From NCBI GenBank assembly GCA_021775525.1, contig JAJFHQ010000024.1, forward strand, positions 1 through 64,000: 64,000 nucleotides of DNA, written 5' to 3'. This DNA is from Hyphomicrobiales bacterium (GTDB taxonomy: Bacteria > Pseudomonadota > Alphaproteobacteria > Rhizobiales > Methyloligellaceae). The translations under genes were made by a program, and so were the position numbers. Below are positions 1-64,000 of this stretch, piece after piece (the first letter of the stretch is position 1; each line of letters starts with the position of its first letter). The notes below the pieces were generated by a model that was given only the letters and a program-made list of their open reading frames with translations, had not been told where the DNA came from and ran no database searches.

Positions 1-711
1 TTCGGCGCCCGCCCCGGAAAATGCCGCACGCGCACCCAGATATCCCGGCTCCTCCAGCCATACCGCAACGCCCGGGCCGACAAGACCCCGGGCCAGCAGA
101 TCGAGTGCCGCCTGGGCTGAAGACATGATGACGATCTGGTCAGGGTCCGCCTGAATGCCCCGCATCTCTCGCAAATGCGCACACAGCACCTCCCTTAGCC
201 GCGGATGACCTGATGTCCATCCGTAAGCCTGGGCTTCGGGCTGCAATCGCTGGGTTTCACGTCGCAACAGCCGGGCCCAGATCGTGGCCGGGAAAGCTCC
301 GATGTCGGGAATACCCGGAAGAAACGGTTTCGGGTGCTCTCCTCCATCGCTGGTGCGGATGATGCCGGATAAACGTTTCCCGGCATCTGACAGAGTGTAG
401 ATGGGGCGCTTGCCCGTCGTGCGTTTGCGCGCGGACCGGGTTAATTCCGCGGAGAGCTGCGCTGATACAACCGTACCCGAGCCCTGCCGGGCTTCCAGAT
501 AACCCTCGGCTGCAAGTTGCTCCACGGCCGAAAGAACCGTATTGCGCGCCACACCAAGCTGCCCGGCCATGGCCCTGCTGGAGGGCACGCGCGTCCCCGC
601 AGGTAACCGCCCATCAAGGATCGCGCCGCGCAACTGTTCATAGAGTTGCCGGTAGAGTGACGGGTGTGAGCCACGCTCCAGGTCGACAATGCCTGAAAAT
701 AGATCAAGCAT
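1..711 (-). CDS. MocR/PdxR-type GntR regulator with aminotransferase-like domain (C-terminus off the left edge)
   Basis: Reading the minus strand from the ATG at 711 gives 237 open codons that run off position 1. Residues 10-75 form a GntR winged helix (HPSLYRQLYEQLRGAI, then SSRAMAGQLGVARNTVLSAV and EARQGSGT). After a variable linker of about 60 residues comes the start of a fold-type I aminotransferase-like domain (GIPDIGAFPATIWARLLRR, then GHPRLREVLCAHL and QAALDLLARGLV). This order defines MocR regulators, which sense PLP or amino compounds. The gene is divergent from a PNPOx-like gene 102 bp away, the usual arrangement for a MocR protein and its target. The effector cannot be read from sequence. 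The PLP lysine lies beyond the window. Confidence 0.9.
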   Translation of the reverse strand, partial: MLDLFSGIVDLERGSHPSLYRQLYEQLRGAILDGRLPAGTRVPSSRAMAGQLGVARNTVLSAVEQLAAEGYLEARQGSGTVVSAQLSAELTRSARKRTTGKRPIYTLSDAGKRLSGIIRTSDGGEHPKPFLPGIPDIGAFPATIWARLLRRETQRLQPEAQAYGWTSGHPRLREVLCAHLREMRGIQADPDQIVIMSSAQAALDLLARGLVGPGVAVWLEEPGYLGARAAFSGAGAE

Positions 712-715
712 AATT

Positions 716-756
716 GGTTCCACCTATTTTGTTATAATGGACCTTTATACTGGACC
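716..756. promoter_or_regulatory. Probable MocR operator/promoter with repeated TGGACC
   Basis: TGGACC occurs at 738-743 and again at 751-756 (13-bp spacing, same helical side), with an inverted near-copy GGTTCCA at 716-722. A perfect TATAAT lies at 733-738 and overlaps the first direct repeat. MocR regulators typically bind direct repeats of this kind between themselves and the divergent target. The -35 element is not clear. Confidence 0.5.
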
Positions 757-812
757 TGTTACGACGCTATCACATCGCAGGCAAGGTACAATTTGCAGGT
801 GACGAGGGTCCC

Positions 813-1472
813 ATGGACACATATGCAAAGACGAAATTAAACAAGGTGCGGGTGAGCAAACGAGCTGCCTATGACCGGGAAACCGTGCACGCCATCCTCG
901 ACGATGGCCTGGTCGCCCATGTGGGTTTTGAAGACAAGGATTGGCCCATGGTCATTCCGATGATCTACGCCCGGATCGGCGAAACCCTGTATCTGCACGG
1001 TGCGAAGGCGGCCCGCTTTGCCAAAGCACTCGGCAAAGGCGTGCCCGTGTGTATCACGGTCACCCTTCTGGACGGGCTTGTGCTCGCCCGCTCCGCGTTT
1101 CATTCATCGGTCAACTACCGCTCGGTGGTTGTTCATGGGTTCGCCCATACAGTGACGGACCCGGATGAGAAGGCCAAAGCCCTGACCGAAGTGACCGATC
1201 GCATCGCGCCGGGCCGCTGGGATGAGGCGCGGGAGATGAACGACAAGGAATTGAAAAGCACCGGCGTTATCTCTGTGTCGATAGAACACGCCGCCGCCAA
1301 GGTCAGAACTGGCGGGCCTATCGATGACGACGAAGACTATGACCTGCCCATCTGGGGCGGCGTCGTCCCCGTCCGGCAGGTGTTCGATGCGCCCGAGGAC
1401 GATGGGCGGCTAGTGGAGGGTGTGGATATACCGGAGTCAGTCAGCCAGATACTGCGCCGCAGTACCGGCTGA
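813..1472 (+). CDS. Pyridoxamine 5'-phosphate oxidase-family (flavin-binding split-barrel) protein
   Basis: 219 residues. The N-terminal two thirds form an FMN-binding split barrel of the COG3467/NimA-like type: AYDRETVHAILDDG, then VIPMIYARIGETLYLHG with the family's H-G before the helix, a hydrophobic CITVTLLDGLVLARS strand and the NYRSVVVHG strand. Relatives are flavin-dependent oxidoreductases or heme/FMN-binding proteins of uncertain substrate. It is not canonical PdxH, which is shaped differently. The last 60 residues are acidic and less typical. It lies divergent from the MocR regulator and is its likely target. The start ATG at 813 follows a weak GAGG. Confidence 0.85.
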   Translation: MDTYAKTKLNKVRVSKRAAYDRETVHAILDDGLVAHVGFEDKDWPMVIPMIYARIGETLYLHGAKAARFAKALGKGVPVCITVTLLDGLVLARSAFHSSVNYRSVVVHGFAHTVTDPDEKAKALTEVTDRIAPGRWDEAREMNDKELKSTGVISVSIEHAAAKVRTGGPIDDDEDYDLPIWGGVVPVRQVFDAPEDDGRLVEGVDIPESVSQILRRSTG

Positions 1473-1484
1473 CCCGTCGCGTAC

Positions 1485-1778
1485 CTATTTTTGTTCTGCC
1501 ACGACTGCCCTTGGACCGGGGGCGGCCCCGGCTTCTCCAAGGCGAAACTGACCTGCGGCATCGAGTGGTTTGGTCATGAACCCATCAAGATGCTTCAGCA
1601 ATGAAATATGCGACTGCTGCATCTGGATCTCGAGACTCTTGGTCTTGATATCCTCTTCAGCACGCGAAATCAGATGGGTGATATGCCTGCGTGCGTCTTC
1701 CCCGTTGCCGGAGTGATTGCAGATCTGTTCAGCAAAACCGACGAACGCCTTCAGACGATCAAGTTCAATGGTGGACAT
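1485..1778 (-). CDS. Hypothetical small helical protein
   Basis: 97 residues, largely alpha-helical and charged (RAEEDIKTKSLEIQMQQSHI suggests a short coiled coil at about residues 38-62). There is no signal peptide or membrane segment. GAGGGAGAG sits about 9 nt upstream of the ATG at 1778. It converges on the PNPOx-like gene with only 12 bp between the stops. I do not recognise a family. Coding status rests on the SD and the reasonable composition. Confidence 0.55.
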   Translation of the reverse strand: MSTIELDRLKAFVGFAEQICNHSGNGEDARRHITHLISRAEEDIKTKSLEIQMQQSHISLLKHLDGFMTKPLDAAGQFRLGEAGAAPGPRAVVAEQK

Positions 1779-1862
1779 GTGTTGCTCTCCCTCACGCTAT
1801 ACAATCCCACCAGCCCGAATTGAATATTACGCCGGACTGCGGCGAAACTTGGGAGGGAACCT

Positions 1863-2795
1863 TTATCCGGCCTTATTCAAGCCCCTGGAGATACCTGCAA
1901 TCACGTTGGCGACAATCCTGTAAGCTGTATGGGCTGACACGCCATCGGCATCTTTTGAGGGCATGAGTTCAACCAGATCAAACCCGGCCAGTGTTCCCCG
2001 GCGTGCAAGTCCGGCAATGAGGGAGATCGCCTGGGTATAGCTTAATCCGCCCGGCACCCGGCTCAGCACACCGGGCATAAAGGACGGGTCGATGGCATCG
2101 CAGTCAAATGTAATTATTACGCGAGCACCTTCCGGCACCAGAGCTATTGCAGCCTCAATTCCGTGTTCATGAATATCCGCCGCCGTGACCAGCTGTGAAC
2201 CCCATTCACGCGCGTCATGCACCTCCTGCTGGCGGGCTGAACCAATACCCCGCAATCCGACCTGAACCATGCCTTCGACATGGGCCATCTCGGACATGCG
2301 CCGCATGGGGCTCGACCAGCCGAGGCGCTCGCCTTCTCGCTCATCCCGCCAGTCGAGATGGGCGTCGACCTGAACAATCCAGAACGGTCCATGCATGGTG
2401 AAGGCTTCCAGAAATGGAATCGGTACCGAGTCATCACCGCCCAGCAGGATGGGAACGGCGCCGGCTTCGAGGATTTGCTCAGTGGCTGTTCGGATCGCAT
2501 TGCGGTTGCCTTCCGGATCGGAAGGATCGCCTGGCACATCCCCGCAATCCACGACCCGGAAATGCGGATCGGTGAGCATCTTGCCCATGACATCGAAGTC
2601 GTAATGGTCCTGCCTCGGGATATCGCGCCCACTGGCCGCTCGAATCGCCGCTGGTGCATCGGCGCTGTGGCTCAACGCCCCGGCCTCGTAGGGGGTGCCA
2701 TGGGGTGCTCCCAGAATGGCAATATCCGCTTCGAGGCCCGGTCCGGCATCTCCAAAGGGAAAACCCAGAAAAGTTAGCTCTTTTTGCCCGTTCAT
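1863..2795 (-). CDS. Agmatinase/arginase-family ureohydrolase
   Basis: 310 residues from the ATG at 2795, chosen because GGAGG lies 7 nt upstream; an in-frame upstream ATG (2834) has none. The protein carries the ureohydrolase motifs: GGDDS (about residue 120), DAHLD (about 145) and FDCDAIDP (about 232), plus the late conserved Glu in DLVELMP. These bind the binuclear Mn centre that hydrolyses guanidino groups to urea. The first motif is normally GGDHS, and here the metal-ligand His is Asp. That may mark a subfamily with another metal or substrate, so agmatine should not be assumed. It stands alone; a small secreted-protein gene is divergent from it. Confidence 0.85.
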   Translation of the reverse strand: MNGQKELTFLGFPFGDAGPGLEADIAILGAPHGTPYEAGALSHSADAPAAIRAASGRDIPRQDHYDFDVMGKMLTDPHFRVVDCGDVPGDPSDPEGNRNAIRTATEQILEAGAVPILLGGDDSVPIPFLEAFTMHGPFWIVQVDAHLDWRDEREGERLGWSSPMRRMSEMAHVEGMVQVGLRGIGSARQQEVHDAREWGSQLVTAADIHEHGIEAAIALVPEGARVIITFDCDAIDPSFMPGVLSRVPGGLSYTQAISLIAGLARRGTLAGFDLVELMPSKDADGVSAHTAYRIVANVIAGISRGLNKAG

Positions 2796-2870
2796 CGCTT
2801 TTCCTCCACAGCCAGTCAGAACATGCAATGACATTTTGACGAGTCCGATCCCGTGACGGATACTCGGCGC

Positions 2871-3248
2871 ATGCGTGCCTTGCTAACACTTTTGGCGGTC
2901 AGTTTGGCCCCCATCGCACTCAATGCAAAGGAGCCGCCGGCTGCCCAGATGCCTCCGCCTCCCGACCCGATGATCGTCGCCATGGCGCAGCATTTCGTGC
3001 AGGACCGGCTGATGCTGAAACAAGGCACGGAGCATTATCACATCGAGTTCGACAGAACGTTCCTCTATTCCCAGCCGCGCAAGACGCTGTGGGTGGTGAT
3101 CGGCGGGTACATGGCGGACCAGAACACGCCCAATTCATTCACCGCCGCCGTGACGCTCGATTGTCCGGACCACTCCAAGGTTTCATGCTGGTCGCTGGAG
3201 AAGCTTTCCATCAATGGCAAGATCGTCCTCGACCGCAAACGGATCTGA
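2871..3248 (+). CDS. Secreted hypothetical protein
   Basis: 125 residues from the ATG at 2871; a GTG at 2853 adds six residues, and neither has a clear SD. Residues 1-20 (MRALLTLLAVSLAPIALNA) form a good Sec signal with an AxA-like cleavage site. A proline-rich stretch (PPPPDP) follows, then a compact domain with two cysteines (LDCPDHSKVSC) that could form a disulfide in the periplasm. No family recognised. It converges on amiD with a 6-bp gap. Confidence 0.6.
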   Translation: MRALLTLLAVSLAPIALNAKEPPAAQMPPPPDPMIVAMAQHFVQDRLMLKQGTEHYHIEFDRTFLYSQPRKTLWVVIGGYMADQNTPNSFTAAVTLDCPDHSKVSCWSLEKLSINGKIVLDRKRI

Positions 3249-3254
3249 CGGAAT

Positions 3255-4019
3255 TCAGCTTGTCCCGACGGGAGCACCCTGCAACGTGCCAAGCGTGATG
3301 CGGGTGGAGTCGTCCACCAGTCCATCCACTCTCGCAGGTCGGAAATGGCGCTGGAAGGCGGTGACAACCTGGCTGGTTTCCTCGTCATACTTTCCGGTTG
3401 TTTCGAGGCCATAGCCATAGGCCTGTAGCAAAGCCTGCACACCCCGCACGCCATCTCCTTCATCCCCCGGCTTCATGACCGAGCCGCCATCCTTCAATGG
3501 TTCCGGCTCAACCCATATGCCGACGCCTGACTCCGCCAGTCGCTTCCAGTCAAATTTCTCGCCCGGATCCGCCTTGCGCGCGGGAGCTACATCGGAATGC
3601 GCCAACACCCTTTGTGGCGCAATATGGTGGCGCGAAATGATATCGAGACACAGGGCCTCGACCGCCTTCATCTGACATTCAGGGAATTCGGGATAGCCAA
3701 ACTCGTGTCCGGCATTATGGATCTCAATGCCGATTGAGCATGAATTGATGTCATGCTCGCCGGCCCAGCTCGCAACGCCCGCATGCCATGCGCGCATCTC
3801 TTCGGCCACCATCTGGGTGATACTCCCCGCTTCATCGATCAGGTAGTGGCAGGAGACTTTTGAGTCAGGATTATTCAGCCACTTGAGTGCACCTTCGGCA
3901 CTCTCCATGCCAGTATAATGCAGCAGAAGCAGATCAGGCTCCCGGCCGTCCCGGCGTGGCTCGATATTGGGCGAAGGACAGAAGCGCGTGACCAGCGGGG
4001 AATCAGGCTCTGGCGTCAA
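3255..4019 (-). CDS. amiD: N-acetylmuramoyl-L-alanine amidase (AmiD-like, Amidase_2 plus PG-binding domain)
   Basis: 254 residues. Residues 25-160 form an Amidase_2 domain: LLLHYTG with the first zinc His, WHAGVASW, IGIEIHNAGH, and VLAHSDVAPARKADPG containing the last zinc His and catalytic Lys region. Residues 185-250 form a PG_binding_1 domain (GVRGVQALLQAYGYG, then VTAFQRHFRP). The enzyme cleaves the lactyl amide of muropeptides. No signal peptide is visible, unlike E. coli AmiD, so it may act on recycled anhydro-muropeptides in the cytoplasm, as AmpD does. It overlaps the djlA stop by 4 bp (ATGA), which implies translational coupling. Confidence 0.88.
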   Translation of the reverse strand: MTPEPDSPLVTRFCPSPNIEPRRDGREPDLLLLHYTGMESAEGALKWLNNPDSKVSCHYLIDEAGSITQMVAEEMRAWHAGVASWAGEHDINSCSIGIEIHNAGHEFGYPEFPECQMKAVEALCLDIISRHHIAPQRVLAHSDVAPARKADPGEKFDWKRLAESGVGIWVEPEPLKDGGSVMKPGDEGDGVRGVQALLQAYGYGLETTGKYDEETSQVVTAFQRHFRPARVDGLVDDSTRITLGTLQGAPVGTS

Positions 4020-4759
4020 ATACCGCGTTCCTTGGCAATCTGGTCATAAGCTTCGTTGATGGCGGCAATCTTCTCTGTGGCCAGCGCTATGAACTCTTCC
4101 GGAACGCCGCGTGCCAGCAGCTTGTCAGGATGATTCTCGGCAACCAGCTTGCGGTAATGCGACTTTAGCTCGTCATTGCCAATCTCCGGCGTGACTTCCA
4201 ACACGTCGTAGGGGTTGCGCTTGTCCGACGCAACATGGCGCGCCTGGATATATTTGAACTCGGTCTCGGAAAAACCAAACCGGGTCGCGACTTCACTCAG
4301 GTAGGCCTCTTCGGCTGGATGCATCACTTCATCCGCACCGGCGATGTGGAACAAACCGTCGATAATGTCTTCAAGAAGCTTCTTGTTGTCCTTGAACATA
4401 TTGGCCAGCTGATCCGCATATGCCTCATAGCCGGCGACATCCTGCTTTGCCAAGTTGAACACACGGGCGACATTCTTCATCTCGCCATCAGGCACCTTAA
4501 AGACATCCTTGAAGGCATTGACCTCATCCGGTGTCACAACGCCATCAGCCTTGGCCATCTTCGCACCGAGCGCAATTACACCCACGGTGAACGCAACCTG
4601 GTTTTCACCACCACCGGCCTCATTACCGTCCTTGTCGCGATCAATCGCGAAATGTCCGGCAAATCCACCCAGAAGAGCGCCTATCGGACCGCCTACAGCC
4701 AGCCCAGCGGCGGCACCCGCCATTTTTCCCCAAATCGACATGGAGCGCAGCATACTCAT
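4016..4759 (-). CDS. djlA: DjlA-like co-chaperone (TerB-like domain plus C-terminal J domain)
   Basis: 247 residues. The N-terminus is glycine-rich and hydrophobic (MAGAAAGLAVGGPIGALLGG, residues 13-32) and acts as a membrane anchor like that of DjlA. Residues 50-165 form a TerB-like helical domain (ALGAKMAKADGVVTPDEV, then IAGADEVMHPAEEAYL). Residues 180-245 are a J domain, with NPYDVLEV and the HPD loop in AENHPDKLLARG. The protein recruits DnaK at the inner membrane. It is the first gene of a coupled pair with amiD. The upstream 130 bp are A/T-rich. The start is uncertain among three Met codons in the first seven residues. Confidence 0.88.
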   Translation of the reverse strand: MSMLRSMSIWGKMAGAAAGLAVGGPIGALLGGFAGHFAIDRDKDGNEAGGGENQVAFTVGVIALGAKMAKADGVVTPDEVNAFKDVFKVPDGEMKNVARVFNLAKQDVAGYEAYADQLANMFKDNKKLLEDIIDGLFHIAGADEVMHPAEEAYLSEVATRFGFSETEFKYIQARHVASDKRNPYDVLEVTPEIGNDELKSHYRKLVAENHPDKLLARGVPEEFIALATEKIAAINEAYDQIAKERGI

Positions 4760-4892
4760 TTTTTTGAAAAATGCATGAGAAGAATTGCATTTGCGAAAAT
4801 AACATTTTTACCCATTGAGTGTAGCCATTAGCATCTCACCTCGGGTCTCGATGACGAGAGCCAGCAATCGCAATCGGCAGTCGGGCCTTTTC

Positions 4893-5777
4893 ATGGAAAA
4901 TTCAGAACGCACCGGGTTGCTGCTCGGCCTGGCTGGTGTCGTCATTTTCGGACTGACCCTGCCCGCCACGCGCATGGCGCTCGTTGATCTTAACCCATGG
5001 TTTATCGTCTATGGCCGCGGCCTTGTGGCCGGCATCGCTGCGGCAATTGCGCTGACCCTAACAGGTCAGAAACTGCCTCAGAGGTCGACATGGGCAAGGC
5101 TTGCCGCCACCTCGGCAGGTGTTGTTGTCGGCTTCCCGCTGTTTGCAACTTTTGCCATGCAATATGTTCCCGCATCTCATGGCGGCGTCATTCTTGCCAT
5201 TCTGCCCCTTGCCACGGCATTGGCCGGTGTCCTGTTTGCCGGTGAACGCCCATCTGCCGGATTCTGGCTATGCGGGATCGCGGGATCGCTCGCAGTGCTC
5301 GTGTTTGCACTGATAGAAGGCGATAACAATGATGGGGTCCATCTGGCCGACGTGTTGCTCATCCTGGCGGTTGCAAGTGCCGCGATCGGTTACGCCATCG
5401 GCGGAGAGCTCTCACGGACCATGGGAGGATGGCAAGTCATTTGCTGGTCATTGGTCATCGCGGCTCCGATATTGCTGCTGCTGATGGTCTTGCAAGACAC
5501 GCCAATTAACTGGAAAGCCGCATACCCGGCATGGGCGGGCTTCTTTTATTTAGCGCTTTTCAGCCAGTTTTTCGGATTTTTTGCGTGGTATCAGGGCCTG
5601 GCGCTCGGCGGTGTCGCCAAGGTTGGTCAAATCCAGCTGTTGCAGTCCTTTATCACCCTCATTGCCTCGGCCTTGCTGCTCGGGGAAAACATCACCTGGA
5701 TGCAAATCGGTTTTGCCTGCCTGGTCGTGGGAATTGTGGCCATCGGGCGCAGGATGCGGGTTGAACGGCGACCGTGA
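4893..5777 (+). CDS. EamA/DMT-family transporter
   Basis: 294 residues from the ATG at 4893, where the hydrophobic core begins right after MENSERTG; upstream in-frame starts would add an unlikely Arg/Ser-rich leader. Ten transmembrane helices in two EamA halves are visible. The first begins GLAGVVIFGLTLPATRMAL; the conserved P/G-rich TM9-10 is LALGGVAKVGQIQLLQ. Members export amino acids, metabolites or drugs. The substrate is not predictable, and no neighbour gives a clear clue. There is no strong SD. Confidence 0.82.
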   Translation: MENSERTGLLLGLAGVVIFGLTLPATRMALVDLNPWFIVYGRGLVAGIAAAIALTLTGQKLPQRSTWARLAATSAGVVVGFPLFATFAMQYVPASHGGVILAILPLATALAGVLFAGERPSAGFWLCGIAGSLAVLVFALIEGDNNDGVHLADVLLILAVASAAIGYAIGGELSRTMGGWQVICWSLVIAAPILLLLMVLQDTPINWKAAYPAWAGFFYLALFSQFFGFFAWYQGLALGGVAKVGQIQLLQSFITLIASALLLGENITWMQIGFACLVVGIVAIGRRMRVERRP

Positions 5778-5806
5778 TTTAACTCCACCAGCAGCAGGCT
5801 TTCACT

Positions 5807-6193
5807 CTAATTTTTTGTATTCAGCGCCACCATTTCAATTTCGACGTCAGCCCCCAAAGGCAGTGAAGCAACGCCAATCGTCGTCCTAGCCGGAAAAGGC
5901 TCACTGAAATACCCGGCATAAACCTCGTTCATGCCGATGAAATCATCCATATCCGTGAGGAATACGTTGACCTTCACAACATCATCGAAGGTCAAACCGC
6001 CAGCTTCCAGCACCGCGCCAAGGTTTCGAAAGCATTGCTCCGTCTGCGTACCGATTGAGCCTTCAGCAAGTTTACCTGTATCGGAATTCAAAGGTGTTTG
6101 CCCTGACAGGAAAACGAGCTCTCCCGAGATGATGGCGTGAGAATATGGTCCGACCGACACGGCCCTCTCGGCAGTGATGTTTTTACGGGTCAT
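5807..6193 (-). CDS. RidA/YjgF-family enamine/imine deaminase-like protein
   Basis: 128 residues from the ATG at 6193, which has GAGGGAAAAGAA upstream; an in-frame ATG at 6217 lacks this. Core motifs are GPYSHAIISGELVFLSGQ, TEQCFRNLGAVLEAGG, VVKVNVFLTDMDDF, and PARTTIGVASLPLGADVEIE. The conserved Arg of PAR(T)T that binds the carboxylate in RidA is present, so deamination of reactive 2-aminoacrylate-type imines is plausible. The next gene downstream on the same strand is none; the HxlR gene lies 33 bp upstream in the same direction and could be cotranscribed. Confidence 0.85.
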   Translation of the reverse strand: MTRKNITAERAVSVGPYSHAIISGELVFLSGQTPLNSDTGKLAEGSIGTQTEQCFRNLGAVLEAGGLTFDDVVKVNVFLTDMDDFIGMNEVYAGYFSEPFPARTTIGVASLPLGADVEIEMVALNTKN

Positions 6194-6226
6194 TTCTTTT
6201 CCCTCAATATTGGTCAACCAGATCAG

Positions 6227-6613
6227 TTACACCTTCGCCTTCATCGACATGAAAGCTTCCGGTGGCGTCCACGTCCCCTCGATATAGCTGTTTGCCCAGC
6301 GGCTCATTTCCTGCAGAACCGGCAGAAGCGCCCGACCGGCAGGGGTCAGCGTATAGGCATATCGCACGGGCCGCGTCTGGTAGGGCTCTTTCAGAATGAT
6401 CCCCTGTGCCTCCAGCTTGCGAAGGCGCGCTGCCAGCAAATTTGTAGGCACACCCTCGGGAGATGAGCAGAACTGGTTGTAGCGCTGCTTGCCCGTCAGC
6501 AAATCGCGCACGAGGATCAGTGACCATTTGTCCCCCAGGATATCGAGGGTGCTGGCGATTGGGCAGGAGGAGCGTTCGTGGCCGCCCTTCACCAAATTTT
6601 CCGCACTGGTCAT
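6227..6613 (-). CDS. HxlR-family winged-helix regulator
   Basis: 128 residues. Typical HxlR order: a Cys in CPIASTLDILGDKWSLILVRDL, then QRYNQF, GVPTNLLAARLRKLEAQGII, and YTLTPAGRALLPVLQEMSRWA. The N-terminal Cys17 is at the position used for redox or electrophile sensing in several HxlR proteins such as HypR and YodB. Divergent from a GFA-family gene and probably controls it, with a palindromic site between. It may also read through into the RidA gene. Confidence 0.9.
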   Translation of the reverse strand: MTSAENLVKGGHERSSCPIASTLDILGDKWSLILVRDLLTGKQRYNQFCSSPEGVPTNLLAARLRKLEAQGIILKEPYQTRPVRYAYTLTPAGRALLPVLQEMSRWANSYIEGTWTPPEAFMSMKAKV

Positions 6614-6643
6614 GACAAAACCCCTTGTTCGATATGATTCGTC

Positions 6644-6708
6644 ACTTGAATATCACAAGTTACTCTGGTATTGACAGGCACTCAGTAACTTTAATTTATA
6701 AAGTTACT
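6644..6708. promoter_or_regulatory. Operator region between HxlR and GFA genes
   Basis: A perfect 9-bp inverted repeat, AGTAACTTT (6684-6692) and AAAGTTACT (6700-6708), has a 7-bp spacer. A third half-site AAGTTACT lies at 6657-6664, and ACTTG/CAAGT (6644-6648, 6656-6660) forms a second, shorter inverted repeat. The spacing suits a dimeric winged-helix repressor that controls both divergent genes. Confidence 0.55.
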
Positions 6709-6739
6709 AGCTTGGTATTGGGTATTTCAGGAGGGAAGT

Positions 6740-7168
6740 ATGACAACAGAGTTCACCGGAGGCTGCCTGTGCGGCGCAGTCACTTACAAGGCCAGCGCGG
6801 CCCCACAACTGGGTGGCCATTGCCATTGTGTCGACTGCCGCAAATCCAGCGGGACGGGGCACGGTTCCCATGTGGTCATGAAAGGCGATGACGTCACAAT
6901 CGCGGGTGAGCCGGTAAAGTTCGACAAACCGGCAGATAGCGGCAACATGGTCAGCCGCTTTTTCTGCGGCACCTGCGGCGGCCCTGTCTATTCGCTGAAT
7001 TCAGGGATGCCGGGAATGACTTTCCTGCGCGCGTCAAGTCTTGATGACCCGGAAGTCTTTACCGCCAATCTGATCGTTTACACAGAATCTGCACCGAGCT
7101 GGGATGTCATGGACCCTGAACTACAAAGTTTCGAGGGCATGCCGCCGCAAATGCCTGAGGGTATGTAA
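6740..7168 (+). CDS. GFA-family protein (CENP-V/GFA zinc fold)
   Basis: 142 residues. Zinc-binding cysteines follow the family pattern: GGCLCGAVTY near the start, HCHCVDCRKSSGTG, and FFCGTCGGPVYS. GFA proteins were first described as glutathione-dependent formaldehyde-activating, but most members are of unknown chemistry. An excellent GGAGGG SD lies 5 nt before the ATG. The divergent HxlR gene, with an N-terminal Cys, suggests induction by a reactive electrophile (inference). Confidence 0.88.
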   Translation: MTTEFTGGCLCGAVTYKASAAPQLGGHCHCVDCRKSSGTGHGSHVVMKGDDVTIAGEPVKFDKPADSGNMVSRFFCGTCGGPVYSLNSGMPGMTFLRASSLDDPEVFTANLIVYTESAPSWDVMDPELQSFEGMPPQMPEGM

Positions 7169-7236
7169 CAGAATCGAATTGCATGACGGTGTGGGCTACT
7201 CCTATCCTCTCACGCAAACAGCAGAGGACTATACCG

Positions 7237-7329
7237 ATGATGAAAATCCTGTTCTGGCTCCTGACCGCTGCCATCATCGGCTGCGGCATTTACCTCATCA
7301 TGTATATGCAGAATGCACCGGGGGCCTGA
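7237..7329 (+). CDS. Small single-span membrane peptide (30 aa)
   Basis: Two adjacent ATG codons (7237, 7240) follow AGAGGA at a good distance. The frame encodes 30 residues: MMKILFWLLTAAIIGCGIYL, a hydrophobic helix with a Gly-Cys-Gly, then a short polar tail ending NAPGA. Small size, Lys-first positive-inside topology and SD support a real small membrane protein. It lies in the 180-bp gap between the GFA and 5-oxoprolinase genes, 18 bp before the latter's ATG, so it could be translated from that mRNA. Confidence 0.45.
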   Translation: MMKILFWLLTAAIIGCGIYLIMYMQNAPGA

Positions 7330-7347
7330 TCCAGTACGGCACCACCC

Positions 7348-10300
7348 ATGACTGACGCCGGAAAATGGCATTTCTGGATCGACCGTGGCGGTACGTTTAC
7401 CGACGTGGTGGCGCGTGCGCCCTCTGGCGAAATCAGCGCATCGAAGCTGCTTTCGGAAAACCCTGAAAGCTACGACGATGCAGCCCTGCACGGCATTCGG
7501 GATTTTCTTGAGATCTCTTCAAATGATCCGATTCCCCCAGACAGGATCGCTTCCGTCAAGATGGGCACCACTGTGGCAACCAATGCGTTACTTGAGCGTG
7601 AGGGGGAGCGGGCGCTGCTTCTCACCACTCAAGGCTTCCGTGATGCACTGAAGATAGGGTACCAGGCCCGGCCGGATATTTTCGCCCGCCATATCGTAAA
7701 GCCGGAGATGCTGTACGATACTGTTGCGGAAATCCCTGAGCGTCTGCGCGCAGACGGCACGATTGAAACCCCTCTTGACGAAGAGGCGGCACGAAAGGCC
7801 CTGCAGTCGGCCTATGAGGACGGTATCCGCGCGGTCGCAATCGTCTTCATGCACGCTTACGCCTTTCCAGACCACGAGAAATGTGTGGCGCAGCTGGCCC
7901 GGGATGTGGGGTTTTCACAAGTTTCACCCAGCCATGAAGCCAGCCCGCTCATAAAATTTGTCGGACGTGGCGACACTGCCGTTGTTGATGCCTATCTCTC
8001 GCCCATCCTTCGGCGCTACGTGGACAAGGTTTCCAAGGAACTGCAATCCGCCGCCGCCGGCCCGAAACTCATGTTCATGGCAAGCTCCGGCGGGCTGACG
8101 TCAGCCAATTTGTTTCAAGGCAAGGATGCCATTCTGTCAGGCCCCGCAGGTGGGGTGGTCGGGGCAGTAGGGACAGCGAAAATTGCGGGTCTCAGCAAGA
8201 TCATTGGATTCGACATGGGCGGCACGTCCACGGATGTTTCCCACTTCGGTGGGGGCTATGAGCGTAGCTTCGAGACCGAAGTCGCCGGCGTGCGTATGCG
8301 CGCGCCGATGATGCGCATTCACACAGTTGCCGCGGGCGGAGGGTCGATCCTGCACTATGACGGCGCGCGTTTTCGGGTCGGACCAGACTCGGCCGGCGCC
8401 AATCCCGGACCGTGTTGTTACCGACGTGAAGGTCCCCTCACCGTCACCGACGCCAACGTGATGACAGGCAAACTGAACCCGGAATTTTTCCCGGCGATTT
8501 TCGGTCCCGGGCAAGATCAGCCGCTTGATGCCGATGCCGTCAGAGCCGCGTTTACCGACCTCTCCCGCGAGATTGGTGATGACCGCAGCCTTGAAATCGT
8601 GGCCGACGGGTTCCTGCGCATCGCCGTGGAAAACATGGCCAATGCCATCAAGAAGATATCCATTCAGCGCGGCTATGACGTGACTGAATATGCGCTTGTC
8701 TCCTTTGGCGGTGCGGGAGGGCAGCATGCCTGCATGATCGCCGACGTGCTGGGTATGAAAACCATCCATATGCACCCCCTGTCCGGCGTGCTCTCGGCCT
8801 ATGGAATGGGACTTGCCGACATCAGCGCCACACGCCAGCGTGCCATCGAGAAGCCGCTCGAGCCCGCCACGCTGGAAGATGTGACGAGAATTGCCGTCGA
8901 ACTCACATCGCAAAATTCTGCTGAACTCTCCGCTCAGGACGTCGTCGATGAGGACATGTCTACGCTGGTGCGCGTCCATACGCGGTATCAGGGAACCGAT
9001 ACTGCATTGCCTGTTGCGATCGGCGCCCTCAAGGATATGCGAACTGCCTTTGAAACCACGCACAAGCAGCGTTTCGGCTTCATCGACCCGGAACGCGCCA
9101 TCGTTATCGAGGCGATTGAAGTTGAGACCGGCGGCGGCGGGGCAGATGCTCAGGAACCTGCGCGTGCACTTTCCCAAACGCCTGCCCCTCGTCCTGCTTC
9201 CAACACGCGTTTCTTTTCGAACGGAGCCTGGCATGACGCAGATGTTTACCTGCGGCAACAGTTAGAGCCCGGCCACACGGTCTCCGGGCCTGCCCTCGTG
9301 ATCGAGGACAACCAGACTGTCGTCGTGGAGTCGGGATGGAGCGCCAAGGTAACAGTACATGCTCATCTGTTGCTCAACCGAACCACACCGCGCCCGAAAC
9401 AGGACGCGATCGGCACGCATGCTGACCCGGTTATGCTGGAGGTGTTCAACAACCTGTTCATGTCGATTGCCGAACAGATGGGTGTGGCGCTGCAGAACAC
9501 CGCCCATTCAGTCAATATCAAGGAGCGGCTCGATTTCTCCTGCGCACTGTTCGATGGTGAGGGGCAACTTATCGCCAACGCGCCACACATGCCGGTACAT
9601 CTGGGCTCCATGGACCGAAGCGTTGAAACCATCATTCGCGAGAATGAGGGGAAAATCCGCCCCGGCAACGTCTACATGCTCAACGCACCCTATAATGGCG
9701 GAACACATCTCCCCGACATCACCGTTGTCACGCCTGTGTTCGATGAGAGGGACGAGACAATACTGTTTTACGTGGCGAGCCGCGGTCATCATGCGGATGT
9801 TGGCGGCATCACACCGGGTTCCATGAGTCCCAATGCGAAAAATATCGAAGAAGAAGGCGTCTATATCGATAATTTCCTGCTGGTTGAAGCGGGACGGTTC
9901 CGGGAAGCAGAAACACGCGCTCTGCTGGAAGGCGCCAAATATCCCGCACGTAACCCTGGCAACAATATCGCGGATTTGAAGGCACAAGTGGCCGCCAACG
10001 AAAAAGGCGTAACTGAATTCCGGGGCATGATTGACCATTTCGGCCTTGAAACGGTGCAAGCCTATATGGGGCATGTTCAGGACAATGCGGAAGAGAGTGT
10101 GCGGCGCGTTATCGACGTGCTGAAGGACTCAAACTTCGAAGTGGAGATGGATCAAGGCACACATATCCGCGTTGCCATCCGGGTGAACAAAAAAGCGCGC
10201 ACGGCAATTGTCGATTTCACTGGCACCAGCCCTTGCCAGGACAATAATTTCAACGCGCCCGAGCCGGTCACCCGCGCCGCGGTGCTCTACGTGTTCCGCG

Positions 10301-10956
10301 TCATGGTGGATGACCGTATTCCGATGAATGCCGGATGCCTGAAGCCGATTGAAATTATACTACCTGAAAATTCCATGCTCTCGCCCACCTACCCAGCAGC
10401 CGTTGTGGCCGGAAATGTGGATACGAGCCAGGTGGTGACGAACTGCCTGTTTGCAGCTCTGGGTTCCCTGGGGTCCGCGCAAGGCACCATGAACAACCTC
10501 ACATTTGGCAATGATCGATACCAGTATTACGAGACAATATGCTCCGGCGCCCCCGCCGGTCCTGGCTTTGATGGGGTGGACGCGGTCCACACCCACATGA
10601 CCAATACGCGCCTGACCGACCCGGAAATACTGGAGCTACGCTACCCCGTATTGCTGGAAGATTTCCATATTCGAGAAGGTTCGGGCGGCAGAGGCAAATG
10701 GAGCGCCGGTGATGGCATATCCCGCACAATACGGTTTCTGGAACGTATGGACTGCGCGATCCTCTCTGGATTCCGCGAAGTCCGACCCTATGGCCTGGAA
10801 GACGGGGAGCCAGGTGAATGCGGCGCAAACGCGGTTCGCCGGGCCGATGGAACAATTGATCCTCTCCTGGGTTGCGATCACACGGTGCTGGAGCCGGGTG
10901 AAGCCATCATCATCAAGACCCCGACCGGCGGAGGGTTCGGCAAACCAAACAATTAG
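7348..10956 (+). CDS. 5-oxoprolinase (HyuA-HyuB fusion, ATP-dependent hydantoinase family)
   Basis: 1202 residues, the normal size for full-length 5-oxoprolinase, which uses ATP to open 5-oxo-L-proline to glutamate. Residues 1-680 are HyuA-like, with an ASKHA-type nucleotide site in [11 protein letters not shown] (6-16) and a second phosphate loop [10 protein letters not shown] (about 288-297). Residues 690-1200 are HyuB-like, starting [19 protein letters not shown], with the conserved [13 protein letters not shown] and [10 protein letters not shown]-type segments. Fusion of both subunits favours 5-oxoproline over N-methylhydantoin. The neighbours are unrelated, so it probably acts in salvage of spontaneously formed 5-oxoproline. 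Confidence 0.88.
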
Positions 10957-10987
10957 GGCGCGGGTTTAAACCCCCACGCCCTTTGTT
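10956..10987 (+). terminator. Probable intrinsic terminator after 5-oxoprolinase
   Basis: Beginning in the stop codon, GGGCG (10956-10960) pairs with CGCCC (10977-10981), with an inner GGG/CCC around TTTAAA, followed by TTTGTTT. The stem is imperfect but well placed. Confidence 0.5.
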
Positions 10988-11013
10988 TCGGCAAGGATAT
11001 GTTCATTATACCT

Positions 11014-11412
11014 TCAGCCCGTCTGAGGAACCGTTCCGGCAGCATCATCGTGCTTACCTGCGTTGTCGGTACGCTCGGACATGAACTGATCGAACTCAGA
11101 CTTGTCTCTTGCCGCGCGAAGACGATCAAGAAAAGTATGAAACTCCTGCGCTTCGTCCTCCAGCCGTTTGAGTGTCTCCTCACGATAATCGTCGAAGGCA
11201 GTGTTGCCCGTGGAGTGAAAAGCCGTGCGGGCACGGTTCCATTTTTTCTCAGCCCTATTCTTCCAATTGCTTGATCTGCATCCCATGCGTCCACTCCATA
11301 TCAGATATGCCAAGACGCCCAGTCCGATGGGCCAAAAAACGATGAAACTCACCACCATCAAGGTGATCCAGGCAGGTTTGCCATAGTCGTCCAGTGTTTG
11401 AACAAACTCCAT
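11014..11412 (-). CDS. DUF2852 membrane-associated protein
   Basis: 132 residues. Residues 13-40 form one transmembrane helix (AWITLMVVSFIVFWPIGLGV) followed by LAYLIWSGRMG. After a basic NWKNRAEKKWN segment, a long charged helix EETLKRLEDEAQEFHTFLDR carries the DUF2852 signature. The family is largely alphaproteobacterial and of unknown function. The C-terminus is polar and disordered. It stands alone between the 5-oxoprolinase terminator and a TetR gene. Confidence 0.85.
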   Translation of the reverse strand: MEFVQTLDDYGKPAWITLMVVSFIVFWPIGLGVLAYLIWSGRMGCRSSNWKNRAEKKWNRARTAFHSTGNTAFDDYREETLKRLEDEAQEFHTFLDRLRAARDKSEFDQFMSERTDNAGKHDDAAGTVPQTG

Positions 11413-11544
11413 TTATGACCTCGTCTTGTTAATGTAATTAACATTAACATAAATAGCATCAGATATGGCGTTTTCAAGACCCTAAGCCAAAAAAGGCACC
11501 GGATGCGGCCAAATGGCTCAGATGACCAGACAGCAAGACTATTG

Positions 11545-12195
11545 CTATTGGTCGGCTGGAATAACACCGAGCCCTTTCAGGTAAAGCAGGATACCGGTCT
11601 CCAGTATTTCCTCATTCGACAAGGGCGCTTTTCCGCATCCGGGCTTACCTTTGGAGAACAGTGTGGCGACGCCGTGACTCATCGACCAAATATGTAAGCT
11701 CATCAGATCTCCTGGCGGACGGGTAGCTGATTTCGGGGCCGTTTCGATGACCATTTGGCTGGCGCTTCTCAGCGCGGCAAAAGCGCGGTCCGCAGCCACC
11801 TTCAATTCAGGGGAATCCTCAACGGATAACCCAGCCTCGAACATCGCGGAATAGCTTGCCGGCTCGGCTCCCGCAAACGTGAGATATGCGCGACCAACAT
11901 TGGTGAATGCCTTGATTGGAGATGGCCGGCCGCCATCCCACGCCATCTCAAGCTGGCTAGCGAAATGCTCGAACCCCGTTCTTGCAACCTCCGTAAGAAG
12001 TGCCTCGCGATCGCGAAAATGGCGATAGGGGGCAGCCGCACTCACACCAGCAAGACGCGCGGCTTCAGTCAGGGAGAAGCCTTCGGGTCCGCGTTGCTCA
12101 ATGAGTTGACGTGCAGCCTCAACAAGTACCTCTTTGAGGTTGCCATGATGATAGCCGCGGCGGCGGCGCCAATTGTGCGGTTTGGAATCCTTCAT
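11545..12195 (-). CDS. TetR/AcrR-family regulator with WHG-type ligand domain
   Basis: 216 residues from the ATG at 12195; an in-frame ATG at 12282 would add 29 non-family residues. The HTH is at residues 20-65 (LIEQRGPEGFSLTEAARLAG, then AAPYRHFRDREALL). The C-terminal half has the WHG-like pattern (AYLTFAGAEPASYSAMFEAG, then HIWSMSHGVATLF), typical of TetR proteins paired with small-molecule-modifying enzymes. It is divergent from a SAM methyltransferase 300 bp away, its likely target. Confidence 0.88.
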   Translation of the reverse strand: MKDSKPHNWRRRRGYHHGNLKEVLVEAARQLIEQRGPEGFSLTEAARLAGVSAAAPYRHFRDREALLTEVARTGFEHFASQLEMAWDGGRPSPIKAFTNVGRAYLTFAGAEPASYSAMFEAGLSVEDSPELKVAADRAFAALRSASQMVIETAPKSATRPPGDLMSLHIWSMSHGVATLFSKGKPGCGKAPLSNEEILETGILLYLKGLGVIPADQ

Positions 12196-12291
12196 GTTAA
12201 CAGTTCTTACTTCATACAGATCAACTCCGCCATGCTCTGCTTCCCGGACACACGAAAAGCGCAACTGCTCCCGTAGAGCCAAAACCTGTTC

Positions 12292-12312
12292 GGTAAAATC
12301 AAGTGGTAAAAT
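12292..12312. promoter_or_regulatory. Direct repeat, candidate TetR site
   Basis: GGTAAAAT occurs twice, at 12292-12299 and 12305-12312 (13-bp spacing), within the 300-bp TetR/methyltransferase intergenic region. The second copy runs into a near-palindrome (GTAAAATTTTAAC). Apart from this and the two gene leaders I see nothing else in 12196-12495. Confidence 0.3.
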
Positions 12313-12495
12313 TTTAACTGTTCCGCGATGCGAGACTGGCCCCTGCTTCAGCTGTTACAGCCCTGAAACATTATTTTTTGACGGGCATGGAGTTCGCAAC
12401 TTGCAGTGCACGAACCATCTCCCACATGCCATGCAACATTCAAGGGAAGACGCATTGCCACTCTTCATCTCAAGGCTTTGCGCATGGAGCACATC

Positions 12496-13368
12496 ATGAG
12501 CATGGCAGAAGCTGAGAATGAAAATACAGAATTTGTGGATTTCTGGAACGAAATCCTGGTACCGAAATTCACCAAATACCGTTACATCCTCGTTGGCGGC
12601 CTCACCCACCACAGCGAGAAGATATTCCCCACGCTCGACGTCAAGGAAGGCGACAAGGTTGTCGATGTCGGCTGCGGGTTTGGCGATACGGCCATTGCGT
12701 TTGGAAAAATCGTCGGAGATACAGGGTCGGTACAAGCCATAGATTGCTGCGACGCGTTTCTGGGATATGGACGCAAAGACGCCCAAGCAGAAGGCGTGGA
12801 GAACGTCACTTTCACCGAAGCTGACGTTCAGAGCTATCCGTTCAAACCTGAGCATGATTTCTGTTTTTCGCGCTTCGGTACCCAGTTTTTCGAAAACCCT
12901 GTTGCCGGTCTGCGTGCCATGCGCTCGTCGCTGAAACCCGGCGGCATCATGACAATGATCGTGTGGCGCAGCATTGACGACAATCCATGGCTCGGCATGC
13001 CGAAAGACGTGGTGATGAATATCCTGCCTCCCCCCGGCGAAGATGGCCGGACCTGCGGCCCCGGCCCATTTTCCATGGCCAACCAGGAAATGGTCACCCA
13101 GCAACTCGAGATTGCCGGTTACACCGACATCAAATTCGAGCGCGTGGATGCACCGCTTATGGTCGGCAACACCTTGGAAGATGCGGTGAATTTCCAGATT
13201 GCACTGGGACCCGCCGGCGAAGTGTACCGGGAGGCCGGCGACTTGGCACTGGAGAAGCATGACGAGATCGAAGCGGCCCTCAAGGCTGAGCTCAAGAAGC
13301 ATGAGACGCCCGATGGTGTCTATCTAGACTCAAGCTCCTGGGTCATCAGCGCCCGTAATCCGGGCTAG
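12496..13368 (+). CDS. Class I SAM-dependent methyltransferase
   Basis: 290 residues from the ATG at 12496, preceded by GGAG at 6-7 nt. Motif I is VVDVGCGFGDTAIAFG (about residues 55-70), followed by an acidic motif II (AIDCCDAFLG) and motif IV around EHDFCFSRFGTQFF. The post-motif region LKPGGIMTMIVWR is that of ubiE/coq5-like small-molecule methyltransferases. The substrate is unknown. The 120-residue C-terminal extension after WR may form the substrate lid. Divergent from the TetR regulator. Converges on nothing; MlrC follows on the same strand after about 100 bp. Confidence 0.82.
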   Translation: MSMAEAENENTEFVDFWNEILVPKFTKYRYILVGGLTHHSEKIFPTLDVKEGDKVVDVGCGFGDTAIAFGKIVGDTGSVQAIDCCDAFLGYGRKDAQAEGVENVTFTEADVQSYPFKPEHDFCFSRFGTQFFENPVAGLRAMRSSLKPGGIMTMIVWRSIDDNPWLGMPKDVVMNILPPPGEDGRTCGPGPFSMANQEMVTQQLEIAGYTDIKFERVDAPLMVGNTLEDAVNFQIALGPAGEVYREAGDLALEKHDEIEAALKAELKKHETPDGVYLDSSSWVISARNPG

Positions 13369-13472
13369 CGGGTGAGTACATCACCCCCTCTTAATCTCCA
13401 CACTGCGCCTTTTGGGTATATGATGATGTGACGCCCGGCGAACGGGGTGTGACGGATCATAGGGGCTTTTGG

Positions 13473-14996
13473 ATGAACCGACCACGCGTCGCGATCATTG
13501 GTGTTATTCTGGAGAGCAACAGGCAATCCGTGCCTGCGGGCAAAGATGACTTTCGTAGCCTTTACTGGCTTGAAGGACAGGAGATCATCGACCAGGCAAG
13601 GACCGGCAAGACAGCCATGGCGACGGAAGCATGCGCCTTCGTCAAGACCATGGATGCGACGGGTCCATGGGAGCCAGTGCCCATCCTCCTCGCCGGCTGC
13701 CACCCCGCGGGGCCGATAGAAGGAAGTCTGATCGATCTTTTCATTGACCGCATCACTTCAGGCTTGCGTGATGCCGGAAAAATTGATGCCGTCTATGTGG
13801 CAAACCACGGTGGCATGACTGCCACAGACCGGGAAGATCCCGATGGCGAAATTATTGCTGGTGCGAGATTGGTGGTCGGCACGGGCAAACCCATTGTTGT
13901 CACACTCGACCTTCATGCAAATATTTCAGAACTCATGGTGGACGCGTCCGATCTCATAGTCGGCTATCGTACCAATCCTCATGTAGACATGATTGAACGC
14001 GGTGAAGAGGCGGCGCTGGCTTTGCGCATGATGTTGGCCGGAACCTGGCAACCCAAATCTGCATTCATACGCCTGCCCCTAGCCCCTGCCTCGGTATCTC
14101 TACTGACTGAATCGGGGCCCTACTCAGAGCTGATCGACTATGGCCAGCGCCGCCAGGCAGAACATGCGGGCGGCATCGTCAACGTTTCGATCTTTGGCGG
14201 TTTCGTTTTCTCCGATACATCGAAGAACGGACTTGCCATTGTCGTCACGGCCCGCAGTGAAACCGCACTGGCCGAGACGCTCGCGGAAGAAATCGCGGTG
14301 AAAGCCTGGGCCATGCGTGCGCGGTTCAAGAAGGATCTGACATCGGTTTCAGAAGCCGTCAGCTTGGCTCTCGAAACTGACAGGATCCCGGTCATTTTCT
14401 CTGATTCCGGTGACAATCCCGGTGGGGGTGGCACGGGCCGTACAACTGAACTTTTAACAGCGCTGGTAGCGGCAAAGGCAGAAAATGTCCTTATCGGCTG
14501 TTTTTTTGATCCCCCCCTGGCAGAGTGTGCTCATGAGACCGGGCTTGGGAGCCGGTTTCGAGCTGAATTCAACTCTCATCCTGGCGTCAGTTGCGACAAA
14601 CCCTTCGAGGCGGATGCCATCGTTACCGGTTTGCGAGAAGGTGACATCACGGGACGACTTGGTCTTTATGCCGGCCTGAATTTGCATCTTGGGAAATGCG
14701 CCGCTCTGCAGATCGGTGGCGTTACCGCCATCGTGATTTCCAACCGGTATCAAACGGCCGACCCGATACTCTTCGAGATGTTCGACATAGACATCGGCAA
14801 AGCGCACACGGTTGCTGTAAAGTCTCGAGGTCATTTCCGTGCCGGATTCAGACCCTGGTTCGAACCCGGACAAGTCCTTGAGATCGATACTGAGGGACTA
14901 ACATCGCCAGTGCTTGAGCGGATTCAATGGCATGGCCTCCCACGGCCCGTATACCCCCTCGATGAAGAGACTGTCTGGGAACGTCCCGGAGCCTGA
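13473..14996 (+). CDS. M81-family metallopeptidase (MlrC-like)
   Basis: 507 residues from the ATG at 13473 (AGGGGC 8 nt upstream); an earlier in-frame GTG (13428) is less likely. Family motifs for the zinc site are YVANHGGMTATDREDPDG, VVTLDLHANISELM and GYRTNPHVDMIERG. A C-terminal MlrC_C domain contains SDSGDNPGGGGTGRTTELL. The founding member degrades linear microcystin, but M81 proteins are common in heterotrophs without microcystin exposure and mostly act on unknown peptides or amidated compounds. No transporter lies next to it. Confidence 0.85.
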   Translation: MNRPRVAIIGVILESNRQSVPAGKDDFRSLYWLEGQEIIDQARTGKTAMATEACAFVKTMDATGPWEPVPILLAGCHPAGPIEGSLIDLFIDRITSGLRDAGKIDAVYVANHGGMTATDREDPDGEIIAGARLVVGTGKPIVVTLDLHANISELMVDASDLIVGYRTNPHVDMIERGEEAALALRMMLAGTWQPKSAFIRLPLAPASVSLLTESGPYSELIDYGQRRQAEHAGGIVNVSIFGGFVFSDTSKNGLAIVVTARSETALAETLAEEIAVKAWAMRARFKKDLTSVSEAVSLALETDRIPVIFSDSGDNPGGGGTGRTTELLTALVAAKAENVLIGCFFDPPLAECAHETGLGSRFRAEFNSHPGVSCDKPFEADAIVTGLREGDITGRLGLYAGLNLHLGKCAALQIGGVTAIVISNRYQTADPILFEMFDIDIGKAHTVAVKSRGHFRAGFRPWFEPGQVLEIDTEGLTSPVLERIQWHGLPRPVYPLDEETVWERPGA

Positions 14997-15007
14997 TCTC
15001 ACTTACT

Positions 15008-15047
15008 GGTCAGGCTCAAACCAGTCATAAAATCAAGAGCCCTGACC
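15008..15047. terminator. Hairpin between convergent genes
   Basis: GGTCAGGCTC (15008-15017) pairs with GAGCCCTGACC (15037-15047) with a one-base bulge and a 19-nt loop. It sits exactly between the MlrC and DUF1194 stop codons, so it may end transcription from both sides. The T-runs are poor. Confidence 0.4.
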
Positions 15048-15875
15048 TTAATCCTGGTACCCCAACCACTCATTCCAGAGTTTCTCGCCGATCTGGCAGT
15101 CAATGCGTGGCGGTGCGTTCCAGGGCCGGGGCGCCTGTGCGTGAAATACTCTCGGCGGTGCACCTGAAATCTCCCGGATCAGTTTGCGGCGAATAGCACT
15201 TGCGAAATTCTTCTCGTCCTGGACCTGAACTATGAAGGCCCCGGGGCCGCCAATGACGCAATCCTCGTAATAGACATCGAGATTTTTCAGATCGAAAAAC
15301 CCCGGCGCCTGCCCCGCTCGCAGCATCACCGGCAGTCCGTTGATGGTGATGCCCTTCTCCACGACTGCATCGCGCGCAGCGGTGACAATGACGCCCTGGT
15401 TGTTCGGCCCGTCTCCGGAAATATCGATCACCTGGCGGGTTCCTTCAAATCCATTTTTCTCAAAAAGCGTTGCTGAAAACAGTGCGGCGGTTGAGATAGA
15501 CGTGAGAGGCAAGGCCGTCAGTCTCCTTTGCCCGAGCAAGTCGGCAAATTTCCGCGCGGACGCTTCCCCATCGATCAGTGCCCATGGAACCTTTATGTTT
15601 TGGAACTCAACTCCGCCCCATTCGACGAAGATCACCGCAATCCTCTTACGGGGTCCGGTTGCAATGGCGCGCAGCACCTGGGGGTCGCGAAAGGCCGCCA
15701 CGTAACCCTGCAACTGCATTTTCTGCTCATAGCTGTCCATGGAGAGTGACACGTCGACCGCCAGGACAAGCTCCACATCGACTTTCAGATCCGCTGATAC
15801 AGCTGGCTGTTGCCAGCACACCAATGCGAATAAAAACAGCAGGGCCTGTGTCAAGGATGGGCGGATCATACTCAC
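15048..15875 (-). CDS. DUF1194 secreted von Willebrand A-like protein
   Basis: 275 residues. Residues 1-28 form a Sec signal peptide ending AVSADL. The vWA-like fold follows, with an intact MIDAS DVSLSMD at about 40-46, a later ISGDGPNNQG metal-site loop, and the DUF1194 C-terminal region VYYEDCVIGGPGAFIVQV. Found mainly in alphaproteobacteria and presumed periplasmic, with an unknown adhesion or scaffolding role. The late cysteines (EDC and RIDCQ) may pair. Divergent from the FAH operon. Confidence 0.85.
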   Translation of the reverse strand: MSMIRPSLTQALLFLFALVCWQQPAVSADLKVDVELVLAVDVSLSMDSYEQKMQLQGYVAAFRDPQVLRAIATGPRKRIAVIFVEWGGVEFQNIKVPWALIDGEASARKFADLLGQRRLTALPLTSISTAALFSATLFEKNGFEGTRQVIDISGDGPNNQGVIVTAARDAVVEKGITINGLPVMLRAGQAPGFFDLKNLDVYYEDCVIGGPGAFIVQVQDEKNFASAIRRKLIREISGAPPRVFHAQAPRPWNAPPRIDCQIGEKLWNEWLGYQD

Positions 15876-16040
15876 AAGCCTAGTCCAGAGCGCTAAGCAG
15901 CGAAATTGAATTGTGGCACTTCACGAAATTCTCATAACCAAAAATTCACGCACAATTGCTTCAGGGTATTGACCCGGCGGGTTGTGCACAGCACCCTTGC
16001 CCACGGGGCATAGTGACTTGGCACAGAAAGGAAAAATGCG

Positions 16041-17087
16041 GTGAAACTTGCCACGGTCATCGGACCCGATGGTCTGCCGCAGATCGGTGCGCTGATCAAC
16101 GAGGACAAGGCCATCGCCCTGCTGCAAGCAGGGCTCGTGGCCCTTGAGGGTGCGCCCAGCCCGAACTTCACCAGCATGCTTGCATTCCTGCAGGACGGGG
16201 CGGAAGCACAGTACAAGGCCTATGTGGTTCAGGATTTCGTGGCGAGTCAACAAGCCCAAGGCACTGTCATGCCTGTGACCGGCACGACTTTTCTAAGCCC
16301 TGTACCGATTCCTGAATCCATTCGCGATGCCATGGCATTCGAGCAACATATCATTAATTCCATTCGCACCGTCGGCCTCGGTCGGTTTGCGATACTCGAT
16401 GAAACACTTGAGAAGTGGTTCGGTCGCCGGCGCACCCTCGCCTACCGGCTCAACAAGGCATGGTACCAACGTCCGGTCTATTACAAGAGCAACCGCTTCA
16501 GTGTGGTCGGTCACGGCGCAGTGGTACGCATGCCCAGCTATACGTCGCAGTTTGATTACGAACTGGAATGGGGTGTTATTATCGGCAAGGGCGGCCGCGA
16601 CATTCCGCTGGCCACGGCGCGTGACCATATTGCCGGCTACACTATCTTTAATGATTTCACTGCCCGCGAGATCCAGATGAAAGAAATGAAAGCACGGCTT
16701 GGCCCCGCCAAGGGCAAGGATTTTGATACCGGCAACGCCATCGGGCCGTGGCTGGTCACATCCGATGACCTCCCCGATCCTTACAACCTGACCATGACAG
16801 CGCGGGTCAATGGCGAGGAATGGTCGCGTGGCACCACCAGCGACATGTATTGGACATTTGAGAAGATCATCTCCTACATTTCCCAGTCAGAGACCCTATA
16901 TCCAGGAGAGTTCATCGGTTCGGGCACCTGTTCGGGACGCCTTGGAAAAGGATCGGGCCTGGAGTTGGGCCGCACGCTCAAGGTCGGTGATGTCGTTGAA
17001 CTCGAAGTTGAAAATATAGGTGTTTTACGAAACCGCATCGCGCCCGCGGCCAAGGGATCTTCTCGCAAAGGTTCCAGTAAACGGTGA
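16041..17087 (+). CDS. Fumarylacetoacetate hydrolase-family protein
   Basis: 348 residues from a GTG at 16041 with AAAGGA upstream; the nearby ATG at 16036 meets a stop at once. An N-terminal 90-residue lead is followed by the FAH core: DAMAFEQHI, YYKSNRFSVVGHG, then FDYELEWGVIIGKGGRD with metal-binding Glu residues, GYTIFNDFTAREIQMKEM, and GKDFDTGNAIGPWLVTSDDL. The family cleaves C-C bonds or hydrates/decarboxylates beta-keto or enol acids with Mg2+ or Mn2+. First gene of a tight three-gene operon with an MBL hydrolase (3-bp gap) and an HpaI-type aldolase. Confidence 0.88.
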   Translation: MKLATVIGPDGLPQIGALINEDKAIALLQAGLVALEGAPSPNFTSMLAFLQDGAEAQYKAYVVQDFVASQQAQGTVMPVTGTTFLSPVPIPESIRDAMAFEQHIINSIRTVGLGRFAILDETLEKWFGRRRTLAYRLNKAWYQRPVYYKSNRFSVVGHGAVVRMPSYTSQFDYELEWGVIIGKGGRDIPLATARDHIAGYTIFNDFTAREIQMKEMKARLGPAKGKDFDTGNAIGPWLVTSDDLPDPYNLTMTARVNGEEWSRGTTSDMYWTFEKIISYISQSETLYPGEFIGSGTCSGRLGKGSGLELGRTLKVGDVVELEVENIGVLRNRIAPAAKGSSRKGSSKR

Positions 17088-17090
17088 AGA

Positions 17091-18194
17091 ATGACAGCTT
17101 CAAAACCAAAATGCATTGCCCCCACGGGTGCCAAACGCACGCGCTATCGTGAGGACCCGGCTTATGCGGAAGGGCTGTGGGATCTTGGCAAGGGGCTCTA
17201 TGCCTGGATGGTGCCGAATGGTTCCTGGGGAGAATCCAATTCCGGCCTCGTGATGGGCGACAAGCAATCTCTGCTTATCGATACCCTGTGGGATATCCAG
17301 CACACCCAAACCATGCTCGATGCCATGGAGCCGTTGATGCGCGAGGCCCCCCTGCACACGCTGGTGAACACCCACGCCGACGGTGACCATTTCTGGGGTA
17401 ACCAACTGATCGGTACACATGTGGAAACCCTCACCTCAGCTGCCGCCCGCGCGGAGATGGATTTGCATAAACCCGGATCCATGCTGGCATTTGCGACCCT
17501 GGGCAAGACACTGAAGCAGATACCGTTTGGACCGGCCAGACGCGTCGGACACTGGTTTGACGCCATGTGCATGCCCTACAGTTTTGAGGACGTCGCCCAC
17601 ACACCCGCCAAAGGGACATTCTCCGGCACTATCTGGCGTGAAGTTGGCGGGAGGAGATTTCAGCTCATAGAAGTCGGCCCGGCCCACACAACCGGTGATC
17701 TGATGGTCTATGTGCCTGATGCCAAAACGCTGTTTGCGGGTGATATCCTGTTTATCGGCTCAACACCTGTTATGTGGGCCGGACCGGTGGAAAACTGGCT
17801 CAAGGCACTTGACCTCATACTCGAGCTGGATGTTGACACCATAGTTCCGGGCCACGGTCCCATCACCGGCAAGGATGGTGTGCTCGCGGTCAAGACCTAC
17901 TGGGAATATGTGCGCGGCGCGGCACATGCCTGTTTTGAGAAAAAGCTGTCATCGAAAGCTGCCGCCTACCATATCACCACCAGTGACGAGTTCAGCACCA
18001 TGCCATTTTCAAGATGGGACTCGCCTGAACGCATGATGACCAATGTCCATTTGCTCTACCGGCAGTTTCGCGGCAAATCGGGGCACATGTCCGTACCGGC
18101 CAAAGTTAATTTGATGCGTAAACAGGCGCTTTTGGCGTACACCCTTCCCCATGCACGCCCGGCAATGATGCGCAGGGGCGATGCTACCCTATAA
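17091..18194 (+). CDS. MBL-fold metallo-hydrolase
   Basis: 367 residues. The zinc motif is THADGDHFWGN (about residues 95-105), with a later His in EVGPAHTTGDLMVYVPD and the Asp ligand in LFAGDILFIGSTP, then PGHGPITGKDG. It is a SoxH/quinoprotein-relay-like or lactonase-like MBL protein. In the operon it lies between an FAH-family enzyme and an HpaI-type aldolase, so hydrolysis of a lactone or ester intermediate that feeds them is plausible (inference). The last 110 residues are helical and may form a lid. Confidence 0.85.
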   Translation: MTASKPKCIAPTGAKRTRYREDPAYAEGLWDLGKGLYAWMVPNGSWGESNSGLVMGDKQSLLIDTLWDIQHTQTMLDAMEPLMREAPLHTLVNTHADGDHFWGNQLIGTHVETLTSAAARAEMDLHKPGSMLAFATLGKTLKQIPFGPARRVGHWFDAMCMPYSFEDVAHTPAKGTFSGTIWREVGGRRFQLIEVGPAHTTGDLMVYVPDAKTLFAGDILFIGSTPVMWAGPVENWLKALDLILELDVDTIVPGHGPITGKDGVLAVKTYWEYVRGAAHACFEKKLSSKAAAYHITTSDEFSTMPFSRWDSPERMMTNVHLLYRQFRGKSGHMSVPAKVNLMRKQALLAYTLPHARPAMMRRGDATL

Positions 18195-18221
18195 AACCGG
18201 TCCGGCACGCAGGAGCCCGAG

Positions 18222-18992
18222 ATGAAGCCCAACCAGATGAAAGCCAAATTTGCAGCCAGCAAACCGGCCTTCGGCTTGTCGATCATGTTCCCTTCCCCGC
18301 AAATGGTCGAAATGGCCGCCGGGCTGGGCTTCGATTGGGTGCTGATCGACTGCGAGCATGGCTCCATTTCCCTGGAAAGCGTCGAGCATTTGATCATGGC
18401 GGCGGAGGCAGCAAACCTGACACCAATCGTACGCCCCCCTTCCAAGTCAGCTAAGGAAATCCAGCAGGTGATGGATCTCGGTGCCATGGGCGTGCAGGTG
18501 CCCCATGTCATCACGGCAGAAGATGCGTGCGGTGCGGTTGAGGCGGTCAAATATCACCCGCAGGGAGCCCGCACCATGGCTGCGGGGCTGCGTGCGCAAG
18601 GCTACGGCCTTTCCATGGGCAACGATGAGTATATCGAGACGGCCAACCGCGAAACGCTGGTCTGCGTTCAGATTGAAGACGCAGAGGCGCTTGAGAATGT
18701 GGATGAGATTTTGAAAGTCGAAGGCATCGACGTGTTTTTCATCGGGCCGTCGGATTTGTCACAATCCTTAGGATTCCCCGGTAACCCCAAGGCACCACCA
18801 GTGGCCAAAGCCATCGACGAAGCCTTGAAGAAAATTGTTGCGGCGGACCATACAGCTGGAATGCCGGCAAGCACGGGCGCCGTCCAAGGCGTCATCTCCA
18901 AGGGCGTGCGCTATATCTATACCCACATCCCCAAACTTCTGACGAGCGCTGCGGGCACTTATTTCGAAGAAGCGCGAGGAATGGCAAAGTAA
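18222..18992 (+). CDS. HpcH/HpaI-type class II aldolase
   Basis: 256 residues, the usual length. Motifs are FDWVLIDCEHGSIS with the catalytic His, the substrate Arg in TPIVRPPS, GAMGVQVPHV, the metal Glu in CVQIEDAEALENV, and the metal Asp in FFIGPSDLSQSLG. Members catalyse retro-aldol cleavage of 2-keto-4-hydroxy acids to pyruvate plus an aldehyde, such as 4-hydroxy-2-oxoheptanedioate or 2-keto-3-deoxyglucarate. As the last gene after the FAH and MBL genes it would release pyruvate at the end of the pathway. AGGAG precedes the ATG. Confidence 0.88.
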   Translation: MKPNQMKAKFAASKPAFGLSIMFPSPQMVEMAAGLGFDWVLIDCEHGSISLESVEHLIMAAEAANLTPIVRPPSKSAKEIQQVMDLGAMGVQVPHVITAEDACGAVEAVKYHPQGARTMAAGLRAQGYGLSMGNDEYIETANRETLVCVQIEDAEALENVDEILKVEGIDVFFIGPSDLSQSLGFPGNPKAPPVAKAIDEALKKIVAADHTAGMPASTGAVQGVISKGVRYIYTHIPKLLTSAAGTYFEEARGMAK

Positions 18993-19007
18993 ACTAGTGA
19001 TATCCCT

Positions 19008-19361
19008 TTAACCCTTGCAGGGTTGCCCTTCGGCACGGCAACGCCATACACCTGCAGCATTGTCCCTGGCGCATTTCATGGCGCTTTTGTCAGCCGCATT
19101 CCAGTTGCCCCAGCTGCGGCCATACTCAAACACGACAAACCGCGACCAGTTCCGCCTCGCCTTGGATTGGGCAACCGCCTTGCTGGCGTCATCGGAATCT
19201 CCCACGTGCCAATGGGTTTGCCCCATAAGTACGCGGCAAGTCTTGCCGTTGGAAAGTTTCATCGGGAAATTGAAAGCCTCGGCCTGGGTTGATCCCATGA
19301 CGAGAGGCAGGAAAATGGCCGCTGCAACGAGTGCGCCGGGCCCGAAAACTGATTTACGCAT
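19008..19361 (-). CDS. Secreted Cys-rich hypothetical protein
   Basis: 117 residues. Residues 1-29 are a signal peptide (GALVAAAIFLPLVMG core, cleavage near AEA-F). The mature part has four cysteines (KTCRV, MKCARD, WRCRAE, QPCKG), enough for two disulfides, and several Trp. No family recognised. It converges on the aldolase operon, 15 bp away. The stop end overlaps a small AACCCT/AGGGTT hairpin (19010-19024). Confidence 0.55.
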   Translation of the reverse strand: MRKSVFGPGALVAAAIFLPLVMGSTQAEAFNFPMKLSNGKTCRVLMGQTHWHVGDSDDASKAVAQSKARRNWSRFVVFEYGRSWGNWNAADKSAMKCARDNAAGVWRCRAEGQPCKG

Positions 19362-19433
19362 TACTCACACCCCAAAGTTTTCTGGTCGGAGTGCTATGGT
19401 TACTGAATTTCCTAAACGAACCGTTTGCGTTTG

Positions 19434-20414
19434 CTATTCACCGGCAGCTGCGGCGCCATGCCGCGGCGAGGAAGACGCACTACTCGTGCGCGCGGCGTCC
19501 GCTTTTACTTTTTCACGCAGCGCCTTGAGCCGCGCCTGCTCTTGCAGCACGGCCTTTTTGTCACCCGGATACCCGAAGGCCGCAATAAAGCTTTGCTTCC
19601 AGGTTTTCGCGGCTCGAACATCGTGGATCAGGTTGCCCCACTCATTGAAGGCGATCTTCACGGGGTTAACCGACAACAGCTGGTGAACCAGCCCATAATC
19701 GCACGGTTCTTCCTCCAGTTCCTCCTGGAAGGTGCCGAACATGCGGTCCCAGATAATGAGAAGGCCGGCATAGTTCTTGTCGAGATAGACGGGATTGCGG
19801 GAATGATGCACCCGGTGATGCGAAGGCGTGTTCAGCAACAACTCCAGAGGGCTCCAGAGCTTGCCGATCATATCGGTGTGAATCCACGCCTGCCAGACGA
19901 GGCTCAATGCGTAGGTGGTGATAACGGCTGAAGGCGCGAAGCCCGCCAGTACCAGCGGCAGGTGCATGAGCCAGGTTCCGACGATCAAACCGGTCCACCC
20001 CAGACGGAAGTTCATGAATACATTCATGCGGTTGCCGGAATGATGAACAGAGTGATCAGCCCACATCCAGCGGATCTCATGTTTGAAACGGTGCATCCAG
20101 TAATAGAGAAAATCAGCGCCCAGAAAGACCAGCGCCCAGGACCACCATTTGGTCATGTCGAAGGTAAAGAGGCGATACTCGTAGACCAGCAGGTAGAGCC
20201 CGGCGAGGGCAAAAATCATGACGGGCTTGGCGATGGCTCGGCCAATGGCGATGCCGACCGAGGCGGCGGCTTCCGCTGCACCATACTCTTCGTGCCGCAC
20301 GAATTTGCGCCAAACGATTTCGCATAAAACCAGAAGGGCGAACGCGCTCAAGAGCTCCGGATTACGGAACACTATGGAATAAGGGCTATCACCAAAAACG
20401 GTAGTGTCGGTCAT
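19434..20414 (-). CDS. Sterol desaturase/fatty acid hydroxylase-family di-iron membrane protein
   Basis: 326 residues. Several membrane helices frame three His boxes: HRFKHE (about 116-121), HSVHHSGNR (about 129-137) and a late TPSHHRVHHSRN (about 206-217). These bind the di-iron centre that hydroxylates or desaturates lipids with O2. Bacterial members act on fatty acids, hopanoids or sterols; the substrate cannot be told here. GGAAG lies about 6 nt before the ATG. The C-terminus is an Ala/Ser-rich charged tail (KADAARTSSASSS). Confidence 0.87.
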   Translation of the reverse strand: MTDTTVFGDSPYSIVFRNPELLSAFALLVLCEIVWRKFVRHEEYGAAEAAASVGIAIGRAIAKPVMIFALAGLYLLVYEYRLFTFDMTKWWSWALVFLGADFLYYWMHRFKHEIRWMWADHSVHHSGNRMNVFMNFRLGWTGLIVGTWLMHLPLVLAGFAPSAVITTYALSLVWQAWIHTDMIGKLWSPLELLLNTPSHHRVHHSRNPVYLDKNYAGLLIIWDRMFGTFQEELEEEPCDYGLVHQLLSVNPVKIAFNEWGNLIHDVRAAKTWKQSFIAAFGYPGDKKAVLQEQARLKALREKVKADAARTSSASSSPRHGAAAAGE

Positions 20415-20566
20415 GCAACTTCCCGAGCAAAACGGCTTCCCGCCTTCTCACAGGGGGTGAAGCCTATCACATAATCACAGACCCTGCGCCAGCGTCATTC
20501 AGGCACAGTTTGCACGCCAATATCGGTGACAAACCGTGCCTGGTCCCTGAAATAATGTTGAGTGCG

Positions 20567-21553
20567 CTATCCGACGTTGAATACGACCCGGCCCCGGACC
20601 TTGCCTTCAACAATTTTCGGAGCAAGTTCAACAACATCTTCGATTGGATGCGCCACGGCCATGGCCCGCAGTTTGCCAATGTCGAGGTCTTTGGCAAGCC
20701 TGCTCCAGGCTAGCAGTCGGCGCTCTTTTGAAGCCATGACAGAGTCGACGCCTTGAAGCGTTATGCCGCGCAGTATGAATGGCATGACGCTGGTTGGCAG
20801 ATCTGGCCCCTGCGCCAGGCCGCACGCGGCGACTGCGCCGTAATATTTTGTCTGACTCAGAACGTTGGCCAATGTCGTGCTGCCAACTGAATCCACCGCA
20901 CCAGCCCAACGCTCCTTGCCGAGCATAGATGCCTTGCCGGAAAATTCATTGCGGTCAACCACCTCCTTGGCGCCCAGGTATTTAAGATAATCTTCTTCTT
21001 CCGTCCGCCCCGTTGAGGCCACCACTTCGTAGCCAAGCTTGGACAGGAGCGCCACAGCAACACTCCCAACGCCGCCATTGGCACCAGTCACCAGCACTTG
21101 GCCGTTCTTGGGTTTCACATCGTGATCCTCAAGTGCCAGCACACACAACATGGCGGTGTAGCCCGCTGTGCCGATAGCCATGGCATCGGAGCAATTAAAT
21201 TGTTTGGGTAACGGTACCAGCCAACCGGCATCGACACGGGCCATTTCAGAGTAACCGCCGAAATGCGTCTCGCCCATGCCCCAGCCATTGACGATGACTT
21301 CATCGCCCTTCTTGTAGTCAGAGCTTCCTGATGATTCGACAACGCCGGCCAGGTCGATGCCCGGTATCATTGGCCAGCGCCGAAATATCGGCGCTTTGCC
21401 CGTGATGGCCAAGCCGTCCTTGTAATTGAGCGTGGTATGGGTCACGCGGATGGTGACATTGCCTTCCATCAAATCGTCTTGCGTGAGTTCGCTCCAGTCT
21501 ACTGACTGTCCGCCATCCGTCTTGGTCGCCAAAAGCGCTTTAAAACCCGCCAT
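20567..21553 (-). CDS. YhdH/AcuI-family NADPH-dependent acrylyl-CoA reductase-like MDR protein
   Basis: 328 residues from the second of two adjacent Met codons. The MDR fold is clear: MIPGIDLAGVVESS in the catalytic domain, no structural-zinc cysteines, NADPH site VLVTGANGGVGSVAVALLSKLG (about 152-172), and ASTGRTEEEDYLKYLGAKEV giving Arg recognition of NADPH. The length and GVDSVM segment match YhdH/AcuI, which reduces acryloyl-CoA to propionyl-CoA in DMSP and 3-hydroxypropionate metabolism and detoxifies acrylate. No DMSP lyase lies nearby, so the role may be general. Confidence 0.85.
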   Translation of the reverse strand: MAGFKALLATKTDGGQSVDWSELTQDDLMEGNVTIRVTHTTLNYKDGLAITGKAPIFRRWPMIPGIDLAGVVESSGSSDYKKGDEVIVNGWGMGETHFGGYSEMARVDAGWLVPLPKQFNCSDAMAIGTAGYTAMLCVLALEDHDVKPKNGQVLVTGANGGVGSVAVALLSKLGYEVVASTGRTEEEDYLKYLGAKEVVDRNEFSGKASMLGKERWAGAVDSVGSTTLANVLSQTKYYGAVAACGLAQGPDLPTSVMPFILRGITLQGVDSVMASKERRLLAWSRLAKDLDIGKLRAMAVAHPIEDVVELAPKIVEGKVRGRVVFNVG

Positions 21554-21617
21554 CAATTCTGCCCTTTATTCATACTATTAGTAACATTTCACGCCCTTGC
21601 GCCTCGTGCTCACAAGT

Positions 21618-21688
21618 GCAGGTGTGGATGAGCTTTGGCAAGAATATTCTCATCCCTGCGTTCCCCCATATCCATTCCGCACACCTGC
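21618..21688. other. Nested inverted repeat in a 290-bp gap
   Basis: GCAGGTGTG (21618-21626) pairs perfectly with CACACCTGC (21680-21688), and inside it GGATGAG (21626-21632) pairs with CTCATCC (21649-21655). The bases at 21626 compete for both stems. This is a folded-RNA or protein-binding candidate. The rest of 21557-21842 shows nothing recognisable. Confidence 0.35.
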
Positions 21689-21842
21689 TAAACCAGCATC
21701 AGGACTCATATCTTATACACATCTATTGCATTGCACCAATATGCTGCGGCGCAGCAACGAATACGTCTTGCCAGATCAATAACAGAGTCCTTAAACTTTC
21801 GTCTAATGCGGATTACCGCACCCAGCGGGAAGGAGGCTTCCG

Positions 21843-21926
21843 ATGGACATGACAGCAAGACTGACCACGTTTGCCACCCTAGTGGCTATTGGATTTCTGG
21901 TAGCGATTATATTTGGCATGATTTGA
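21843..21926 (+). CDS. Small single-span membrane peptide (27 aa)
   Basis: The ATG at 21843 is preceded by AAGGAGG at 6-7 nt, one of the strongest SDs in the window. It encodes 27 residues: MDMTARLTTFATLVAIGFLV followed by AIIFGMI, a single hydrophobic helix after a short polar N-terminus with one Arg. No family is known to me. The strong ribosome site on such a short frame argues for a genuine small membrane protein. It stands alone, with the 22068 hairpin about 140 bp downstream. Confidence 0.6.
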   Translation: MDMTARLTTFATLVAIGFLVAIIFGMI

Positions 21927-22067
21927 GCCCATCGGGGCCCCTGCCGTCGCCAGATTTCCACCACAGTACAAAGGCACAGTTTCAACTCCTGACCGGCAAT
22001 CACGAATTTGTTTGCGATGGGGTGGTGTTTTTGGATCGAATCTACAATTTAATCTGTTAAACAAACC

Positions 22068-22104
22068 GTCAAAAGGCTGCCCTGGTTATGGGCAGCCTTT
22101 TGAC
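22068..22104. terminator. Perfect 15-bp stem hairpin
   Basis: GTCAAAAGGCTGCCC (22068-22082) pairs without mismatch with GGGCAGCCTTTTGAC (22090-22104) around a 7-nt loop. The A- and T-rich outer stem makes it a bidirectional terminator candidate. It ends 23 bp before the DUF2927 gene start. Confidence 0.6.
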
Positions 22105-22127
22105 TTGTCGAGATATAGTCTTCATCG

Positions 22128-22880
22128 ATGTTGAAGTCCGCAATAATCCTTCTGACACTTGCGCTCAGCGCCTGCGCGACACAACTGGGCGTACGGGACA
22201 AGGTGGACTTGCGCCGTCAAATGTTTTCGCAGGTCGTGTTCGCACCGGACTATGACAGCCGACGGACGGACTATCTTGGCAAATGGACCGGCTCGCTCAG
22301 TATCAAACTAAAAGATCAGGGCGGTAAATCGATTGAAAAATATAAATCCAGAGTCATCAAACAAATTGAAGTTCTCGGTAATATTACAGGTCTCAAAATT
22401 TTATTAGCAACAGAGAACAATCCCCCAAACGTCACCATAAAATTTTATTCCCTGGAGGAAATGCAGAACCTGGCGGCTTTGAATACCGGCGATGCCGCAG
22501 CCGCAAAGGCCAGTATTTCAAAATCTGGATGCCATGCCGAGATTGACAAGAATTCGGATCATCGCATTACAGGGGCGCGTATTTTTGTAACCGTCAATCC
22601 CAGTGCTGAATCCGTGCAGCTCATGAACGGGACTTTAAATGCGGAAGTAGCAAAGGAAGAAGAACTCAAGGTCACCCAGTGCCTGGTAAAGAGCTTGATT
22701 CAAATCCTGGGCTTTGTGAACGCCTCGGATGTCATTACGCCGTCAATTTTTAATGACGCCCGGAATCTGTCGTACCCGACAAGTGTTGATCTCAAAATAA
22801 TCAAGGCGCTTTACAATGCTTCCCTGAAACCTGGCATGCCACGCAAACAGGCACTGACGGTAGTTGAAGACCTTCTGTAG
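22128..22880 (+). CDS. DUF2927 lipoprotein
   Basis: 250 residues. The N-terminus MLKSAIILLTLALSAC is a lipoprotein signal with lipobox LSAC (Cys16). The mature protein is a DUF2927-type domain: a predicted metalloprotease-like fold with EVLGNITGLKILLATENN, VNPSAESVQLMNG and CLVKSLIQILGF, where zinc-protease relatives would carry HE(x)2H and this protein has QCLVKSLIQ. It is therefore probably not a peptidase. No SD is obvious. Confidence 0.8.
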   Translation: MLKSAIILLTLALSACATQLGVRDKVDLRRQMFSQVVFAPDYDSRRTDYLGKWTGSLSIKLKDQGGKSIEKYKSRVIKQIEVLGNITGLKILLATENNPPNVTIKFYSLEEMQNLAALNTGDAAAAKASISKSGCHAEIDKNSDHRITGARIFVTVNPSAESVQLMNGTLNAEVAKEEELKVTQCLVKSLIQILGFVNASDVITPSIFNDARNLSYPTSVDLKIIKALYNASLKPGMPRKQALTVVEDLL

Positions 22881-22905
22881 TAGCTCCCGTTTTGTCACCA
22901 GACTG

Positions 22906-24093
22906 TTACCCGGCACCAACGATGCCACGCAGTGCCCTGAGAAACGATTCCAGCTCATCTTCCGAATTGTAGTAATGCGACGAGACCCGCACCAGTTCGG
23001 GAATATCGCGTGCAAGCGTATCGAGAAATGAACCCGCTCTTGGGATTGTTTTGACGCAGACATCCTCTCTTTGCAGGGCTGCTGTAATGTCCTGTGCCGG
23101 TATTGTGTCATGAGAGAAGGTTACGAGACCTGCATTTTCGGTTCCAAGATCTTGCACCGTAATACCTGGAAAACCGGTGAGTTCGCTACGCAATCCTTCC
23201 GCCAGATGGCGAACACGCTCACGGATGTTTTCAAGCCCTAGTGCACGTGCATAATCAGCAGCGGCACCAAGCCCCAGCCGCAAGGCCGGTTCCTGTTCAT
23301 GGGTCTCATAGCGCCGCGCACTGGACACCAGTTCGTAGTCATCCGGTTTCGTCCAAAGCGCATTAAAATCATCAATGATGCCGGGTTCCGCTCCTGACCC
23401 CGACAATCGGTCCTCCCGCACATAAAGAAACCCGGTTCCCTTCGGCCCGCGCAGCCATTTGCGCCCGGCGGAACTGAGGTAATCACAGCCCAATTCTTTC
23501 ACATCAACTGTTACTTGCCCAACCGCCTGGCAGGCATCCAGCAAATAGGGAATGCCATGCTCCCTGGCGACGCGGCCAATTTCGGCTGCCGGGTTCATGA
23601 GACCACCATTGGTTGGTATCCAGTTGATGGCAATGAGTTTGACCGAACCATCGATCATTTTTTCCAATGCCGCAGGATCAGTTGCCCCGCTATTGCCAGA
23701 CGGGATGACATCGATCACGCAGCCTGTCCGCTTCTGCATTTGCAGGAAGGCAACGTAGTTGGCTCCATATTCCGAACGACTGGTAAGTATCCGGTCCCCT
23801 TCCTCAAAGCGAAAACCCTGGAACAGGGACTGCCACGCAAGCGTATGGCTGCCCATGAGCGCGATCTCATTCGGCTTCGCATTTATGAGAGCGGCAACTG
23901 AGTCATACACCGCATCAAAAGTCGCGGTATCCCGCATCAGTGCAGGATACCCCCCGATTTTGGCTTCGAGCGCAAAATAGTCATTGACCGCATCAATGAC
24001 CGGCTGAGGCATCAAGGAGCAGCTGGCGTTGTTCAGATAAATGCCGCTTTCAACCGCCGGCGTTTCGGCACGGGCTTTGGTCACATCAAGCAT
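22906..24093 (-). CDS. Class-V aminotransferase-fold PLP enzyme, copy B (cysteine desulfurase/isopenicillin-N epimerase-like)
   Basis: 395 residues. Class-V PLP landmarks are the N-terminal YLNNASCSLMPQPVIDAV, PLP-phosphate and stacking region around MGSHTLAWQSLF, the Asp in YLLDACQAVGQV, and the Schiff-base Lys in SSAGRKWLRGPKGTGFL (about residues 216-232). Reactions in this fold include desulfuration, beta-elimination and epimerisation; no IscS/SufS-type active-site Cys loop is evident. It is a clear paralogue of the next upstream gene (more than half of the aligned N-terminal residues identical by eye) and the last gene of the metF-metH operon. There is no AGGAGG; TTCCTCCC abuts the ATG. 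Confidence 0.83.
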   Translation of the reverse strand: MLDVTKARAETPAVESGIYLNNASCSLMPQPVIDAVNDYFALEAKIGGYPALMRDTATFDAVYDSVAALINAKPNEIALMGSHTLAWQSLFQGFRFEEGDRILTSRSEYGANYVAFLQMQKRTGCVIDVIPSGNSGATDPAALEKMIDGSVKLIAINWIPTNGGLMNPAAEIGRVAREHGIPYLLDACQAVGQVTVDVKELGCDYLSSAGRKWLRGPKGTGFLYVREDRLSGSGAEPGIIDDFNALWTKPDDYELVSSARRYETHEQEPALRLGLGAAADYARALGLENIRERVRHLAEGLRSELTGFPGITVQDLGTENAGLVTFSHDTIPAQDITAALQREDVCVKTIPRAGSFLDTLARDIPELVRVSSHYYNSEDELESFLRALRGIVGAG

Positions 24094-24137
24094 GGGAGGA
24101 ACTCAATCTGTCTGGTTTATGAAATCCGATTAGGTCG

Positions 24138-25310
24138 TCAAGCCACAATATGGCGCAAGACCTGTACAAACGTCTCTAGTTCATCTTCTGAATTATAATA
24201 GTGCGGCGATACGCGCACGATATTTGGCAATTCGCGCGCACTGGCGTCCAGCAAAGTGCTCGGCGGTCTGGATACGCTCACGTTAATATGCTTTTCGCCA
24301 AGCATGGCCTTGATGCTGTCAGCCTCAATCCGATTGTGGGATAAAGTCACGATGGCACATTTCTCTTTGCCGATATCCTGAACCGTTACACCCGGGATTT
24401 CTGCCAAAGCGTCACGCAGGCTTCTTGCCAGCATGCGAACGCGCTCCCGAATGACCTCCAGACCAACATTCAGTGCATAGTCGACCGCTGCCCCCAAACC
24501 CAGATGAAGCGCAATCGAGCTTTCCCAGGATTCAAAACGTCTCGCATCCGGGCGCATCTCATATGTACCTGGCGTACTCCAAGTTGCGCCGAACAAGTCG
24601 AGCATACAGGGCTCAGTTTGTGCAAGCATCTCGGTGCTTGTATAGAGAAAGCCGGTACCGCGTGGGCCACGCAAGAACTTACGGCCTGTAACCGACAAAT
24701 AGTCACATCCCAGATGGATCACATCCACCGGCATCTGTCCCGCTGCCTGGCACCCATCAAGCAGGTAAGGAATGCCATGCGATTTAGCGACCTTGCCGAT
24801 CTCGACGGCAGGATTGACCAAACCTCCATTGGTGGGAATCCAGGTGATGGCGATGAGCTTCACCTTGCCATCAATCATTTTCTCCAGGGCTTGCGGGTCC
24901 ACCGCTCCTGAAGCATCGCCAGGAATGATATCGATGATGCAGCCCGTGCGTTTGGCAATCTGCAGGAAGGCAATGTAATTCGCGGCATACTCCGCTTCGG
25001 CTGTGAGGATACGGTCCCCTTCTTTCAAGTCTTGTGCGAAAAAGGCCCATTGCCAGGCAACAGTCGCATTTTCGGCAAAAGCAATTTCTGATTTATCAGC
25101 ACCAATCAGCTGCGCCACAGAGCTGTAGGCTGCCTCAATACGTTCATTCTCCTGCGCCTTGGCCTCATAGCCGCCGATGCGAGATTCCAGATCAAGATGA
25201 TCTTTAACCGCCTCAATCACCGGCTGAGGCATCAGTCCAGCGCCCGCATTATTGAGATGCACCCGGTGAGAGACACCAGGCGTCTCAGCCCTCAAACGTT
25301 CGATATCCAT
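24138..25310 (-). CDS. Class-V aminotransferase-fold PLP enzyme, copy A
   Basis: 390 residues, paralogous to copy B through its whole length: HLNNAGAGLMPQPVIEAV, AFAENATVAWQWAFF, YLLDGCQAAGQM, and the PLP-Lys segment SVTGRKFLRGPRGTGFLY. The gene begins 11 bp after the metH C-part stop and is surely cotranscribed with it. The position suggests a step around homocysteine, cysteine or another sulfur amino acid, such as a lyase or desulfurase, but substrate residues cannot be assigned. It is unlike the ~414-residue cysteine-desulfurase-like protein at 36.2-37.5 kb. Confidence 0.83.
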   Translation of the reverse strand: MDIERLRAETPGVSHRVHLNNAGAGLMPQPVIEAVKDHLDLESRIGGYEAKAQENERIEAAYSSVAQLIGADKSEIAFAENATVAWQWAFFAQDLKEGDRILTAEAEYAANYIAFLQIAKRTGCIIDIIPGDASGAVDPQALEKMIDGKVKLIAITWIPTNGGLVNPAVEIGKVAKSHGIPYLLDGCQAAGQMPVDVIHLGCDYLSVTGRKFLRGPRGTGFLYTSTEMLAQTEPCMLDLFGATWSTPGTYEMRPDARRFESWESSIALHLGLGAAVDYALNVGLEVIRERVRMLARSLRDALAEIPGVTVQDIGKEKCAIVTLSHNRIEADSIKAMLGEKHINVSVSRPPSTLLDASARELPNIVRVSPHYYNSEDELETFVQVLRHIVA

Positions 25311-25321
25311 TTTGGGGAGCC

Positions 25322-28003
25322 TTATGCTGCCTGGCTGCTTATTTTCTTGGGGTCATAATTGAGGATCGGCGCGAGCCATTTCTCGCACTTCTCTACGTCC
25401 CAACCCTTGCGCTTGGCATAATCCTCAACCTGGTCGCGCTCGATCTTGCCGACACCGAAATAGTGGCTTTCGGGGTGTGAGAAATAGAGCCCCGATACGG
25501 ACGAACCCGGCCACATGGCAAAACTCTCAGTGAGCTTGATACCAGTTTCTTTTTCGGCATCCATAAGATCGAACAATGTTCGCTTTTCCGTGTGATCCGG
25601 CTGTGCAGGATAACCAGGGGCCGGACGGATACCCTGATATTTTTCGCCAATCAGCTCTTCCGGTGTCAGATCCTCATTTCCCGCATAGCCCCACAGTTCC
25701 TTGCGAACAGTCTCGTGCAACATCTCGGCAAAGGCTTCCGCCAGCCGGTCCGCCAGCGCCTTGAGCATGATCTTGGAATAATCGTCATGGGCCTCTTCGA
25801 AGCGCCTGAGATGAGGTTCCTCACCCAGCCCGGTAGTTACGGCAAAGCCGCCAATGTAATCGGCAAGACCGGTTTCTTTCGGGGCAATGAAATCTGCAAG
25901 GGCGGTGTTTGCCCGGGCGCCGTCGCGGGCGATTTGTTGACGCAGGGAATGCAACATGGCGAGCTGTTGCGTGCGGTCCTCATCGGTGTAGAGTTCGATG
26001 TCATCGGCCCCGATGCTGTTTGCCGGCCAAAACCCCATGATCGCATTCGCGGTCAGCCACTTCTCTTCAACAATCTGGTCGAGAAGACTTTGCGCATCCT
26101 CAAACAGGCTGCGTGCCGCCTCGCCATATTTATCGTCATCGAGAATGCGTGGATACTGCCCCTTCATCTCCCAAGTGGAGAAGAACGGTGTCCAGTCGAT
26201 ATAGCGGCGAATTTCCGCAAGGTCGATCTCTTTGAACGTCCGTGTACCGGTAAATCCCGGGACGGGTGGCGTGTATCCGCTCCACTCGATATTGACCTTG
26301 TTCTTTCTTGCATCCCCGATGGCTGTCCGCCGCTTGGCTTTCTGTCCCCGGGCATACCCTTCGGCGACACGGGCATAGTCCTGGCGCACGCGCGCGATTG
26401 TGCCTTCGCGTTCAGTGTCTGACAGCAAGTTCGACACCACACCAACCGCGCGGCTGGCATCCACCACGTAGATGGCCTGGCCATTATTGTAATTCGGGTC
26501 GATCTTGACTGCGGTATGCACCTGGCTGGTTGTCGCACCACCAATGAGCAGGGGAAGGTCCATGCCTTCGCGTTCCAGCTCCGCCGCAACGTGACACATC
26601 TCGTCTAGTGATGGCGTGATGAGGCCTGACAGGCCAATGATATCGACTTGCTTCTCACGTGCCGTCTCGAGGATCTTCTGGGCCGGCACCATGACGCCGA
26701 GATCAATCACTTCGTAATTGTTGCACTGAAGCACTACGCCGACGATGTTCTTGCCGATGTCGTGCACATCGCCCTTCACGGTTGCCAACAATATCTTGCC
26801 CGCAGCCGGTGCATCCACAAGACCGAGGTGTTTCTTTTCCTGCTCCATGTATGGCATCAGGTAGGCAACGGATTTTTTCATCACCCGCGCTGATTTAACC
26901 ACCTGGGGCAGGAACATCTTGCCCGAGCCGAACAGGTCTCCAACAACGTTCATGCCGTCCATTAGCGGGCCTTCAATCACATGCAGCGGGCGTTTAGCCC
27001 GGGCCCGGGCCTCTTCGGTGTCTTCCACGATATACGTGGCGATGCCATTGACGAGGGCATGAGTCAGCCGCTCTTCCACGGGAGCTTCGCGCCAGGAAAG
27101 ATCCTCTTCTTTTCTTTTACCGCCCTGCCCCTTGTAGCGTTCTGCTGCTTCAAGCAGGCGGTCGGTTGAGTCATCGCGGCGGTTCAGAATGACATCTTCA
27201 ACACGCTCGCGCAGCTCCGGTTTGATGTCCTCATAGATGGCGAGTTGCCCGGCATTGACGATACCCATATCCATGCCAGCCTGAATCGCGTGATACAGAA
27301 ATACCGAGTGCATTGCCTCGCGCATCAAATTGTTGCCTCGGAAGGAAAAGGAGAGGTTCGAGACTCCTCCAGACACATGAGCGTAGGGCAAATTCTCTTT
27401 TATTTTTCGAGTTGCCTCAATGAAATCAACAGCATAGTTGTTGTGCTCCTCGATGCCGGTTGCCACCGCGAAGATGTTGGGATCAAAAATAATGTCCTCG
27501 GGCGGGAAACCGATTTCTTCGGTCAACAGTTTGTAGGCGCGTTCGCATATCTCAAATTTGCGCGCTGCCGTGTCGGCCTGGCCCTCCTCGTCGAACGCCA
27601 TAACCACAACCGCCGCACCGTAACGCAGGACTTTTTTAGCCTGCTCGAGAAAGGCTTTCTCGCCTTCCTTCATGCTGATCGAATTGACGATACCCTTTCC
27701 CTGCACGCATTTGAGGCCAGCCTCGATGACCGTCCATTTCGAGGAATCGATCATCACTGGTACGCGCGAAATGTCCGGCTCCGCCGCAATCAGCTTGAGA
27801 AAAGTTTCCATGGCATATTCGGAATCGAGCAGGCCCTCGTCCATATTGACGTCAATAATCTGTGCGCCATTCTCAACCTGGCTGCGCGCCACTTCGACCG
27901 CGGTCGTGTAGTCATCAGCCTCGATCAGCTTACGGAACTTCGCCGAGCCGGTGACATTGGTTCGCTCACCAATATTGATGAATGTCGCGCCTGCATTGGT
28001 CAT
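25322..28003 (-). CDS. metH: Methionine synthase, C-terminal part (pterin-, cobalamin-binding and activation domains)
   Basis: 893 residues. Residues 1-290 are the pterin-binding domain ([20 protein letters not shown], then [12 protein letters not shown]). Residues 300-540 are the cobalamin cap and Rossmann domains, with the base-off His in [15 protein letters not shown] (about 410). Residues 590-885 are the SAM activation domain ([14 protein letters not shown], then [17 protein letters not shown]). It transfers the methyl of CH3-H4folate via cob(I)alamin to homocysteine with the separately encoded N-part, 23 bp upstream. Two-gene MetH is known from alphaproteobacteria and is not a frameshift: each part has its own start and stop. 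Confidence 0.95.
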
Positions 28004-28026
28004 GGGAGGAATACGCCTTTAGCCGG

Positions 28027-29084
<1,058 letters not shown>

Positions 29085-29088
<4 letters not shown>

Positions 29089-29954
29089 TGTACAATCTCT
29101 TGTTTCGCGACCGCCTTCGGCCTCAGACCCAGCAGGTGGCAGATGGCATAAACCAGATCAGCCCTGTTCAGCGTGTAAAAGTGGAATTCGCTGACCCCTT
29201 GAGCGGCCAGGTCCGACACCTGTTCCGCAGCGATGGTCGCTGCCACGAATTTGCGGGTTTCAGCGTCATCATCAAGCCCCTCATATTGCTTGGCAATCCG
29301 GCTCGGCATATGCGTACCGCATTGGGCAGAGAACTTCGCAACCTGGTTGAAATTCAGGATCGGGATAAAGCCCGGCGTGATGGGGATATCGATGCCTGCC
29401 GCACGCACCCTGTCGAGGTAACGGAAATAGAGATCGTTATCGAAAAAAAACTGTGTGATGGCGCGGGTCGCACCCGCATCTACCTTCGCTTTCAGCATGT
29501 CGATGTCGGCGGCGAAATCCTTGCTATCGGGATGTCTTTCCGGATAGGCGGAAACAAACACTTCGAAGTCCGCAATGCGCTTGATACCCGCCACCAGCTC
29601 CGCACCATTGGCATACCCGTCCGGATGCGGCTCGTAGCGTGCATCATCGCCATCGGGCGGGTCGCCGCGCAACGCCACGATATGGCGCACGCCAAGGTTC
29701 CAATAGTCCTTGATGACGGCATCAACTTCATCACGCGTGGCCCCCACGCATGTCAGATGCGCTGCCGGGGTCAGTGCCGTGTCCTTCAGGATACGGGCTA
29801 CTGTCGAGTGTGTGCGCTCGCGGGTGGACCCGCCGGCCCCGTAAGTCACCGAGATGAAATGGGGACCGAGCGGCTCAAGTCGGTTGATGGCATGCCACAG
29901 AGTCTGTTCCATCTTCTCGCTCTTTGGCGGGAAGAACTCGAAGGAGACTTTCAT
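29085..29954 (-). CDS. metF: Methylenetetrahydrofolate reductase
   Basis: 289 residues from the ATG at 29954 (GAGGA 8 nt upstream); a long in-frame upstream extension lacks family residues. MetF motifs are [50 protein letters not shown] and [11 protein letters not shown], then [18 protein letters not shown] and the C-terminal [20 protein letters not shown]. It reduces CH2-H4folate to CH3-H4folate, the methyl donor for the split methionine synthase immediately downstream. Confidence 0.95.
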
Positions 29955-30001
29955 TTTGACGTCCTCGCTTATAGACCGTCGCTGGCTGGTGGATTTAAGC
30001 A

Positions 30002-31021
30002 TCATTGAGCGGTCTCCAGATTTCCCGTGCTCCGCCGCTTCTTTTTTGAAAGTCCAGCACCAGCCTTTTCCGCCAGCCAAAGAGAAACGGTCAATTTGTC
30101 TATATCCGCATCTCCATGCGGGTTCATGTCACGCTGCGCCACCAGCTTCAGCATTGAAGAAGAGATCCACCCGGCGACCTGTCCCGGCTCAAGCCCAAGA
30201 CGGCGATGGGCGTGGGTCTCGCGCAGAAATTCAAGCTCATGAGGTGCGAAATCCACCACCAGCAGCCTGCCGCCAGGCGCCAGGATGCGCGCGGCTTCGT
30301 GAAGCGCGCTTGCCGGGTCGTCGAGAAAATGCAGCACCTGATGCAGCACCACCGCATCAACCTCGCCATCGGCAAAGCTCAGGGAGAACAGGTCCCCCTG
30401 GCGCACCTGGCAATGGACGAGATTGGCCGCTTCAAGTTTGGCGCGTGCATAGGCCAGCATATCGCGGTTGATATCGACACCCACAGCGTGTTTCGCGCGG
30501 CTTGCGAATAGCTCGAGGATGCGTCCGGTGCCCGTGCCGAGATCAACGAAATAATCGAAAGGCCCCTCGCCAATTGCATCGAGCATCGCCTGCTCGACCT
30601 CGTCTTCGGCGACGTGAAGTGAGCGAATGACGTCCCATTCAGACGCATGGTCCTTGAAATAGGCCTGGGCGGATTCGGCCCGCTCACGCATGACCGTTTC
30701 TGCGCGCGCGCGATCGCGCTCAAGGTCCGCATCCGTGCTGTCGAGTGAATTGACAATCGCCAGCGCCAGGTCCGCCGATCCGCCGCCACTGGCAAGCCGG
30801 AAGAAAACCCAGCTGCCCTCGCGAAACCGTTCGATTAGTCCTGCTTCCGTCAGCAATTTCAAGTGTCGTGAAATCCGTGGCTGGCTTTGTCCCAATATGC
30901 GTGTCAAATCCTTGACGTTCAGCTCCCCACCGGCCAGCAGCGCAAGCAGGCGCAGGCGGGTTGGTTCCCCCGCGGCCTTCAAGCCCGAAAGTAGCTGCAT
31001 GGTCGTCATTTGCTCGGACAT
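30002..31021 (-). CDS. ArsR-type HTH fused to a SAM methyltransferase-like domain (SahR-like regulator)
   Basis: 339 residues. Residues 8-95 form an ArsR winged helix (AAGEPTRLRLLALLAGGELN, then ILGQSQPRISRHLKLLTEAG). Residues 150-320 form a class I methyltransferase fold with motif I VDLGTGTGRILELFASRA, acidic VGVDINRDML, DAVVLHQVLHFLDDP and ILAPGGRLLVVDF. In the SahR family, a C-terminal methyltransferase-like module senses S-adenosylhomocysteine and controls methionine-cycle genes. The gene heads the metF-metH operon and has a palindrome over its own promoter, both as expected for an autoregulated SAH sensor (assignment to SahR is inference). Confidence 0.85.
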   Translation of the reverse strand: MSEQMTTMQLLSGLKAAGEPTRLRLLALLAGGELNVKDLTRILGQSQPRISRHLKLLTEAGLIERFREGSWVFFRLASGGGSADLALAIVNSLDSTDADLERDRARAETVMRERAESAQAYFKDHASEWDVIRSLHVAEDEVEQAMLDAIGEGPFDYFVDLGTGTGRILELFASRAKHAVGVDINRDMLAYARAKLEAANLVHCQVRQGDLFSLSFADGEVDAVVLHQVLHFLDDPASALHEAARILAPGGRLLVVDFAPHELEFLRETHAHRRLGLEPGQVAGWISSSMLKLVAQRDMNPHGDADIDKLTVSLWLAEKAGAGLSKKKRRSTGNLETAQ

Positions 31022-31071
31022 AACACCTCACCGGCTCGTTTCCGCATGAACCGCCCTCAACATAAGAGCGA

Positions 31072-31099
31072 AACATATAAATATATCTTTATATGTCAA
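31072..31099 (-). promoter_or_regulatory. Promoter and palindromic operator of the methionine-cycle operon
   Basis: On the minus strand, TTGACA (31094-31099) and TATGTT (31072-31077) are separated by 16 nt, a good sigma-70 promoter. A perfect inverted repeat, ACATATAAA (31073-31081) and TTTATATGT (31088-31096) with a 6-bp centre, spans that promoter exactly. A bound ArsR-type dimer would block RNA polymerase. The transcript leader is about 50 nt and no riboswitch is seen in it. Confidence 0.72.
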
Positions 31100-31168
31100 G
31101 CGGAGAGATTTCTCATCCCTGAGCAGGAAACAAGAATCTATAGAACCTGATGTTTACAAAGAGTAATT

Positions 31169-31420
31169 CTACTGCAGCAGGACGTTGGGGTCTTCCCCAA
31201 GAACGGCTGCCCGATAGCAGGTTAATGCCCCCTTGGCGCGAAAGCGGGCTTCGATCGGCCCGGCCACAAGTGATCCAAGTGCCCTGCCAGTCTCGGATGT
31301 ACTCTGGTTGATCATACGGTAGGCGGCCGCCTTGCAGGCATCGAATGTCCCGAAGCTCAGGTAAAAATAGCCGTGGACGAGTGCCAGAACCACAACTGCC
31401 CCAACAATCAGATTTTTCAT
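31169..31420 (-). CDS. Small membrane-anchored hypothetical protein
   Basis: 83 residues. Residues 3-24 form an uncleaved signal-anchor (IVGAVVVLALVHGYFYLSFG) followed by a short soluble domain with two Cys (FDACKAAAYR, LTCYRAAVLG). GGGGAG lies about 5 nt before the ATG. No family recognised. It shares a strand with the hydrolase upstream but is separated from it by about 76 bp. Confidence 0.6.
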   Translation of the reverse strand: MKNLIVGAVVVLALVHGYFYLSFGTFDACKAAAYRMINQSTSETGRALGSLVAGPIEARFRAKGALTCYRAAVLGEDPNVLLQ

Positions 31421-31496
31421 GGATGCTCCCCTTTGAAGCGCTTATGGCAAAGCGACTCACATGATCAAGTCCGACTCACATTAGCATAGGAGCGGT

Positions 31497-32399
31497 TCAG
31501 TCGCTTTCGCTATCACCCAGCCCCACGGCCGTTGTGCCGGCGATAGCTGGCATGGTCGCCGGGTTGCGAGGATACCAGGTATCCCGGTCAACGCTGCTGA
31601 GAAACTGTTCACATAAGTGATTGAACAATTCCGGCTCTTCCAGGTGGAGCACATGACCGCAGGCGGGAAACACCACCATCCGCGATGAGGCCATCACCCG
31701 TTTCAGCCACAGATTCACGTCAAGACAGGACTCATCCTCATCTCCCACCATCAGCAATACCGGCGTTTTCACGGCAGCGAGTTCTTTTTCCAGCTTGTAG
31801 ACGGGCGTCCGGTTGAGCTGCACCTGCCGCATGGTCTTGGCAGCTGAATGAACCGGCCGGCGCGAGATGATCTCCGCCACCCGGTTCCATGAAATCGGGT
31901 CCTTGCGCTTGAGCTGAACGCGGGTGGCACCCGAGGCCAGAGAGACCCCCGGCATTCCATCCATGCTTTCAAGCTGTGCTGCAGAATCCGCAGTTTGCTC
32001 CTCGAACTCGATACGGGTCTGCTCATAGCCGCCTGAGGCGCCACTCGCGGCAATGACAGAAAGCACCCGGTCTGGATTTTCGATTGCCAGTTGCAACCCC
32101 GTATAGGCACCCATGCTAAGTCCCACCAGGTGCGCCTTGCTAATCTTGAGATGATCGAGCACGGCCAGCACGTCATTCTTGAAGATATCCTGGCTGTAGG
32201 CCATTTCGTCCTCAGGGCAATCGGAGGGCGGGTAGCCGCGTGCGGCAATCGTCACGCAGCGATAGTCGCGCGAGAAGCGGCGCATCTGGTCATCCCAGCC
32301 CGTATGGTCATTCAGGTATTCATGCAGGAAGACAAGCGCTTTGCCTGTGCCGGATTCTTCGAAGTAAATTTTTACGCCATCATTTTCAGCATATGGCAT
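31497..32399 (-). CDS. Alpha/beta hydrolase
   Basis: 300 residues from the ATG at 32399, which has GGGGGGAG upstream and starts at the typical MPYAENDGVKIYFEESG; longer frames add a Ser/Arg-rich leader. The nucleophile elbow is GLSMG (about residue 95-99). The Asp is in LLMVGDEDESCLD, the His in ACGHVLHLEEP, and the oxyanion HEYLNDHTGWD segment lies near the N-terminus. Esterase, lactonase and dehalogenase-like activities are all possible. The gene is divergent from the MlaC-like gene. Confidence 0.85.
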   Translation of the reverse strand: MPYAENDGVKIYFEESGTGKALVFLHEYLNDHTGWDDQMRRFSRDYRCVTIAARGYPPSDCPEDEMAYSQDIFKNDVLAVLDHLKISKAHLVGLSMGAYTGLQLAIENPDRVLSVIAASGASGGYEQTRIEFEEQTADSAAQLESMDGMPGVSLASGATRVQLKRKDPISWNRVAEIISRRPVHSAAKTMRQVQLNRTPVYKLEKELAAVKTPVLLMVGDEDESCLDVNLWLKRVMASSRMVVFPACGHVLHLEEPELFNHLCEQFLSSVDRDTWYPRNPATMPAIAGTTAVGLGDSESD

Positions 32400-32587
32400 G
32401 CGCTCCCCCCACGTCTGCTTTCTTGAACTTTCCCAAGCGCGCAGCATAACCGAACGGCGGCTTCGCGTTGAGCTGCTTTCTCGTCTGTCGCTTCCGAACT
32501 TTCGTGTTTCGTCTGGATTCAGACAGATTCCCCGGTTAGTTTCACTGTCACGTTGTTCACAGTACCCTAAGCGTGCGAACCACACTC

Positions 32588-33175
32588 ATGAGAACATCTC
32601 GTCTTGCTCCAACAATTGGCTTTTGCCTGCTTGTCCTCGTCATCGCCTTTCCCGGTGTTGCCCGCGCAGACAAGCCGGCCGCTTTTATGAAGCAGGCTGG
32701 CTTGCAGTTGATGGCCGCGGTGCGCTCGCGCTCGCATGATACTTTGGCCGACACCATCCGCCTCTATTCGGACCTGCCCGACATCGGCCTGTTCTCGCTC
32801 GGAAGTTATCGCAAGCACCTGCCAAGAAGCCGCCGAAGCTCCTATTACGACAGTGTGGCCCGTTTCATGGCCCGCTACTTCATCGGGCAAGCCAAGGACT
32901 TCCCCGTGGCCAAGTTCCAGGTGGTGACACAGAGCGGCAAGCTTGAATGGGGTTACGAGGTGGAAAGTGTTATCACCCTCACCAACGGCACAAAACACAC
33001 GCTGAACTGGCACGTCGTCCCGCGCAAAGGTGGCTACAAGGTGCGGGACGTCTCGATCGTCGGTGTCTGGATCACACCCATTTCCATGGTGGGCCAGCAG
33101 AAAGACCTGTTTGTGGATTATATCCAGAGAAACGGCGGAAAGGTCACGGCCTTGCTCTCCGCACTTGGAGGCTGA
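32588..33175 (+). CDS. MlaC/Ttg2D-family periplasmic phospholipid-binding protein
   Basis: 195 residues from the ATG at 32588. Residues 1-28 are a signal peptide (GFCLLVLVIAFPGVARA). The MlaC-like domain shows FSLGSYRKHLPRSRRSSYYD, the strand VITLTNGTKHTLNWHV and the family-typical VRDVSIVGVWITPISM, then DLFVDYIQRNGGKV. MlaC shuttles phospholipids between the outer-membrane and inner-membrane MlaFEDB complexes. Here it is an orphan with no mlaFED genes next to it. Confidence 0.82.
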   Translation: MRTSRLAPTIGFCLLVLVIAFPGVARADKPAAFMKQAGLQLMAAVRSRSHDTLADTIRLYSDLPDIGLFSLGSYRKHLPRSRRSSYYDSVARFMARYFIGQAKDFPVAKFQVVTQSGKLEWGYEVESVITLTNGTKHTLNWHVVPRKGGYKVRDVSIVGVWITPISMVGQQKDLFVDYIQRNGGKVTALLSALGG

Positions 33176-33177
33176 GG

Positions 33178-34833
<1,656 letters not shown>

Positions 34834-34984
34834 GGAATACTTTCGCCCGTGTAATTGGAATACGCGTTGTAAAGCGGTTTCGCCGCCTTCTAATCGATTG
34901 GTGCGTGGGCAGCAAGCCGCGCTTGTAAAACGCACTTGCGAATCTTCGCAAACCACTTCAAGCTTGCCTGATCAATCAACAACC

Positions 34985-35001
34985 GAAAGGAGGTGATCCA
35001 G
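34985..35001 (+). promoter_or_regulatory. 17-nt exact complement of the 16S rRNA 3' tail (extended Shine-Dalgarno)
   Basis: GAAAGGAGGTGATCCAG (34985-35001) is the exact complement of the conserved 3' end of bacterial 16S rRNA, CUGGAUCACCUCCUUUC. Ordinary SDs match 4-7 nt. A GTG at 35001-35003 lies 7 nt after GGAGG. It belongs to a 340-bp gap between ettA and the ELM1-like gene that has no recognised protein gene. A TTGCGAA-TC-TTCGCAA palindrome at 34936-34951 lies upstream and a strong terminator at 35123 downstream. Confidence 0.6.
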
Positions 35002-35078
35002 TGTCTCATTGTCAAACTTTGCGGTCGTCAGCTGCGTGGACCTGGATGTTTTCTTCAAGAGAGATCCACCTCGCATAA
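35001..35078 (+). CDS. Possible 25-residue leader-like peptide behind an extended SD
   Basis: From the GTG at 35001, 25 codons end at TAA (35076-35078). The peptide contains SSAAWTWMF, with two Trp in 25 residues. A second overlapping frame from a TTG at 35012 is open through the terminator. Either the peptide is real, or the element is an RNA gene and the reading frames are incidental. No structural gene follows on this strand, so it is not a normal leader. Confidence 0.3.
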   Translation: MSHCQTLRSSAAWTWMFSSREIHLA

Positions 35079-35122
35079 TCCGCGCTGACGCGGTTCAGCG
35101 ACGAACCGCGAAAAGACAATGG

Positions 35123-35156
35123 AAGGGCCGCCTCTCAGATCTGAGAGGCGGCCCTT
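35123..35156. terminator. Perfect palindromic intrinsic terminator
   Basis: A 34-bp perfect palindrome has arms AAGGGCCGCCTCTCAGA (35123-35139) and its complement (35140-35156), followed on the plus strand by CTTGCTTT. It closes the short locus at 34985-35080 and can also serve the ELM1 gene ending at 35175. Confidence 0.75.
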
Positions 35157-35174
35157 CTTGCTTTCATTCCATAT

Positions 35175-36212
35175 CTAGCTTTTGAACAAGCTTGGCAAGC
35201 GCGCCTTCAATTCACCTGCCAGCCGATCGAGCGGATTTTCTTTCAACGGAACGAGAGCCCCCAGCTCTTTCCCAAAGCGCTTGATATTCAATCTTGAGAT
35301 GGGCAGAAACCGGCACCAATCATTGTGCTTGAGCAAAAGCCGGTAGTCGCGTTCTTCAGACTTGAACGCATGATGCGCGGGAGACACTCCCACCACAGGC
35401 AACCGCGCCCACACGGCTTCGGAAATCATGGTGCTGGAATCCTCGGAGCACAGGATCGCGTCTGCCTTGCTGAAAATCTTGGACAAGGTGCCGGGTCCTG
35501 CAAGCTTGAAATCAATGAAATCGGCAACAACGGTTTTATCCTTTGCCAGATCAAAGGCCGCTTGCGCAATATGTGGCGGGGTACGGGGCGAGGTCGAGAC
35601 CAGCCAGCGCGTTCCCCATGCCTGGCTCACCTCGCGAGCAAAATCAAAAAGGCGAGCCCATTCCTCGTCCTTGTATTTGAACAGACCCGAGTCCCCACCA
35701 ACCAGCAGCCCTATAAGTTTGGGGGGATTGTCTGCACCAAATACCGGCACCTCTTCGGGGCGCCCCAACGCTTCGGGATCGAGCGCGCTCGGCTTTAGCG
35801 ATACAAGATGACGGGGCAAATTCTTGTGCCGCTCGTAGGAGCTGACGATCAGTGAAAACGCCTCTACGTCAACGCCGCGCCGTGAGCCGATGAAAATATT
35901 TTCAGCCCCGAGCAGACGTTTGACCGCCAGATTGACAGGCAATGTCTCCCCACCGGAAGAGACGATCAGATCGGCAGGTGCCAACGCGTCGGCATCGATC
36001 CCGTAGCCTATTTTCAAAAGCTGATCCGGCGCGCACCAGTCCGCGGTCACAAGCATCCGCAAATACCGCCCCGGCACCATCCAGCGACGTTTGATGAGCA
36101 GCGTTTCCAGATCAACTTTCCGATGACGCTCCAGCGCCGCAATGACGCCTTCAGCCAAATGGTAGTGGCCGGGGCGTCCATCTGAAATATGGAGGATGCG
36201 GAGGGTGTTCAT
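35175..36212 (-). CDS. ELM1/GtrOC1-family putative glycosyltransferase-like protein
   Basis: 345 residues. The family (PF06258-like, named after plant mitochondrial fission factor ELM1) is visible as ILHISDGRPGHYHLAEGVIAAL, LIVSSGGETLPVNLAVKRLLG, IGLLVGGDSGLFKY, RWLVSTSPRTPPHIA, and the sugar-nucleotide site-like AILCSEDSSTMISEAVWARLPVVG. Bacterial members are predicted GT-B glycosyltransferases of cell-envelope genes with undefined activity. It overlaps the upstream class-V PLP gene by 4 bp and is the third gene of the DMT/cysteine-desulfurase-like/ELM1 operon. Confidence 0.82.
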   Translation of the reverse strand: MNTLRILHISDGRPGHYHLAEGVIAALERHRKVDLETLLIKRRWMVPGRYLRMLVTADWCAPDQLLKIGYGIDADALAPADLIVSSGGETLPVNLAVKRLLGAENIFIGSRRGVDVEAFSLIVSSYERHKNLPRHLVSLKPSALDPEALGRPEEVPVFGADNPPKLIGLLVGGDSGLFKYKDEEWARLFDFAREVSQAWGTRWLVSTSPRTPPHIAQAAFDLAKDKTVVADFIDFKLAGPGTLSKIFSKADAILCSEDSSTMISEAVWARLPVVGVSPAHHAFKSEERDYRLLLKHNDWCRFLPISRLNIKRFGKELGALVPLKENPLDRLAGELKARLPSLFKS

Positions 36213-37453
36213 TGGCCATGCCGGTTTAGGGCTGGTTCCAGCTTTTCAATCAACTTATCAACTTCGGCCAGCGTGTTGTAGTGAACCATCGAGACCCGTA
36301 CCACGCCATTTTGTGGCGCAAGGTCCAGGGCTTCAATCAACCGGACCGCATAAAAATCACCATAGCGAATGCCAACGTCATGAGGGTCAATTTGTTCCAC
36401 GATTGTACGGCTATCTTGCCCCCCAACGGTAAAGCTGATCGTTGGCACGCGCACACTTGCATCGTTCCGTGCATCGCCAATGACCGTGACGCCCGGTACG
36501 GAATTGAGATAATCGAGCAACCGTTTTGAGAGCTTCTGCTCCTGCTCGGCAATCAAATCGAAAGCATGGGCAAGATGACCGCGTTCTGACTCACCCTCAG
36601 CACCGTGGTGTTTTGCCATGTCGATCAGATAGTCGGAAATGCCAATGCAGCCGTAGGACAATTCATAATTCACATTACCCGGCTGGAACTTGTAAGGAAT
36701 TTCGCCTTCTGCAACAAAAAAATGATTTGTACCGGGCAATTCCAGCAGATCATCGTAACGGCCAATAAGTGCCGCGTGATGCGGCCCATAAGCCTTGTAA
36801 AAACTGAACACGTAGTAGTCGGCATCAAAGACCTGCACATCAATGAGACGGTGAGGCGCGTAGGCAACGCCATCAACACAAATCTTGGCGCCATGGGCAT
36901 GAACAACATCGGCAAATTCCCTCACCGGATTGATCGTACCCAGAATGTTTGAGACATGGGTCACACATACGAGCTTGGTGCGTTCGTTGAGCAGATTCGC
37001 GAGCGTCTGCGTACTCAATTCCATTGTGTCCCGATCCAGGGGCCAGAACTTTATGTTTACACCCAATTTCTCCAGTTGCAGCCAGGCACCTGCATTTGCC
37101 TCATGCTCCACTTCACTGACGATGATCTCATCGCCGGGGCGAAGCCTGGCGCTGAGCATGGATGACAGCGTTCGCAGAAGTACTGATGTGGACGCCCCCA
37201 TGATTACTTCTTCAGGGCGGCGCGCATTCACGAGTTGAGCCACACTCTTCTGAGCTTCAAAAAGCCGCTCCATGGCAATCCGGGATTTTGCGTAAGTTGC
37301 ACCATGCTGAACACTGGATGTCAGCAAATAATCACTGATACGCCTGGCCACGCGATCAAGCACCAGCGAGCCGCCGGCATTGTCGAAATACACATAGTCA
37401 CGATGTTCGAGCGCCGGAAATTGGTTTTCGACAAAGTTCAAGTCCAGTGTCAT
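36209..37453 (-). CDS. Cysteine desulfurase-like class-V PLP protein (VC1184-type)
   Basis: 414 residues from the ATG at 37453; longer frames add a non-family leader. Residues include VYFDNAGGSLVLDRVARRI, TSVLLRTLSSMLS, EHEANAGAWLQLE, the PLP Asp in KICVDGVAYAPHRLIDVQ, and Schiff-base Lys in YVFSFYKAYGPHHAALIG. The length and FSFYKxYGPH signature match the VC1184-type family of cysteine desulfurase-like proteins whose substrate is unknown. It starts 7 bp after the DMT transporter and overlaps the ELM1 gene. Confidence 0.85.
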   Translation of the reverse strand: MTLDLNFVENQFPALEHRDYVYFDNAGGSLVLDRVARRISDYLLTSSVQHGATYAKSRIAMERLFEAQKSVAQLVNARRPEEVIMGASTSVLLRTLSSMLSARLRPGDEIIVSEVEHEANAGAWLQLEKLGVNIKFWPLDRDTMELSTQTLANLLNERTKLVCVTHVSNILGTINPVREFADVVHAHGAKICVDGVAYAPHRLIDVQVFDADYYVFSFYKAYGPHHAALIGRYDDLLELPGTNHFFVAEGEIPYKFQPGNVNYELSYGCIGISDYLIDMAKHHGAEGESERGHLAHAFDLIAEQEQKLSKRLLDYLNSVPGVTVIGDARNDASVRVPTISFTVGGQDSRTIVEQIDPHDVGIRYGDFYAVRLIEALDLAPQNGVVRVSMVHYNTLAEVDKLIEKLEPALNRHGQ

Positions 37454-37460
37454 GTCATCC

Positions 37461-38333
37461 CTATGCCTCTTTTGCAGCCGCCTCCCGGCGGAAAATATAT
37501 AACCCAGCAAGAGTAATGACAGCGGCTCCGGCAATCGTCCAGAACGTTGGCAGCACGCCCCAGATCGCAAGATCGATGGCTATAGCCCAGATAATCGCAG
37601 TGTAGTTAAATGGAGAGACAACAGATGCTTCTCCAATCTTCAGAGCATGGGCAATCAGGAGTTGGGCAATCGCTCCCAGAACTCCGATTGCTGCAAACAA
37701 TGCCCAAGTTTCGATCCCAGGCATGCGCCAGAACCAGGGTTGGAGAAGACCTCCGACAATCGTGCCGAACACCATGTAATAGAATGTCGTGGTTGCTGGA
37801 CGCTCCGTCGCGCCAAGAATGCGCACGGTCAGGATTGTAATCGACCACAGCGCGGTACCCAGGACGGCGATGAGAGCCGCAGTTGTGACTTCTCTCACTG
37901 GTCCAAGAGCAATGACAACGCCAACAAATCCTACGACCACAGCACTCCCCCGCCGCCAGCCGACCTTCTCGGCAAGTACCGGAACCGCCAACGCCGTCAC
38001 AAACAGCGGGACTGCTTGGGAAATGACCATGACCTCTCCGACAGAGAGGCGTTGAACCGCAAAGAAATAGCAACACACTCCGGTCAAGCCCGTTAAAGAT
38101 CTGATGAGGTGCAGGCCTGGTCTGCGAGTTTGCAGTGCTTTAAACCCGCCGTCTTTCATGATGAAGGGAATGAGCACAATGGCTGCCACAAGGTTCCGCA
38201 AGAATGTTACCTGAAAGGCGTGATAGTCTGGCCCGATAAGCTTCACGAGCGTGTTCATGGCCACCAGCATTGCCACGGCGATTATCATAATAATGATCGC
38301 AAGTAAGGGCTTATCAGTCTGGCGTCTTGACAT
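37461..38333 (-). CDS. EamA/DMT-family transporter
   Basis: 290 residues with ten membrane helices in two EamA repeats: LLAIIIMIIAVAMLVAMNTL first, HAFQVTFLRNLVAAIVLIPF, and GEASVVSPFNYTAIIWAIAI late. It is similar in type but not a close copy of the exporter at 4.9 kb. As first gene of the minus-strand operon before the class-V PLP enzyme and ELM1 protein, it may export the amino compound made or degraded by the PLP enzyme (inference). The C-terminus ends in a basic, Ala/Glu tail (RREAAAKEA). Confidence 0.83.
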   Translation of the reverse strand: MSRRQTDKPLLAIIIMIIAVAMLVAMNTLVKLIGPDYHAFQVTFLRNLVAAIVLIPFIMKDGGFKALQTRRPGLHLIRSLTGLTGVCCYFFAVQRLSVGEVMVISQAVPLFVTALAVPVLAEKVGWRRGSAVVVGFVGVVIALGPVREVTTAALIAVLGTALWSITILTVRILGATERPATTTFYYMVFGTIVGGLLQPWFWRMPGIETWALFAAIGVLGAIAQLLIAHALKIGEASVVSPFNYTAIIWAIAIDLAIWGVLPTFWTIAGAAVITLAGLYIFRREAAAKEA

Positions 38334-38381
38334 GAAACTCCGCCATCATGCTGCACTGCAGAGAACGGGCAAGGGAGGGTC

Positions 38382-38458
38382 TGGTGGGCCCGGCAGGACT
38401 CGAACCTGCAACCGGACGGTTATGAGCCGTCAGCTCTAACCAGTTGAGCTACGGGCCC
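38382..38458 (-). tRNA. tRNA with CAU anticodon, probably tRNA-Ile2 (lysidine type)
   Basis: 77 nt with encoded CCA. Acceptor arms are GGGCCCG/CGGGCCC, D arm GCTC/GAGC, anticodon arm GACGG-CTCATAA-CCGTC (anticodon CAU), variable CGGTT, T arm GCAGG-TTCGAGT-CCTGC. C4-G69 and C5-G68 pairs and the CTCATAA loop agree with the determinants TilS uses on tRNA-Ile(CAU). Elongator Met cannot be fully excluded. It is not initiator Met: no anticodon-stem run of three G-C pairs. Confidence 0.88.
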
Positions 38459-38606
38459 CTCGGGTTTGTTGCCCGCCGCTCCTATAACAGAGATTCTCAC
38501 CTTGGCGAAGCGGTAGCGTGATGGACTTGTTTTTTGACCAAATTAATATCCACGTACAGCGTCGGCACGCTATAAGACGTGCAAGGTCAACAAGAAAGAA
38601 TGCATC

Positions 38607-39323
38607 ATGTCCCGTTTCATCGCTCCACTGTTTCTTGTACTGGCATTTATGATTGTTTCCGCCACCGTCGGGGTTGCGGCGGAGAAACCGACAAAACGCA
38701 ATGTCAGCGTGACCGGTGTAGGCGTGGCTAAGGCACGCCCCGACACGGCCAGCATTTCCATTGGCGTGGTAAGTGAAGGCGAGACCGCCAAACAGGCGCT
38801 TGACCAGAACACTGCGGCCATGGGCCGGGTGATTGTCGAACTGAAAGGTCAGAAGGTCGACGCCAAGGACATCCAGACCACCAATTTCACCGTGCGCCCT
38901 AAATTTCAGCATTTCAAGGACGGCAAACCGCCGGTGATCATAGGCTACCGCGTGGTCAATTCTGTTCGCATCATGGTACGCAATCTGAAGTTGCTCGGCG
39001 CCATTCTCGATCAGGCCGTGAGTCTTGGATCAAACCAGATCAACGGCATCGCTTTCACGGTAGAGGATGCCGCATCCCTAGAAAACGTCGCCCGAAAATT
39101 GGCCATGGACAACGCCCGGCAGAAGGCGGAACTCTATGCCAGTGCGGGGAATGCGAAACTCGGCAAGGTCCTGGTAATCAGCGAGGACTTCGTCGACAGC
39201 GCGCCGCGGCCGATGTTCGGGCGCGCGGCGGCCATGAGTGCCAAGGCCGCTCAGGTTCCCATCGAGCCCGGTGAACACCGGGTGGAGGCACGGGTGAATG
39301 TCTCCTGGGAATTGCAAGATTAG
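38607..39323 (+). CDS. SIMPL (DUF541) periplasmic protein
   Basis: 238 residues. Residues 1-25 are a signal peptide (APLFLVLAFMIVSATVGVA). The DUF541/SIMPL fold shows VTGVGVAKARPDTASISIGV, TAAMGRVIVELKG, ITTTNF-type DIQTTNFTVRPKF, and IGYRVVNSVRIMVRNLKLLG, then DNARQKAELYASAGNAKLGK. Members are periplasmic beta-rich oligomers linked to oxidative-stress or envelope roles in some species; the exact activity is unknown. It lies alone after the divergent tRNA. Confidence 0.85.
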   Translation: MSRFIAPLFLVLAFMIVSATVGVAAEKPTKRNVSVTGVGVAKARPDTASISIGVVSEGETAKQALDQNTAAMGRVIVELKGQKVDAKDIQTTNFTVRPKFQHFKDGKPPVIIGYRVVNSVRIMVRNLKLLGAILDQAVSLGSNQINGIAFTVEDAASLENVARKLAMDNARQKAELYASAGNAKLGKVLVISEDFVDSAPRPMFGRAAAMSAKAAQVPIEPGEHRVEARVNVSWELQD

Positions 39324-39336
39324 CAAGACCTGATCC

Positions 39337-40002
39337 TCACCCGCTGATAATCTCCGCTTCCCCCAGCCCCAGCCGATCGCCAGGGATATTCCCTTCCGCC
39401 GTCTGGGCGTTGGTCTGCTCTTCCTGGGCGATCTTGTCGATTGACGCTTTGAGAATTTCATCTGCGCGCTCAAGCGGCACGACGCAGACCCCATCATCAT
39501 CGCCGATGACGATATCGCCGGATTTCACAGGACATCCAGCGCAGGCGATTGCTCCGTCGATGATGCCGCCAAAACCCTTGTGCGGGCCGGCGGGAACAAT
39601 GGCCCGGGCAAAGGTTGAGAAACCGAACTCGCGAATTTCAGCGACATCGCGCACCGCGCCGTCGACCACCAGCCCGCCAATACTCTGCTTGATCGCCGCT
39701 CGGGTCATGATGCCACCCCAGATGGCTGTGTCCTCAAACCCGCCTGCATCGACCACGAGGATCTGTCCCGGCTCCGCCATGCCGATGGCCATGTGCAGAG
39801 CGGAGTTGTCACCCACCATGCAGGTCACGGTGCGCGCCTGGCCGAGCAGGGTCATACCCTGTTTTACGGGCTTGATGGCACCGGCCATGACCTGGGTTCG
39901 GTTCATGCAGTCTGAGACGACGGCAGGTGGCAGTTCTTTCCAAAGTCTAAGGGCGGCTTCATCGAGGATTTTGAAATCAGTCTTGTAACGCTGAATGGGC
40001 AT
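39337..40002 (-). CDS. RraA-family aldolase/decarboxylase-like protein
   Basis: 221 residues. The RraA fold is marked by GMTLLGQARTVTCMVGDNSAL, ILVVDAGGFEDTAIWGGIMTRAA, GLVVDGAVRDVAEIREFGF and GDIVIGDDDGVCVVP. The DGAVRD Arg-Asp and the GG-x-N/D loop match members with HMG/CHA aldolase and oxaloacetate decarboxylase activity rather than E. coli RNase E inhibitor. The natural substrate is unclear. It converges on the SIMPL gene (13-bp gap). Confidence 0.83.
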   Translation of the reverse strand: MPIQRYKTDFKILDEAALRLWKELPPAVVSDCMNRTQVMAGAIKPVKQGMTLLGQARTVTCMVGDNSALHMAIGMAEPGQILVVDAGGFEDTAIWGGIMTRAAIKQSIGGLVVDGAVRDVAEIREFGFSTFARAIVPAGPHKGFGGIIDGAIACAGCPVKSGDIVIGDDDGVCVVPLERADEILKASIDKIAQEEQTNAQTAEGNIPGDRLGLGEAEIISG

Positions 40003-40089
40003 GTGAGCTTTTTCCGTGTCGAAATGATGAGTGAGGTTTGAGGCAGGCTAATGCATAGAAGCTGCCAGTCCAACAAGCATAGCTGTTGT

Positions 40090-40596
40090 TCAGGCGATCG
40101 GAGACTTGTTTTCTCCTTCATCGGCCAAAGCTTCGAAATCTTCAAACGACACTGCATGAGCAATCATCGGGTCGTGGCTTGCGCCCAGCGCCGCGTAAAA
40201 AGCTTGCGCCTGCTCGTCCCAGGCTTCCGAAACCCACCATACGAATTTCAGGTCGCGCGCGCGCGCTGAGTGTGCCACCGCCGCCACGAGTGCGCGTCCC
40301 AGCCCCTGGCGGCGGGCGTGTTTGGCGACGAACAGATCGGCCATGTAGACGCCGCGCTGGGTGGAGATGCTTTCATATGTTTCGTGGAACAGTGCATAAC
40401 CCATCAGGCGTCCACCCTGCTCCGCGACAAGCACGCTGTGGGCGCTCGCCGCGTGCAGCACATCACGGGAAAGCTTTTCCGGCGAAATATGCTCTTCCGG
40501 CTCTTTCAGATGCACATGCAGGGCGCGCATCAGCTCAGCTAATGCGCCCGCGTCGCGCGGGTGAGCTCGGCGTATGTCAATATCATCCAACCCCAT
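40090..40596 (-). CDS. GNAT-family N-acetyltransferase
   Basis: 168 residues. The acetyl-CoA binding motif A is VYMADLFVAKHARRQGLGRALVAA (Q/RxxGxG/A, about residues 88-110). Earlier IRRAHPRDAGALAELMRAL is the usual N-terminal strand-helix, and the later YAALGASHDP is the C-terminal helix-strand. The acceptor is unknown. It stands alone between the RraA-like gene and bactofilin. Confidence 0.83.
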   Translation of the reverse strand: MGLDDIDIRRAHPRDAGALAELMRALHVHLKEPEEHISPEKLSRDVLHAASAHSVLVAEQGGRLMGYALFHETYESISTQRGVYMADLFVAKHARRQGLGRALVAAVAHSARARDLKFVWWVSEAWDEQAQAFYAALGASHDPMIAHAVSFEDFEALADEGENKSPIA

Positions 40597-40650
40597 GGCG
40601 GGCGCGACAATGGCGCGCGCGCAGGGACTTGTCGAGAGGCTTGAGTGCGT

Positions 40651-41073
40651 TTACGCGACCTGGCTTGCCCCTGTGCCGGAGGCATCGTCATTGGCGGCAA
40701 GCGGGTTCTTGCGCGGACGGCCCCGCTTGGCCTTGGGCTTGGCGTCCTCGAAGTCGGCCTGCTTGGAACGGCCCTCGAACTTGGCGCCTTTCTCGACGGT
40801 CAGCGAGGTGTGATGAATATCGCCGGTCACATGGGCCTGCGACTTGAGCACCACGTTGTCGGCACGGATCGGCCCATCGACCATGCCATCGACCTCGACC
40901 TCGTCGGCGGTGACGGTGCCGGTGATGACGGCGCGCTCGGATATGACAAGGGCCGAGCAGCGCATATCGCCGATCACCTTGCCGTGCACCCGAACCAGGC
41001 CATCGGCGGTCACCTTGCCTTCGATTTTCAGGCCCTCGGCAATGACCGTTTCTTCCGTTGAATTTGTAAACAT
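40651..41073 (-). CDS. Bactofilin
   Basis: 140 residues from the ATG at 41073 with AGGAGG 8 nt upstream; a longer in-frame start at 41112 is not needed. The polymer-forming beta-helix repeats (GLKIEGKVTADGLVRVHGKV, then ISERAVITGTVTADEVEVDG, KSQAHVTGDIHHTSLTVEKG) fill residues 10-100. The tail is basic (KAKRGRPRKNPL). Bactofilins assemble into membrane-associated filaments that position cell-wall or polarity factors. Here no peptidase neighbour is present. Confidence 0.87.
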   Translation of the reverse strand: MFTNSTEETVIAEGLKIEGKVTADGLVRVHGKVIGDMRCSALVISERAVITGTVTADEVEVDGMVDGPIRADNVVLKSQAHVTGDIHHTSLTVEKGAKFEGRSKQADFEDAKPKAKRGRPRKNPLAANDDASGTGASQVA

Positions 41074-41290
41074 GTTCGCGTCCTCCTGAACCGGAGCCTT
41101 GATGTGAGTCACGAAGGGCCCCTCTTGTTGTGGCCTTCAGTGATATTCACTCCCGCCGACAAGGTGAACGGGAACGCGCGTTAAGCATTAATCACCAGCC
41201 TTAACGCGCAGACTTAACGCACGGGCCCGGTCCGGACGCCGGTTCGCGCGAGGGCTTGTCGGGAGCCCAGCGACGCGCCATACCTGTCCC

Positions 41291-41962
41291 ATGAGCACCC
41301 GGCAGCTATATTTCATTTCCGGTTCGCCTCCCTGCTGGTCGGCGATGCTGGCGCTCGCGGTGAAGGGGCTCAGCTATGAGCCCAAACGCCTCGACAACGC
41401 CAAGCGCGAGCAGAAGGCGCCCGAGTTCCTGGCCATCAACCCGCGCGGCCATGTGCCGGTGCTGATCGAGGACGATACAACCGTCTGCGAGACATTCGCC
41501 GTGCTCGCCTTTCTGGACGCGGCCCATGACACACCCAATGGGGCCCCGCCACTCTTCGGCGAAACCCCTGAACAGACCGCGCGCATCTGGCAGAGCATTT
41601 CCGAGAGTGAATCATCGTTGCGCGACCAGATCGGCGATATTTCACGGCCGCTGTTCCGGGGCAAGGGTGCAGAGTTCGCTGACCAGATCACAAGCAACGC
41701 AGAGAAGGTCCTTGCCGAGCTGAGCCTTCTCGAGGCTCGCCTTGAAAGCGATCCCTTTCTCGCCGGCGACGCATTGAGCGCGGCGGATCTCATCGCCTAC
41801 CCCCTGCTCATGCAGCTGGGCCGCGCCGCCGACCGCGAAGAGGCCAAGGCGTTCGACCTCGCATATCCGCTTCCAGACCATTTCACCAGGATCAGCCAGT
41901 GGACCGATCGCATCGCCGCCCTGCCGGGCTATGACACGGCCTACCCGCCCCACTGGAAGTAA
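41291..41962 (+). CDS. Glutathione S-transferase-family protein
   Basis: 223 residues. An N-terminal thioredoxin-like domain has SPPCWSAMLALAVKG (active-site region), PRGHVPVLIEDDTTVCET with the conserved cis-Pro and Glu, and AVLAFLDAA. The all-helical C-terminal domain contains AGDALSAADLIAYPLL. Conjugation or peroxidase activity is likely; substrate unknown. Divergent from bactofilin with a 178-bp gap that shows nothing recognisable. Confidence 0.85.
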   Translation: MSTRQLYFISGSPPCWSAMLALAVKGLSYEPKRLDNAKREQKAPEFLAINPRGHVPVLIEDDTTVCETFAVLAFLDAAHDTPNGAPPLFGETPEQTARIWQSISESESSLRDQIGDISRPLFRGKGAEFADQITSNAEKVLAELSLLEARLESDPFLAGDALSAADLIAYPLLMQLGRAADREEAKAFDLAYPLPDHFTRISQWTDRIAALPGYDTAYPPHWK

Positions 41963-42025
41963 CTTTATTGTGGCCTACCGCCTGTCGGCACCTTTAGGCC
42001 GGGATGGCCCCAGCACCGCGCACCC

Positions 42026-42442
42026 TCACCCCTTCCCTTTCAGGTACTTTTTCGCGAAAAAGAGCGCGAACAGGTACGAGACTAGAAACAGCGTCATCAC
42101 GTATTTGGCGATGTTCTCCGTGGCCGTCCAGCGGGCATCCGGCTCAAGCGTCATGTTGTAAAACCCCAGACCAATGGCCGCGAATAACAGGATCAGCGGG
42201 ATCGCGGAAAATCTTGGGCTGTTGTCCCGGGCAACCATGAACCCGAGCACATAGCCGAACGCGGCAAACCCGGTCAGGGCCGCCACCGCGCCGCCGCCAA
42301 AACCGGCAGGCGGCCCGTACAGCTCAAGCATATAGTCGGTAAAAGGAAAGGTGAGGGAAACGGCCGCGAGATCGCCCCACCGCGAGCGCATGAACCCTTT
42401 GAAGCCTGACAAATATTCCGGCATTTCCTCGTCACTGCCCAT
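42026..42442 (-). CDS. Small polytopic membrane protein, unknown
   Basis: 138 residues from the ATG at 42442 (AAAGGAG upstream). Three membrane helices are likely: AVAALTGFAAFGYVLGFMVA, AIPLILLFAAIGLGFY, and VMTLFLVSYLFALFFA, followed by KKYLKGKG. The N-terminus is acidic then basic (MPEYLSGFKGFMRSRWG). No family recognised. It is the last ordinary gene before the accessory region. Confidence 0.65.
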   Translation of the reverse strand: MGSDEEMPEYLSGFKGFMRSRWGDLAAVSLTFPFTDYMLELYGPPAGFGGGAVAALTGFAAFGYVLGFMVARDNSPRFSAIPLILLFAAIGLGFYNMTLEPDARWTATENIAKYVMTLFLVSYLFALFFAKKYLKGKG

Positions 42443-42526
42443 GACCTTTTCTCCTTTGAGGTGAGGATACGACCGGCCCTTTTTACCCGAATGGTCGCGT
42501 CGGGGGCAGGAAAGGTTCAATTCCGG

Positions 42527-42796
42527 CCTCATGTAGCGAAGCGGTAGGCCAAACGAAGACTTGCTCATTCAGCTATGCAGCAGTGCAAACAAGGACTTTG
42601 CTGACCAAAGCTTCTAATCGCGCAGGCAGGCTTCGCTTCAACAAGGCAAGTCCTTCACACCTCGCCCCTTTCCTGCGCCTGCAGGCCTTTGCACGCCGGC
42701 AACGAGCATTGGGGCAGCTGGTGGTGAAGTGAGAAAATGCCAAGTCCTGTCTCCTTTTTGGTCAGCACAAATGTCCTCATGCAGCGAAGCAATAGG
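42527..42796. repeat. Interspersed imperfect repeats flanking a palindrome
   Basis: CCTCATGTAGCGAAGCGGTAGG (42527-42548) recurs as CCTCATGCAGCGAAGCAATAGG (42775-42796), 19 of 22 identical. Between them, AGGACTTTGCTGACCAAAG (42592-42610) faces an inverted near-copy CTTTTTGGTCAGCACAAATGTCCT (42754-42777). The block has no gene and looks like a degenerate mobile or REP-type element. Confidence 0.45.
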
Positions 42797-42849
42797 ACAC
42801 GCCAAAATGCCCGGCCGCTTTGGGAGCCCCGGCGTATGACTTAAAATAT

Positions 42850-43177
42850 CCCTGAGAACAGGGACTGCGCGGAGCGCTAAAAAGGTGCGTTCCGACTCTT
42901 AAGGGCACCTCGTCGGCGCCCCGCGCACGGTTTCTTTGCGACATCCACCCGGCGTCTTGGTTAGCTCTCAGGCGCGGGGGCCATAATACCCCCGGGTCCG
43001 GGACGGCACGCCCGGGAAGGATGAGCTCGTTACGCTCTGTTTACCCGTCCGTATCACAACCATCGTCCTCAAGTAGGCGATAGCCGATAGGACAAGCAAA
43101 GACTCCTTCGCAGGAACCGCTCTCTTCTCCAACAGATCAAGACGGTCTCGAGCCGCGTCCCCTTAAGTGGAGAAGAG
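42850..43177 (-). ncRNA. Candidate structured RNA
   Basis: A GC-rich 330-bp stretch without any plausible ORF. On the minus strand it opens with an inverted repeat CTCTTCTCCA/TGGAGAAGAG (43122-43131, 43168-43177). A long stem pairs GCCCCGCGC (42918-42926) with GCGCGGGGG-type sequence at 42972-42980, a GGGGG/CCCCC loop contains ATAAT, and the end has GGTGC/GCACC (42884-42888, 42905-42909) followed on that strand by five Ts, then a second hairpin CCCTG-AGAA-CAGGG (42850-42863). This is how a 300-nt non-coding RNA with an intrinsic terminator would look. I could not match it to tmRNA, RNase P, SRP or 6S. Confidence 0.42.
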
Positions 43178-43343
43178 ATGAGGCGGAATATAAAGGTGGT
43201 GTGAGGGGGCGGGGATAAGTTTTTTCAAAATCATAGATTCAATAAAACAGAATACTAAGTTATATATATTTGTTTTTACTGTAAATCATGCATAATATAA
43301 AAATAATAATAAAAAATCTTTGTAACAAGGGAGAGTTTTGATC

Positions 43344-43691
43344 ATGACTTCAGCGCAAATAACACCTCAACAAGCACAAGATGCACTCAATGACTCTTTA
43401 GTTGCTGTCAAAAAGTCAGCCAAGAAGGGCGGACTCTGCGCAAAAGCTGTCCGTATAGCCGTGAGCAACTCAAAAGTTCAGCAGCTCTTTCTCAAAAAAG
43501 TCGCTGGGGGAAATATACCCACCGGAATCTATTGCGTGCCCTCAATGTTGTTCGAGCATGTGACGGTCGTTTTTGGCTTCCGCTGCCCCGATGGCATCAT
43601 CTGCCTGATTCCACCGTCATTTGCGGCCCAAGTTGATATTATTCTGGAAGAAGTGACGCGGATCGACGACACGTATATTCCGCGGATGTAG
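43344..43691 (+). CDS. Orphan AT-rich-flanked hypothetical protein
   Basis: 115 residues from the ATG at 43344, with AGGGAGAG upstream; a TTG at 43338 is also possible. The protein has a helical N-terminus (ITPQQAQDALNDSLVAVKKS) and a C-terminal part rich in Cys/Val/Ile (FGFRCPDGIICLIPPSFAAQVD, cysteines in GIYCVPS). No family recognised. The 130 bp before it are the most AT-rich in the window (runs such as AAAAATAATAATAAAAAAT), unlike the host average, which argues for transferred DNA. Confidence 0.55.
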   Translation: MTSAQITPQQAQDALNDSLVAVKKSAKKGGLCAKAVRIAVSNSKVQQLFLKKVAGGNIPTGIYCVPSMLFEHVTVVFGFRCPDGIICLIPPSFAAQVDIILEEVTRIDDTYIPRM

Positions 43692-43758
43692 CTGGCGGGT
43701 AAAACCGCAATCACTGGAGATGGCTGAAGGCCAGTCATCAATACAGGCAGGAAACGGT

Positions 43759-43959
43759 CTAGTTTTTTGCAGACTTAAGCAACCCGTAGACCGCGACCCA
43801 AAAACCGGCCCGCTCCGTTTGCAGCTCGCACTCGGCGAGGAAGGCGCGAAACAGCGCCTCTTCGCCCGCCAGGTCGCCAAAGGCATATCGGAAGGCGTCC
43901 GCCGCGTCCTCTGGCCGCGTCGCGCTGTCCCACGCTTCCCTGTCTCTGAGGTCGGGCAT
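43759..43959 (-). CDS. Small hypothetical protein
   Basis: 66 residues, helical and acidic: MPDLRDREAWDSATRPEDAA, then AFRYAFGDLAGEEALFRAFL, ending WVAVYGLLKSAKN. No signal or membrane segment. It is divergent from the XRE gene and may be its partner. Coding is judged from composition only, without a strong SD. Confidence 0.45.
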   Translation of the reverse strand: MPDLRDREAWDSATRPEDAADAFRYAFGDLAGEEALFRAFLAECELQTERAGFWVAVYGLLKSAKN

Positions 43960-44082
43960 GACCGGTTGCGGTCCTCTTGTTTATACCGAATCTGCCCAAA
44001 TTTTAACTTAAGATAGTTATTTTAACTAACTATTTCTTTGAGCTAATGACACGGAACGGACGAATCCGGCACTGCCGTGGGT

Positions 44083-44313
44083 ATGCCTCTCACCGCATCC
44101 CAATGTCGCGGCGCCCGCGCCATGCTCGACTGGACGCAAATGGACCTTGCGGAGAAGTCAGATGTGGACGTGAACACCATCCGCAACTTCGAAAACGGCA
44201 AGCACACTCCTCACGACTCCAACCGCCGCAAAATCCGTGAAGCCCTGGAAAAAGGCGGCATTGAGTTCATCGACCGCGGCAATGGCGGACCGGGGGCGCG
44301 ACTGCGGGGGTGA
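44083..44313 (+). CDS. XRE-family helix-turn-helix regulator
   Basis: 76 residues from the ATG at 44083; a GTG two codons earlier (44077) is possible. The single HTH is PLTASQCRGARAMLDWTQMD followed by LAEKSDVDVNTIRNFENGKH, then TPHDSNRRKIREALEKGGIEFID. This short form is common beside mobile DNA and R-M systems in alphaproteobacteria. It stands 137 bp before the methyltransferase and could be its control protein (inference). Confidence 0.75.
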   Translation: MPLTASQCRGARAMLDWTQMDLAEKSDVDVNTIRNFENGKHTPHDSNRRKIREALEKGGIEFIDRGNGGPGARLRG

Positions 44314-44413
44314 GGTTGCTATCAGACTCATCAGGTTAATTGCGTGGAAAATCAAAAAAATATAAATGTTCACTTTATGTTCATGTTTTTCTGTGTTACT
44401 CTGGGAAGAATAA

Positions 44414-44426
44414 TGACAGAATGTCA
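44414..44426. promoter_or_regulatory. Candidate auto-operator of the methyltransferase gene
   Basis: TGACA-GAA-TGTCA is a perfect 13-bp palindrome 24 bp before the methyltransferase ATG. HTH-fused cytosine methyltransferases of the M.SsoII group repress their own promoters through such GACA/TGTC palindromes, and this protein also has an N-terminal HTH. Confidence 0.45.
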
Positions 44427-44449
44427 AAAAGATTCCCGGTATTTGCCAT

Positions 44450-45706
44450 ATGACAGACCTTGCGACGATTGATGATTTTGGAACACTGCGTGAAAAAGCG
44501 GGGCTTTCGATTGCCGAAACGGCAAGCCTTTTGGGCAAGTCCGACCGTACCGTCAGGCGATATGAGGCCAGGACCAGGAATGCAACGCCGCCACCTCTTG
44601 TGATTCAGGCGCTGCGTCAGCACATCCAAGAGCGCACCTCCGAAAACCATTCACAAGACACGTCATTCCGGTTCGTCGATTTGTTCGCGGGAATCGGGGG
44701 CTTGCGAATCCCGTTTGAAGAAATTGGCGGGTGCTGCGTCTTCACCGCAGAATGGGACAGGTTCGCAAGACAGACCTATGCGGCGAATTTTCCCGATGGC
44801 GAGGATCACGAGTTTGCGGGTGATGTCAGGCCCTACGCCAAAGCACCACATAAAGTACCGGAGCATGATGTATTGCTGGCGGGGTTTCCCTGTCAGCCGT
44901 TTTCCATTGCCGGTGTATCGAAAAAGAACGCGCTCGGCAGACCCCACGGCTTTTTATGCGACACACAGGGAACCTTGTTTTACGATCTTGCGAAGATCAT
45001 CAAACATCACCAGCCTTCGGTATTCCTGCTAGAAAATGTGAAGAATCTTGAACGCCACGATGGCGGCAAAACCTTTGCGACGATCCGGCACGTGCTGGAA
45101 GAAGAACTTGGCTACACTATCCATACGCGCGTAGTCAGTTCGGCACCCTGGGTACCGCAAAAGCGCGAGCGCATCTTTATTGTCGGGTTCAGGGACACGC
45201 AGACCTCTTTCAGTTTTGACCGGCTTGTCTTTCCGGAAACGGCGAAAGCGCCGGTTCTGGGCGATATTCTCGAAGACGGTGTGCCGGACAAATACACGCT
45301 TACGCCGAAACTCTGGAATTATCTGAAAGGCTACAAGGAAAAGCACCGGGCTGCCGGAAACGGATTTGGTTATTCGCTTTTCGGCCCTGATGATGTGACC
45401 CGCACACTGTCAGCAAGATATTACAAGGACGGATCGGAAATCCTTGTGCACCAAGAGAGGAAACGCCCCCGGCGTCTAACACCGCGTGAATGCGCGAGAC
45501 TAATGGGATTCGACGCACCTGGAGAGTCTGGCTTCAATATTCCTGTATCTGACACACAGGCCTACAGGCAGTTCGGGAATGCCGTTGTTGTTCCCGTCGT
45601 GCGGGCTGTAGCTGATATCATGAAGCCGCATCTATACGAGGCTGTGGCACAACGGAACGAAATACCCCTCCAGAAGGAACTTCCCCTGCGACAAGCCCGT
45701 GGCTGA
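44450..45706 (+). CDS. DNA (cytosine-5) methyltransferase with N-terminal HTH domain
   Basis: 418 residues. Residues 10-45 form an HTH (FGTLREKAGLSIAETASLLG, then SDRTVRRYEA) as in M.SsoII/M.EcoRII-type regulators. Catalytic motifs are DLFAGIGG (I, about 77-84), GFPCQPFS with Cys148 nucleophile (IV), LENVKNL (VI), QKRERIFIVGF (VIII) and AYRQFGNAVVVPVV (X). Paired with an EcoRII-like endonuclease, it probably protects CCWGG-type sites. The gene overlaps vsr by 8 bp. Confidence 0.9.
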   Translation: MTDLATIDDFGTLREKAGLSIAETASLLGKSDRTVRRYEARTRNATPPPLVIQALRQHIQERTSENHSQDTSFRFVDLFAGIGGLRIPFEEIGGCCVFTAEWDRFARQTYAANFPDGEDHEFAGDVRPYAKAPHKVPEHDVLLAGFPCQPFSIAGVSKKNALGRPHGFLCDTQGTLFYDLAKIIKHHQPSVFLLENVKNLERHDGGKTFATIRHVLEEELGYTIHTRVVSSAPWVPQKRERIFIVGFRDTQTSFSFDRLVFPETAKAPVLGDILEDGVPDKYTLTPKLWNYLKGYKEKHRAAGNGFGYSLFGPDDVTRTLSARYYKDGSEILVHQERKRPRRLTPRECARLMGFDAPGESGFNIPVSDTQAYRQFGNAVVVPVVRAVADIMKPHLYEAVAQRNEIPLQKELPLRQARG

Positions 45707-46154
45707 CATTGTTACAAAGGAGAAGCGAAGCCAGATGATGTCGGGTATCAGGGGGGCTGATACCAGGCCGGAGCTGCAACTCCGAAGCGGATTGCATAAA
45801 AGAGGGTTTCGGTACCGCCTTCACAGCAAGGGATTGCCGGGAAAGCCCGACCTTGTGTTTCCGAAATACCGTGCTGTCATTTTTGTTCATGGCTGCTTCT
45901 GGCATGGCCATAATTGTCACTTGTTCAAATGGCCTAAAAGCCGGGAGACATTCTGGCGGACCAAGATAAACGGGAACAGGGAAAGAGACTCACGAAACAA
46001 TAAATCACTTCTGGAAAACAATTGGCGTGTAGCAACTGTTTGGGAGTGTTCTTTGAAAGGTAAAGAAAAAAAGCCGTTTAATCTTGTGCTGGATCAGTGC
46101 ACAATCTGGTTAAGAGGAACCGGGAAACAACTGGTAATACGGGGTAATGAATAA
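45699..46154 (+). CDS. vsr: Very short patch repair endonuclease (Vsr)
   Basis: 151 residues. Signature residues are RSQMMSGIRGADTRPEL, RLHSKGLPGKPDLVFPKYRA with the catalytic Asp, VFVHGCFWHGHNC-type IFVHGCFWHGHNCHLF with zinc-site Cys and His, and PKSRETFWRTKINGNRERD. It nicks 5' of the T in T:G mismatches produced by deamination of 5-methylcytosine at the methylated sites, which limits C-to-T mutation. It overlaps both neighbours by 8 bp. Confidence 0.93.
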   Translation: MADIVTKEKRSQMMSGIRGADTRPELQLRSGLHKRGFRYRLHSKGLPGKPDLVFPKYRAVIFVHGCFWHGHNCHLFKWPKSRETFWRTKINGNRERDSRNNKSLLENNWRVATVWECSLKGKEKKPFNLVLDQCTIWLRGTGKQLVIRGNE

Positions 46155-47370
46155 GGGTCATCTTTCAGAATATTTCGAGGGCGTGGGAGTCAAAATCCTT
46201 TCCGCTGTTGATGCTGAACCAAAATCTTCGAATCAGCATGAAATCGGAACAACAGTTCCGATGAGGAAATTTCTGGGAATTGAAAAAACCAGCTTCAACG
46301 CTACCTATATCTGGCTGAATGACGAGCAGGAAACTATCACATATCAAGGCAACGCTACGTATTACGACTGTCGTGAAGAAAAAGACAGGCCTGCCGAATT
46401 CCGACTCTACTATCCAACAAATGATGTGACCGAACTGATGTCGGCTGGAGACACGCTGTTTCTCGCAATACGCCCCGACAAATCGATCCTCTTCATCGTT
46501 GTCCCTTCCGACAGCACCATCCAGAGTCAACTTCTCTGGCTGTTTGGCATGGATGAGCAGCCACAACTGAAATTCACAATCCAGGGCTTTGAAGGTGATG
46601 AAGACGGAAAGATCGATTTTATTTCCAGGTTTATTCTTGATGAAATTGGTATTGAATTTGAAGACCCTGACTCTAACTCACTCGATTCCATCATTGAAGG
46701 GTTTGGACTGAAATTTCCGGGGACCGCAGAGTTCTCTGATCTAGCCAGACTTACATTGCCTGAAGTTGATGCACGAGATGATGCCGACGAGGCGCTTCTT
46801 GCATGGCTGAATCATGAAGAAGCCATGTTTCGCCGTCTTGAAAAGAAAATTGTCTCCGAACGCATACGCGAGGGATTCAGTGACGGTGACGATATCGATG
46901 TGGACGCGTTTATCAAATACTCGCTCGGCGTCCAAAACAGACGGAAATCGCGTATGGGCCGTTCATTCGAGAACCATCTGGCAGCGGCCTTCGACGCACA
47001 CAAGCTTGTGTATGATAGTCAAGTCATTACGGAGAAAGGAAAAAAACCAGATTTTATTTTTCCAGGCGTTAAGCCCTACCGCGATCCTAAATTCAACACC
47101 GCCCTGCTGACAATGCTCGCGGCGAAATCGAGCTGCAAGGACCGCTGGCCCCAAATTCTTCCAGAAGCAGAGAGGATACCTGACAAGCACCTAGTCACAC
47201 TGGAACCCGCTATCTCCACCGCACAAACAACGATGATGCACGAATCTGATGTTCAGTTGATCGTTCCTGGCAGAATCAAGAAGAGCTACAAAAAAGAGCA
47301 GCAGGACTGGATATGGTCGTTGCGTGATTTTATCGCGCTCGTTTCTGATAGGCAGTCGAAGCTTGCGTGA
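46147..47370 (+). CDS. EcoRII-like type II restriction endonuclease
   Basis: 407 residues. Residues 1-170 resemble the EcoRII N-terminal effector-DNA-binding domain (NATYIWLNDEQETITYQGN). The C-terminal catalytic domain has YDSQVITEKGKKPDFIFPG and, after FNTALLTMLAAKSSCKDRW, PQILPEAERIPDKHLVTLEP, the PD-(D/E)xK metal site (D and K of PDF...AKSSCK). EcoRII is type IIE: it needs two copies of CCWGG. It is the last gene of the MTase-Vsr-REase operon; all overlap by 8 bp. Confidence 0.85.
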   Translation: MNKGHLSEYFEGVGVKILSAVDAEPKSSNQHEIGTTVPMRKFLGIEKTSFNATYIWLNDEQETITYQGNATYYDCREEKDRPAEFRLYYPTNDVTELMSAGDTLFLAIRPDKSILFIVVPSDSTIQSQLLWLFGMDEQPQLKFTIQGFEGDEDGKIDFISRFILDEIGIEFEDPDSNSLDSIIEGFGLKFPGTAEFSDLARLTLPEVDARDDADEALLAWLNHEEAMFRRLEKKIVSERIREGFSDGDDIDVDAFIKYSLGVQNRRKSRMGRSFENHLAAAFDAHKLVYDSQVITEKGKKPDFIFPGVKPYRDPKFNTALLTMLAAKSSCKDRWPQILPEAERIPDKHLVTLEPAISTAQTTMMHESDVQLIVPGRIKKSYKKEQQDWIWSLRDFIALVSDRQSKLA

Positions 47371-47405
47371 TGCTCACAAGCATGTGGAAACGTCAATGGA
47401 ATGGA

Positions 47406-47426
47406 CCCCGGGAATAAATCCCGGGG
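47406..47426. repeat. REP-like palindrome downstream of rpoD
   Basis: CCCCGGGA (47406-47413) and TCCCGGGG (47419-47426) pair perfectly around ATAAA. The flanking style (TGGACCCCGGG...CCCGGGGTGAC) resembles dispersed intergenic palindromes of alphaproteobacteria. It may also terminate the R-M or rpoD transcript. It lies between the convergent REase and rpoD stops. Confidence 0.5.
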
Positions 47427-47454
47427 TGACAATAATGGTGGTCGGTGGACTGCC

Positions 47455-49530
47455 TTAATTATCCAGGAACGACCGCAGCTTCCTTGACCGTGACGGATGC
47501 TTCAGCTTCCGCAGCGCCTTGGCCTCGATCTGCCGGATGCGCTCGCGGGTCACGCTGAACTGCTGCCCCACCTCTTCCAGCGTGTGGTCGGTGTTCATGC
47601 CGATGCCAAAGCGCATGCGCAGCACGCGCTCCTCGCGCGGCGTAAGGGACGCCAGAACGCGGGTGGTGGTGTCGCGCAAATTCGCCTGGATCGCGGCGTC
47701 GATGGGCAGCACCGCGTTCTTGTCCTCGATGAAATCGCCTAAATAGCTATCTTCCTCATCACCAATGGGCGTCTCGAGGCTGATCGGCTCCTTGGCGATC
47801 TTCAGGACCTTGCGGACCTTCTCGAGCGGCAGCGCCAGCTTGGTGGCCAGCTCTTCAGGCGTGGGCTCGCGGCCGATTTCGTGCAGCATCTGACGGCTGG
47901 TGCGCACGATCTTGTTGATGGTCTCGATCATATGCACGGGGATGCGGATGGTGCGCGCCTGGTCGGCGATGCTACGTGTGATCGCCTGACGGATCCACCA
48001 TGTGGCGTAGGTGCTGAACTTGTAGCCGCGGCGATACTCGAACTTGTCGACCGCTTTCATCAGGCCGATATTGCCTTCCTGAATGAGATCAAGGAATTGC
48101 AGGCCGCGGTTGGTGTATTTCTTGGCAATGGAGATCACGAGGCGCAAATTGGCTTCCACCATCTCCTTCTTGGCGATGCGCGCCTCGCGCTCGCCTTTTT
48201 GCACGATGCGCACGATGCGGCGGAACTCGGCAATCTCAAGTCCCGTCTCGGTGGCGAGGTCTGAAATCTCGGTGCGGATGGTCTTGACGTTGTCGCGCTC
48301 GGCCTTGATGAACGGCTCCCAGCCCTTGCCTTTAAGACGCCCCACGCGGCGCGCCCAGTTGGGGTCGAGCTCGTTGCCCTGGTATTCGGACAGGAAATCC
48401 TCACGGCCAACGCTGTAGCTGTCGGCCAGGCGCATCAGGCGCCCTTCAAAGCTCACCAGCCGGCGGTTGATGCCGTAAAGCTGGTCCACCAGCGCCTCGA
48501 TGCGGTTGTTGTTGAGGCAAAGCGATTTGACCTCGACGACGATGTCTTCCTGCAGCTTGGTGTAGCGGCGCTGCTGGCTGGTCGAGAGCGAGGCGCTCTT
48601 CATCGCCTTTTCAACCAGCTGGTCCTGCAAACGGCGCAGCTTCTTGTAATCCCCGGCGATGGTATCGAAGATTTTCAGCACGTCGGGCTTGAGTTCGGCT
48701 TCCATGGCCGCCAAGGAGAGCGAATTCTCCATGTCGTCATCGTCGTCCTCTTCCTCCTCGCCTTCCTCGCCCTCGGTTTCCTCGCCGTCGGCAGCCTCGC
48801 CCTGGGGGGCGTTGGCGGTTTTCTCATGCTCGGGCTGGGCCGCACCATTTTGCTGGGCGGCGCCGTTGGCGCCCGCGGCAGCATTTGGCTGACCGGCGCC
48901 ATTTTGCTGGTTGGCTGGATTGTGGGGGTTCTCGGGCACCTTCTTGGCGTCAGGCCCGGAATAGGTGGCATCCAGATCGATAATGTCGCGCAGCAGGATG
49001 CGCCCGTCGTTCAGTTCGTCGCGCCAGATGATGATGGCCTGGAACGTCAGCGGGCTTTCGCAAAGCCCGGCGATCATGGCCTCGCGGCCGGCCTCGATGC
49101 GCTTGGCGATGGCGATTTCGCCTTCTCGGCTGAGCAGCTCAACGGTGCCCATCTCGCGCAGATACATGCGCACGGGGTCGTCGGTGCGCTCGGTCGAGGG
49201 GGAATTGGTGGTGGTCTTGACCGGGGCCTTCTTGGCGGAAACCACGGCCGGGGTTTTCTTGGCGTCATCGCCGCCGTCCTCGCCCTCCTCGGATTCGACC
49301 ACATTCACGCCCATGTCGGAGAACATGGCCATGGTGTCCTCGATCTTCTCTGACGACACTTCGTCAGAAGGCAGAACGGAATTGATCTCTTCGTAAGTTA
49401 CGTAGCCACGCTTCTTGGCTGTCTTGATGAGCTTCTTCACCGCCGCATCGGACATATCAAGAAGAGGACCGTCCGCGGCTTCGCCGGCCGGGGGCTCGCG
49501 TTCTTCGCTTTGTGCTGTTTTAGTCGCCAT
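47455..49530 (-). CDS. rpoD: RNA polymerase primary sigma factor RpoD
   Basis: 691 residues. Region 1.1 is N-terminal ([20 protein letters not shown]), region 1.2 [20 protein letters not shown], the non-conserved region follows, then 2.1-2.4 [27 protein letters not shown] with ATWWIRQAI, 3 ([20 protein letters not shown]) and 4 with the HTH ([20 protein letters not shown]). Residues 200-270 contain an unusual low-complexity segment: repeated Asn-Gln-Ala-Gly, then an acidic [14 protein letters not shown] tract. It follows dnaG in the same direction, the standard macromolecular-synthesis order. Confidence 0.96.
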
Positions 49531-49580
49531 ACCTGCCTATCACACCTTATACAAAAGACATCAACCTGATGCACCCATGA

Positions 49581-49606
49581 GCGCGTGCGGGGTTTCACCC
49601 GCGCGC
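49581..49606. terminator. GC-rich hairpin between dnaG and rpoD
   Basis: GCGCG-T-GCGGG (49581-49591) pairs with CCCGC-GCGC (49598-49606) with one bulge and a 6-nt loop, in the 170-bp dnaG-rpoD gap. It may be an RNA-processing or attenuation site between the two genes. Confidence 0.45.
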
Positions 49607-49700
49607 TGGAATCGGCCCTCGATGTGCACTTGCAACCGCACTAACCTGCGACATACCCCTTAAATCGGTATTAACCAAGCGCACGCGTTAAAAAATCACC

Positions 49701-51641
49701 TCATGACAGCGGGTCAGTCGGGCGGTCGGATGCCTCGCCATACCCCTCGATGCTCGCCTCCATGCCCTCCAGGTCAGTGAGCTGTCTGCGGATATCGAAC
49801 AGCCGTTTTTCCGCACTCTCGCTGGCCTCATCCTGGAACGCCTGCTGGGCAGCCTCGAGTTCCCGACCCAGTTCCACCGACCTGCGGTGTAACGCCAATA
49901 TTTGCCGCCAGCCCGTCTCCACATCGCTGCGCGATGCGCCGGGTTCGGCAAACCAATCACTCTTGTGTGTTATGGCGCGTTCGACTTGGGCCACGACAGC
50001 GCCACTTTCGCTAGTCTTCAATTGAGTATGAAAGGCTTCAAAGTCAAGGGCTTTGTCACCACTCATGAGATTTAACATGTCATCGCGCAACACCGCCAGG
50101 CGGGCATTGAGGAAGCTCAAACCGGCTATTTCCTCCGGGTAAGCCTCCAGCAAAAAAGGATGGTTGAGCAAGGTATGCACGATGAGCGCCTCTCGTGATG
50201 CCACTTCCGCACGCCCGCTGACGAGTGCCGAACGCTTCAGGCTTTCGCTCGCACCGCCATATTCCCAGGGCTGACGGCGCTGATTTGAGAAGCCCCCGCG
50301 CCTCCCCTGCACCTCAAATTGGCGTGGCCGCGCACCCGCATTGCCCCGGTAGGCTTGCGGTTTAGCCTCGCCCCGATTCCATAATTTCTTCAGCCTGCTG
50401 GCAATATCATCGCCGTAATGGCGGCGCACGCGCTTCGAGTTGATTTGCTTGAGCAATCCGGCCAACCGGTCTTCAAGCGCGGCGCGGCGTTCAGGTGTCG
50501 TGAAATCTCCGCCCTCCACCTCGCGCGCCCACAACACGCCGGCCAGGGCCCTCGATTGCTCAATCAGCACGCGGAAAGCCTCCGGACCCTGCTCCTTGAT
50601 CAGATCATCGGGGTCCTGGCCCGACGGCATGAAGGCAAATTTCAGGCTGTGCCCGGCTTCCAGCATGGGCAGTGCCGTATCGACCGCGCGGTAAGCCGCC
50701 TTGCGCCCCGCCTCGTCGCCGTCAAAACACAGTACGGGTTCGGGCACCATGCGCCACAGCAGTTTCATCTGGTCTTCCGTCAGAGCGGTTCCCAGCGGTG
50801 CCACGGCGTTGGGAAAGCCCGCCTGTGCCAACGCAATCACGTCCATATAGCCTTCAACGATAATAATCTGCTCGCGCTCATAGGCAGCCTGTCTCGCACC
50901 TCCAAGGTTGAACAACACATGGCCCTTGTGAAACAGCGGCGTTTCGGGCGAGTTTACATACTTGGCCTTGGCGTTTGAAGAAAGCGCACGACCGCCAAAT
51001 GCAATCACCCGGCCCCTGTGGTCGCGTATGGGGAAGATCAGCCGCTCGCGGAACCGGTCATAGGAAACCGGAATATCCTCGCCGGAGATAATCACCCCCG
51101 CTTGCGCCATTTCCTCCGCGCCAAATCCTTTCGAGGCCAGGTGCTCTTTCAGCCCGTGCCGGTCCGCTCCCCCATAGCCGATACGGAACGTGGCTTGCGT
51201 CTCGACGGTGACGCCGCGCCCGCGCAGATACTCGCGGGCGTTGCTGCCAGTAATGTCCTCCAGCGAGGCTTCAAAGAAGAGGCAGGCCGCCTCCATGACA
51301 TCGCGCAGCCGGTCATGGGTCTTTTCGCGCTGCTCCTCCCCCGGCGATTGCACGGGCATGTCCAGCCCGGCCTCATCCGCCAGCCGCTCAACGCTTTCGG
51401 GGAAGCCCAGCCCCTCGGTCACCTGCAGGAACTTGAAAATGTCACCATGCTCGCCGGTTGCGAAACAATGGTAAAAGCCCTTCTGGTCATTGACCGTGAA
51501 GGACGGGGTTTTCTCCTGCTTGAACGGGCTGAGGCCAATATATTCACGGCCCTGCTTTTTGAGCTTCACGCGCTTGGAGACCACCTGGCTGACGGGCAGG
51601 CGGGCGCGTATCTCGTCGAGGAACGACTGGTCGAAGCGCAT
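49701..51641 (-). CDS. dnaG: DNA primase DnaG
   Basis: 646 residues. The zinc-ribbon region (residues 35-65: YIGLSPFKQEKTPSFTVNDQ, then YHCFATGEHGDIF) keeps the fold with the loop as in other DnaG. The TOPRIM domain has IIIVEGYMDVIALAQAG and CFDGDEAGRKAA. The C-terminal helicase-binding domain is at about 490-640, with a long helical tail. It synthesises RNA primers for replication with DnaB. Standard gene order before rpoD. The upstream leader is at 51642-51920. Confidence 0.95.
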   Translation of the reverse strand: MRFDQSFLDEIRARLPVSQVVSKRVKLKKQGREYIGLSPFKQEKTPSFTVNDQKGFYHCFATGEHGDIFKFLQVTEGLGFPESVERLADEAGLDMPVQSPGEEQREKTHDRLRDVMEAACLFFEASLEDITGSNAREYLRGRGVTVETQATFRIGYGGADRHGLKEHLASKGFGAEEMAQAGVIISGEDIPVSYDRFRERLIFPIRDHRGRVIAFGGRALSSNAKAKYVNSPETPLFHKGHVLFNLGGARQAAYEREQIIIVEGYMDVIALAQAGFPNAVAPLGTALTEDQMKLLWRMVPEPVLCFDGDEAGRKAAYRAVDTALPMLEAGHSLKFAFMPSGQDPDDLIKEQGPEAFRVLIEQSRALAGVLWAREVEGGDFTTPERRAALEDRLAGLLKQINSKRVRRHYGDDIASRLKKLWNRGEAKPQAYRGNAGARPRQFEVQGRRGGFSNQRRQPWEYGGASESLKRSALVSGRAEVASREALIVHTLLNHPFLLEAYPEEIAGLSFLNARLAVLRDDMLNLMSGDKALDFEAFHTQLKTSESGAVVAQVERAITHKSDWFAEPGASRSDVETGWRQILALHRRSVELGRELEAAQQAFQDEASESAEKRLFDIRRQLTDLEGMEASIEGYGEASDRPTDPLS

Positions 51642-51801
51642 GGGCTCTCAAAAAACGAATCAGTTGGTTGGCGCGTGATTGAATCTAATCAGAATTCGCG
51701 GCGCTTGCGAATCACCTCATGCAGCGCTCAACGCCGGTGGATAAGCTGGGGATGAAAAAACCCACATTCCGGCTACTCACCTCTATCCACCTGACCATCA
51801 G

Positions 51802-51837
51802 GCTCGGCCCGGACTCGGTTTTTGAGCCGCAATAGGC
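51802..51837. repeat. 36-bp repeat, left copy
   Basis: GCTCGGCCCGGACTCG, a variable 6-mer and GAGCCGCAATAGGC, in the 279-bp gap between dnaG and the YkuD gene. An identical 16+14 frame with another 6-mer lies at 53034-53069. Both read AYCGS..ESGPS in the same minus-strand frame. Apart from this, 51642-51920 holds nothing recognised. Confidence 0.55.
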
Positions 51838-51920
51838 GTGCTCCGCTAAACTCCCCTGCCCATCCCTTCCCGCTGACAGGGACGTGTGATCAGACCGTCC
51901 GGCATTCTCTAACGTCATCG

Positions 51921-52922
51921 TCACTTGCAAATCGGCAATGGGCGTGGCTTGCCCTTGGGAAGCGCGTCCCGCCATTCATTGATGATCGGCTGGAGGGTTT
52001 CCAGGGGCCAGAATTTGGGAGAGCTGATAAGCCTGAGGCAGGCCGTGTTCCAGTAGAGCCCGGAGCGCGACAGGGACTTCGTCTTCACCGCCTTTGCAAC
52101 GGCGTCGATGTCGCCGGATTCAGGATACATGTAGAGCGTCGTCGGGTTGTCGTGCACCATCGCGATAATTTTGCTGGAATCCGATGGCGACCAGGTCGTG
52201 CACCCGTTGCTGCGGCCGCTGGTGTAGTTCACCAGTTTACCAAAAGGAACATACCCCTCCTCGTCCGCATAGGGGCTTTTGGGGTTCTTGTAACGGCACC
52301 GCTTTCTCAAACCAACGGCCTGATGTCCGCCGATGGCCCTCTCCCAGGCGTTCGCGGTGTCGCCTTCCCCGACAAACGGCAGGAACGGGCGAACGAAGGG
52401 CGTCTTCTTGCCTGAACGGCGGTAATAGCCTTTGAACGACTCTCTCACCTCCGCCGTCATATAGACGCCGCCCGAGGTCAGGTTCGAGCCTTCCGCATTG
52501 CTGAAATTCTTCGCGCAGCGCCGCCCGTTCGAGAAATTCGCACGTCGCAGTTTGCGCCCGTTGCCATAGCCCGACGTCGTCGCGCGGAACGACTTGTCCG
52601 CCTCGCAAATAATGTAGAACCGCCGCCCCAGTTTACCACTGCCATCCCGGCTGGGACGCGTCGCATCCATGGCAAAATAGCAAGCGTTCTTGACCGCACC
52701 TTCGTCGACTTTTCGCCGGTAAAGCGCGCGGGCCCTCTTCAAAACCACTGGTGCGATCTTGCCCTCACCCGTGCCGACATGCACACGCAGCCACGCCGGA
52801 AATTCCGGGGTTTGCTCCGCCGCCCGTGAGAGGTGAGAACCCGACAGGGGAATGAGGATCATAGCGGTAATGGTCAGAAAGAGTGTTCTCAGTGGCAACG
52901 GGCGATTCTCCTTATTAAGCAT
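51921..52922 (-). CDS. Murein L,D-transpeptidase catalytic-domain family protein (YkuD_2)
   Basis: 333 residues. Residues 1-36 form a signal peptide (LPLRTLFLTITAMILIPLSG then HLSRAAEQ). The YkuD_2 domain has YFAMDATRPSRDGSGKLGRR, NAWERAIGGHQAVGLRKRC, and the catalytic Cys in YTSGRSNGCTTWSPSDS. It probably makes 3-3 cross-links or exchanges D-amino acids in peptidoglycan. It is flanked by the 36-bp repeat on both sides. Confidence 0.8.
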   Translation of the reverse strand: MLNKENRPLPLRTLFLTITAMILIPLSGSHLSRAAEQTPEFPAWLRVHVGTGEGKIAPVVLKRARALYRRKVDEGAVKNACYFAMDATRPSRDGSGKLGRRFYIICEADKSFRATTSGYGNGRKLRRANFSNGRRCAKNFSNAEGSNLTSGGVYMTAEVRESFKGYYRRSGKKTPFVRPFLPFVGEGDTANAWERAIGGHQAVGLRKRCRYKNPKSPYADEEGYVPFGKLVNYTSGRSNGCTTWSPSDSSKIIAMVHDNPTTLYMYPESGDIDAVAKAVKTKSLSRSGLYWNTACLRLISSPKFWPLETLQPIINEWRDALPKGKPRPLPICK

Positions 52923-53033
52923 CCTGAATACCGGCTTAGCATAAGTCGCCCGTCAAGTGGCTGCTGACAGGGCGTTCAGGGTCTCGGGGGACACGTGGGC
53001 ACCTGCATCGGCAACGATGACGATGCCACCGGC

Positions 53034-53069
53034 GCTCGGCCCGGACTCGATCATGGAGCCGCAATAGGC
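53034..53069. repeat. 36-bp repeat, right copy
   Basis: This copy matches the left copy at 30 of 36 positions; the changed bases are confined to the central 6-mer (ATCATG against GTTTTT). It lies in the 330-bp gap 52923-53252, where a 56-codon minus frame (52953-53123, GTG start, weak SD) also runs through it. Nothing else is recognised in that gap. Confidence 0.5.
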
Positions 53070-53252
53070 CGTAGATGCCTCGAGCCGGAACACCGTTACT
53101 GGCACAAAGCAAACATTCCTCACTCACGGGCTCGACGCCCTGATCAGCCTTGCGGGGCGATTCCTGAGCCCGTACTAAGGAGCTCAATCACAATGAATTC
53201 GGGCGCGAGGGCCTGAGAATTACCACCAACATGGCAAGGATCTGATACGGCA

Positions 53253-54056
53253 ATGCCTCCAAGCAAAAGAAAGCAGGCGCGCGCTTTCCAAAGTCAAATG
53301 AATGCAAAATGCCGTGCTTTGCTGAAGAATGGGTTGCCCCTCGATCACGACCAGAATGCCACGATTGTTCTTGCGTATATCTTCCGCCAAAAATTGCTTG
53401 AGCCCCGCAACACGAAACGAAGTGCGGATGTCGCGCGCACAGCCACAGCCATTTTCGAATTGTCGGTGCAGCGCAATCCCTCCGACCGGACAATCGACTG
53501 CAAAAAAGGATGTTCTTATTGCTGTTCCCGAACCGTGGGTATCAGTGCGCCGGAAGCTTTCCTGATTGCCGAGCAAATTTCCAGTTCTGACGCTCAGTTC
53601 CTGGAACGTGATGCCTATCTTGCAAGGGCACATGAAACGATCAGGATTGATCCTGACGACAGGTTTTCGAACCGCAAATTCTGTGCCCTTTTGAAAGATG
53701 ACGCCTGCTCAATATATACAGGACGGCCAATTGTGTGCAGGTCGAATACCTCGCACCAGGTTCAGGCCTGCATCGATGCATTTGACGGGAAAGACTCCCC
53801 AATTCCCGTCCCCAGAAGCCACATGTTCCTGGCTGATCGATGCCGGATGGCGATATATGCAGCGCTCCGGTCCCTGAACTATCCGGCTTTCAGTTACGAG
53901 ATGAGCGAAGCTGTCTCGCTTGTCCTGCGCGAAGACGCGGCCTCCGAGCGATGGCTGAATGGCGAAGATATATTTGCCGGCGTCCAGTCGCTGCCGGACC
54001 GCACGTCGGAAATGGACAATACAATCACCAGGATAGCCCGGGAAATACTGTTCTAG
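53253..54056 (+). CDS. YkgJ-family cysteine cluster protein
   Basis: 267 residues. A zinc/iron-binding Cys cluster is visible: DCKKGCSYCCSRTVGISAPE (about 82-101), then FCALLKDDACSIYTGRPIVCRS (about 143-164). This spacing is that of the YkgJ/Fe-S oxidoreductase-like family. The function of the family is unknown. The rest is helical, with a basic N-terminus (MPPSKRKQARAFQSQM). It stands before the HxlR remnant. Confidence 0.8.
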   Translation: MPPSKRKQARAFQSQMNAKCRALLKNGLPLDHDQNATIVLAYIFRQKLLEPRNTKRSADVARTATAIFELSVQRNPSDRTIDCKKGCSYCCSRTVGISAPEAFLIAEQISSSDAQFLERDAYLARAHETIRIDPDDRFSNRKFCALLKDDACSIYTGRPIVCRSNTSHQVQACIDAFDGKDSPIPVPRSHMFLADRCRMAIYAALRSLNYPAFSYEMSEAVSLVLREDAASERWLNGEDIFAGVQSLPDRTSEMDNTITRIAREILF

Positions 54057-54170
54057 CCCATGCTGCCGATTGCCCTGGAGATCAAGCTACGAATTCTCAA
54101 CGCGAATGTCGGGCACGTTAAACGGTGTCAGCTTTGGCGGGTTTAAGCGGACATCTCAACCTGAAGCTGG

Positions 54171-54275
54171 TCACAGGTTGCTCTCACCCCAATCCCGGAG
54201 AGCCAGCAGAATTGGCTCCAGGGTCTTTCCTTTCTCACTCAGAGCGTATTCAACATGCGGTGGAACGACCCCGGG
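54171..54275 (-). pseudogene. HxlR-family regulator remnant (C-terminal 34 codons only)
   Basis: The minus strand reads [20 protein letters not shown], then [14 protein letters not shown], then a stop, which is the C-terminal end of an HxlR winged helix (VEYxLTEKGxxLxPIL). An in-frame TAA at 54276-54278 cuts it off and no N-terminal part is found. The fragment is divergent from the zinc-type reductase at 54309, the usual HxlR-target arrangement, and is probably a decayed regulator. Confidence 0.75.
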
Positions 54276-54308
54276 TTAAGGTAATCCGCCAGCCAACGGA
54301 GATTTCCC

Positions 54309-55328
54309 ATGAAAGCAGTTGCTCTTACGCACTACCTCCCAATCGACGATCCGCAGTCGTTCATTGATATCGAATTGCCGAAACCGGAACCCAAAGGCCG
54401 CGACGTCCTGATCAGGATCGAGGCCGTAGCGGTCAACCCCGTCGACACAAAGGTGCGAAGGGGGCGCGGCAAGGAAGGCGCGGTCGAAGACCCGCCCCGG
54501 ATACTGGGCTGGGACGCAAGCGGCGTGGTTGAAACCATCGGGCCCGAGGTTAAACTGTTCCAGCCTGGTGACGCCGTCTACTACGCCGGCGACATTTCGC
54601 GTTCAGGCTCAAACGCCGAGTTTCATGTTGTTGATGAACGTATTGTCGGCCGCAAGCCAGCCAGTCTCAGTCATGCGGAAGCGGCCGCGCTGCCGCTCAC
54701 GACCATTACGGCCTACGAGGCCCTGTTCGACCGACTTGGCATTGATCGTGATGGCGACGACAAAGGTCAATCGATCCTGATCATCGGAGCAGGCGGTGGC
54801 GTTGGATCTATCGGCATCCAGCTCGCGAGGCAGGCCGGGCTGGCCATTATTGCGACAGCATCGCGCCCGGAAACGACCGACTGGGTGAAACAGCTTGGCG
54901 CCGATCATGTGATCAATCATCGCGAAGACATGGTGGCGCAGGTGCGCGCGCTCGGCATGCAACATGTCGATCACATCGCAATCTTCAACGACATGCGCCA
55001 TTGGGAAACAGCCGTCGAACTCATCCGCCCCCAGGGCGGGATTGTCTCAATCGACGACACTGACCTTCCCATGCCCATGGACGGCATGAAAATGAAAGCC
55101 GCCAGCCTTCATTGGGAGTTCATGTTCGCCCGCGCAATGCACCAGACGCCGGATATGATCGAGCAGCACAAATTGCTCGGCTGGGTGGCAGATGAGATCG
55201 ATGCCGGACGCATCCGCACAACCGTATCGGATGTTCTTTCGCCCATAAACGCGGCCAACATGCGAAAGGCCCACACTATGGTGGAAACCGGCACGACAAA
55301 GGGCAAGCTGGTTCTGGAGCGGTTTTGA
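54309..55328 (+). CDS. Zinc-type alcohol dehydrogenase-like/quinone oxidoreductase (MDR)
   Basis: 339 residues. N-terminal GroES-like domain (RDVLIRIEAVAVNPVDTKVR, then LGWDASGVVETIGPE) and a Rossmann domain with ILIIGAGGGVGSIGIQLARQ (about 156-175). No catalytic zinc cysteines are in the expected places, so it is a quinone/zeta-crystallin-like reductase using NADPH. GGAG precedes the ATG. Its former HxlR regulator is broken. Confidence 0.87.
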   Translation: MKAVALTHYLPIDDPQSFIDIELPKPEPKGRDVLIRIEAVAVNPVDTKVRRGRGKEGAVEDPPRILGWDASGVVETIGPEVKLFQPGDAVYYAGDISRSGSNAEFHVVDERIVGRKPASLSHAEAAALPLTTITAYEALFDRLGIDRDGDDKGQSILIIGAGGGVGSIGIQLARQAGLAIIATASRPETTDWVKQLGADHVINHREDMVAQVRALGMQHVDHIAIFNDMRHWETAVELIRPQGGIVSIDDTDLPMPMDGMKMKAASLHWEFMFARAMHQTPDMIEQHKLLGWVADEIDAGRIRTTVSDVLSPINAANMRKAHTMVETGTTKGKLVLERF

Positions 55329-55403
55329 GCAGGGGCATCAATTGAAATAATGACTGCATGAGAGGGTAAAGAGGGATTCCCCCCAGTCGGGTCTACACCC
55401 TGT

Positions 55404-55988
55404 TCAAATTTTTCGGGCGGATGCTGACCCTGTGCCTTGGCGTTCGATCACGATGAGTTCGGGCGCGGTGGACGGGGAATTGATCTGCCCATGTCGGGTG
55501 ACATGAAAGATTTGTGGCAGTTGCTGAACGTATGAGCGAACATCGGCTGCTTCGACGTCCCCGCCCGGATGCCCGGGATAGACCACAAGCGTGACAAGAC
55601 CATGGATTGCAAGATGGTTGAGGGCTTGACCGAGAGCATTGAGCGTGGTCTCGCTGCGGGTGATAATCTCTCTTGGCGCACCCGGCAGATAGCCCAGGTT
55701 GAACATCACCGCTGCAAGTTTTCCATGTCCTTCAGATGGCAAATGCGCTTCAAGCGCTTCATGTCCGGCGTGAATAAATTTTACCTGGGATTGTCCTCCC
55801 AGCCGCTCGGCTGCTGCTGCCAGGGCTATTTCCTGTACGTCGAACCCGAAGACGCGGCCCCGTGGCCCCACAAGCCCGGCAAGAAAGTGCGTGTCGTGGC
55901 CATTCCCCACCGTGGCGTCGACCACCCAGTCTCCGGGCTTTACAGCTTTGCGTATCAGGAGATGAGCCTGTTCAGTGGCGCGCATCAT
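55404..55988 (-). CDS. YtqB/MnmM-like class I methyltransferase
   Basis: 194 residues. Motif I is WVVDATVGNGHDTHFLAGLV (about 21-40). FGFDVQEIALAAAAERL is motif II, AAVMFNLGYLPG is motif IV with NLGYLP typical of this family (PF06962), and LVTLVVYPGHPGGDVEAADV follows. Bacillus YtqB was shown to be MnmM, which methylates nm5s2U34 to mnm5s2U34 in tRNAs. Its 5' end overlaps the FAD oxidoreductase gene by 17 bp, a strong coupling. It is a good candidate for the second step of wobble-U34 modification. Confidence 0.8.
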   Translation of the reverse strand: MMRATEQAHLLIRKAVKPGDWVVDATVGNGHDTHFLAGLVGPRGRVFGFDVQEIALAAAAERLGGQSQVKFIHAGHEALEAHLPSEGHGKLAAVMFNLGYLPGAPREIITRSETTLNALGQALNHLAIHGLVTLVVYPGHPGGDVEAADVRSYVQQLPQIFHVTRHGQINSPSTAPELIVIERQGTGSASARKI

Positions 55989-57042
55989 TGCTCACGAAAT
56001 GGGTTTGTACATCGACATCCTCGGGCAACGGGTTCCGGTGCACGAGGAAGTCGGCCAAACACTGGGCATACCAGGGCGCGTGCAATGAACCCTTCGAGCC
56101 CAATCCATTGAAATAGCCCAGCCGTTCCTCCTCGGGATGGAGACCCACCAGCGCCTTGCTTTCGCTGATGATGGGGCGCACCGCGGCACGGTGATCCAGC
56201 ACCGTGTACGGCAGGTGAAAAAACTCTTTGAGTTTGCTTTCAATCTCCGCACGCGCGGACGCGTTCGGCACCTGGTCCAGATTGTCCCAATCATAGGTCG
56301 AGCCAACACGGAAAACGTCCGGCTCTGCGGTGGGCGCAACCCAGATGCCGCGATGCAGGCTTTGAGGCAGCACGCGGTCGTGGAAGCGGACCGTCAAAAT
56401 ATCTCCCTTGGCCGCGAGAAAAGGCACCCATTGAAAATACGGATTGCGGGTGGCCGCAAACCCCTCGCAGGAGATGAGAGTGCGGGCCCGGCATCCGCTC
56501 ACAGAAACACCTTCAGCATCGAAGACCACGTCGCGGTGCCAGTCGAGGGTCACAGGTTTCCACTCCAACACCGCCCGGGAGGCGTCAAGATAGGCCACCA
56601 CGTCAAGCTGCGCGGCATTCATTGCGAAGCCTCCGCCACTGGCATCACCAAGCTTGGAGTCGAGTAACGGTGCGGGTTGCGGGCTGACCAAATGAGACCG
56701 GAAATCAGGCTTGCCACTGCGCGTGGACCAGTTTTCACGTTCTTCATCAGACCGGAACAGCCGCAGCGCAATGCGGTCATGGAAGAATGCCTGTCCCGTC
56801 TGCTTTTCAATCGAGGTGTAAAATTTCCGGGCCGCGGGAAGGAATTCATCATACCGCCTGCTCAGGGCCATACGCTTGCCCGTGATGGGGGTGATCAGCC
56901 CCGCAGCAATTTTGGAGGATGTCACGGCCTCCCCGGCGTCCAGCAGCAGGACACGCTGACCCTCCGCAATCAGGTGCCACGCCAGCGTCGTGCCTGCCAG
57001 CCCCTGGCCAACTATGATCACGTCCCAGGGCGCTTGCGCCAT
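55972..57042 (-). CDS. DAO-family FAD oxidoreductase, candidate MnmC(o)-like cmnm5(s2)U34 oxidase
   Basis: 356 residues. The dinucleotide-binding motif is WDVIIVGQGLAGTTLAWHLI (about 6-25), followed by LLLDAGEAVTSSKIAAGLIT and PITGKRMALSRRYDE. The C-terminal end has RPIISESKALVGLHPEEER and GYFNGLGSKGSLHAPWYAQC (GSKG). The fold is that of glycine/D-amino-acid oxidases and of the MnmC FAD domain. Coupled to the MnmM-like methyltransferase, it may oxidise cmnm5U to nm5U (inference from context; sequence alone only gives the DAO family). Confidence 0.72.
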   Translation of the reverse strand: MAQAPWDVIIVGQGLAGTTLAWHLIAEGQRVLLLDAGEAVTSSKIAAGLITPITGKRMALSRRYDEFLPAARKFYTSIEKQTGQAFFHDRIALRLFRSDEERENWSTRSGKPDFRSHLVSPQPAPLLDSKLGDASGGGFAMNAAQLDVVAYLDASRAVLEWKPVTLDWHRDVVFDAEGVSVSGCRARTLISCEGFAATRNPYFQWVPFLAAKGDILTVRFHDRVLPQSLHRGIWVAPTAEPDVFRVGSTYDWDNLDQVPNASARAEIESKLKEFFHLPYTVLDHRAAVRPIISESKALVGLHPEEERLGYFNGLGSKGSLHAPWYAQCLADFLVHRNPLPEDVDVQTHFVSNDARH

Positions 57043-57249
57043 GTCACTGTGGCTCCTGCATTACACAATGGCCCGGACCCTAGACCCTGGGTGAACGGGT
57101 TGCCAACTCAACGGGTGGAGCCAAGGGAGCCTGCAGATCATTATCTGTTCTCCGCACCCGAGGGATAAACAAAATATATTGATGACCTGACAGCATGAAG
57201 CTGGGCGGATATGGTCGCGGGCAAAAATAACCCCCAAAGGTCCAGCCAC

Positions 57250-57927
57250 ATGACGAATGCAGTTGACGAAGCAATAGTGAGCCGGCGTTCGGTACGTGCC
57301 TTTCTGCCCAATCCGGTGCCGCGTGAAACGGTGGAGCATCTGCTGGAAGTGGCAAGGCAGGCGCCGAGTGGCACCAATACCCAGCCCTGGACGGTGCGGG
57401 CGCTCTCAGGCGCGGCCAAGGACGAGCTGTGCAAGGCGGTGCATCATGCCCATGACACCGAGGCTGAGAAACACAGCTATTCCTATAAATATTATCCGGC
57501 AGAAATTCCCGAGCCCTACATCTCGCGGCGGCGCAAGGTCGGCTGGGATCTCTATGGCCTGCTCGACATCAAGAAGGGGGAGCGGGAAAAAACCCACATC
57601 CAGCACGGGCGCAATTACCTGTTCTTCGACGCGCCGGTCGGTCTCATCTTCACCATCGAAAAGGTGATGGAACAGGGCAGCTGGCTCGACTATGGCATGT
57701 TCCTGGAAAACATCATGGTGGCGGCGCGGGGTGCAGGACTGCACACCTGCCCGCAGGCCGCCTGGGTGCAATATCACCGCGTGGTCATTGATGTGCTCGA
57801 CATCCCGGACACGCAAGAAATCGTCTGTGGTATGGCGCTTGGTTATGAGGACGAAAACGCCCCGGAAAACACGCTTCGCACGGAACGCGAGCCCGTGTCA
57901 GGTTTCGCTACGTTTCAAGGGTTTTGA
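57250..57927 (+). CDS. Nitroreductase-family FMN oxidoreductase
   Basis: 225 residues from the ATG at 57250; an earlier in-frame ATG at 57211 would give 238 residues and cannot be excluded. Motifs: SRRSVRAFLPNPVPRETVEH (FMN phosphate Arg), QAPSGTNTQPWTVRAL, and AARGAGLHTCPQAAW, then IVCGMALGYEDENAPEN. It reduces nitro or quinone compounds with NAD(P)H. Divergent from the FAD gene; its C-terminal codons overlap the convergent gene at 57915. Confidence 0.87.
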   Translation: MTNAVDEAIVSRRSVRAFLPNPVPRETVEHLLEVARQAPSGTNTQPWTVRALSGAAKDELCKAVHHAHDTEAEKHSYSYKYYPAEIPEPYISRRRKVGWDLYGLLDIKKGEREKTHIQHGRNYLFFDAPVGLIFTIEKVMEQGSWLDYGMFLENIMVAARGAGLHTCPQAAWVQYHRVVIDVLDIPDTQEIVCGMALGYEDENAPENTLRTEREPVSGFATFQGF

Positions 57928-58208
57928 TCTGGCAATCTGGCCGTCTTGCTTTCGCCCGACAAAGGTTCATGCGCCTCGCCAGGCATGATGAATTCCTTGA
58001 TCGTCATCTCCAGCAGGTAGCGCACAAAACCAAACTCCGGATGGGAGAGCTGTCCCTGAACAGCCAAAAGCGTTTTGTGGATGGCCATGAATTCCTGGTT
58101 CGATATGGTCTCATAGGTCTTGTGGGCCACGGCAAACTTCTTCGACTCCGGTTGTTCGGCCGGTTGTTGTTTGATCTCGGTTGGTTTTCGCTCAGATTCG
58201 CTCGACAT
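57915..58208 (-). CDS. Hypothetical small acidic protein
   Basis: 97 residues from the ATG at 58208 (GGAG about 9 nt upstream); an in-frame start at 58310 exists. A disordered polar N-terminus (MSSESERKPTEIKQQPAEQ) is followed by a helical core FMAIHKTLLAVQGQLSHPEF and FVRYLLEMTIKEFIMPG. No family recognised. The 3' end overlaps the nitroreductase stop by 13 bp. Confidence 0.5.
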   Translation of the reverse strand: MSSESERKPTEIKQQPAEQPESKKFAVAHKTYETISNQEFMAIHKTLLAVQGQLSHPEFGFVRYLLEMTIKEFIMPGEAHEPLSGESKTARLPDQNP

Positions 58209-58410
58209 TTGTTCAGGCTCCGCATCGCCATCATAAGGATATGAAAATAGAAAATACGAGACGGTGGCGGCCCCCTTGGGGACAGCCTGCCTCGCCGCCT
58301 CGCTGTTCAAATTGATGGTGATTATGGGAGGGTCTTTAGATAAAAGCAGCTGTATTACTGTTATGTAACAGTAATGACAGCAAGTAAACTAAGAGAAATA
58401 TACTTTTGTC

Positions 58411-60183
58411 TCAACCTGTTGGGCCAATCATCAGCCCCGCGTCACGAAGACCATCTAGCAAATCCGCGAGGAACGCCTCGGGGAAATTCCAACCGGACAG
58501 TTCCGACCTGGGTGACACGACGAATTTCGGAAATTCAGTCTTGAGATGATTCGCCGCCTCGTTTGCCGCAGCGGTCCGATCGAGTTTACCGTTCACAGCC
58601 GCCCGCGCCACGGACGAAAGCAAAACCTGGGGTTGGTAATAGGCCAGCGCGTGCGTCAGCGCCCGCTCGTAATTTTTCTGGTGGTAATAATACGCAAACA
58701 GTATCCCATGGTACCAGGGAGGGTGACCCGGGTTCAGCCACACTGCCTTTTCAACCAGTGATTTGCCAAGTTCCCAATCTCCAAGCTGGGTATATGTCCA
58801 GCCTGCGTCCGCAAGGATATCGGCATCGTTGGGATTGAGGGCCAAAGCAATTTTCATGTTGCGCCTGGCACCCGGGAGATCCTTTTTCAGTAGGGCTACT
58901 AACGATGCATATTGATGCGCTCTTGCGCTTTCCGGATTGATCTTTAGGGCTTTTTTTGCGGCATTCTCCGACCTTCTCAACGCGTCCTCAACGCTTGAGA
59001 TGAGATTGTAGCCGTAGCGAATTTCATCTCCGTAAATCCAAGATAACAACGCCCAGGCTTCTGTATAGTCGGGTGTTTCCTTCACAGCATTTTCAAGACA
59101 ATCCCTCATCCGCGCATGCTTGGCCGCAGACCTATTTCTCGCATATGCATAATGGGCCAAAACGCATTTGTACGGAATGAGTGTCTTGTTTACATTGCCC
59201 TTCAAACGGCGCGTTTCCATGCGCTGGACAACCCCGTAAGGCTGACCTAGCCGGGCCGCAATTTCGCCGATAATTTTCGTCTGGATATGGAAAAGATTGT
59301 CAGGCCGGATATTCTCCTCCGACGCATAGGACCAGGTATAGGTGCCGGTGGACATTTCCAGCAGTCGCACCTCGATACGGGTTTTTTCGCCGGAGCGTTG
59401 CAAAGACCCCTCGACCACATAATTGGCATTCAGCCTGGTGGCGATTTCATAAGGGCTCAAGTTATAGCCCGAGAAAACCTTGACTGTTTCCCGCCCAAGC
59501 ATCCTGAGAGACTTGAATCTCGTGAGGTCATTCAGAAGCTGGTGGTCAAAACCATCGGCGAGTTCAGCCGTGTCCCCCGGGCCAAGGGGTTTGAGCGGCA
59601 AAATGGCAACTGTCGCCCCTGCGGGCCGCTTCAGGATTGCTTCCAGTTGGGATTCCAGGCTCAACGTTGCATGTCTCTCCCCGAACCCCATGACCTGTGT
59701 ATAAAAAATAATGCCGGAGACCGCGCCAATCACGACCAGAGAAAACGCCGCCAACGCGACGTCTACGACACTCATCTTCCGGATAACGGCAACAACCCGA
59801 TTCCCCGGCGTTTGATCCAGCCGTGACTGACGCTTGAAGGACGGCACATAGGTACCGGTGGCCACGGATATTTTTACGGGATCATTCCTGCCCTGCCCTG
59901 AATAGTAGGTAGCCAGCACGCGTCGCAGCCTCGTGGCATCGACCCTTACAGATGCATCATGCTCGGGGTCGAAACTGTCCGGCTTGCCAAACACTTCAAC
60001 GCCAATGGTATAGCCCTTGAGCTGTTTGGCCGACCCCTCAAGGGTCATATCGACAATATATTTGAGAAAGTCCGAGAGCCTGGGCGAGCGTTGAAACAAA
60101 TCGCTTTCCAGTAAGCGCGCCAACGCTGCCCGGATTTCATTGGCCGGTATCGATGACGTCTCTCTTTTAGATGCCGCACTCAT
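58411..60183 (-). CDS. Membrane-anchored winged-helix/FlgO-like/TPR protein
   Basis: 590 residues from the ATG at 60183; a longer in-frame start (60270) is unlikely. Residues 15-115 form a winged-helix-like domain (FDPEHDASVRVDATRLRRVL then ISVATGTYVPSF). One transmembrane helix is at about 140-162. Residues 180-320 form a TolB/FlgO-type domain (LADGFDHQLLNDLTRFKSLR, then LNANYVVEGSLQRSGEKTRI). Residues 350-560 are TPR repeats (YTEAWALLSWIYGDEI, ALALNPNDADILADAGWTYT). The layout is that of CadC/ToxR-like one-component sensors and adenylate-cyclase-like TPR regulators, but the DNA-binding role is inferred. Confidence 0.72.
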   Translation of the reverse strand: MSAASKRETSSIPANEIRAALARLLESDLFQRSPRLSDFLKYIVDMTLEGSAKQLKGYTIGVEVFGKPDSFDPEHDASVRVDATRLRRVLATYYSGQGRNDPVKISVATGTYVPSFKRQSRLDQTPGNRVVAVIRKMSVVDVALAAFSLVVIGAVSGIIFYTQVMGFGERHATLSLESQLEAILKRPAGATVAILPLKPLGPGDTAELADGFDHQLLNDLTRFKSLRMLGRETVKVFSGYNLSPYEIATRLNANYVVEGSLQRSGEKTRIEVRLLEMSTGTYTWSYASEENIRPDNLFHIQTKIIGEIAARLGQPYGVVQRMETRRLKGNVNKTLIPYKCVLAHYAYARNRSAAKHARMRDCLENAVKETPDYTEAWALLSWIYGDEIRYGYNLISSVEDALRRSENAAKKALKINPESARAHQYASLVALLKKDLPGARRNMKIALALNPNDADILADAGWTYTQLGDWELGKSLVEKAVWLNPGHPPWYHGILFAYYYHQKNYERALTHALAYYQPQVLLSSVARAAVNGKLDRTAAANEAANHLKTEFPKFVVSPRSELSGWNFPEAFLADLLDGLRDAGLMIGPTG

Positions 60184-60358
60184 GAGCCATGTGCAACGGG
60201 CCTGTTGTGTCAGGCCCGCCCTCCCAACACAAGCAAACACTAGCATTGTGCCCAATGTTCGGCAAAACACATACGGGCCTTTGGATAAAACCCAGAAGGC
60301 AAAAATGTTTTAAAGAAAAGAAAAGTCCAGAAGAACAAATAAAACGTTGGGGAACACC

Positions 60359-60820
60359 CTAACCACAGCGTTCCGCGATCTGTTCCTTGACCATCCGGCT
60401 GGCCATGGAGAAATCCATCTGGCCAGTATAACGTTCCTTCAGCGCGCCCATGGTCTTGCCCATGTCCTTCAGGCCCTCGCAGCCAATCTCATCCATCAGA
60501 GCGAGCACAGCCGAGTGGGTTTCTTCTTCCGTAAGCTGTTTGGGGAGGAAGGTTTGAATGATGTCAATTTCTTCCTGTTCCTGCTGGGCAAGTTCCGGCC
60601 GCCCGCCCTCGGTATATACCTTGATGGACTCGTGGCGCTGCTTGACCATCTTGGACAGGATTTCCATGACCTCGCTATCGGACACGGATTTCTTGTCGCT
60701 GGAGCGCGCGGCAATGTCGCGGTCCTTGATGGCTGCATTGATGAGCCGCAAAGTGGACATACGCCGCTTGTCCTGCAGCTTGATAGCTGCCTTCAGGGCC
60801 TCGTTGATCTCGTCGCGCAT
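60359..60820 (-). CDS. YqeY/GatB-like protein
   Basis: 153 residues. The YqeY pattern is clear: MRDEINEALKAAIKLQDKRR, STLRLINAAIKDRDIAAR, KSVSDSEVMEILSKMVKQRH, and QLTEEETHSAVLALMDEIG, MGKTMGALKERYTGQMDFSM. The domain is shared with the tRNA-binding GatB/YqeY helical module, and it is thought to assist amidotransferase or tRNA reactions. Divergent from carA, a common alphaproteobacterial arrangement. Confidence 0.9.
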   Translation of the reverse strand: MRDEINEALKAAIKLQDKRRMSTLRLINAAIKDRDIAARSSDKKSVSDSEVMEILSKMVKQRHESIKVYTEGGRPELAQQEQEEIDIIQTFLPKQLTEEETHSAVLALMDEIGCEGLKDMGKTMGALKERYTGQMDFSMASRMVKEQIAERCG

Positions 60821-61052
60821 GGATTCTCGTTTTGCACTTGCAATCGCGCTCTAGGGTAATGCAAGGCTGGCGCGAAAGGCAACACGTTTCTCAAAGCTAA
60901 CACATTGATTTTATTATGGAATAAATCTTATGAATCAGTTGACCTACCCAGTCCCATCCCGTAGTGTCCCGCCAATTTAGCTGCTGCCAGAACCGCACCG
61001 GGATGCCGCACATCGATGCGGCACCATGCGGCGGGCACTTATCCCGGGCGCA

Positions 61053-62264
61053 ATGACAATGAGTGAAGCGGCCTTACAGATGACAAAACAAGGTGGTGTT
61101 CCCTGGCCCGGCCAAACCGGAACCGCTGTTCTGGTGCTTGCCGATGGCACCCCCATTGAAGGCGTTGGTGTCGGAGCAACAGGTCGTGCAACCGGTGAAG
61201 TCTGCTTTAACACTGCCATCACAGGTTACCAGGAAATCCTGACCGACCCGTCATATGCGGGCCAGGTCATCACTTTCACCTTCCCACATATTGGAAATGT
61301 AGGCGCCAACACGGACGACATAGAAACATCGAACATGGCTGCTTCGTCAGGCGTGCGTGGGTGTATCCTGCGCGCTTCTATCACTGACCCTTCCAACTAC
61401 CGAGCCATGCAACATCTGGATGACTGGCTCAAAGCCCGCGACATCATCGGCATCTGCGGTGTCGACACACGGGCGCTGACCGCATGGATACGCGAAAATG
61501 GCATGCCTAATGCGGTCATCGCCCATGAGGAAAATGGCACATTCGATCTTGATGCCCTTAAAAAAGAAGCAAGCGAATGGTCAGGCATCGAGGGAGCGGA
61601 CCTCGCGAAAGATGTCACCTGCGGGCAAACCTACGAATGGGACGAGACTCTCTGGACCCTGGGCGAGGGTTATGGGCAACAGGAAAACCCGCAATTTCAC
61701 GTGGTTGCCATCGACTATGGCCTCAAGCGCAACATCCTGCGTTGCCTTGCGAGTGCCGGGTGCAAGGTGACCGTGGTCCCAGCCAGCACGAGCGCTGATG
61801 ATATTCTTGCGCGCAAGCCGGACGGCATCTTTCTCTCGAATGGCCCCGGCGACCCGGCAGCCACAGGCGAATATGCGGTGCCGGAGATCAAGAAGCTGGT
61901 TTCAAGCGGCTTGCCCATGTTCGGCATTTGCCTGGGTCACCAGATACTGGCGCTGGCGCTTGGAGCAAAAACCACGAAAATGCATCAGGGTCATCACGGC
62001 GCCAACCACCCGGTGAAGGATCATACCACCTCCAAGGTGGAAATCACCTCCATGAACCATGGCTTTGCGGTTGATCGTGACAGCCTGCCCGGGACAGTTG
62101 AAGAAACCCATGTTTCGCTGTTTGATGGGTCGAACTGCGGACTCCGCCTCAAGGGCAAACCTGTCTTCTCGGTGCAATATCATCCCGAAGCCTCACCCGG
62201 CCCGCAGGACAGCCACTACCTGTTTGAACGGTTTATGGACTTCATTCGCGCCGCAAACAGTTGA
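61053..62264 (+). CDS. carA: Carbamoyl-phosphate synthase small (glutaminase) subunit
   Basis: 403 residues from the ATG at 61053; 61026 and 61059 are alternatives and no SD is strong. CarA N-domain: [40 protein letters not shown]. The class I glutamine amidotransferase triad is in [15 protein letters not shown] (Cys), and HPE of [12 protein letters not shown] (His and Glu). It supplies ammonia to CarB for arginine and pyrimidine synthesis. fosX lies 22 bp downstream and carB is not in this window. Confidence 0.94.
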
Positions 62265-62286
62265 TATCAGCCAATGGAGAGAGCGC

Positions 62287-62700
62287 ATGGTCGAGGGCAT
62301 CAGCCATATCACCTTTATCGTGAAGGACCTGGAAAAGATGAAGCGCCTCATCGTCGAGGTTCTGGGTGGCGAAGAAGTCTATTCCAGCGGTGATGAGACC
62401 TTCTCAGTCTCAAGAGAGAAATTTTTTCTCGTGAATGGGATATGGATCGCAACCATGGAAGGCGATCCACTGGAAACGCGCACCTACAACCATGTGGCAT
62501 TCAAGGTGCAGCTGGATGATTTGCCGCGCTACAAATTGGCTATCGAGCGGCTTGGCCTGGAGATGCGCGAGTCGCGGCCGAGGGTCGAGGGCGAAGGACA
62601 CTCAATCTATTTTTACGACCACGACAATCACATGTTCGAGCTTCATACCGGAACGCTCAACGACCGCCTTGCACGCTATGCCAAGGGTAAAGCGGCATAG
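62287..62700 (+). CDS. fosX: FosX-family fosfomycin hydrolase
   Basis: 137 residues from the ATG at 62287 (GGAGAGAG 7 nt upstream). The VOC fold is very close in pattern to FosX of Listeria and Mesorhizobium: GISHITFIVKDLEKMKR, EKFFLVNGIWIATMEGDPLE, YNHVAFKVQLDD, RPRVEGEGHSIYFYDHDNHM, FELHTGTLNDRL. Metal ligands are His in GISHI, His in YNHVAF and Glu in MFELH. It opens the fosfomycin epoxide with water and Mn2+, so no thiol is needed. 22 bp after carA, it could be expressed with it. Confidence 0.85.
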   Translation: MVEGISHITFIVKDLEKMKRLIVEVLGGEEVYSSGDETFSVSREKFFLVNGIWIATMEGDPLETRTYNHVAFKVQLDDLPRYKLAIERLGLEMRESRPRVEGEGHSIYFYDHDNHMFELHTGTLNDRLARYAKGKAA

Positions 62701-62714
62701 GCATTGAAAATGTT

Positions 62715-63083
62715 CTAGTCTGCATGGTCCCAAACGCAATTATCGAATTCTTCGAACTTGTGTAGTCCCAGGGTATCGCCCTCGCCCACCTCATCGTCAC
62801 AGCCTTCGATTGAGTCTTCATCAGAGAAGACAAACACCTCCCAGACGTCTGATTTGTGCGAAAGCTTCGGGCACACGCGTGCAGCACTGTCCAGCCACTG
62901 GCGGAAGAGCAAGCCTTTTGTTTCCGCGCCCTTGGCCCGCACGGCAAAGAACAGGCGCTTGTCGGTTCCATTCTCGATGCAGAGGGCATGGGTCTGGGCC
63001 GCGCTCGCGGAGACGCCGAGACACGTCATAGCAACGGTCACAAGGACACCCAGGGAACGTGTTGGTCCGTATAAATGCGCCAC
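62715..63083 (-). CDS. Secreted hypothetical protein
   Basis: 122 residues. Residues 1-29 are a signal peptide (LGVLVTVAMTCLGVSASAAQ). The mature part is acidic with five or more Cys-containing stretches (ALCIENGTDK, ARVCPKLSHK, IEGCDDEVGE, FDNCVWDHAD) that could form two disulfides. No family recognised. It starts 2 bp after the TetR gene stop, on the same strand, so both are one transcript. Confidence 0.55.
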   Translation of the reverse strand: MAHLYGPTRSLGVLVTVAMTCLGVSASAAQTHALCIENGTDKRLFFAVRAKGAETKGLLFRQWLDSAARVCPKLSHKSDVWEVFVFSDEDSIEGCDDEVGEGDTLGLHKFEEFDNCVWDHAD

Positions 63084-63085
63084 GC

Positions 63086-63697
63086 TTACTCAGCAGCTAC
63101 GGCAGGTGCAGCCGTATGCCACCCGCCCATCTCGAGTGCCGACTCCATGGCAGTGCCTCGGATTTCGCTTGCGAACTCTTCATCATCGACAGCGCGCGCC
63201 AGAACCATGCCGCCAATGCACAGGGTTGCGATGGCGATCCCGCGCTGACGGGCGTCCGAGCAATCTTCCTGGCTGGCCTGAAACAGTCCAATCATGCCTT
63301 CAAGCACCTGCCTGTAGGCCTGCTTCACAGGCGCCCCGCCCCTGGCCGTGTCAGAGGGCAACGCCACCAGCGGACATGTCTCGTCCAGATTTTCAAAATG
63401 AGCCTCAGACAGATAGACCCCGATGATCTGCTGTGCGACCTGCGCCGCGGGCATGGAAAAATCGATTGTCTGCCCGTCCGTATCGGTTTTTTCGCATTTC
63501 ACGCTCAGCGCGATTGCCTCTGCATAGAGCTCGTCCTTGGTGGCGAAGTGGTTGTAAAAGCCGCCCCTGGTGAGACCGGCATCGGCCATGATTTCATCAA
63601 TGGACACTTCGGTAAAGCCACGGCGATTGAACAGCCGACGCGCGCAATTGACAATTCGCGTGCGGGTTTCTGCTTTGTGCTCTGACGAATAAGGCAT
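63086..63697 (-). CDS. TetR/AcrR-family regulator
   Basis: 203 residues from the ATG at 63697 (GGGAG upstream); longer in-frame starts add a nonspecific leader. HTH at residues 10-55: TRTRIVNCARRLFNRRGFTE, VSIDEIMADAGLTRGGFYNH, FATKDELYAEA. The ligand-binding half (CPLVALPSDTARGGAPVKQA) resembles repressors that sense lipophilic or aldehyde-type compounds. The palindrome at 63758 lies 60 bp upstream, between it and the divergent VOC gene. Confidence 0.88.
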   Translation of the reverse strand: MPYSSEHKAETRTRIVNCARRLFNRRGFTEVSIDEIMADAGLTRGGFYNHFATKDELYAEAIALSVKCEKTDTDGQTIDFSMPAAQVAQQIIGVYLSEAHFENLDETCPLVALPSDTARGGAPVKQAYRQVLEGMIGLFQASQEDCSDARQRGIAIATLCIGGMVLARAVDDEEFASEIRGTAMESALEMGGWHTAAPAVAAE

Positions 63698-63757
63698 AGG
63701 AAAACTCCCGGTTTTTGCCTGTTTGCGGCTTTGTGATCGCCATTCTAGACAGAAACG

Positions 63758-63781
63758 AAAATATGTTCTTGAACATATTTT
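63758..63781. promoter_or_regulatory. TetR operator palindrome
   Basis: AAAATATGTTC (63758-63768) and GAACATATTTT (63771-63781) are perfect 11-bp arms with a TT spacer. This is a strong candidate for a TetR dimer site between the divergent TetR and VOC genes. Confidence 0.65.
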
Positions 63782-63876
63782 ATTCTCCTCAACACTGCGC
63801 AAACCAAGGCCACGGGCTCGCCCCCCCTTTTTGAGACCGGATGGCCGGAACAACATAATAGTGAGGAGGACGTCCC

Positions 63877-64000
63877 ATGCCCGCCATACCGGAAGGCTTT
63901 CACACCATCACCCCCTATATCGTCGTCGGAGACGGAAACGCAGCACTCGATCTTTATGAAAAGGCGCTTGGCGCTGAAGTGTTCGGTAAACTGACCATGC
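63877..64000 (+). CDS. VOC-family (glyoxalase/PhnB-like) protein, 5' part
   Basis: 41 codons from the ATG at 63877 to the window end, with GAGGAGGA upstream. The start PAIPEGFHTITPYIVVGDGN and the AALDLYEKALGAEVFGKLTM segment are typical of PhnB-like VOC proteins, whose first strand-helix reads PYL/IxVxDxxxAIxFYxxAFGA. The rest lies beyond the edge, so metal residues cannot be checked. Divergent from the TetR gene and the probable target. Confidence 0.8.
   Translation, partial: MPAIPEGFHTITPYIVVGDGNAALDLYEKALGAEVFGKLTM

Follow-up and report, generated by a model that had tools for sequence, protein, structure and literature searches.

An overlapping flavin oxidase–MnmM gene pair as a candidate unit for finishing mnm5(s2)U34 in Hyphomicrobiales

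Modified wobble uridines are completed in bacteria by several enzyme sets, and we here describe a gene pair that very probably serves the same end: a DAO-family FAD enzyme would remove the carboxymethyl group of cmnm5(s2)U34 and the methyltransferase MnmM, encoded by the overlapping gene, would methylate the product. The pair lies in a stretch of 64,000 nucleotides from a Hyphomicrobiales bacterium (GCA_021775525.1, contig JAJFHQ010000024.1), the whole of which is called the window below. The best reading of the sequence comparisons is that the pair would be a third route to mnm5(s2)U, alongside MnmC and MnmL–MnmM. In the proposed mechanism, MnmEG makes cmnm5(s2)U34, in line with established work on MnmEG, and the FAD enzyme would oxidise the carboxymethylamino arm by the chemistry that glycine oxidase applies to glycine, while Arg289 presumably holds the carboxylate. 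Imine hydrolysis would release glyoxylate and leave nm5(s2)U34, and MnmM would methylate the amine with SAM to give mnm5(s2)U34, in line with established work on MnmM. We infer what the FAD enzyme acts on, what Arg289 does and which nucleoside the organism makes. A wider claim we hold to be reasonably likely: that an unnamed flavin oxidase family, distinct from MnmC1 and from radical-SAM MnmL, supplies the MnmC(o)-like activity that has been missing in several phyla. In Hyphomicrobiales and Verrucomicrobiae its partner would be MnmM; in Planctomycetes, where it is fused to MnmM with the domains in reverse order, it would be part of a second MnmC that was built independently; and in many Bacteroidia it would serve the orphan MnmC2. 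If so, different enzymes have taken on the demodification step at the wobble uridine on at least three occasions.

The two genes and their proteins

The features of the locus are as follows.

55404..55988, minus strand: ORF of 194 aa, MnmM, predicted tRNA nm5(s2)U34 methyltransferase gene
55972..57042, minus strand: ORF of 356 aa, DAO-family FAD oxidoreductase gene; candidate cmnm5(s2)U34 demodifying oxidase, MnmC(o)-like
55972..55988, minus strand: overlap of the FAD and MnmM genes, 17 bp, with the MnmM start codon inside the 3' end of the FAD gene
56176..56178, minus strand: Arg289 codon of the FAD gene, aligned with MnmC Arg-567 and the conserved ThiO Arg; putative carboxylate-binding residue

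An earlier note on this DNA had described a FAD gene and an MnmM-type gene overlapping by 17 bp, and both minus-strand ORFs are confirmed at the positions it gave, as are its motifs VIIVGQGLAG, SSKIAAGLIT, DATVGNGHDT and NLGYLPG. The length of the overlap assumes that MnmM starts at the first of two successive ATG codons, and such an overlapping junction is a layout typical of translational coupling. A nitroreductase gene, divergent from the pair, starts at 57211 and a zinc-type dehydrogenase gene, convergent to it, ends at 55328; the FAD and MnmM genes are a stand-alone bicistronic unit.

The protein encoded at 55404–55988 is assigned to MnmM by its sequence. It matches Pfam PF06962 ‘rRNA_methylase’ (2.8e-38) and scores 194.6 bits against the NCBIfam MnmM equivalog NF053511, above the cut-off of 135, as do all six MnmM proteins of order relatives that were scanned; its best solved relative in a PDB sequence search is YtqB (8h0s, 6e-44). 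Seven residues are reported as essential in Bacillus subtilis MnmM: K11, D34, N101, Y104, K110, Y141 and H144 (Cho et al. 2023, PMC9976899). Five of the seven are identical here (D32, N97, Y100, Y137 and H140), K110 is replaced by arginine (R106) and K11 by histidine (H9), with residue numbers transferred by offset from the alignment to 8h0s and K11 lying two residues beyond the start of that alignment. The change at the essential Lys11 counts against the proposed function of the pair; the solved homologue 3eey likewise has His at this position in the same PDB alignment.

The upstream protein matches Pfam DAO at 3.6e-28, and the Pfam scan found no MnmC2 domain in its ORF, which is not fused to MnmC2. 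It falls below the cut-offs of both the MnmC1 model TIGR03197 (62.2 bits, cut-off 174.2) and the ThiO model TIGR02352 (59.3 bits, cut-off 250.8). The ‘MnmC-FAD-domain character’ previously ascribed to it hence holds only loosely; the two scores are about equal. The AlphaFold model of the protein has a mean pLDDT of 91. Among solved structures it comes closest in fold to glycine oxidases and CmiS2 (best Z 34.2, rmsd 2.8 over 339), followed by iminodiacetate oxidase (Z 31.4) and MnmC (Z 31.2, rmsd 3.5 over 341). The fold search was also tried as a way of telling whether ThiO or MnmC is the nearest relative, and it did not separate them. MnmC1 is itself described as structurally closest to glycine oxidase (PMC3648344), so fold alone does not choose between ThiO and MnmC1.

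Eight residues of the MnmC FAD domain are given as conserved in >98% of 140 MnmCs: G271, G273, G287, G518, R567, G578, G619 and R653 (PMC3648344). The FAD protein carries identical residues at the aligned positions G12, G14, G28, G247, R289, G300 and G318 and has nothing opposite R653; most of these conserved residues are also common to ThiO and other DAO rows. Arg289 is kept without exception in the 25 family rows and the 22 Bacteroidia rows. It is also found in 12 of 13 outgroup rows and so marks the enzyme class, not the substrate. In glycine oxidase the conserved Arg binds the carboxylate, and by analogy we infer that Arg289 holds the carboxylate of glycine or of an N-substituted glycine, as carried by cmnm5U.

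For the phylogeny, seven of the eight order genomes with the FAD gene entered alignment A1 (L036, with its FAD gene cut by a contig end, was omitted), and the 60-row tree includes 22 selected loci out of 80 Bacteroidia loci. There, 47 rows, made up of the window family and the Bacteroidia proteins, separate from MnmC1, ThiO, DadA, SolA and other DAO proteins with support of 100/99. The free tree thus places the FAD protein in a well-supported family of its own, outside the MnmC1 clade. One alternative concerns ancestry only and is compatible with the proposed function: the FAD family could be a very diverged MnmC1, in which case a split MnmC1 would have acquired a swapped methylase and there would have been no independent recruitment. 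We regard this as possible, on the doubtful side. Scores against the MnmC1 model run from 44 to 93 bits in the six family members scanned, and the top value belongs to a Bacteroidia protein encoded beside MnmC2; a motif LGS[K/R]G before the C-terminal helix is held in common with three gammaproteobacterial MnmC1 rows and is absent from the alphaproteobacterial one; and tree tests do not reject MnmC1 as sister to the FAD family (p 0.425). However, all of these scores stay below 174.2 while an alphaproteobacterial MnmC reaches 184.4 bits and passes, and the free tree sets MnmC1 among other DAO rows, apart from the FAD family. The FAD family may be an independent recruitment or a very old offshoot of MnmC1.

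Linkage, fusion and co-occurrence with two methylases

Of the 121 genomes in the order sample, eight carry MnmM and eight carry the FAD gene, and the two sets are identical. The FAD gene lies directly upstream of MnmM in all seven genomes besides the window's own (in one of them a contig end cuts the FAD gene), and such linkage, recurring in every other MnmM-bearing genome of the order sample, goes far beyond chance. Both genes are missing from three further genomes of the window's own family. A class sample of 289 genomes yielded no further MnmM above the cut-off and no further FAD protein at 1e-15. The MnmM family search of the class gave matches in 173 of these genomes, only the window's own being above the cut-off; the others, weak and mostly short stretches among the matches listed, were set aside. 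The pair is hence rare and sporadic in the order. A search of plasmids with the FAD protein gave no match.

Scanning genome contigs with the FAD alignment returned 28 loci, and MnmM is adjacent or fused in 18 of them. These 18 come from Hyphomicrobiales and other alphaproteobacterial bins, one Verrucomicrobiae genome (L077, FAD protein 31% identical), two Schlesneria genomes (Planctomycetes) and one contig labelled ‘Akkermansia’, a doubtful label. The remaining ten are three loci cut by a contig end (L055, L074, L078), two Hyphomicrobium loci (L062, L063) and five distant homologues (L071, L072, L073, L075, L076). Counts from the order sample and the scan overlap: L033, L034, L035, L036, L037 and L039 are apparently the same records as L054, L053, L058, L070, L067 and L064, respectively. 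An earlier suggestion of a coupled pair in an alphaproteobacterium is borne out as to the pair, although it is not special to one such organism, being sporadic in the order, present in Verrucomicrobiae and fused in Planctomycetes. In both Schlesneria genomes FAD protein and MnmM are encoded as a single ORF (570 and 564 aa). One of these fusions was scanned: its C-terminal part scores 183.8 bits, above the MnmM cut-off, and in its model a disordered linker at about residues 357–381 connects two folded domains (mean pLDDT 89, pTM 0.67).

When eleven window genes were compared with the scan loci, only the FAD–MnmM pair recurred throughout. A dehydrogenase close to the window's own accompanies the pair in L065, and the other window neighbours have two remote matches (25–29% identity), in L055 and L070. 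In the relatives the junction varies between a gap of 3 bp and an overlap of roughly 14 bp, with start codons judged by alignment, compared with 17 bp in the window. Protein distances of FAD enzyme and MnmM co-vary (r = 0.88, Mantel p 1e-4) over 17 loci, namely the window and 16 of the 18 adjacent loci (L052 and L070, both cut, were left out), a correlation that common descent would give as well.

No other known route to mnm5(s2)U was found in the genomes with the pair. A check for an mnmC fusion elsewhere in the window genome, called for in the earlier note, gave no match to MnmC2 (PF05430) and hence no MnmC in this genome, which is 86% complete; the seven other pair genomes, five of them listed at 99–100% completeness, have no PF05430 match either. 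PF05430 is over its cut-off in 27 of the 113 order genomes that lack the pair, and the mutual exclusion is not significant (0/8 versus 27/113, p 0.20; with strong MnmC2 genomes only, 24/113, p 0.35). We take MnmL to be YtqA, with Jaroch et al. 2024 as the primary paper, and TIGR01212 to be its model. This model is above cut-off in none of the 121 order genomes, the window's own included, and gives weak matches in all 121; among 14 control genomes it matches 13 and is above cut-off in six. MnmG is present in the window genome (831 bits). Hyphomicrobiales also include Bartonella. That genus is reported with cmnm5s2U and without mnm5s2U (PMC10965804). The report is in line with the many order-sample genomes that have neither MnmM nor MnmC2.

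Beyond the MnmM-linked loci, the same FAD family meets a second methylase. Among the 16 genomes behind the scan loci, four carry a Bacteroidota-type FAD protein (G411, G412, G414 and G415); MnmC2 occurs in all four and MnmM over the cut-off in none. G413 does have an MnmM, encoded away from the FAD homologue. PF05430 matches in two MnmM genomes, G408 and G413, were rejected as MnmC2 at 63.1 and 29.9 bits against a cut-off of 136; the matches come from a Tgt protein that ends in an MnmC2-like tail and from a spermidine-synthase-like protein. In 198 Bacteroidia genomes, the FAD homologue occurs in 142 and an MnmC2 match in 146: 123 have both, 19 the FAD homologue only, 23 MnmC2 only and 33 neither. 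The co-occurrence has an odds ratio of 9.3 (Fisher p 3e-10, ignoring kinship between the genomes); the FAD-only and MnmC2-only genomes count against the proposed function. The FAD homologue adjoins MnmC2 in at least 9 of the 123 genomes with both, compared with about 0.16 expected on a rough estimate. Five of these pairs run head to tail with about 15 bp between the genes, and the other four are divergent, with starts about 730–750 bp apart; one FAD-adjacent MnmC2 was checked and scores 205.7 bits (cut-off 136). One FAD family tied to two unrelated methylases of the same pathway argues strongly for a shared preceding step.

Some genomes have the FAD gene and no partner. At 13 of the 19 FAD-only Bacteroidia loci, examined at the locus only, neither MnmM nor MnmC2 lies beside the FAD gene. 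G417 (L055) has its FAD gene at a contig end and no MnmM in the genome. The two Hyphomicrobium genomes (L062, L063) have no MnmM over the cut-off and no MnmC2, which counts against the proposed function, and the gene following the FAD gene there presumably encodes a RarA-type ATPase. Modification in these methylase-less organisms may stop at nm5U, parts of the genomes may be missing, or the FAD enzyme may have another role in them.

These results bear on two further explanations. The FAD protein could be a small-molecule glycine/sarcosine-type oxidase, ThiO-like, whose gene merely lies beside mnmM. Closer kinship to glycine oxidases had been named beforehand as a point to check, and the outcome is mixed: the solved folds of glycine oxidases are nearer than that of MnmC, the ThiO model scores about as well as MnmC1 and is ahead in four of the six family members scanned (behind in two), and tree tests do not reject ThiO as sister to the FAD family either (p 0.146), but the ThiO cut-off is far off and MnmC1 shares the closeness to the glycine oxidase fold. 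A merely neighbouring gene is also hard to square with the FAD–MnmM fusion in two genomes, with the restriction of the FAD gene to the same order genomes as MnmM and with the adjacency to the unrelated MnmC2 in Bacteroidia. Furthermore, no thiamin family was found among eight neighbouring window genes scanned (one of which has no match at all), whereas three ThiO genes examined all lie beside thiS. We consider a ThiO-like role unlikely.

Glycine, sarcosine and iminodiacetate oxidases act on glycine or N-substituted glycines. It is therefore highly unlikely that the FAD enzyme belongs to the MnmM pathway at another step, for example acting on nm5U or as electron donor for MnmEG, with cmnm5U not its substrate: linkage does point to a shared pathway rather than to a substrate, and in some genomes the FAD gene occurs with no known methylase, but cmnm5U carries just such a substituted glycine, the MnmC1 Arg is kept and the PF05430 and TIGR01212 searches found no other known demodifier in the genome.

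Removal of the carboxymethyl group followed by methylation remains the preferred reading. The core of the earlier note's proposal, a coupled FAD gene and MnmM replacing bifunctional MnmC, is well supported by family tests, linkage, fusion and co-occurrence, with MnmC2 and MnmL not found by the searches above; its view of the FAD protein needs correcting in that the protein stays below the cut-off of the MnmC1 model, although sisterhood with MnmC1 is not rejected.

Comparison with known systems

The MnmC(o)-like enzyme of MnmM organisms was stated to be unknown by Cho et al. 2023 (PMC9976899), who also considered such an enzyme likely to exist in lineages with an orphan MnmC2, Bacteroides and alphaproteobacteria among them. 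MnmL has since been named for the demodifying step, in Gram-positives according to the title of the paper cited for it, and a 2025 review lists it at that step in a table (PMC12548931); ytqA is described as a radical-SAM gene predicted in tRNA modification, in this pathway (eLife, PMC12245174). The ‘unlinked FAD enzyme’ that the earlier note had assumed for Bacillus is hence outdated. In the open literature searched, with Jaroch et al. 2024 outside that scope, we found no prior report of a FAD enzyme paired with MnmM. For lineages other than those served by MnmL, the FAD family offers a concrete candidate, tied to both methylases by linkage, fusion and co-occurrence. If this is true, a tRNA modification relevant to decoding has been completed repeatedly by enzyme swaps, and some relatives, such as Bartonella, omit the last steps.

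As with the bifunctional MnmC of gammaproteobacteria, an MnmC2–MnmC1 fusion, FAD-dependent demodification would be followed by SAM-dependent methylation of the wobble uridine, and the DAO fold and the conserved Arg are the same; Schlesneria even has a single polypeptide, in which the FAD part comes first and the methylase last, the reverse of the order in MnmC. In contrast to MnmC, the methylase is MnmM instead of MnmC2, the FAD part is outside the MnmC1 model and, in the free tree, outside its clade, and the two genes in the window are separate and overlapping. The MnmL–MnmM system of Bacilli uses the same methylase family and likewise replaces MnmC by two separate genes, whereas the demodifier here would be a flavin oxidase and not a radical-SAM enzyme; TIGR01212 has no match over cut-off in the 121 order genomes. 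Glycine oxidase ThiO shares the fold and the carboxylate Arg, but the FAD protein scores far below its cut-off and has no thiamin family among the scanned neighbours. The orphan MnmC2 (MnmD) of Bacteroidota co-occurs with a homologue of the same FAD protein; it differs in that the methylase is MnmC2 instead of MnmM and in that the FAD gene is adjacent in at least 9 of 123 genomes.

DAO-type FAD genes adjoining MnmC2 genes

At 4 of the 10 MnmC2 loci inspected in the order of the window, the MnmC2 gene has a divergent DAO-type FAD gene as its neighbour:

L040, 2220-3356: DAO-type FAD gene divergent from the adjoining MnmC2 gene
L043, 2213-3361: DAO-type FAD gene divergent from the adjoining MnmC2 gene
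L045, 2261-3307: DAO-type FAD gene divergent from the adjoining MnmC2 gene
L049, 2267-3358: DAO-type FAD gene divergent from the adjoining MnmC2 gene

Three of these four proteins form a separate clade in the DAO tree, outside both the family of the window and MnmC1, and this clade is another candidate for a missing MnmC(o). The profile scan covered two of the four.

FAD genes away from a methylase and the setting of the pair

L062, 287-1342: FAD gene, Hyphomicrobium genome
L063, 3965-5080: FAD gene, Hyphomicrobium genome
L093, 1429-2019: MnmM (151 bits), bin labelled Arenicellaceae
Window, 51642-60358: approximately 8.7 kb separating dnaG from yqeY

The FAD gene also occurs in two Hyphomicrobium genomes for which a genome search returned neither an MnmM over the cut-off nor an MnmC2; here a RarA-type ATPase gene lies downstream of it, either immediately or with a small ORF between. 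The Arenicellaceae-labelled bin holds both MnmM and an FAD homologue (L073), unlinked.

In many alphaproteobacteria dnaG and yqeY are close neighbours. In the window, the interval between them contains the FAD-mnmM pair, a YkuD-like gene, a CxxCxxCC gene, a dehydrogenase, a nitroreductase and a TPR protein, and is possibly a variable spot.

Fusions involving MnmC2-type domains

L099, 1345-3267: Tgt (tRNA-guanine transglycosylase) with a C-terminal MnmC2-like domain
L041, 1174-2868: full-length MnmC-type fusion, genome of the window's order

Judged by sequence, the L099 protein (Tgt, 408.8 bits; MnmC2-like domain, 63.1 bits, under the cut-off of 136) combines a Q34 enzyme with a domain related to a U34 methylase. 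The same genome carries the FAD locus L066, whose contig label, Akkermansia muciniphila, is doubtful given that the bin is 5.8 Mb and the FAD protein is placed within the Hyphomicrobiales clade of the tree. By eye, a short ORF upstream in L066 resembles the ORF that precedes the pair in L077.

The L041 fusion scores 241.1 bits for MnmC2 (cut-off 136) and 184.4 bits for MnmC1 (cut-off 174.2), and stands in contrast to a passage of Cho et al. (PMC9976899) in which alphaproteobacteria are said to be without mnmC(o).
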